From a virus, in the IMG/VR virus record IMGVR_UViG_3300042881_001722, positions 1 to 24,206 of that record: a stretch of DNA of 24,206 nucleotides; one strand, given 5' to 3'. Made by a program: the position numbers and the translations under genes. Below are positions 1-24,206 of the stretch, piece after piece. The notes below the pieces were generated by a model that saw only the letters and a program-made list of their open reading frames with translations, did no database searches and had not been told where the DNA came from. Positions within the stretch are counted from its first letter, which is position 1. The number at the start of each line of letters is the position of its first letter.

Positions 1-315
1 AACACATTAGGGGCTAATTACATACAAGCCACAATCACAAATACACAGGGGTTGTTTATAGCAAACAGAACAACATCTACTGCCGTTAATTTATGGCGTA
101 ATTCAAGCAAGGTGGCTACTGATAGCAAAACAAGTTCGGCAAGACCCGCTGTTAAATTATTTATTGGTGCAAGAAACAATACTGGTGCAGCATCTAATTT
201 TGATAATAAACAACTTGGTTTTGCTTCCATTGGTGACGGCCTAACCGACACCGAAGCAGCTAATCTTTACACCGCAGTACAAGCATACCAAACTACTTTA
301 TCTCGCAACGTATGA
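1..315 (+). CDS. C-terminal end of a phage tail or appendage protein (partial)
   Basis: The frame is open from the first base of the window, so the start lies upstream. The visible 104 residues are rich in Ser, Thr, Asn and Ala and end in a segment (LYTAVQAYQTTLSRNV) of the kind found at the ends of LamG-like or appendage domains of Bacteroidota phage structural proteins. It lies directly upstream of a lysis block, where tail fibre genes often sit. Its TGA overlaps the next ATG (ATGA at 312-315), suggesting translational coupling. The role as a tail or receptor-contact protein is inference from composition and position; the catalytic or binding part of the protein is outside the window. Confidence 0.6.
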   Translation, partial: NTLGANYIQATITNTQGLFIANRTTSTAVNLWRNSSKVATDSKTSSARPAVKLFIGARNNTGAASNFDNKQLGFASIGDGLTDTEAANLYTAVQAYQTTLSRNV

Positions 316-560
316 CCTTAAAAGATTTAACCCCAGAACAATACAGCACCTATGTTGGGCTGTTGACTGAAACTGACAAAGATTTACTCATTGGTCAATG
401 GTACATGGATGACAGCTACTTCAACCCCATTCAAGACAATGACGATAGGTGGGTGATTTCCATTGAAGAAATCAGTCAATGCGTTAACCCTGATTTTTCT
501 TGGGTGCAAAACCTGCCGCTTATTCCATACGTTCCTAAACCTGCACCGCCCTTTCCCTGA
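312..560 (+). CDS. Hypothetical small acidic protein, 82 aa
   Basis: ATG at 312 overlaps the stop of the preceding tail gene by four bases. The protein is acidic and aromatic-rich, with a proline-rich C terminus (PYVPKPAPPFP). It has no signal peptide or membrane segment and I do not recognise a family. Its position between a tail appendage gene and the lysis genes would fit a tail fibre accessory or assembly protein, but nothing in the sequence proves this. Its stop overlaps the next start by one base. Confidence 0.65.
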   Translation: MTLKDLTPEQYSTYVGLLTETDKDLLIGQWYMDDSYFNPIQDNDDRWVISIEEISQCVNPDFSWVQNLPLIPYVPKPAPPFP

Positions 561-718
561 TGAAAAACGAAACTGAAACAATCGTAGGTAGTTGGCTTTT
601 ATGGTTGGCCGGTGCTGCTGCAAAGTTGCTGCCCATTATTCAATTCCTATCTTTCACAGCTGCCCTTGTTTTATCATGCATAGGCATTTACAAGTTTTTC
701 AAGTATGGCAAAAAGTAA
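560..718 (+). CDS. Small single-pass membrane protein, 52 aa
   Basis: ATG at 560 shares one base with the upstream stop (TGA 558-560). The 52-residue product has a short polar N terminus (MKNETETIVG), a long hydrophobic stretch from about residue 11 to 45, and a basic tail (KFFKYGKK). This is typical of a one-pass or hairpin inner-membrane peptide. It lies immediately upstream of the holin candidate, so it could be a second holin or an antiholin. The gene is short, but the tight spacing, start-stop overlap and coherent hydrophobic pattern support it. Confidence 0.6.
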   Translation: MKNETETIVGSWLLWLAGAAAKLLPIIQFLSFTAALVLSCIGIYKFFKYGKK

Positions 719-722
719 GGAG
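717..722 (+). promoter_or_regulatory. Strong Shine-Dalgarno sequence before the holin candidate
   Basis: AAGGAG lies eight bases before the ATG at 731. It is one of few textbook Shine-Dalgarno sites in the window and fixes the start of the holin candidate. Confidence 0.7.
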
Positions 723-730
723 ATAGTAAA

Positions 731-1009
731 ATGGCAACCGAAATCAAAGCGGAAACTGGGCAGACACACGAAGTCAGCCAACAAACACAAGTCAGCAAAA
801 CCATACCGAGGACAAGGAAGATGAAACTTAAAAACTACTTCCAACCAACTCCAAAGCGTTTCCGTGTTTTGGGTGACAGCATTGCCGCTGCATCTTTGTT
901 CGTTGCCGGATTAAACCTTGACCATCCAAAGTTGATGCTGATTTCAGGTGTGTGCGGTGCAGTCGGCAAGTTCGTGACCAATTTCTTTGCGGAGGATGAA
1001 AAGAAGTGA
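731..1009 (+). CDS. Putative holin, 92 aa
   Basis: The start is fixed by an AAGGAG at 717-722. The first 40 residues are polar and basic. Two hydrophobic segments follow, about residues 47-60 (GDSIAAASLFVAGL) and 67-83 (KLMLISGVCGAVGKFV), and the tail is charged (FFAEDEKK). Size, two membrane segments, charged tail and position before a spanin-like gene and the putative endolysin fit a class II holin, which would make inner-membrane lesions at lysis. A second in-frame ATG lies at residue 31 (base 821), just before a basic stretch; two starts of this sort are used by some holins to make an inhibitor form. The function is inferred from topology and neighbours. Confidence 0.55.
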   Translation: MATEIKAETGQTHEVSQQTQVSKTIPRTRKMKLKNYFQPTPKRFRVLGDSIAAASLFVAGLNLDHPKLMLISGVCGAVGKFVTNFFAEDEKK

Positions 1010-1502
1010 TTGGCTTTTTGTGCTTTGTACTGTACTTGGTATTGTGCTTGTCTTTGGGCATTGCCCGACACAACAAAAACCACAGGCAGACACAGGACTA
1101 ATTGACTCGCTGAAAGCCGAAATTGACAGCATCAAAAATGAGTATGCTTTGCTGTTGGTTAACCGACCTGAAAAGGTAAAACGCATCCGTGAAATTAGGA
1201 CAAAATATGTCCACGATACACTGACCATTACCCAGCTTCAAAAAGACACGGTTAAACTTGCCGCCCTGATTGATGAAAATCAACTTTGCTGGGAGATTAT
1301 CTCCGATGATAGCGTGGTAATTTACAGCCAAGAACAAGTGATAAAATTACAGGATAGTGCGATTACGCATTTACAGCGCATTACAGCCACTCAAAAAGAA
1401 CAAATGGAACAATGTGCCACAGATAACAATAAAATGCGTAGGAAACGAAATGCGTGGCGAAATATCGCAATCTTATCATCATTATTATTCATAGCCAAAT
1501 GA
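996..1502 (+). CDS. Spanin-like membrane-anchored coiled-coil protein, 168 aa
   Basis: I place the start at ATG 996, overlapping the end of the holin candidate; an in-frame TTG at 987 is possible. The protein has a basic N terminus and a hydrophobic segment at about residues 6-21 (LFVLCTVLGIVLVFG) followed by Cys. A long charged region rich in Glu, Lys, Gln and Ile follows, predicted to be coiled coil, and the C-terminal stretch is hydrophobic (about residues 155-166, IAILSSLLFI). In Gram-negative hosts such proteins, next to holin and endolysin, often serve as i-spanins or Rz-like proteins spanning the periplasm. The C-terminal hydrophobic segment is atypical of Rz and might instead insert into a membrane. 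The stop overlaps the next ATG. Confidence 0.5.
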   Translation: MKRSDWLFVLCTVLGIVLVFGHCPTQQKPQADTGLIDSLKAEIDSIKNEYALLLVNRPEKVKRIREIRTKYVHDTLTITQLQKDTVKLAALIDENQLCWEIISDDSVVIYSQEQVIKLQDSAITHLQRITATQKEQMEQCATDNNKMRRKRNAWRNIAILSSLLFIAK

Positions 1503-2128
1503 AAGCACTGCAAGAACTACTGAACAAAAACGGGGCAAATTTAAAAGCGGATGGGGTTATCGGCCCGAAATCCACCGAAGCATTGGCCAACTACATAGCC
1601 AACGAGCTGAAAAAACGCAAATGGTTGCCGCAATATCACGGCATTGTATGGCTGCGCACTGATGATAAGCTGACAAATAAGTTCGATGACTTCTGCGTGG
1701 TGTATAAATACGGCCAAATTGTGTATGTTTGCCCTGCTTCTACCACAGCTGGTGACTTCTATGTGTACAATCCTCTCACCGTTGGTGGGATAAATGGTAC
1801 TGCGGTAGCCGCTGAACAGCAGATTGTCGGTTCACACCGCTTTGTAACGGGTGCAAAATGGTCAAATTTGTGGCTTGGTGCGCCTTATTTTCAGCAGATT
1901 TTGCCCATTACCATCTACCGGGATGGTACAAAAGACAGGCAAATTGACCAAAAGGTGACGCAGTTCGGGTTGTTTGGCATCAACTTCCACCGTGCCGGGC
2001 TTGGTGACTGGGTGAATAAGTGGTCAGCAGGGTGTCAGGTTGTACCGGATAAGCATTGGTTTGAGATTGTGAAGCGATTTAATCAGGGGCAGACCATTGA
2101 CTTTACCCTATTTTGCACATTCGGATAA
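1499..2128 (+). CDS. Putative endolysin: peptidoglycan-binding segment plus L,D-transpeptidase (YkuD)-like domain, 209 aa
   Basis: ATG 1499 overlaps the upstream stop (ATGA) and places a peptidoglycan-binding-type segment at the very N terminus (residues 4-30, LKADGVIGPKSTEAL). The rest resembles the L,D-transpeptidase/YkuD fold: His164 (INFHRAG) and a SxGC motif with Ser176, Gly178 and Cys179 (WSAGCQVV), matching the His and catalytic Cys of that family. In a lysis block such a protein would cut or rearrange peptidoglycan crosslinks in the periplasm. No signal peptide is seen, so export would depend on the holin. Whether it hydrolyses or transpeptidates cannot be told from sequence. A GTG 45 bases upstream is a less likely start because it lies deep in the upstream gene. 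Confidence 0.7.
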   Translation: MKALQELLNKNGANLKADGVIGPKSTEALANYIANELKKRKWLPQYHGIVWLRTDDKLTNKFDDFCVVYKYGQIVYVCPASTTAGDFYVYNPLTVGGINGTAVAAEQQIVGSHRFVTGAKWSNLWLGAPYFQQILPITIYRDGTKDRQIDQKVTQFGLFGINFHRAGLGDWVNKWSAGCQVVPDKHWFEIVKRFNQGQTIDFTLFCTFG

Positions 2129-2180
2129 GCAAAATTTGCGAAAATTGCTTATTCCATTGAGCAAAATTACTCAATGCTTT
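2129..2180. terminator. Convergent intergenic hairpins, possible bidirectional terminator
   Basis: Between the putative endolysin (plus strand) and the minus-strand operon lie two inverted repeats. One is imperfect (AAGCAA at 2128-2133 with TTGCTT at 2145-2150). The other is a perfect 7-bp stem, CATTGAG at 2155-2161 with CTCAATG at 2170-2176, around an 8-base loop. Neither has a clear T tract, so the terminator call rests mainly on location between converging genes. Confidence 0.45.
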
Positions 2181-2189
2181 GCGTAAAAA

Positions 2190-2453
2190 CTATCGGTGGA
2201 CATCCACCAAGTTAATCAAATGCTCTATTGAAAACTTGACAATATATGTCAACTCACCGCACACGATAATGGTCAACGGCTTTTTTGGTGTGCTGCGATT
2301 GTCAGGCATCATGCAATCAATTTTGTACAAACATACCGGAAATGTCGGCTCTTGGTACAAATCAACTTCGGAAGGTGCAATCCCCATTTCATAAAGGGCA
2401 TCTTCCATTTCATCTCCTGCGATTACTTCCAAACATAACGGAGTGTGAAACAT
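2190..2453 (-). CDS. Hypothetical protein, 87 aa, last gene of the minus-strand cluster
   Basis: The ATG (bases 2453-2451) overlaps the stop of the phosphoesterase gene by one base (TAATG), which chooses this start over a longer frame that would run back into that gene. The first half is acidic (EVIAGDEMEDALYEMG) and the second half alternates hydrophobic and basic residues (KPLTIIVCGELTYIVKF). No family is recognised. Coupling to the metallophosphoesterase suggests a shared function. Confidence 0.55.
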   Translation of the reverse strand: MFHTPLCLEVIAGDEMEDALYEMGIAPSEVDLYQEPTFPVCLYKIDCMMPDNRSTPKKPLTIIVCGELTYIVKFSIEHLINLVDVHR

Positions 2454-3460
2454 TAGTATACTCTCCCTTCTATAATGCGGTAATTTTCTACGTGGAAATT
2501 TCGATTTGGCAGCACGGTCACGATAGCACCCCCATGATTTTGTTTGATGTAGCCGTAGGGGTTGTATTCGGGTGTAAGTGTACAATGACATCCAGTTGAG
2601 AAACAAACAATCTCATCGCCTTTCAGGTTGTTTTCGTGGTGGCTGGATGTTTGGTGGTGGTGTCCGATAAGCAGCGAACTTTTCGCCCTCATAAATGCAC
2701 CCCTTGCCGGGTTAACGGGAGCCATGATTGACTTTTGAAATTCGTGACCATGCAGGATGTCCAACTTCCCTGCCTTTATTCTTTCCCGAAACACCACTTT
2801 GATGTCGTACTTTTTCAAGTGCAGTTGTTCTTCAAGGGTGATACCATCCAAATCTTCAATGGCACGGGCATTGCTTAACAAATAGTGGCGCATCCTTTCT
2901 TCGTGGTTACCGAACTTGTACCAAATCGGAATGGTTGGAAATTCCTCACGTAGCAACTGGAAGAAACTGCGTGTCATTATCAATTCCTCACGGATGCTTG
3001 GCCGTTTGGTTTCCTGCAAAAATCTGCTCACCATGTACATATCAATAATGTCACCATTCAGCACAATCCCGGTAATGCCTTTTTCTTTTCCATATTCAAG
3101 TGATGCTTGGATTGCAAGTGGGTCATGCTCCGGAAAGTGAATGTCGGACATGACAAGGTACTTTCCTGATGGCAGCACCACATCCTTTCGGACTGGCAAT
3201 TTGGTGTAAAGGCCAAACTTTTTCAGGCCTTCTTCGATGGTAGATTTACCGGGCATATTTTCGCTGTGTTTTTTTGCGTACGAATTACTACCCATTGAAC
3301 CTGTGGCTGCTCTTATTTGCTTTCGTACCGCATCCACGTTCGGCCATACTCCGGGGTTTTGTTCGTAAATTAACTTGGCGAGTGTTTGTTTTGGGAGCAT
3401 CAGCTGCCCATCCATCATGTGTTGCTGCATGATAGATTTGACGATTTCAATTTTAGTCAT
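2453..3460 (-). CDS. Calcineurin-like metallophosphoesterase, 335 aa
   Basis: The full set of metallophosphoesterase motifs is present in order: D-x-H (SDIHFPEHD, from residue 105), GDxxD (GDIID, 136-140), GNHE (GNHEER, 174-179), the histidine motif HGHEF (237-241) and GHxH (GHHH, 266-269). These residues bind two metal ions and hydrolyse phosphate esters. The first ~90 residues are a basic, helical region that may bind nucleic acid or place the enzyme on DNA. In phages such enzymes may process DNA ends or cyclic nucleotides; the substrate cannot be read from this sequence. The gene is the first of a two-gene unit preceded by a hairpin and the CTACTTTTATA motif at 3466-3476. Confidence 0.9.
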   Translation of the reverse strand: MTKIEIVKSIMQQHMMDGQLMLPKQTLAKLIYEQNPGVWPNVDAVRKQIRAATGSMGSNSYAKKHSENMPGKSTIEEGLKKFGLYTKLPVRKDVVLPSGKYLVMSDIHFPEHDPLAIQASLEYGKEKGITGIVLNGDIIDMYMVSRFLQETKRPSIREELIMTRSFFQLLREEFPTIPIWYKFGNHEERMRHYLLSNARAIEDLDGITLEEQLHLKKYDIKVVFRERIKAGKLDILHGHEFQKSIMAPVNPARGAFMRAKSSLLIGHHHQTSSHHENNLKGDEIVCFSTGCHCTLTPEYNPYGYIKQNHGGAIVTVLPNRNFHVENYRIIEGRVY

Positions 3461-3465
3461 CTATC

Positions 3466-3536
3466 TATAAAAGTAGTTAGCCCCTGCGATTGCTAACATA
3501 CACCAAAAAGTCGATGAATGCTAACAAGGCAGGGGC
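3466..3536 (-). promoter_or_regulatory. Hairpin plus CTACTTTTATA motif upstream of the phosphoesterase gene
   Basis: The gap of about 100 bases holds GCCCCTGC (3480-3487) facing GCAGGGGC (3529-3536), and GTTAGC (3476-3481) complementary to two GCTAAC copies (3492-3497 and 3520-3525). Different hairpins could therefore form in turn. On the minus strand the structure is followed by CTACTTTTATA (3466-3476), five bases before the ATG. It may be a terminator for the genes upstream, a promoter, or both; the same motif precedes three other genes in the window. Confidence 0.5.
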
Positions 3537-3563
3537 AATATACAACATTAAACCAAATACCAT

Positions 3564-3746
3564 CTAATTTGTCAGGGCTGTGCCGTTTAATTCATCCTGC
3601 CACACCCTTATTTTGAACCACTCATCTACGCTGGGGATGTCATCAGGCATTTGGGTGTAATCGTAGGGATGTGCTTCTGTGGCTTCATCCTCGCATGGTG
3701 GCAGCCATTGTTCTATTGACTTGGGGGTTTCTCTTTTATTCAGCAT
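3564..3746 (-). CDS. Hypothetical small acidic protein, 60 aa
   Basis: I choose the ATG at 3746 because AGGAG lies seven bases upstream, inside the end of the preceding gene, which it overlaps by 11 bases. The protein is acidic, with a Trp-, Pro- and Asp-rich middle (EAHPYDYTQMPDDIPSVDEW). No domain is recognised. It is the last gene of the recombination cluster before the hairpin at 3480-3536. Confidence 0.6.
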   Translation of the reverse strand: MLNKRETPKSIEQWLPPCEDEATEAHPYDYTQMPDDIPSVDEWFKIRVWQDELNGTALTN

Positions 3747-4140
3747 GACCAATCTCCTTTAATGCAATGGTGTCACTTCCTGCCACATACACAGCAGGTT
3801 GAATTATATCCCCATCATCGGTAACCGGCAACACCCCTTTTTCTTCGGACTTGTATGCCCACTTTGCCATATCTTCAACGCTTGCAAGTTGGTTTTTTGC
3901 AACAACCCATTCATCCAAATGGTCAAACTTCCACCGACCTGCACCAGAACGACACTGGATTTCAAAGCCCATGTGCTGAAATGTCTTGCCATACATCTGT
4001 GCTTCGTTTATGGCCTGTGATTGTATCTGCTCCTTTGCCGCTTTGATTTGCTTTTCAATGCGGGTGAGGTGGCAGAACGCATCCAAAGCGGATGCGTTGC
4101 CTTCCTCAACTTCAAATAATAAATTCACGATGTCCATCAT
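3736..4140 (-). CDS. Hypothetical recombination-cluster protein, 134 aa
   Basis: ATG at 4140 overlaps the stop of the Rad52-family gene by four bases. The N-terminal half (residues 1-50) is helical and likely coiled coil (EKQIKAAKEQIQSQAINEAQ). The middle (FQHMGFEIQCRSGAGRWKFDHLDEW) looks like a short beta region. Proteins of this general shape accompany single-strand annealing proteins in many phages, and some of them protect DNA ends or inhibit host nucleases. That role is inference from position only. Confidence 0.6.
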   Translation of the reverse strand: MMDIVNLLFEVEEGNASALDAFCHLTRIEKQIKAAKEQIQSQAINEAQMYGKTFQHMGFEIQCRSGAGRWKFDHLDEWVVAKNQLASVEDMAKWAYKSEEKGVLPVTDDGDIIQPAVYVAGSDTIALKEIGHAE

Positions 4141-4598
4141 GGCTTCAATATTATTACTTCCTTGAAGTTACCGAGATTAACCCACTCCACCAGCTTGGTC
4201 AGTTTGTCTTGCGCCCAGTCAGGGATGTACTTGTCGCTGCACTCAATGAATACCTTGGGGTAATCGTACAGGCATCGGCCCAAACCGAACTGAACGGCAG
4301 CCCTTTTCATTGCATCCGATATTCCACCCTTTTCAGGTTCGATATTTGTCTTGGATGCACCATCTTCCCGGTAGATTGTTTGACCATCTACGTTCACAGT
4401 AAGGCGGCAAATAAAGCCATTGCCTATCTCCCTGAACTCCGATGTCCAATTTGTCGGCCCGAAAGCAGCGTCAAAGCGTTGCATTACGCATCTGTTGTTA
4501 ATGTACGGCACGACAATCATTTTGCCTGTGCTGGTGACTGATTGCACCCGCCATTCAATCTCGTTTGGCTGAATAGGTGCGGTTAGTGTTTCATTCAT
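4137..4598 (-). CDS. Rad52/Rad22-family single-strand annealing protein, 153 aa
   Basis: The N-terminal segment (IEWRVQS, then RFDAAFGPTNW) and the signature at residues 91-114, including GGISDAMKRAAVQFGLG and the following R-x-L-Y-D-Y-P, match the Rad52/22 family core. It anneals complementary single-stranded DNA during phage recombination and replication, probably with the SSB encoded upstream at 5498-5833. At 153 residues it is little more than the annealing core. A weak Shine-Dalgarno (AAGGAC) precedes the ATG. I see no exonuclease partner within the cluster. The assignment is firm on the conserved segment. Confidence 0.85.
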   Translation of the reverse strand: MNETLTAPIQPNEIEWRVQSVTSTGKMIVVPYINNRCVMQRFDAAFGPTNWTSEFREIGNGFICRLTVNVDGQTIYREDGASKTNIEPEKGGISDAMKRAAVQFGLGRCLYDYPKVFIECSDKYIPDWAQDKLTKLVEWVNLGNFKEVIILKP

Positions 4599-4639
4599 TG
4601 TCCTTGGAATATTAAAGTGTTTGTCTTGATTTTGCCTTG

Positions 4640-4864
4640 TTATTTTAAATTGTCCGTGTGGATTGTACCAAAAATCCTGATTAAGGTTGGCAGAATTTCA
4701 GCAGGGATGCTGACGCATTTGCGGCCTTCGGCTGTCGGGCTGAACTCCTGAAATAAATAAACGGTGTCGCTGTCATCTTCCCAGTCAATGCGGTAAATAA
4801 CATCATCGTGTTCGAATTTGGCAGAGTAGCTGCCTGTGTGTGTGACTTTTATTTGTGTTTCCAT
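4640..4864 (-). CDS. Hypothetical protein, 74 aa, transcribed from its own promoter
   Basis: The ATG lies four bases after a TATATTTG box, so its mRNA should start at or next to the start codon. The product has alternating beta-type residues (QIKVTHTGSYSAKFEHDDVIYRIDW) and a helical end. No known domain is recognised. It heads the transcription unit that continues into the Rad52-family gene (41-base gap). Confidence 0.65.
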   Translation of the reverse strand: METQIKVTHTGSYSAKFEHDDVIYRIDWEDDSDTVYLFQEFSPTAEGRKCVSIPAEILPTLIRIFGTIHTDNLK

Positions 4865-4868
4865 GATG

Positions 4869-4899
4869 CAAATATAGTATAGATTTTTATATTTTCAAA
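4869..4899 (-). promoter_or_regulatory. Bacteroidota-type promoter (TTTG-N19-TATATTTG)
   Basis: On the minus strand TTTG (4899-4896), 19 bases, then TATATTTG (4876-4869), four bases, then ATG 4864. This is a perfect match to the -33/-7 consensus of Bacteroidota primary sigma promoters. The predicted transcription start is at or beside the ATG. Confidence 0.85.
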
Positions 4900-5069
4900 C
4901 TTTCTGCAATTTTTTTTATCAGGTCATCCGAAATCGGTTCAGCGTTAAATCCTTTCTTCCGATATTTTTTCAGGGTTTTTTCAAGTTCGTCATCAGGCAC
5001 TGGCTCAAAGGACATCATTTGGTCTTTCCAATACACAACCGTTTTATATCCCCTTGTTTCAGTTGACAT
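4887..5069 (-). CDS. Hypothetical small charged protein, 60 aa
   Basis: Overlaps the upstream gene by 11 bases. The protein is rich in Lys, Glu and Asp with amphipathic helices (DDELEKTLKKYRKKG and DDLIKKIAESLKI). No membrane segment, signal or known domain. The end of the gene contains the -33 box of the next promoter (4896-4899). Confidence 0.6.
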   Translation of the reverse strand: MSTETRGYKTVVYWKDQMMSFEPVPDDELEKTLKKYRKKGFNAEPISDDLIKKIAESLKI

Positions 5070-5253
5070 TCACAATCTCAAAGGCCGTGTCAATTACCTG
5101 TTGCTCTTTTTTGCTCTTGTATTTGCTGGGATTGTTCAGGGCCTTAATCACGGTGGCATAACTTGCCACACCTTTACAGGCATCAACAACCTGCATCTTC
5201 ATCCCTTTACGTGCGTGGATTAAAAAGTGTATACGTTTTTCTTCGTGTGTCAT
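5059..5253 (-). CDS. Small HTH-like protein, possible phage regulator, 64 aa
   Basis: ATG at 5253 overlaps the previous stop (ATGA). Residues 20-58 (MQVVDACKGVASYATVIKAL, then NNPSKYKSKKEQQVIDTAFEI) resemble a helix-turn-helix with a recognition-helix-like SYATVIKAL followed by a helical end, as in small Cro or LacI-type N-terminal DNA-binding modules. DNA binding is inference from pattern. As a member of the early operon it could control the early promoters. Confidence 0.5.
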   Translation of the reverse strand: MTHEEKRIHFLIHARKGMKMQVVDACKGVASYATVIKALNNPSKYKSKKEQQVIDTAFEIVNVN

Positions 5254-5498
5254 TTCGTTGCGATTTTTAATAAAATTAGATATCCGATAAGGTCATTGAG
5301 TGTGTCTTCATCAGGTGCTTCCATCCCGGTTGTTTTGATGCGGCTCAACTTGTCATCAATGCGGACAAGCAACTGCTCTGTTGTGGATGCCTTGCTGAAA
5401 ACCCGCACCGGTTCTAGTGCGGAGTTTCCATACTTAGCATTTTTTGCGATAAGCATGTTGCAAATGTCATCGCAAGTTTCAATTATTTGCATTCTCAT
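5250..5498 (-). CDS. MazG/DUF1599-like all-helical protein, 82 aa
   Basis: The layout KNAKYGNSALEP, then EQLLVRIDDKLSRI, then DEDTLNDLIGYLILLKI follows the pattern of DUF1599 and related all-alpha NTP pyrophosphohydrolases: a KxxDYG-like turn, a helix with LxR/KxDDKLxR and a final DxxxDLIGY helix. In phages such proteins are thought to trim nucleotide pools or relate to DNA modification. It is shorter than cellular MazG, so it would work as a dimer or tetramer. The start overlaps the SSB stop by one base. The family assignment is moderate. Confidence 0.6.
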   Translation of the reverse strand: MRMQIIETCDDICNMLIAKNAKYGNSALEPVRVFSKASTTEQLLVRIDDKLSRIKTTGMEAPDEDTLNDLIGYLILLKIATK

Positions 5499-5833
5499 CA
5501 GAAGGGCAGGTCATTTTGTTCATTTTCCATTTGGGCAGCATAGTCATTTTTGAAGTTTTCCATGATGCCGCCCTTGTCAGCTTTGAAAAGATTTTCTTTG
5601 CTTACATTTTTGTTAGTTACATTATTGTAACTTTTCGCACCCCCCACATAGGTTGCAGGTTTCTTGGCTTCCCGTTCTTCTTTGGTTTGCGACAGGGCAA
5701 TGTAATGGGTTTCTCCGAACTTTCCTTCGGCTTTGCGTTCAGCACATACGAGCTTGATGTACTTCTTTCCGTTCTTGGCGGTGGTGATTGCCTCACTGGG
5801 CAGGTCACTTAAACATATATCGAGTATTAACAT
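5498..5833 (-). CDS. ssb: Single-stranded DNA-binding protein with acidic tail, 111 aa
   Basis: The N-terminal ~70 residues alternate beta-strand-type segments (MLILDICLSDLP, KNGKKYIKLVCAERK, ETHYIALSQT) as in a small OB fold. The C terminus is Asn/Asp/Glu-rich and ends in NDLPF, the acidic tip with which SSBs recruit partner proteins. It would coat single-stranded DNA at the phage replication fork and hand it to the Rad52-family protein. The gene has its own promoter, whose -33 box lies inside the end of the DnaA-like gene. The symbol is given by function, not by close sequence match. Confidence 0.7.
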   Translation of the reverse strand: MLILDICLSDLPSEAITTAKNGKKYIKLVCAERKAEGKFGETHYIALSQTKEEREAKKPATYVGGAKSYNNVTNKNVSKENLFKADKGGIMENFKNDYAAQMENEQNDLPF

Positions 5834-5837
5834 GGTG

Positions 5838-5868
5838 CAAATATAGTTATTTAAATCTGTTCTGCAAA
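5838..5868 (-). promoter_or_regulatory. Bacteroidota-type promoter (TTTG-N19-TATATTTG) for the SSB unit
   Basis: TTTG (5868-5865), exactly 19 bases, TATATTTG (5845-5838), then CACC and ATG 5833. Same geometry as the promoter at 4869-4899; it predicts a leaderless mRNA. Confidence 0.85.
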
Positions 5869-6306
5869 GTTTTGATAAGCATTTTTCACCGCTTCCACCT
5901 TCCGGGCAAATGATTTATCAAAAGTCATCAGGTTGTCCACCGTTTCAACGCTGTGTATCATTGTGCTATGGTCACGGCCACCGCATATTTGCCCGATTTT
6001 CTGCAACGATAACGAAGTTTTATGCCGCAAAATCCAAATGAATATCTGCCGCAATTCCAACACCTCACGTTTACGGGCTTTCACCTTGATAAATTCGGGC
6101 TGATAGTACGGAAATACCGACCTGATTGCAAGGTGTGTGGCCTTGATATGCTCATCATCCTTGTCAATGTCCTGTACTTTCAGCACGGTTTCCAATTCCC
6201 TAATGCGGATTTGCTGGTGCCTGATTACTTCTTTCATGCGGTCAATTTCACTTTGACGAAATGTTGTCCGGCTGTTGTGCTGTGGTGCTTTGATTGTTAT
6301 TCTCAT
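5851..6306 (-). CDS. DnaA domain IV (C-terminal DNA-binding) protein, 151 aa
   Basis: Residues 84-119 match the DnaA C-terminal domain: LRQIFIWILRHKTSLSLQKIG followed by the signature GGRDHSTMIHS (109-119), which in DnaA reads the TTATCCACA box. There is no AAA+ ATPase domain; the N-terminal ~50 residues are a predicted coiled coil (MKEVIRHQQIRIRELETVL). The protein could therefore bind DnaA boxes without ATP control, acting as a phage origin-binding protein or as a competitor of host DnaA. It is encoded next to the helicase gene, and a perfect DnaA box lies at 9086-9094. Transcribed from its own promoter just after the helicase gene. Confidence 0.85.
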   Translation of the reverse strand: MRITIKAPQHNSRTTFRQSEIDRMKEVIRHQQIRIRELETVLKVQDIDKDDEHIKATHLAIRSVFPYYQPEFIKVKARKREVLELRQIFIWILRHKTSLSLQKIGQICGGRDHSTMIHSVETVDNLMTFDKSFARKVEAVKNAYQNFAEQI

Positions 6307-6310
6307 GGTG

Positions 6311-6341
6311 CAAATATAGTTTAATTATTTATATTTAGAAA
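6311..6341 (-). promoter_or_regulatory. Bacteroidota-type promoter (TTTC-N19-TATATTTG) for the DnaA-like gene
   Basis: TTTC (6341-6338, one mismatch to TTTG), 19 bases, TATATTTG (6318-6311), CACC, ATG 6306. It overlaps the last codons of the helicase gene. Confidence 0.75.
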
Positions 6342-7570
6342 ATATATTCAACGGTTTTACCCATAAAATTGCATTGCAGCGTTCCTGTCATCCCGTTACG
6401 GCACTTGCTGATAATCAATTCAGCATCTTCAAGTTCGGGTGGGTTGCCGCCATTCTTCTGTGCTTCATAATAATCAGGTCGGTAAGGGAATAACACCGTG
6501 TCCGCATCCTGTTCTATCGCACCAGACTCCCGTAGGTTCGCTAATTTTGGGCGGCTGTTGCCTTCTTCTGTTCCCCTATTAAGTTGGGATAATGGCATTA
6601 CGGTACATCCGCATTCTTTGGCAATCAGTTTGCATTGCCGGGATATGTTTGCAATTTCCTGCTCCCTGTTTTTACCGCCTGTGGATTTGACCAACTGCAT
6701 ATAATCAATTATTACCAGCGTGGGTTTTACCTTCATCGTCTTAATTCGGGTTTTTATTTGAGCAATGTCCAGCATGGTGCTGTCTTCGATTTCAAATTTG
6801 TAGTCAATGAGCAGTAATTCACGGGCAATGTTTTCCAATTCAAATTCATTCACATCAGCGTTGCGGACTTTCAGGTTGTCCACCCGGCCCAAAGATGAAA
6901 GTATGCGGTCAGCAAGTTGTTCTTTGCTCATCTCCATGCTAAACATTATAACCCTGCCACCCAGCTTTGCATGAGCAATACCGATGCTGACTGCGAATGC
7001 TGTCTTACCCATTCCGGGCCGACCTGCAACCACCACATTTTCACCGGGAACAAACCCCCCGATGTACTTATCTAATTTTGTAAACCCAGTTGGCAGTCCA
7101 ATGGTTTTGATTTCGGACTTGCTTCGCTTTTCCAAATTATCAAAGCGGTCACCGAGTAGATTAATCAGGTCAACAGCTTGTCCGTTTTCGTTCAGTTGTA
7201 TTTCATCAATAGTTTTTTGAACTTCCGACATGGACTGCATTATTTCACTTCCGTTGGTCAGGTCATTGACAATTTTTGTCAAGTCAATAGTCAGGGTTTT
7301 GCGTATGTATTCCTGATGCAACATTGAAACCAACCGAGTAATGCTTTCACCTGTGTAGTAGTTGTTCAGCCCTGCGATGTCCATTGCCATGTCACGGTGC
7401 TTCATTACCACAGCCACGTTGTCAATATGCTCATTGTTAAGGTACATTGCCTGAATGGTCAAACATAGGGTGCGGTATTTTGGTACGGTAAACCATTCGC
7501 TGCGTACTGTTGCGGTTAAATCCAGCTGCTTACCTTGCAACCACGTTCCGAGAATTTGTTGTTCTATCAT
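6335..7570 (-). CDS. dnaB: Replicative DNA helicase, DnaB family, 411 aa
   Basis: Two-domain DnaB layout. The N-terminal helical domain (residues ~1-90) starts MIEQQILGTWLQGK. After a linker comes the RecA-type motor: Walker A GRPGMGKT (183-190), MFSMEMSKEQLADRIL (209-224), Walker B VIIDYMQL (286-293), PLSQLNRG, LRESGAIEQDADTVLF and SKCRNGMTG. It would unwind DNA ahead of the phage fork as a hexamer, loaded by the DnaD-like protein encoded just upstream, whose stop overlaps this ATG (ATGA at 7570-7567). It is slightly shorter than the cellular enzyme (about 450-500 aa). No primase gene appears within the window. Confidence 0.95.
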   Translation of the reverse strand: MIEQQILGTWLQGKQLDLTATVRSEWFTVPKYRTLCLTIQAMYLNNEHIDNVAVVMKHRDMAMDIAGLNNYYTGESITRLVSMLHQEYIRKTLTIDLTKIVNDLTNGSEIMQSMSEVQKTIDEIQLNENGQAVDLINLLGDRFDNLEKRSKSEIKTIGLPTGFTKLDKYIGGFVPGENVVVAGRPGMGKTAFAVSIGIAHAKLGGRVIMFSMEMSKEQLADRILSSLGRVDNLKVRNADVNEFELENIARELLLIDYKFEIEDSTMLDIAQIKTRIKTMKVKPTLVIIDYMQLVKSTGGKNREQEIANISRQCKLIAKECGCTVMPLSQLNRGTEEGNSRPKLANLRESGAIEQDADTVLFPYRPDYYEAQKNGGNPPELEDAELIISKCRNGMTGTLQCNFMGKTVEYIF

Positions 7571-8226
7571 TGTAAAAAGTTTTCTTTTGGTGTTCGGTAA
7601 ACTTCTGCTGTAATTTTCTTGCTGTCAGAGAATAGCCAATTTTTTGCGGTAAGGTATAGTGACCTTTTGTTTGCAATGCCTTTCCAGTTTTCTGCCCTGT
7701 CAAGAATGTCATCTATTTGTTCAATGGTATAGCCATCAGCAATTAGCTTGTCAACTTCTGCCCGTGTGATTTGTAAATGAAGAATTTGCCTATATATCTC
7801 TACATTCTTTTCATTCTTATAATTCTTATCATTCTTGTTTGTTGTCAGTTGTTTGTCAGTTGATTGTCGTTTGATTGTCGTTTGAGTGACGTTTTGTTTG
7901 TCACTTTCTTCATCAGCAATTTGGTAACATTCATATTTACAGACACTTACAAGGGTAAATTTGTTTGTCGTTTTTACTTCAATTTCACCTGTGTTTTCAA
8001 ACTTTTTTAGCAATGTTCTAACAGAACGCTGTGAAATGCCCGTGGCTATTGACAAGTGGCCTATTGAAGTAATGAGCTGACCACGTTTAACATCGTGACC
8101 TTGCCACATTTTGTCAGCGTGGTTTGCCTTCAAAATTATGTATAGAAATAAATGCACGGCTTCCGAGTTGCCGAACCATTGCCATTCTATAAACTTCCTG
8201 TGTATCTTAATCCATCCGTTACTCAT
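7567..8226 (-). CDS. DnaD-type phage replication protein (winged helix), 219 aa
   Basis: I place the start at ATG 8226, which overlaps the upstream stop by eight bases and begins with the family-like MSNGWIKIHRKFIEWQWF. Residues ~1-100 hold a winged helix (GQLITSIGHLSIATGISQRS, then VRTLLKKFENTGEI) ending in a beta-wing (TTNKFTLVSVCKYECYQ), as in phage replisome organisers. The low-complexity middle (Asn-, Lys-, Thr-rich) is a linker. The C-terminal part (ITRAEVDKLIADGYTIEQID, with YLTAKNWL) is helical. It probably binds the origin and loads the helicase encoded next. A longer in-frame extension to 8325 overlaps the upstream gene and is unlikely. Confidence 0.8.
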   Translation of the reverse strand: MSNGWIKIHRKFIEWQWFGNSEAVHLFLYIILKANHADKMWQGHDVKRGQLITSIGHLSIATGISQRSVRTLLKKFENTGEIEVKTTNKFTLVSVCKYECYQIADEESDKQNVTQTTIKRQSTDKQLTTNKNDKNYKNEKNVEIYRQILHLQITRAEVDKLIADGYTIEQIDDILDRAENWKGIANKRSLYLTAKNWLFSDSKKITAEVYRTPKENFLQ

Positions 8227-8422
8227 CTTCAAGTTTTTTAATTCTTGTTTCACATTCTGCCAAAAAATCAATGGCAGCAGATTTTTCAAGTTCAATGACA
8301 AAGCTTTGGTTCTTATTTTTATCATAAAATATCAAAGCAAAAAACTTGTTGTCACCTGAACGTGCTGGTGTGAGTTCTTTCAATGGGTCTGTTTTGTCAA
8401 TAAATACGGTTCTTTTAGGCAT
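8219..8422 (-). CDS. Hypothetical protein, 67 aa
   Basis: Overlaps both neighbours by eight bases. It begins with a basic segment (MPKRTVFIDKTDP), has a beta-type core (NKFFALIFYDKNKNQSFVIE) and ends in a charged helix (FLAECETRIKKLEDE). I do not recognise it. The position in the replication operon suggests an accessory to replication. Confidence 0.6.
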   Translation of the reverse strand: MPKRTVFIDKTDPLKELTPARSGDNKFFALIFYDKNKNQSFVIELEKSAAIDFLAECETRIKKLEDE

Positions 8423-8627
8423 GGTTATTTTCTTTAAGGGTTAATTTTTTACACTGGTTGTAATAGATGATTTGCAGGTCAAGTTTCATCCAAAGGTACT
8501 CACATTGTAATAACGTAAGCACCTTGTTTTCTCGCCTGTAATTTTCATACTCTTTGCGCAGTTCAAGTTCTGCGATTTGCTCGTCACAATATGCGACTGG
8601 TAGTGGTGTTGGTTTGTAAATATTCAT
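8415..8627 (-). CDS. Hypothetical protein, 70 aa, first gene after the structured leader
   Basis: I choose ATG 8627, right after the U tract of the hairpin described at 8628-8700. The frame stays open a further 30 codons to an ATG at 8717, but that extension would translate the hairpin itself. The 70-residue product is helical with many Tyr, Glu and Leu (EQIAELELRKEYENYRREN; LQCEYLWMKLDLQIIYYNQ). No domain is recognised. If the longer start is used the protein has 100 residues beginning MKRIQLTPTQVDSRL. Confidence 0.55.
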   Translation of the reverse strand: MNIYKPTPLPVAYCDEQIAELELRKEYENYRRENKVLTLLQCEYLWMKLDLQIIYYNQCKKLTLKENNHA

Positions 8628-8700
8628 AAAAAAAACACCCACACTTTCGATAGTTGAACCCGGTCTGGACACTAACCGACTATCTACTTGCGTGGGTGTT
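8628..8700 (-). terminator. Long stem-loop plus U8 at a start codon: attenuator-like leader element
   Basis: On the minus strand AACACCCAC (8700-8692) pairs with GTGGGTGTT (8642-8634), GATAGT (8684-8679) with ACTATC (8654-8649), and CGGT (8678-8675) with ACCG (8664-8661). The structure is followed by eight Ts (8635-8628) and at once by ATG 8627. This is a good intrinsic-terminator shape between a promoter (8765-8796) and the replication operon, so it can act as an attenuator. GGGTTCA in its loop (8661-8655) is exactly complementary to TGAACCC upstream in the leader (8745-8739). Confidence 0.65.
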
Positions 8701-8803
8701 AATTGTATTCGTTTCATTTGTCCAATCTTCTCGGCAGGGGGTTCAGTCCTGTTATTCCGATATGCAATTATATAACAAAGATTTTAGATTTCCAAATTTA
8801 TTT
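8701..8803 (-). promoter_or_regulatory. Candidate promoter and leader of the replication operon
   Basis: TTTG (8796-8793), 20 bases, TATAATTG (8772-8765) matches the Bacteroidota consensus with one mismatch. The predicted start near 8760 gives a leader of about 130 bases before ATG 8627, unlike the leaderless promoters nearby. The leader holds the TGAACCC that complements the hairpin loop downstream. I see no other gene in this stretch. Confidence 0.5.
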
Positions 8804-9022
8804 TTATTCGTTGCAGTATTCCTGACGTTCGTGATAATCAATGTCGCTTTGTTCGTCACGTTCCCATTCAATAGTTTGGGTGATGTACCATTGCCATCCC
8901 TTTTCCCATTGTTTGAAGTCATCGGAGTTCAGTTCAAAAGGGTTTTCGCCTTCGGTTTCGTAGTAATTAAACTGCTGACTGGCTATCCAGCCCATTTCAA
9001 AAGGTGTTTTTGTGTTTTCCAT
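8804..9022 (-). CDS. Small acidic protein resembling ribosome modulation factor, 72 aa
   Basis: The residue pattern GWIAS near the N terminus, then ENPFELNS, then WEKGWQWY follows the RMF-type spacing (G-x-x-A, N/C-P-Y/F, W-x-x-G-W). RMF dimerises and silences ribosomes in gammaproteobacteria. This protein is acidic rather than basic, so ribosome binding is doubtful; small RMF-like proteins of unknown function are common in phages. It is the first gene of the minus-strand early region, expressed from a promoter four bases before its ATG, which suggests a very early role. The long plus-strand frame opposite is not a gene. Confidence 0.6.
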   Translation of the reverse strand: MENTKTPFEMGWIASQQFNYYETEGENPFELNSDDFKQWEKGWQWYITQTIEWERDEQSDIDYHERQEYCNE

Positions 9023-9026
9023 GCTG

Positions 9027-9057
9027 CAAATCTAATATACTTTTCTATACTTGCAAT
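9027..9057 (-). promoter_or_regulatory. Bacteroidota-type early promoter (ATTG-N19-TAGATTTG)
   Basis: ATTG (9057-9054), 19 bases, TAGATTTG (9034-9027), CAGC, ATG 9022. This is the first promoter of the leftward early region and has the same four-base gap to the ATG as those at 4869, 5838 and 6311. Confidence 0.8.
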
Positions 9058-9085
9058 ACTTTTTGTTAAATTATTTGTGTTAAAG

Positions 9086-9094
9086 TTATCCACA
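9086..9094 (+). other. Consensus DnaA box in the divergent AT-rich gap, candidate replication origin
   Basis: TTATCCACA at 9086-9094 is the exact DnaA box. It lies in the only divergent intergenic region of the window (9023-9133), which is very AT-rich, between leftward replication genes and rightward genes. The phage encodes its own DnaA domain IV protein at 5851-6306, so this may be the origin or an operator. Only one perfect box is seen. Confidence 0.5.
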
Positions 9095-9121
9095 ATTTAA
9101 TAAAATAGACCTTTTACGAAT

Positions 9122-9133
9122 AAACTTTGTGCC
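9122..9133 (+). promoter_or_regulatory. Possible rightward promoter before the HNH gene
   Basis: AAACTTTG (9122-9129) resembles the -7 box TAnnTTTG and, like the leftward promoters, lies four bases before the start codon (GTG 9134). I see no good -33 TTTG at 19-20 bases (TTTA lies at 9096-9099), so this is a weaker call. Confidence 0.35.
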
Positions 9134-9403
9134 GTGAAGAAGCATACCAAGGTATATCTTGACCATTTCGGCTATGACAAGACCGATTTCATCCCTTGTG
9201 AGGTATGTGGCGCACAAGCGGTGGACATTCACCACATCGAAGCCCGGGGTATGGGTGGAAGCAAACACGCTGATGTGATTGAAAACTTGATGGCCCTATG
9301 CAGAAAAGACCATGCCCGGTATGGGGATAACAAGTCATTCAAAGATTGGCTCAAAAAAGTTCACGCACTTAAACTTGAACAGGCGCACCGAGATACTGAT
9401 TGA
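9134..9403 (+). CDS. HNH endonuclease, 89 aa
   Basis: Starts at GTG 9134. A zinc-type CxxC (Cys22, Cys25) is followed by DIHHI (His33-His34), Asn51 in IENLMALC and C-x3-H (Cys56, His60): the beta-beta-alpha metal HNH fold. HNH proteins near phage terminases often help cut concatemers during packaging. Here the gene is first in the rightward unit, about 4 kb before the small terminase, so a packaging role is possible but unproven; it could also be a homing-type or restriction nuclease. Its end overlaps the next gene by 29 bases. Confidence 0.85.
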   Translation: MKKHTKVYLDHFGYDKTDFIPCEVCGAQAVDIHHIEARGMGGSKHADVIENLMALCRKDHARYGDNKSFKDWLKKVHALKLEQAHRDTD

Positions 9404-9908
9404 ACTTGCCAATTCCAAATGGCTTCCTGACTTCTGCAATAAAATTGGAAGCCATGTCGCTGCCGACCTACAACAACACTTGCTTCTAATATGCTGTGAA
9501 ATGGATGCTGACCGCCTGATACAACTGCACCAAAGCAATGGACTTGTATACTATTTAGTAAGGGTGGGTTGCAATGCGGTCAACGGCAATCGTTACACAA
9601 AGTTTTACCGTGACTTCCTGCGCACCACAGAAACCTTGCCCGAAAATTATGATGAGGAAGCCGAAGATTATGACGAAACCCACATCCGCAGAAAACAGGA
9701 AGCGGTGGAGTCTGTCAATTTCAAAGAGGTGGCTAATCATTTTAACCGGAGTGAGTGGTATGTGGTAAAGTTATGGCAGTTGTGGGAAGACAAACAGAGC
9801 ATGGCAATGATTGCCCGGGACACCAAAATCAACTACCGGGAGATTAGCCAAATCATAAACGCAATCAAAACACAAATCAAAGAAAAATATAATGAATACG
9901 ATGACTGA
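9375..9908 (+). CDS. Sigma-like / HTH DNA-binding protein, 177 aa
   Basis: No ATG fits well. I choose TTG 9375 (MNRRTEILIELANSKWLPDF), since the ATG at 9312 would overlap the HNH gene by 92 bases. The N-terminal half is helical (DLQQHLLLICCEMDADRLIQ), followed by an acidic linker (NYDEEAEDYDETH). The C-terminal ~65 residues carry HTH-type helices (FKEVANHFNRSEWYVVKLWQ; MIARDTKINYREISQIINAI), like sigma region 4. Such proteins in Bacteroidota phages are often labelled sigma-70-like. It could direct RNA polymerase to later promoters, such as those with the CTACTTTTWTA motif. That link is inference. Confidence 0.5.
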   Translation: MNRRTEILIELANSKWLPDFCNKIGSHVAADLQQHLLLICCEMDADRLIQLHQSNGLVYYLVRVGCNAVNGNRYTKFYRDFLRTTETLPENYDEEAEDYDETHIRRKQEAVESVNFKEVANHFNRSEWYVVKLWQLWEDKQSMAMIARDTKINYREISQIINAIKTQIKEKYNEYDD

Positions 9909-10146
9909 CATTTTGGGAGTGGCCGCATTGTGCGTTCTGCTTTCCCGTTACTTCTTTCCCCCGATGATTTCATTTGTCTATGCGCTGGACAGCCGTTACC
10001 GCAAAACAATCAAACCTTTTGAATGCGGGTTCTGCCTATCGTGGTGGGTGGGACTTACTTGGTTTGCCGTTGAATTCGGATTGTACGGAGTGATTTATGG
10101 TGCATTATGTGCTATATTTGGGGCTTTAATTGACCGATACCTATGA
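9892..10146 (+). CDS. DUF1360-like membrane protein, 84 aa
   Basis: ATG 9892 overlaps the upstream gene by 17 bases. There are three hydrophobic stretches (about residues 5-32, 47-64 and 65-80) and a central ECGFCLSWWVGL motif, the CxxC-x-x-WxGL feature of DUF1360-type membrane proteins. The two cysteines may bind metal. Its role in phage growth is unknown; superinfection exclusion or envelope modification would fit. Its stop overlaps the next micro-ORF (ATGA). Confidence 0.65.
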   Translation: MNTMTDILGVAALCVLLSRYFFPPMISFVYALDSRYRKTIKPFECGFCLSWWVGLTWFAVEFGLYGVIYGALCAIFGALIDRYL

Positions 10147-10229
10147 CACTAATTGAAATCACATTGACTGGCATCGCTATGGGGGTTGTTTTACCCTGTG
10201 TTTGTTACTTCATAATGACAAGAATATGA
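10143..10229 (+). CDS. Micro-ORF: hydrophobic 28-aa peptide
   Basis: MTLIEITLTGIAMG followed by VVLPCVCYFIMTRI: an almost wholly hydrophobic peptide that could span the membrane once. ATGA overlaps tie it to both neighbours (10143-10146 and 10226-10229) and it exactly fills the gap between them. It may be a real membrane peptide or serve only to carry ribosomes on to the next gene. Confidence 0.5.
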   Translation: MTLIEITLTGIAMGVVLPCVCYFIMTRI

Positions 10230-10432
10230 CACCTGAACAACGCAGTCTTTGCCTTGACTTGAAGTCGCATATTGAGAGGATAAACAAGACCGGCACATAC
10301 TCACTTGAAGCTGGGTACTATGCCAAATTAAACGAGGTACACAGGCAGTTGTACGGCCAACCGTTCCCAGCGTGTCGCAGTTGTATGTTTGATGCACTAA
10401 AAAAACTATATAGGGAAGCACTCAATGGTTAG
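10226..10432 (+). CDS. Hypothetical protein with CxxC, 68 aa
   Basis: Start ATG 10226 is set by the ATGA overlap with the micro-ORF. The protein is helical (RSLCLDLKSHIERI; LEAGYYAKLNEVHRQLYG) and ends ACRSCMFDALKKLYREALNG. The CxxC near the C terminus may bind zinc. I do not recognise a named family, though short proteins with this C-terminal pattern occur in Bacteroidota phages. It overlaps the glycosyltransferase gene by eight bases. Confidence 0.65.
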   Translation: MTPEQRSLCLDLKSHIERINKTGTYSLEAGYYAKLNEVHRQLYGQPFPACRSCMFDALKKLYREALNG

Positions 10433-11180
10433 TATTATTCATGGCGGCAACGCAGGGGATTTGATTTACTCACTACCGGCAATGAGAGCAGCATCCCGGT
10501 TGCACGATAGCAAGGTTCACTTATATTTACAGGTGGATGTACCAGCGCAATACAATTTCAATCACCCGATGGGCAAGGTGCAGATGAATAATCAAATGGC
10601 TGAAATGCTTTTGCCACTTTTGATGTCTACGGACTTTATAGGCAAATGCACAATCACAGATGAAGCCGCAAAATGCGACTACAATTTTAACCTATTCAGG
10701 AAGTTTCACAATTACACGGGGCATATTTCCCAGTGGTATTTTCATATCTACCCAGAACTGACTTGCAATTTAGCCGAGCCGATACACTTTGATGTATGGC
10801 AATTAGGCAATCACCAAATCATTTTGAACAGGACAGCCCGGTATCACAACCCGACATTTGATTATTCCATCCTGCGCAGGTATCAGGATAAGATAAAATT
10901 TGTAGGGCTGCCCGATGAATACCGCATAATTTCGGCCAAGCTGCCCGACATTTCTCACATCGAAGTAAAAGACTTTGCGGAGCTGTGCGGCATCATAAAG
11001 GGCTGTGAGTTATTTGTCGGCAATCAGTCAATGGCCTATGCCATAGCCGAGGTAATGAAACATCCACGTGTTGTTGAAATCTGCCCGACTGCGCATAACG
11101 TCATCCCGACAGGTGACAATGGCTATGGTGCATGGACAATAATGAATTTGACACAGATATTGAAATCAAAATATGAATAA
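10425..11180 (+). CDS. GT9-like (heptosyltransferase-type) glycosyltransferase, 251 aa
   Basis: The N terminus, SIIHGGNAGDLIYSLPAMRA (residues 3-22), is the GT9 acceptor-side motif (GxxGDxxxxxPA). The C-terminal part (KGCELFVGNQSMAYAIAEV, then RVVEICPT) matches the GT9 nucleotide-sugar side, where FVGxxSGxxHxA is usual; here GNQSMAYAIAE lacks the usual His. GT9 enzymes add heptose or similar sugars to lipopolysaccharide. At 251 residues it is shorter than cellular GT9 enzymes (about 330-350). It may modify host surface glycan, virion or DNA; the acceptor is unknown. It lies in one run with a methyltransferase and, further on, a GT4. Confidence 0.7.
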   Translation: MVSIIHGGNAGDLIYSLPAMRAASRLHDSKVHLYLQVDVPAQYNFNHPMGKVQMNNQMAEMLLPLLMSTDFIGKCTITDEAAKCDYNFNLFRKFHNYTGHISQWYFHIYPELTCNLAEPIHFDVWQLGNHQIILNRTARYHNPTFDYSILRRYQDKIKFVGLPDEYRIISAKLPDISHIEVKDFAELCGIIKGCELFVGNQSMAYAIAEVMKHPRVVEICPTAHNVIPTGDNGYGAWTIMNLTQILKSKYE

Positions 11181-11280
11181 CATGAATTTACTAATTGCCG
11201 TAGTATTGACACTTTCTGGCTTAATGGTATTATGGCTGCTGATTAAAGACATTTTAATATATTTTACAAAAGGAATATGA
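11173..11280 (+). CDS. Micro-ORF: single-pass membrane peptide, 35 aa
   Basis: Starts at ATG 11173, inside the end of the glycosyltransferase gene, and ends in an ATGA overlap with the methyltransferase. Residues 5-31 (LLIAVVLTLSGLMVLWLLI and beyond) form one clear membrane segment with Lys on the far side. It might anchor or help the two glycan-type enzymes at the membrane. No homologue is recognised. Confidence 0.5.
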   Translation: MNNMNLLIAVVLTLSGLMVLWLLIKDILIYFTKGI

Positions 11281-11894
11281 GCAAAACTAAATCACCCATC
11301 ACGGGTAAGGTAGCCAAAAAAGCATTCGTCAAAGGTGGGGTGCAATACTACACCGATGACTTGTTAAACATCTTCTGCAAAAAACTTGACCAATCAGGCA
11401 TGGTGGGCGGTGGCAAAGAAGATGAACGCAATGCCGATGAGTTAAACCAAACCCGGTTAGAACGCATCCGCAAAATATCAGGCAAGGATAACCCAACCAT
11501 TTTAGATTATGGGTGTGGCACTGGTTTGATGGTTACATTCATGCATGATGCTGGACTTGACTGTGATGGTTATGACCCTTATAACGGATATTATGCCGAT
11601 GTTTTATCCCTTAAAAAGGACTATGATGTCATCGTGCTGACAGAGGTAATCGAACACTTGACAGCACCATTTGCCGAGTTGGCCGAAATAAAAGAGTTTT
11701 GTCACAAGGGTAGTAAGGTAATCATTGAAACTTCCTTTGCCGATTGGCTTACCGAAAATGACGAATACATTGAACCAAAGGTGGGGCATTGCACAATTTT
11801 CAGCCATGCCGGGCTTGACTATTTGATGGCGCAGTTCGACTTCAAACCTGACAATCACATTAACAGAAACGTAAGAATATATGCAGTGGGTTAA
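11277..11894 (+). CDS. Class I SAM-dependent methyltransferase, 205 aa
   Basis: Motif I (ILDYGCGTG, residues 75-83) binds S-adenosylmethionine; GYDPY (98-102) is the acidic loop of motif II; EVIEHL (123-128) is typical of UbiG/small-molecule and sugar methyltransferases. There is no DNA-methyltransferase DPPY. Flanked by a glycosyltransferase and a DNA methyltransferase fusion, it may methylate a sugar or a modified base. The N-terminal ~70 residues are basic and not recognised. The start is set by ATGA overlap with the micro-ORF upstream; AGGA is close before it. Confidence 0.85.
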   Translation: MSKTKSPITGKVAKKAFVKGGVQYYTDDLLNIFCKKLDQSGMVGGGKEDERNADELNQTRLERIRKISGKDNPTILDYGCGTGLMVTFMHDAGLDCDGYDPYNGYYADVLSLKKDYDVIVLTEVIEHLTAPFAELAEIKEFCHKGSKVIIETSFADWLTENDEYIEPKVGHCTIFSHAGLDYLMAQFDFKPDNHINRNVRIYAVG

Positions 11895-13413
11895 ATTAAC
11901 ACAGGTTCGGCCAAACCCGAACAACCCCCGTGTCATTCGGGATGAGAAGTTTGCCAAGTTAAAGCAGTCAATTATTGACTTTCCTGAAATGTTGGAAAAG
12001 CGGCCATTGGTTTGCTATACCGAGGGAGAACATTACATAGTGCTGGGTGGCAATATGCGACTGAAAGCATTATCGGACATCGGAGCAAAGGAGATACCGA
12101 TTATTTTGGCAGACGAATGGACAGAGGAACAACGGGCGCAGTTCCTGATTAAGGACAACGTGGGCTTCGGTGAGTGGGATTGGAACACACTTGCAAACGA
12201 ATGGGATGCGGATAAGCTGACTGAGTGGGGTTTGGATTTGCCACCAATGGATGCAATCGAATTGGAAGCAGAAGAAGATAACTACGAGATGCCCGATGAA
12301 TTGCAGACCGATATTGTGCTGGGTGATTTATTTGAAATTGGTGAGCATAGGTTGCTTTGTGGGGATAGTACGGATAGCGACCAAGTGGCAAAGTTGATGA
12401 ATGGACAGAAAGCTGATATGGCACACAACGACCCTCCTTATGGAATGAAAAAAGAAAAAGATGGGGTATTAAATGACAATCTCAACTATGATGATTTGTT
12501 AGATTTTAACAGGGAATGGATTGCTTTACAATTTATGCACCTGAAAGAAAACGGGAGCTGGTATTGTTGGGGTATTGACGAACCGCTTATGGATATTTAT
12601 AGCGGTATTTTGAAACCATATATTAAAGAACAGAAGGCAACATTTAGGAACTTGATAACATGGAATAAAGGTGGATTTGGAAGTGGTGGGGGTACGGGAG
12701 TAGGTCAAGCAATACAAAGAAGTTTTTTCCCAGGTGATGAAAAGTGTTTATTTGTTATGTTAGGGGTTCAAGGATTTAATAATAATTCAGATAATTATTT
12801 TGAAGGATTTGAACCAATAAGAAATTGGTTAATTAAAGAAAAAGAAAAAAGCGGATTAACAAATGAACAATTAACAAAATTAACCGCAACAACCCATACT
12901 CATTATTGGAGTAAAAGCCAATGGGCATTCCCTACAAAAGAACATTACAACACAATAAAAGATGCTTCAAATGGAAAAGCATTTGTGAAAGAATATGAGG
13001 AAATTAAAAAAGAATATGAGGAAATTAAAAAAGAATATGAGGAAATTAAAAAAGAATGGTATTCAACACGGGCATACTTTGACAATACACACGATATGAT
13101 GACAAATGTTTGGGAATTTGCAAGGCATAGGAGAGATGGAACGGAAGGTAAACATTCAACACCTAAACCAATACCATTATGTGAAAGAGCAATTAAATCA
13201 AGTTGCCCAGATGATGGATTAGTTTTAGATATGTTTCTTGGTAGTGGTTCAACTATGGTAGCATCACACCAACTTAAACGCAAGTGCTACGGAATGGAAC
13301 TTGACCCGAAATACTGCCAAGTAATTATCGACCGAATGATTAAACTTGACCCGACACTTGAAATCAAACGTAACGGGCAAACTTACAACCGACAAACAAC
13401 CGATGGCCAATAA
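11881..13413 (+). CDS. ParB-domain / DNA methyltransferase fusion, 510 aa
   Basis: Residues 1-95 are a ParB/Srx-like domain (VRPNPNNPRVI; GGNMRLKA at 56-63 in place of GERR). Residues ~140-500 are an N4-cytosine/N6-adenine methyltransferase of the beta order: catalytic DPPYG at 184-188 and the SAM motif DMFLGSGST at 450-458. The region between is the likely target recognition part and carries three EYEEIKK copies (371-391). It would methylate phage or host DNA, guarding against restriction. The middle of the gene (about 12440-13260) is visibly more AT-rich, with more AGA and TTA codons, than its ends. Overlaps both neighbours by 11-14 bases. Confidence 0.9.
   Translation: MQWVKLTQVRPNPNNPRVIRDEKFAKLKQSIIDFPEMLEKRPLVCYTEGEHYIVLGGNMRLKALSDIGAKEIPIILADEWTEEQRAQFLIKDNVGFGEWDWNTLANEWDADKLTEWGLDLPPMDAIELEAEEDNYEMPDELQTDIVLGDLFEIGEHRLLCGDSTDSDQVAKLMNGQKADMAHNDPPYGMKKEKDGVLNDNLNYDDLLDFNREWIALQFMHLKENGSWYCWGIDEPLMDIYSGILKPYIKEQKATFRNLITWNKGGFGSGGGTGVGQAIQRSFFPGDEKCLFVMLGVQGFNNNSDNYFEGFEPIRNWLIKEKEKSGLTNEQLTKLTATTHTHYWSKSQWAFPTKEHYNTIKDASNGKAFVKEYEEIKKEYEEIKKEYEEIKKEWYSTRAYFDNTHDMMTNVWEFARHRRDGTEGKHSTPKPIPLCERAIKSSCPDDGLVLDMFLGSGSTMVASHQLKRKCYGMELDPKYCQVIIDRMIKLDPTLEIKRNGQTYNRQTTDGQ
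12991..13053 (+). repeat. Three perfect 21-bp tandem repeats inside the methyltransferase gene
   Basis: Units at 12991-13011, 13012-13032 and 13033-13053 each encode EYEEIKK. Copy changes would keep frame and alter the length of a charged helix in the target recognition region. Confidence 0.95.
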
Positions 13414-13780
13414 ATTAGACAACCTGAAAAAGGGTGATGGTTTTGATGCTCACCCTGATAGAATTAACAGGAACGGCAGACCAAAAAAGTACGTCACCCT
13501 TTTGAAAGAGCAGGGCTACAAACTTGCCGAAATAAACGACACCATTCAGGCAATGTTGTCAATGGACTTGGATGAACTCAAAGAGGTATGGCATAACCCC
13601 AAAGCAACGGTGCTGGAAAAGACGATTGCTAATGCCATGCGGAAGTCACTTGAAAAGGGCAGCTTGTATTCGATTGAAACACTACTCAGCAGGGTGTACG
13701 GCAAACCAAAAGAAACGGCCGATGTAAACCAGACGGTATCAGGCGAAATCAAAATAACTTTAAATCTCGATGGGCAATAA
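13403..13780 (+). CDS. terS: Small terminase subunit candidate, DUF5681-like, 125 aa
   Basis: ATG 13403 overlaps the methyltransferase stop by 11 bases, giving MANKLDNLKKGDGFDAHPDR. The RINRNGRPKKY segment (about residues 20-30) is the NxxGRP motif of DUF5681 proteins, found as small terminase subunits in Bacteroidota and other phages. The rest is helical (EQGYKLAEINDTIQAMLSMD; EKTIANAMRKSLEKGSLYSI). It would bind the packaging site on phage DNA and pass it to the large subunit, encoded 1.3 kb downstream after two small proteins and a glycosyltransferase. Such a wide gap between the two subunits is uncommon. Confidence 0.65.
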   Translation: MANKLDNLKKGDGFDAHPDRINRNGRPKKYVTLLKEQGYKLAEINDTIQAMLSMDLDELKEVWHNPKATVLEKTIANAMRKSLEKGSLYSIETLLSRVYGKPKETADVNQTVSGEIKITLNLDGQ

Positions 13781-13961
13781 ACAGACAGCAGTTGAATGGC
13801 TACTTGAAAACCTGAAAAATAGTTTATCTATTGAACAGGCAACTGCAATAATAAACAAAGCCAAAGAAATGGAACGGCAACAGATTATGGATGCAGTAAA
13901 TGCCACCATGATTGACGATGACCTGAACGCATACGAATACTTCACAGAAACATACGAATGA
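13770..13961 (+). CDS. Hypothetical acidic helical protein, 63 aa
   Basis: Overlaps the small terminase by 11 bases and the next ORF by four. The N-terminal TAVEWLLENLKNS, a middle IEQATAIINKAKEMERQQI and an acidic end (DDDLNAYEYFTETYE) are of a sort often seen in short proteins of Bacteroidota phages. No function is known. Confidence 0.65.
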   Translation: MGNKQTAVEWLLENLKNSLSIEQATAIINKAKEMERQQIMDAVNATMIDDDLNAYEYFTETYE

Positions 13962-14095
13962 AATATACAGCACAAAGAAGGCGGCTGAAACGCACGAAAG
14001 AAAGGCGCACAATAAAATTACAGGTTGCCTGTCTAAAAATCAAGTCACCCGAAATCAGGCGGCTATTTGCAGAAATAAAGGAGATGATGAAATGA
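13958..14095 (+). CDS. Micro-ORF: strongly basic 45-aa protein
   Basis: MKYTAQRRRLKRTKERRTIK followed by LQVACLKIKSPEIRRL and an acidic-basic end. About one third of residues are Lys or Arg, so it may bind nucleic acid. ATGA overlaps link it to both neighbours (13958-13961 and 14092-14095), and AAGGAG at 14078-14083 inside it serves the glycosyltransferase start. No homologue is recognised. Confidence 0.5.
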   Translation: MKYTAQRRRLKRTKERRTIKLQVACLKIKSPEIRRLFAEIKEMMK

Positions 14096-15150
14096 AAGTA
14101 TTAGCACTTTGGGAAGGCATGGGTGGAGTTGAATACCACCGCCTGTACACACCACTGAAACGATTGCAGATTGATTACCCTGATGACATCACCGTCAGCA
14201 TATCCCAAAACTTTGAACGCAATGGAATACCGCATTTATCTAACTACGACCTTGTCATCTTTAACAGGTGGCTGGGAGAGAACCACTACGAGATACTCCA
14301 CTACTTGGCAAAGAACAATATCAAATACATCGTGGACATTGATGACTATTGGGTATTGCCAAAACACCACCCGACATATAAGTACTTTCGGGAGCATAAA
14401 CTGAAACAGCAGATAATCGATGGCATCAGGTATGCCGATGGTGTGACCACGACCACAGATTATTTGGCCCAAAAGATAGCCAAGTACAATCACAATGTGC
14501 AGGTGCTACCGAATGCCCTTGACCTAACAGATGACCAGTGGCTTTCAACACCGCAGGAAAGGGAATACTTCACATTCGGCTGGGTGGGTGGACTTACGCA
14601 CAGCAATGACATCATGATACTATCGGAAGCAATCGAACGCATCTGCAATGAGCATGACAATGTCCGCTTTGTTTTGTGTGGGTGGATGGCGAATAATTAC
14701 ATTTGGGATAGCATCCTGTATAAGTTCAACGGCAACAACCCGGTACTTCGGCCCCAAGTATTGGTCAGCCATGCACAGCAGCCAAACGAGTACGGCAATT
14801 TCTACCGCCTGTTTGATTGCGCCTTGGCCCCATTGGAACAGAACGAATGGAACAGCTGCAAATCCGAACTGAAAATAATCGAAGCGGCTGCGTATGGGTT
14901 GCCCGTTATTGCATCGGGAGTTGAACCCTACCTGCAACACCTGAATAATGCCGGGGTGAAGTTCTGCCTGAACACACCAGATGAGTGGTATAAAGCCATG
15001 AAACAGGCAATGGAAAGCCAACCGATTGCAACCTATTCACGAGGGGAAGCCAATCAGGTTTACTGCAATCAACACCACAACCTTGAAGCCATAAACAAAG
15101 ACCGATTGGAATTTTATCAATGCACATTAGCTACACCCGGCCATTCGTAA
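14092..15150 (+). CDS. GT4-type (GT-B fold) glycosyltransferase, 352 aa
   Basis: The GT-B layout is clear: the N-terminal Rossmann half ends VDIDDYW (81-87) and VLPNALD (138-144). The C-terminal half starts with FGWVGGLTH (162-170) and carries SELKIIEAAAYGLPVIAS (258-275), the E-x7-E-type sugar-nucleotide site (Glu259, Glu264). It probably transfers a sugar to a surface or phage glycan. It sits between the small terminase region and the large terminase, an unexpected place for a sugar enzyme. Together with the GT9-like protein at 10425 it suggests a glycan modification scheme carried by the phage. The start has AAGGAG eight bases upstream. Confidence 0.85.
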   Translation: MKVLALWEGMGGVEYHRLYTPLKRLQIDYPDDITVSISQNFERNGIPHLSNYDLVIFNRWLGENHYEILHYLAKNNIKYIVDIDDYWVLPKHHPTYKYFREHKLKQQIIDGIRYADGVTTTTDYLAQKIAKYNHNVQVLPNALDLTDDQWLSTPQEREYFTFGWVGGLTHSNDIMILSEAIERICNEHDNVRFVLCGWMANNYIWDSILYKFNGNNPVLRPQVLVSHAQQPNEYGNFYRLFDCALAPLEQNEWNSCKSELKIIEAAAYGLPVIASGVEPYLQHLNNAGVKFCLNTPDEWYKAMKQAMESQPIATYSRGEANQVYCNQHHNLEAINKDRLEFYQCTLATPGHS

Positions 15151-16307
15151 CGGATTACCAACGGGCTATACTTGACAGCCCTGATAGGTACACCGTCACC
15201 GCTGCTGCCACGAAAGTTGGTAAGACAGCAAGTCACATCATTTGGCTGTTTGAACAGGCGTTGAAGCTAAAAGAAAATCAATCCGTCTGGTGGGTTGCAC
15301 CCGTGTATCAACAGGCAGAGATTGCATTCAGGCGAATGCGTAACCAAGTGACCGTGCGTGACTTTTTCAAAGTGAATGAAAGCAAGTTGCGTTTGACATT
15401 GCCAACGGGTGGCATCATTGAATTTAAGTCCGCAGACAAACCCGACAACCTTTATGGTGACGATGTTTATGCAGCCGTGTTTGATGAGTTCACACGGGCG
15501 AGAGAGGATGCGTGGTATGCCCTGCGTTCTACCCTGACCAAAACCGAGGGCAAGGCAAAGCTAATCGGTAACGTAAAGGGCAAAAAGAACTGGGGTTACA
15601 GGTTGAGTGAACGGGCAAGGATGGGTGAGCCGAACTACGGATTTTTTAAGATTACCGCATACGATGCCGTCAATGCTGGTGTCCTGAAACTTGAAGAAGT
15701 GGAACAGGCCAAACGTGACTTGCCGCAGCACATATTTTCCGAGCTGTATCTTGCCGAACCTACCGAGGATGGCAGCAACCCATTTGGATTGAGCTACATT
15801 TCGCAGTGTATTGCACCGATTTCCACCGCACCTGTTGAGTGGTACGGCATTGACCTTGCAAAGTATTCGGACTACACGGTCATAATTGGTTTAGATGCTG
15901 AATACCGTGTCTGCTATTTTGAGCGCTTTCAAAAGGACTGGGCGCAGACAGAACAGCACATCATTCGGGTTGTAGGCCAAACCCCTGCGGCAATAGATAG
16001 CACGGGAGTGGGTGACCCGATTGTGGAGAAAATACAACGGCATTGCCCACGTTCTGTTGGGGTAAAGTTCACATCGGTATCAAAGCAACAGATGATGGAG
16101 CAGTTGACCGCTGATGTTCACGCTGGGCTGATTAAATTTCCCGAAGGAATAATCGCAGATGAGATGCGTAACTTTGAATTTGAACACACGGCAACCGGGT
16201 TGCGGTATTCTGCACCATCAGGGTTGCACGATGACGCAGTTTGTGCGTTGGCACTTGCCCGGTATTGCAGCCAAAAAAATAAGAAAGGGGTGTTTGTCAT
16301 AATATGA
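15120..16307 (+). CDS. terL: Terminase large subunit, 395 aa
   Basis: The ATPase half has a Walker A-type AAATKVGKTAS (28-38) and Walker B VFDEF (120-124). The nuclease half has GIDLA (243-247), AIDSTGVGD (Asp293) and HDDAV (370-374), the three acidic metal-binding points of the RNase H-like fold. It drives DNA into the head and cuts the concatemer. The length is near the lower end for the family. It overlaps the glycosyltransferase by 31 bases; the MHISYTRPFVTDYQRAI start is typical. It is followed by a micro-ORF and then tail-type genes; no portal gene is seen downstream of it within the window. Confidence 0.93.
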   Translation: MHISYTRPFVTDYQRAILDSPDRYTVTAAATKVGKTASHIIWLFEQALKLKENQSVWWVAPVYQQAEIAFRRMRNQVTVRDFFKVNESKLRLTLPTGGIIEFKSADKPDNLYGDDVYAAVFDEFTRAREDAWYALRSTLTKTEGKAKLIGNVKGKKNWGYRLSERARMGEPNYGFFKITAYDAVNAGVLKLEEVEQAKRDLPQHIFSELYLAEPTEDGSNPFGLSYISQCIAPISTAPVEWYGIDLAKYSDYTVIIGLDAEYRVCYFERFQKDWAQTEQHIIRVVGQTPAAIDSTGVGDPIVEKIQRHCPRSVGVKFTSVSKQQMMEQLTADVHAGLIKFPEGIIADEMRNFEFEHTATGLRYSAPSGLHDDAVCALALARYCSQKNKKGVFVII

Positions 16308-16384
16308 AAATACTCTTTACCATAGCCATATACGAAATAATCAAAACAACAGCCATACATTTGTGGTATAAAATAGTAAAATGA
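16304..16384 (+). CDS. Micro-ORF: 26-aa hydrophobic peptide
   Basis: MKILFTIAIYEIIK followed by TTAIHLWYKIVK. It exactly bridges the gap after the large terminase, with ATGA overlaps at both ends (16304-16307 and 16381-16384). It is probably a link in the translational chain and possibly a membrane peptide. Confidence 0.4.
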   Translation: MKILFTIAIYEIIKTTAIHLWYKIVK

Positions 16385-16974
16385 AATTACCAAAGAATTG
16401 GAATGAAATAAGCATAGCGCAGTTTCAAGAATTGCAGCTGCTGACAGAGCCGAGTTTTGACAATCAACTCAAAACATTGTCCATTTTATCAGGAAAAAAA
16501 CTGGACACAATCGAGGAGATGCGCATCGTGGACATCACGGCAGCATTAGCGAAACTTGCATTCATGGCAGAGTTACCTACCGCAAAAAACGTGGGTAGCT
16601 TCCGCATCGGCAACACCCTTTACAAATTCGCAGCCAATCAGCACCACTTACAAGCGCACCAATTTATTATGGTGCAGGACTTGTTTGCAGAAAAAGACAA
16701 GTGGGTGCAAAACTTGCACATGATTATGGCAGCCCTGTGCGTTCCTTACCGGATATTCCCACCCAAACGCAAGGAAGTAAAGACAGATGACTTTGAAAAG
16801 ATTGCAGCGCAGTTTAGGGAACGGATGCCGATTTCATTTGCATACGCCTACACGCTTTTTTTTTCTCTATGCTTGCCGGAATTACTCGAAGCTACCCAAG
16901 TATATTTAGAGCAGGAAGTGGAGAAGTTGAAGAAGATAGCCGAAGAAAAGACCGCCCCGCCATCAGCTGGCTGA
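16381..16974 (+). CDS. Probable tail assembly chaperone (first frame), 197 aa
   Basis: Begins MKLPKNWNEISIAQFQELQL and continues as helical segments; it ends in a coiled coil (VYLEQEVEKLKKIAEEK). This LPKNWNE start and the partner frame that follows resemble the tail chaperone pair of Bacteroidota phages. Chaperones of this kind coat the tape measure before tail polymerisation. There is a nine-T run at 16856-16864 and an AAAAG at 16946-16950, both possible -1 slip sites leading into the next frame. Genes for such chaperones usually precede the tape measure, which here is 5 kb downstream. The role is likely but not proven. Confidence 0.45.
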   Translation: MKLPKNWNEISIAQFQELQLLTEPSFDNQLKTLSILSGKKLDTIEEMRIVDITAALAKLAFMAELPTAKNVGSFRIGNTLYKFAANQHHLQAHQFIMVQDLFAEKDKWVQNLHMIMAALCVPYRIFPPKRKEVKTDDFEKIAAQFRERMPISFAYAYTLFFSLCLPELLEATQVYLEQEVEKLKKIAEEKTAPPSAG

Positions 16975-16976
16975 AA

Positions 16977-17180
16977 ATGGTGGACAACATCGCAGGGGGT
17001 GACCGAACAAAGTGGGATTTCTTTTTGAATATGCCGCTTGTGGAGTTCTTAAACGCAGTCAGTTTCCAAACCGAAAAAGACAGGGCAAGGACAGAAAGAT
17101 TAAACACGGCAGCGCAGTCGGCAAAGTCTGCCAAAGATAGCACCGTTTACAAGATTGCACTTTTGCAAGAAATGTTGTAA
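16977..17180 (+). CDS. Second tail-chaperone frame, 67 aa or C-terminal part of a frameshift fusion
   Basis: From ATG 16977, two bases after the previous stop, the product is MVDNIAGGDRTKWDFFLNMP and onwards with a helical, charged end. The same frame (-1 to the previous gene) is open upstream to beyond the T9 run, and the residues just before the ATG, AISWLK, fit the pattern seen before IAGGD in related proteins, so a -1 frameshift product is plausible. A slip at AAAAG (16946-16950) would give EEK followed by DRPAISWLKMVDNIAGG. Both routes, independent start or frameshift, remain open. Confidence 0.45.
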   Translation: MVDNIAGGDRTKWDFFLNMPLVEFLNAVSFQTEKDRARTERLNTAAQSAKSAKDSTVYKIALLQEML

Positions 17181-17190
17181 GTTTGAAATA

Positions 17191-17270
17191 CCGTTGGTGT
17201 AAGCAGGAATGAATACTGCCTTTGAGTAGCATCTCACTTTTGTGAGGACATGGGTGCAAATCCCATACGG
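17191..17270 (+). other. Multi-hairpin intergenic element with a tRNA T-arm-like hairpin
   Basis: The 133-base gap 17181-17313 holds consecutive hairpins: GCAG/CTGC with a 9-base loop (17203-17219), CTCAC-TTTT-GTGAG (17233-17246) and ATGGG-TGCAAAT-CCCAT (17250-17266, 5-bp stem and 7-base loop like a T arm). Outer CCGT (17191-17194) can pair with ACGG (17267-17270). No proper anticodon arm or 7-bp acceptor is found, so it is not a normal tRNA. Confidence 0.45.
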
Positions 17271-17273
17271 ATG

Positions 17274-17310
17274 AAGCCCCGGCCATTGTGTCGGGGTTTC
17301 TACTTTTATA
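17274..17310 (+). terminator. Hairpin with CTACTTTTATA tail
   Basis: AAGCCCCG (17274-17281) pairs with CGGGGTTT (17292-17299, one G-T pair) over a 10-base loop, followed by CTACTTTTATA (17300-17310). It works as an intrinsic terminator shape for the chaperone unit, and the tail motif lies three bases before the GTG at 17314. Confidence 0.6.
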
Positions 17311-17313
17311 AGT

Positions 17314-17898
17314 GTGAACATTACCAAAGCGCAACTGGATGCAATCAACAAAGGGTTGCTGGACAAGTTCGGAATACCCGACAGCCCCATGCCTAATTCA
17401 TTACTTGCTGACCTTGTTTTAGGTGTGGCTCAAAGATTGGTGGATGCGTTGCGTGAGGACATCACAGCCAAGAAATTAGTCGCTACCAAAAACCTGCGGT
17501 CAAGTGTCAACATCGGTGACTTTCAGGAAAATGCCAACGGAGTGACCGTGCCTATTGAAATGGCGAATTATTATTTGTGGGCTGACCAAGGTAGGCGCAA
17601 AGGCAAAAGACCACCGATTGCATCTATTGAGGAATGGATAAGCGCAAAGGGTATTCCTGTCCGTAAATCAAAAGAGCAAAGCACACAATCAGTTTTAGAA
17701 GCCCGTAAATCTATGGCCATTGCCATTGCCCGTAAAATAGCATCCAAAGGAACTATAAAAAGATTTGGTTACAAGGGTGCGAACTTTATTGACGATGTGT
17801 TGACCCCTGCCAATATCGATGCAATCGCACAGCACTTGGGAGATGCCTTGGGTAAACCCATAACCGCATACGTTACAAGTGAGATTGCCACTACATAG
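17314..17898 (+). CDS. HK97 gp10-like tail or neck completion protein, 194 aa
   Basis: Starts at GTG 17314. The middle segment YYLWADQGRRKGKRPPIASI (from residue ~86) followed by EEWISAKGI and later GYKGANFIDDVL is characteristic of the gp10-like completion proteins, where a Y/W-x-x-G-R segment and the final F-hydrophobic patch are conserved. Such proteins join head and tail or complete the tail tube. A small gap with its own hairpin separates it from the chaperone genes. The assignment is by segment pattern, moderate in strength. Confidence 0.6.
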   Translation: MNITKAQLDAINKGLLDKFGIPDSPMPNSLLADLVLGVAQRLVDALREDITAKKLVATKNLRSSVNIGDFQENANGVTVPIEMANYYLWADQGRRKGKRPPIASIEEWISAKGIPVRKSKEQSTQSVLEARKSMAIAIARKIASKGTIKRFGYKGANFIDDVLTPANIDAIAQHLGDALGKPITAYVTSEIATT

Positions 17899-17921
17899 GT
17901 AGGAGCAAACCTACTTTTTTA
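17897..17921 (+). terminator. Intrinsic terminator-like hairpin before a tail gene
   Basis: GTAGG (17899-17903) pairs with CCTAC (17910-17914), then six Ts (17915-17920). The downstream AGGTAG (17921-17926), just before ATG 17927, can pair with the same CCTAC arm, so two exclusive hairpins are possible. The tail reads CTACTTTTTTA (17911-17921), a variant of the motif before other genes. Confidence 0.6.
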
Positions 17922-17926
17922 GGTAG

Positions 17927-19123
17927 ATGGCAATTACAATCAATACCGAGCCGAACGATGTCGCCCCGGTTTATTCGGATGTTTCATACGTGGTCACTTC
18001 GACCAACTACGCACAGGCAAATTTCAAGTTTATTGCGGTAATCAAAAACGCATCAGGCACGACCATTGCCAAACTGAAAGCACCGATATTCTACGGCACT
18101 ACTGACAAAGGTGTGTTTAACATCAGCCGCATCCTGCAAAACTATGTTACATACGATTTTACCCAAAACCTGACAGCAATCAGCAAGTGCAATAATAGCT
18201 ACCTTGCATACAGCGTGGAATTTGGCGAGGAGTATGGCGGCACTGAATATCTTGCACTTGCATCCGACACGGGTAAATATGTGTGGAATGGCCTGTTTAA
18301 TCTGTACGGAAGCGAAACACCAGACACTTACAAGATAAATGTCACACCCAATTCAGCCAAATTTCTCACACGTGTGCGGCCAAGAATTGTGACCCGTGAG
18401 CAGTACGACTACCTTTATTTTTTGCTGCTCGGTTTTAACATCGAACCAAAGGTGATGGCATACAATGCCGCAGGTTCAGTCATTGCCACAAGTTATTTGA
18501 AACTGCCTTGGACTCCAAGCACAGCAGACACATCACAATTCATGGTTAGATTTGGTGCAGGTGTGGTTCAGTTAAACGCACTCACAGCAGGGGAGTTGAC
18601 ATCGGGAACACCCGGTAGTGTTGTGCCTGTTGGCACGGCATATTACACCATACAATTCACCCAGACGATTGGTGGCAATTTCAGCGAGGTGTACCGCTTT
18701 GATGTGGTGGAAGAATGCAGCAAATATGTGCCGCAATATCTTTACTTCCTGAACCCGTTGGGTGGCTTTGAAAGTGTGCGTTGCAGCATGGCATCACGTG
18801 ACAAATACAGCGTGAGCAGAAAGCAGTTTAAACGCAATAACTACACCCTGACAGGAAACACATTTGCGTATGACAAAACAAAGCATGGGATGACTTCGTA
18901 TGCTACTGAAAAGACAAAGCAAGTGGTGCTGAACACAAACTGGCTGAATGAAACCGAATTTGAATGGCTGCAAGATTTGATTGCTTCGCCTGTGGTTTTC
19001 TTGGGTGACATTCCTGTCAATATCACAGACACCAATTATGAGGTGTTTGATTATATTGATGGCCCGAACAACCTGCAAATTACCGTTGAATATACCGAGC
19101 CGGAAAGGTTGCAAAACGCATGA
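17927..19123 (+). CDS. Phage tail protein (baseplate-type), 398 aa
   Basis: A beta-rich protein with few charged helices, beginning MAITINTEPNDVAPVYSDVS and containing ISRILQNYVTYDF, WNGLFNLYGS, RFDVVEECSKYVPQYLYFLN and PLGGFESVRCS. This pattern is shared among Bacteroidota phage tail proteins encoded between head-completion and tape measure genes. It likely forms part of the tail tip or tube. The stop overlaps the next gene (ATGA at 19120-19123). No enzymatic motif is seen. The tail assignment rests on order and composition. Confidence 0.55.
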   Translation: MAITINTEPNDVAPVYSDVSYVVTSTNYAQANFKFIAVIKNASGTTIAKLKAPIFYGTTDKGVFNISRILQNYVTYDFTQNLTAISKCNNSYLAYSVEFGEEYGGTEYLALASDTGKYVWNGLFNLYGSETPDTYKINVTPNSAKFLTRVRPRIVTREQYDYLYFLLLGFNIEPKVMAYNAAGSVIATSYLKLPWTPSTADTSQFMVRFGAGVVQLNALTAGELTSGTPGSVVPVGTAYYTIQFTQTIGGNFSEVYRFDVVEECSKYVPQYLYFLNPLGGFESVRCSMASRDKYSVSRKQFKRNNYTLTGNTFAYDKTKHGMTSYATEKTKQVVLNTNWLNETEFEWLQDLIASPVVFLGDIPVNITDTNYEVFDYIDGPNNLQITVEYTEPERLQNA

Positions 19124-21918
19124 ATAACGTAAGATTAGTTTGCGGTGGGTATAGCGTGGATTTGCCTACCGATTTTGGAATACAGATTAACAAATCCATT
19201 GCCGACATCCGTGAACCTGAAAGCAGGTCATCGGATTGGACAAAGACATTCACGTTACCCGGTACAAAGACAAATAACAAGCTGTTCACCCACTTGTTTG
19301 ATTTGAACTTGAGCATCCGCAATACGACTGCGACCAATTTCAGTCCTGATTTCAATCCTAACCTGAAAGCCGATGCGCTGTTGACCGTGGATGAAGTAAC
19401 GCAGATAGAAGGTTTTATCCGTTTGTTGTCGATTAAGGTTAACGACCTGAACCAAATTGAGTACGAATGCTCCATGCACGGGCAGTTAGCTGACCTTACT
19501 GCCAAGATTGCGGACAGCAAATTGAGTGATTTGGACTTTACCGAGTACAATCACATCATGAGTGACACTAACATTTTCAATTCGTGGGACACTTCGATAA
19601 TAAAAAACAGCAGCGGCTATGTGAATTTTAGCGGTGGCGCACCTATTGGTGAGGGCTATGTGTACACTTGGTTAGACAATGGCAGATATCCTGATTATAG
19701 CACATTCCAAACCGATGACATGAGTGTGTGTCTATATGCCAAAAACATTGTAGACAAGATTTTCAGCGGTGCTGGGTACACATATACAAGCGGTTCGTTT
19801 TTCAACACAGCGCAGTTCAAAAGATTGGTTGTGCCATGCCCCACTCAATTCCCGGTATTACCCGAAGCCGAAATACAATCACGGCAATTCCTTGTTCAAA
19901 AATCATCAGGGCAGACCATAACCATTCCGCAAAAGATTACATTCCAAACGGAGATAAGTGACCCTTCAAACCAATTCAATACGACAACCAGTGAGTTCAC
20001 GGTTGGCAAGACAGGGCAGTATGACTTGTTTATTTACAATAAATCTACACTTGCGGTAACATTCAGCAGTTTTTATCCTACTGGTACAAGCATATTTTTC
20101 AACTGCATATATTCTATTTATGCTAATGGTATTAGGATTGCGGTAAGAAATGGACAAAGCCAAACAGAAACAACAAAAACAGGAACATATAACATAACAT
20201 TTGACGAAACAATTATGGTCGCAGAAGCGGCTAAATTAAATTCAGGTGATGTGGTTTCTATTTTGTTGGATAATATACAAGTAAGCGAACCGCCATTCCC
20301 TTCATCAAAACTAATAGCATCGGCAAATTCAGTAAGCAGTTATTCTTTTATACAAAATAGTGGCACTAAATTTTACAATCAAATTGTTGATGAAGTTGGA
20401 TATGGCAACACATTAGATTTTAGCGGATTTTTCAGCGAAGAAACAAAACAAGCGGAATTTTTAAGATGGATTTTCAGGATGTTCAATCTCTATGTTGAGC
20501 CGACTGAAATAGACAAGAACCTTGTCATCCTGCCACGTGAGGAATTTTACACCAACACGGTAAGAGATTGGACAAAGAAAAGGGATTTGTCACAACCACT
20601 TGACATCATTCCAATGGGTGAACTTGAAGCAGGTAAATATATCTTTACCCATCAAGAGGGTGATGACGAAGGAAACAAAGAATACAAATCCGATTACAAT
20701 CGAATATACGGTGACAGACAGATATTTATTGAAAATGATTTTGTCAAAGATGAAAAGAAAATTGAAACAGGATTTGGTGCTTCTATTTTAAACTCATTTC
20801 CAAAGGATGACAAAACACTAACCTATATTGACAATGGCGACAACCTAAATTTCAATACTGGTAAAATCAGGATATTGCAATATGCTGCTTTGTCTTGCAA
20901 TCCTTATTTAGTTTATAATGGCAAAGTAAGAGTGCTTGGTGGTACATCTACCAACAAAACAAAATATCCATACACAGGGCATTTGGACAATCCCAAAACA
21001 CCTACATCGGATATTAACTATGGGATGCCGAGATTTATAGGTATTCCAGCAGGTACAGAAATGACCAACAATAATTTGTTCAATGCTTACTGGTCAAAGT
21101 ATATGTCCGAAATTATAGACAAGGACAGCAAGATAGTAAGAGGCCATTTCTACCTTACCCCTGCCGACATGGAAAAGCTGTCATTCCGTGACCTGTATTT
21201 CTTTGATGGTAATTACTTCCGCCTGAATAAGATTGAGGATTACGACCCGATTAACCCATCTGTCAACATCTGTGAGTTTTTGTTCCTTAAAGCAGGGCCG
21301 ACATTCACGGCAACGACAGGAAGCGTGGGCGGTGGTGGAAGCCAAGGCGATGACAATGTAAAAGATGAAAAAGACCCAAGAGGCGGAAATACAACCAGCA
21401 AAGTAATAAGTCAGCGTGGCTTTAATTTAGGGGAATATAATGATGCTGGTGATGGCATAATGGTAGGCAATATCCTTTCAAACTTTGGAAATAGAAACGC
21501 TGCCTTTGCAACCAGCGGAGTGACTTTCATTTGCGATGATAGCATTGTAATTGGACAAGCACCACCATCAGGTTACGCAGGATGCAACGAAGTGTGGATG
21601 CAAGGGCAGTTAATACAACCTAATAGTTTTGGAACAAACCGATTTGTATTTCCGACAGCCAACTACACGGCTGAAATGGACAAGGACATCATTATCTTTT
21701 CAGCAGGGGGAAATCACACCATTACATTGCCCCCGGTTGGCACATCAACATCCAAAGCGTTTTGGATAGTCAAAGCAAATTCGGGTGGGACTTTACGCAT
21801 AGAAGCACAAGTCGGTGAATACATAGATGGCAGTGACCATTACAACATAAACAATCAGTGGGGAACAGCATATTTAGTATGCAACGGAACACGGTGGTAC
21901 GCATTAACAAACAAATAA
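19120..21918 (+). CDS. Large tail or baseplate protein, 932 aa
   Basis: The N terminus (LVCGGYSVDLPTDFGIQINK; DWTKTFTLPGTKTNNKLFTH) is a conserved opening of large Bacteroidota phage tail-tip proteins. The central part is beta-rich with many Asn, Thr and Phe. A glycine-rich hinge (GSVGGGGSQGDD, about residue 735) leads to a C-terminal beta domain ending GTAYLVCNGTRWYALTNK, like receptor-contact or carbohydrate-binding tips. Stretches near 20040-20480 and 20640-21110 are more AT-rich than the ends, suggesting recombination inside the gene. The likely role is host contact or tail hub. One base separates its stop from the tape measure start. Confidence 0.6.
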   Translation: MNNVRLVCGGYSVDLPTDFGIQINKSIADIREPESRSSDWTKTFTLPGTKTNNKLFTHLFDLNLSIRNTTATNFSPDFNPNLKADALLTVDEVTQIEGFIRLLSIKVNDLNQIEYECSMHGQLADLTAKIADSKLSDLDFTEYNHIMSDTNIFNSWDTSIIKNSSGYVNFSGGAPIGEGYVYTWLDNGRYPDYSTFQTDDMSVCLYAKNIVDKIFSGAGYTYTSGSFFNTAQFKRLVVPCPTQFPVLPEAEIQSRQFLVQKSSGQTITIPQKITFQTEISDPSNQFNTTTSEFTVGKTGQYDLFIYNKSTLAVTFSSFYPTGTSIFFNCIYSIYANGIRIAVRNGQSQTETTKTGTYNITFDETIMVAEAAKLNSGDVVSILLDNIQVSEPPFPSSKLIASANSVSSYSFIQNSGTKFYNQIVDEVGYGNTLDFSGFFSEETKQAEFLRWIFRMFNLYVEPTEIDKNLVILPREEFYTNTVRDWTKKRDLSQPLDIIPMGELEAGKYIFTHQEGDDEGNKEYKSDYNRIYGDRQIFIENDFVKDEKKIETGFGASILNSFPKDDKTLTYIDNGDNLNFNTGKIRILQYAALSCNPYLVYNGKVRVLGGTSTNKTKYPYTGHLDNPKTPTSDINYGMPRFIGIPAGTEMTNNNLFNAYWSKYMSEIIDKDSKIVRGHFYLTPADMEKLSFRDLYFFDGNYFRLNKIEDYDPINPSVNICEFLFLKAGPTFTATTGSVGGGGSQGDDNVKDEKDPRGGNTTSKVISQRGFNLGEYNDAGDGIMVGNILSNFGNRNAAFATSGVTFICDDSIVIGQAPPSGYAGCNEVWMQGQLIQPNSFGTNRFVFPTANYTAEMDKDIIIFSAGGNHTITLPPVGTSTSKAFWIVKANSGGTLRIEAQVGEYIDGSDHYNINNQWGTAYLVCNGTRWYALTNK

Positions 21919-21919
21919 A

Positions 21920-23875
21920 ATGGCAACAACAACAGTAGCAATAAATTTAGAAGCCAAAACCAAAGGCACTGATAGCGTTAAGTCGCTGAAAGCACAAATC
22001 AGGGAAGCGACACAAGAGGCAACCGCACTCGCACAAAAGTTTGGGGAATTTTCACCCGAAGCAACCAGAGCAGCGCAGCGAGTTGCTGAACTGAAAGATG
22101 AAATGGATGACTTTCAACAGAAAGTTCAGGCATTAAACCCCGACAAGTTTAACCGAATAAACACCATAGCCAAAGGTGTGGCAAATGGTTTTCAGGCGGC
22201 ACAGGGTGCAATGGCCTTGTTTGGTGCTGAAAGCGAAGATGTGCAAAAGGCCTTGTTGAAAGTTCAGGGTGCAATGGCACTCGCACAGGGATTGGAAGGA
22301 CTGGGTGAAGCAACTAAACAATTAAAGGCACTTGGATTGCGTGGATTAGAAGCATTCAAATCTTTAACAGTATCAAGCCGTGTATTTGTTGCAAGTGGAA
22401 TTGGTTTGATTATTACTGCTCTTGCTGTTGTTATTGGTTATTGGGATGATATTAAAGCAGCTATTGGTATTACACAAAAATCAACAGAGGATTTGGAAGC
22501 AGCACAAAAAAAATACAATGAAACTGTTGAGCAAAATGCTTTCTTAACACAAACACATATAAAAGAAGTTGAAAGACAGGAACAAGTTGCACTTGCAAAC
22601 GCAAAAGCTCGTGGTGCTGGTATAATTGAAACAAACAATATAATTGAAAAAGCACTTGAAAAAAGAATAAAATATCTAAAAGAAGAAGCAGATGCAGCAG
22701 GTGCTGGATTTAGGGAAAGAGTAAAAGGATTAAAAGAAAGTGATGAAGCATATAAAGAAGCACTTGCAGAATATCAAAAAACAATCCGTGCAAATGGAGA
22801 GCAGATTGAAGATGCTGAAAACAAGATATTTATAAACAGAATAAATGCAAATAATGAATTTGAAAAACAACAAGCTGAATCAGCAAAAAGAGAAGCAGAA
22901 AGACAAAGACAATTAAGAGAAAAAGCGGCAGCAGATGCACTCCAAAGACGTGCTACATTATTGGCACTTGAACAAGATACACTTGCCCAGCAGATTGCCG
23001 CAGCCGATGCCGCATTTGCAACACGAATAAAGGGATACCGAGAACAGAATTATACCGAATTTGAAATCAACAAACTGCGTGATGCAGAACTGGAAAAGAT
23101 AAGGACTGAATTTTATGCGAAACAAAAGGCAGACCAAGAAAAGGCAGCGGCAGACCGCAAGGCAATAGCAGATAAAGAAATTGCAGATACGGTAAAATCA
23201 ACAGATGATTTTTTTAAAGGTGAGCAAGTTAAAAATATAGACAATAACGAAGTACTCGCACAGCTTGAAGTTGAAAGATTGGAAACACAGTTGCAGAATG
23301 CCAAAGATTACGGTCAAAGCACCGTTGATTTAGAATTGCAACTTGCCCAAAAGCGAAAGGAGATAAAAGACAAGGAAGTTGAAGACACCAAAAAGGCAGA
23401 GGAAGCAAAGCGACAGATGCAAATGGACACACTTACATCTGTCAGCAGCATTCTTGGTTCACTTGGTGACCTTGCAGGTGAAAATGAAAAAGCACAAAAG
23501 GCATTTGGTTTGGCACAGATTGCAACAGATACAGCCATTGCGTTGTCAAATGCACAGGCATCAGCAATGTCACCCGTTTCACCTGATAACGCAGCCACAG
23601 GTGGTTTGGCAGGTATCGCAAAATATGCAACCTATGTGGCAATCATTTTGGCAAATGCCGCACGTGCAAGAGCAATCCTCAAAGGCGGTGGCGGTGGTGC
23701 ATCAGGTGGAGCAGCCGCAGTAGGTTCAGCCCCAGCCCCAGCCGTTCCACTCACAGGCGGTGCTTTACCCGAAGAAGCGCAATTCGGTGGCATGGGCAGA
23801 GTTTATGTTCTTGAAGGTGACATCACCAAAACGCAGACCCGTGTCCGCAGGTTAAGAAATACAAGTGTCGTTTAA
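21920..23875 (+). CDS. Tape measure protein, 651 aa
   Basis: Helical throughout. The N-terminal part (SLKAQIREATQEATALAQKF; RVAELKDEMDDFQQKVQAL) is coiled coil, followed by an Ala/Gly-rich segment (FQAAQGAMALFGAESE) and one hydrophobic segment at 154-174 (VFVASGIGLIITALAVVIGYW). A long Lys/Glu/Ala coiled coil follows, and the C-terminal region is Gly/Ala/Pro-rich. This is the tape measure pattern of siphophages; a tail of moderate length would follow from 651 residues. The hydrophobic segment may enter the host membrane on DNA injection. The middle (about 22370-22980) is more A-rich than the ends. Confidence 0.85.
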   Translation: MATTTVAINLEAKTKGTDSVKSLKAQIREATQEATALAQKFGEFSPEATRAAQRVAELKDEMDDFQQKVQALNPDKFNRINTIAKGVANGFQAAQGAMALFGAESEDVQKALLKVQGAMALAQGLEGLGEATKQLKALGLRGLEAFKSLTVSSRVFVASGIGLIITALAVVIGYWDDIKAAIGITQKSTEDLEAAQKKYNETVEQNAFLTQTHIKEVERQEQVALANAKARGAGIIETNNIIEKALEKRIKYLKEEADAAGAGFRERVKGLKESDEAYKEALAEYQKTIRANGEQIEDAENKIFINRINANNEFEKQQAESAKREAERQRQLREKAAADALQRRATLLALEQDTLAQQIAAADAAFATRIKGYREQNYTEFEINKLRDAELEKIRTEFYAKQKADQEKAAADRKAIADKEIADTVKSTDDFFKGEQVKNIDNNEVLAQLEVERLETQLQNAKDYGQSTVDLELQLAQKRKEIKDKEVEDTKKAEEAKRQMQMDTLTSVSSILGSLGDLAGENEKAQKAFGLAQIATDTAIALSNAQASAMSPVSPDNAATGGLAGIAKYATYVAIILANAARARAILKGGGGGASGGAAAVGSAPAPAVPLTGGALPEEAQFGGMGRVYVLEGDITKTQTRVRRLRNTSVV

Positions 23876-23877
23876 AC

Positions 23878-23888
23878 CTACTTTTATA
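23878..23888 (+). promoter_or_regulatory. CTACTTTTATA motif before the head protease gene
   Basis: The motif starts two bases after the tape measure stop and ends three bases before ATG 23892. AGGTT (23849-23853) and AACCT (23875-23879) can pair just upstream. It is identical to the copies before 17314 and 3460. Confidence 0.5.
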
Positions 23889-23891
23889 ATT

Positions 23892-24206
23892 ATGGAATTA
23901 CCAGTGTACAAAATTGTGGTCAATGATGACGATGAAACAGGCGTTGACTTTGTTTCTCTCGTTGACCGCCCAGCCATACAAAAAGACTTCATGCTGTTCA
24001 ATGAGCAATTTGTTGAACCCAGTGCAAGTGAAACCGAAGACGAATTTATCAGCCGTTGCATCCCGGTAATGATTGGCGAAGGCATGGAGCAAGACCAAGC
24101 CGCAGCCGTGTGTTATTCCAAATGGAGCAGCAAAGATAAATTTGCAGAAGGTATGCCACATTATACCAAAGATGGTAAATTGTATGAAGGGCCAACGCAT
24201 AAAGAT
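23892..24206 (+). CDS. XkdF-like putative head maturation protease, N-terminal part (partial)
   Basis: The first 30 residues (MELPVYKIVVNDDDETGVDF, then VSLVDRPAI at 21-29) match the opening of XkdF-type phage proteases, which cleave scaffold or capsid proteins. A second segment (EDEFISRCIPVMIGEGMEQD, then AAAVCYSKW) is the DEFISRC-x(n)-AAVCYSxW module found in prohead-related proteins of Bacteroidota phages. The gene runs off the window, so the catalytic region cannot be checked. It follows the tape measure, so head genes come after tail genes here. Confidence 0.7.
   Translation, partial: MELPVYKIVVNDDDETGVDFVSLVDRPAIQKDFMLFNEQFVEPSASETEDEFISRCIPVMIGEGMEQDQAAAVCYSKWSSKDKFAEGMPHYTKDGKLYEGPTHKD

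Follow-up and report, generated by a model that had tools for sequence, protein, structure and literature searches.

A conserved single DnaA box in a divergent phage gap as a candidate operator for a stand-alone DnaA domain IV protein

The stretch of DNA analysed here, called the window, is a viral record of 24,206 bases (IMG/VR record IMGVR_UViG_3300042881_001722, positions 1 to 24,206). Leftward genes span 2453-9022 and rightward genes begin at 9134, leaving a divergent gap of 111 nt (Table 1). On the leftward side, profile matches identified a Rad52/Erf annealing protein, a 151-aa protein with a DnaA domain IV (P151), a DnaB helicase and an O/DnaD-like initiator. The rightward operon includes genes for an HNH endonuclease, a DNA methyltransferase, a glycosyltransferase and the large terminase. 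Within the gap, between the leftward 72-aa ORF and the GTG start codon of the HNH ORF, lies TTATCCACA, the sole perfect copy of the DnaA box in the window. This bears out the perfect box in a divergent gap that the original prediction had described. The gap had also been placed next to leftward replication genes, but these begin about 0.7 kb further left and the immediate neighbour is the 72-aa ORF. A box-like word, TTTTGCACA, is also present at 2111 and 22240. The copy at 2111-2119 lies at the end of an ORF (1454-2128) whose counterparts in relatives have it too, and it is probably kept by the protein sequence.

Table 1. Features of the divergent gap and of the neighbouring leftward and rightward genes (positions in the window).
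Feature	Position	Strand	Evidence or remark
P151, stand-alone DnaA domain IV, candidate box reader	5851-6306	-	Pfam Bac_DnaA_C 3.2e-16
-7 element TATATTTG	6311-6318	-	just upstream of the P151 start
DnaB-like replicative helicase	6335-7570	-	Pfam DnaB_C 1.2e-74
Lambda-O/DnaD-like initiator or helicase loader	7567-8325	-	PHROG 2514 4.7e-30; PHROG 345 (O-like) 3.8e-13
Candidate iteron origin: direct repeats of 11 bp that break frame (consensus CAAMYGACAAN)	7842-7894	-	inside the initiator gene
72-aa ORF of unknown function, first gene of the leftward early operon	8804-9022	-	adjoins the gap in relatives too
Leftward early promoter, -7 element TAGATTTG	9027-9034	-	perfect Bacteroidota TAnnTTTG; -33 ATTG at 19 bp
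Leftward promoter, -33 element ATTG	9054-9057	-	consensus scan; TGCAA conserved among relatives
Extended conserved site AG-TTATCCACA-AT	9084-9096	+	column frequencies, 8 clusters
DnaA box TTATCCACA	9086-9094	+	perfect or degenerate box in 79/79 distinct clade gaps
Rightward -7-like element AAACTTTG	9122-9129	+	A.AAACTTTG block conserved; 4 nt before the GTG start
HNH endonuclease ORF, heading the rightward operon	9134-9403	+	Pfam HNH 9.5e-07

P151 matched Bac_DnaA_C (PF08299) over residues 70-123 with 59.5 bits (cut-off 31.5) and a PHROG of replication initiation proteins with 1.1e-06, and no AAA+ match was found in the Pfam search, in agreement with the DnaA domain IV lacking an ATPase domain that had been proposed. 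In the AlphaFold model (mean pLDDT 86), a long N-terminal helix (residues 18-64) is followed by the DnaA domain IV, and the best Foldseek matches are complexes of the DnaA DNA-binding domain with DNA (3pvp and 1j1v; rmsd 1.4 and TMt 0.90 for 1j1v). In the alignment with 1j1v, residues R78, R86, Q87, R94, D112, H113, S114 and T115 of P151 fall on R399, R407, Q408, K415 and D433-T436 of E. coli DnaA, the residues with which that protein contacts the box. By this numbering, R399, R407, Q408, D433, H434 and T436 are retained, K415 is replaced by R and T435 by S. A full DnaA initiator would have an AAA+ domain III and a domain I, whereas only domain IV was matched. Judged by its sequence and the missing AAA+ domain, P151 belongs with the DnaA domain IV proteins but is not a DnaA initiator.

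The number of boxes expected by chance is about 0.3 copies of TTATCCACA in the whole window (first-order Markov model) and about 0.0014 in the 111-nt gap (0.3 x 111/24206). A lone perfect box per 24 kb would on these figures be unremarkable and near chance, and it is the conservation across relatives that is decisive. A total of 51 viral loci from IMG/VR encode P151 relatives, and profile searches together with queries from other family members added diverged phages, the viral relatives of P151 numbering roughly 470. Exactly one TTATCCACA was found in 10 of the 11 long relatives searched whole, in this gap wherever it could be placed. The eleventh is without TTATCCACA; its locus starts only about 1.5 kb upstream of P151, so that the contig seems to stop short of the gap. 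Since the relatives have exactly one perfect copy, in this same gap, the box is regarded as real and above chance.

Among 93 distinct regions upstream of the HNH gene, the site is present in 79 and absent in 14. The sited gaps comprise 70 with the perfect box and others with TTTTCAACA (3), TTATCAACA (3), TTATAAACA (2) or TTGTAAACA (1), all at the aligned position. All 14 site-less gaps belong to sister phages with P151 homologues of 30-40% identity, and a strict rule by which P151 implies a box was rejected on account of these phages. In loci L111-L146, where identity is about 50% for P151, 60-83% for HNH and 36-77% for the first leftward gene, every locus that covers the gap has a perfect or degenerate box immediately ahead of the HNH gene or of an insertion preceding that gene. 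In some relatives other genes replace the HNH ORF or come before it, and one or more other genes lie between site and HNH gene in 17 of the 79 gaps. Since the site is retained despite these insertions, it serves the transcription unit and not the HNH gene as such.

This conservation also bears on a role as a decoy of host DnaA, which had been proposed for P151. According to this explanation, P151 would be a decoy or antagonist that titrates either DnaA boxes or the DnaA of the host, with the box in the phage being incidental. A DNA-binding domain without ATPase could conceivably be dominant negative on oriC, but an incidental box is not expected in 79 of 79 gaps at a fixed spacing, nor can a single box titrate host DnaA. 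With one box per genome the decoy role is implausible, and the probability left to it is minimal.

Promoters matching the Bacteroidota consensus TAnnTTTG (PMC7366714) precede leftward genes at 9027-9034, 6311-6318, 5838-5845 and 4869-4876 (minus strand), all in the form TAnATTTGCAnCATG and three of the four with a TTG at 19 bp. A Bacteroidota host is therefore likely. No relative of P151 was found among 84,980 genomes searched, so there is no host oriC or DnaA for comparison. In all four TAnATTTGCAnCATG promoters the -7 element lies 4 nt before the start codon, and leaderless phage messages from these genes are possible; such messages are said to be rare in Bacteroides (PMC7366714). The rightward element AAACTTTG departs from TAnnTTTG in that its T is missing, and no -33 TTG or TTTG was found by the consensus scan at 17-22 bp from it. 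This absence is weak evidence, since Flavobacterium johnsoniae shows no identifiable -33 motif (PMC7366714).

The position of the box relative to both promoters was compared in 51 distinct aligned gaps. The distance from the box to the AA(A/C)TTTG of the rightward -7-like element is 28 bp in 41 gaps and 29 bp in 10, and that to the leftward -7 element is 49, 59, 60, 62 or 69 bp. The site form is always AG/AC-TTnTnnACA in the 79 distinct clade gaps, where the regular expression demanded a box-like word at 28-29 bp and matched every gap, so that there was no unexplained remainder. The major-base frequency, weighted over 8 clusters at 80% identity, is 0.98 for the AG, 0.92 for the box and 0.63 for the upstream flank and the spacer, the sequence between box and -7-like element being no more conserved than background. 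A fixed spacing to one promoter over an unconserved spacer is what a protein touching RNA polymerase needs, and a site at a fixed position relative to a promoter, as found in 51/51 gaps, is characteristic of a DnaA-type transcriptional regulator. Together with the variable leftward distance, the constant 28-29 bp suggests that the box controls the rightward promoter.

The box-plus-element arrangement was also seen outside the family, in about 15 contigs that have no family genes. The spacing varies there (26-30) and the boxes are clustered in several, so these contigs were taken as chance or ordinary DnaA-box regions. In addition, an enrichment of DnaA boxes in other P151-matching phage records was dropped, as the clusters in MT835860, MT837747 and MT837016 are full-length host DnaA genes with oriC. 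Full-length bacterial dnaA is present in L178, L180, L270, L272 and other GenBank MT83xxxx records named 'Bacteriophage sp.', several with clustered DnaA boxes nearby, and these records are probably bacterial chromosome fragments.

The box is centred 44 bp ahead of the start codon of the rightward operon. Should TTTG-N4-ATG promoters yield near-leaderless messages, it would stand at about -44, and class II activators sit close to this position. The chances are judged to be about even that the rightward (middle/late) promoter has the box as its one regulatory operator, with P151 as the putative reader and regulator. The leftward operon, with its canonical TAnnTTTG promoters, would make P151 early. 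The protein would then bind the single box just upstream of the expected -33 position, most likely contact RNA polymerase, and activate a rightward promoter in which a -7 motif is present and a -33 motif missing. A variant is that it represses this promoter from there. Regulation is the best supported of the three roles first suggested for P151, but the spacing links the box with the rightward promoter and not with the leftward early one. P151 as the reader, the sign of the regulation and the position of the origin are all what we infer.

In the repressive variant, P151 at the box would occlude RNA polymerase next to the -33 position and keep rightward transcription silent early. The 28-29 bp spacing suits this too, and DnaA represses its own gene through a box between two promoters (PMC8203912). 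However, a repressor present throughout the early phase would need a further signal to release the late genes, and the rightward promoter looks weak, not strong, which makes this explanation quite improbable. Against the operator model speaks the place of the P151 gene among replication genes.

Whether P151 is the reader of the box was approached through its contact residues. Q408 and R415 are found in every sited gap with P151 in view (60 gaps), and P151 is encoded in every locus that combines the site with 6 kb or more of leftward DNA. In the site-less sister gaps, position 415 is Y in 14/14 and position 408 is H in 13/14, and the recognition loop ahead of RDH has one residue fewer. This correlation fits P151 as the reader, yet it represents a single evolutionary split. 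It is weakened by the L111-L122 group, in which P151 reads GNRHHTT (D433H) and TTATCCACA is still perfect. Near-identical P151s (L114 and L118) coexist with differing site variants, so fine co-variation is absent.

The same data are relevant for a reading of the box by host DnaA, which would time the rightward operon to the host DnaA level while P151 competes or has another replication job. The site has the textbook form of a DnaA box, variants such as TTATCAACA are within DnaA tolerance, and it stays perfect in L111-L122 despite the changed P151 signature. Moreover, DnaA acts elsewhere as activator and repressor, lambda included (PMC8203912). On the other hand, the site-less sisters are exactly those with altered P151 contact residues, which is unexpected if host DnaA alone matters, and every locus with the site and enough DNA has P151. 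Host DnaA as the reader is thus considered unlikely, though with a probability that is far from negligible.

P151 had also been proposed to bind the gap as a replication origin, where it or host DnaA would act at an AT-rich unwinding region. The gap is divergent, AT-rich and near the replication module, the P151 gene adjoins that of the helicase and is close to that of the initiator, and the cumulative GC skew is lowest at about 9 kb. This minimum falls where the coding strand changes, so that replication and coding direction are inseparable, and GC skew was set aside as an origin test. A DnaA-box origin is a cluster of boxes beside an unwinding element, whereas each near-complete relative of 30-32 kb has a single perfect box. 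In addition, P151 lacks an AAA+ domain for opening DNA, and an origin leaves the fixed spacing to the promoter element unexplained.

A better candidate was found in the O/DnaD-like gene, whose true start is probably at about 8226. Its period-11 score is 29.5 against a maximum of 18.5, and none of 2000 synonymous-codon shuffles reached it. The 11-bp repeats are not protein repeats, since 11 is not a multiple of 3. Direct repeats in an initiator gene that the protein sequence does not explain are the mark of a lambda-O-type origin. Frame-breaking 11-bp repeats are also present in L089, L094, L077 and L085, and none was found in the L096 initiator allele by the same period-11 test. Other 11-bp types occupy the same place in relatives (GAAACGCAGAT; AACAAACAACT) and are swapped along with the initiator, at least three unrelated types among close phages, and the box is constant in the site-bearing clade. 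The helicase is exchanged as well, with a DnaB type in the window (6335-7570) and an unrelated primase-helicase type in L077 (4812-6443), in phages that are otherwise syntenic.

Replication would most likely start at these iterons, 1.2 kb from the DnaA box, and the gap ranks as the second-best origin candidate on the sequence evidence. With a lone box, a P151 without ATPase domain, and iteron types that swap independently of the box, P151 as an origin binder at the gap is less likely, and an origin there is improbable.

When phages encode DnaA-like fragments, these are usually classed with the replication initiators, whereas here the comparative geometry gives P151 one specific target and argues for gene control. 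In the operator model, an initiator's DNA-binding domain would have been reused as a transcription switch. The fuller proposal, that the DNA-reading domain of the host's DnaA was turned into a dedicated one-site early-to-late switch, the replication-start signal becoming a phage operator and site and protein diverging together in the sisters, is put forward tentatively, with somewhat less than even chances. A 151-aa protein and a 13-bp site would make a simple two-part system for studying how DnaA domain IV on its own communicates with the RNA polymerase of Bacteroidota. To our knowledge, late control in Bacteroidota phages is little studied. None of the freely accessible papers searched describes a stand-alone DnaA domain IV of a phage as regulating through a defined site.

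P151 resembles the bacterial DnaA domain IV (PF08299; 1j1v, 3pvp) in fold, DNA-contact residues, the signature GGRDHST and the probable site TTATCCACA. It differs in being phage-encoded, in having a long N-terminal helix in place of domains I and III (oligomerisation and AAA+), and in its one site per genome. Rhizobium phage RHph_TM3_3_3 also has a stand-alone DnaA domain IV (EVB37_086, 152 aa) beside an O-like (DUF1376) gene, but its host group differs and TTATCCACA is absent from the 15.6 kb examined. In the lambda origin, iterons lie inside the initiator gene O. The candidate origin here is similar, with iterons in the linker of an O/DnaD-like initiator gene next to a DnaB-type helicase, whereas its 11-bp iterons are of several exchangeable types and the DnaA box is 1.2 kb off and does not co-vary with them. 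Finally, DnaA is itself a transcription factor, which regulates its own gene and activates lambda transcription through the beta subunit of RNA polymerase (PMC8203912). A DnaA box beside a promoter is common to these cases and to the present one, in which promoter control is presumed. Unlike them, the presumed reader here is a phage protein without a nucleotide switch, and the single box is phased to a Bacteroidota-type promoter.
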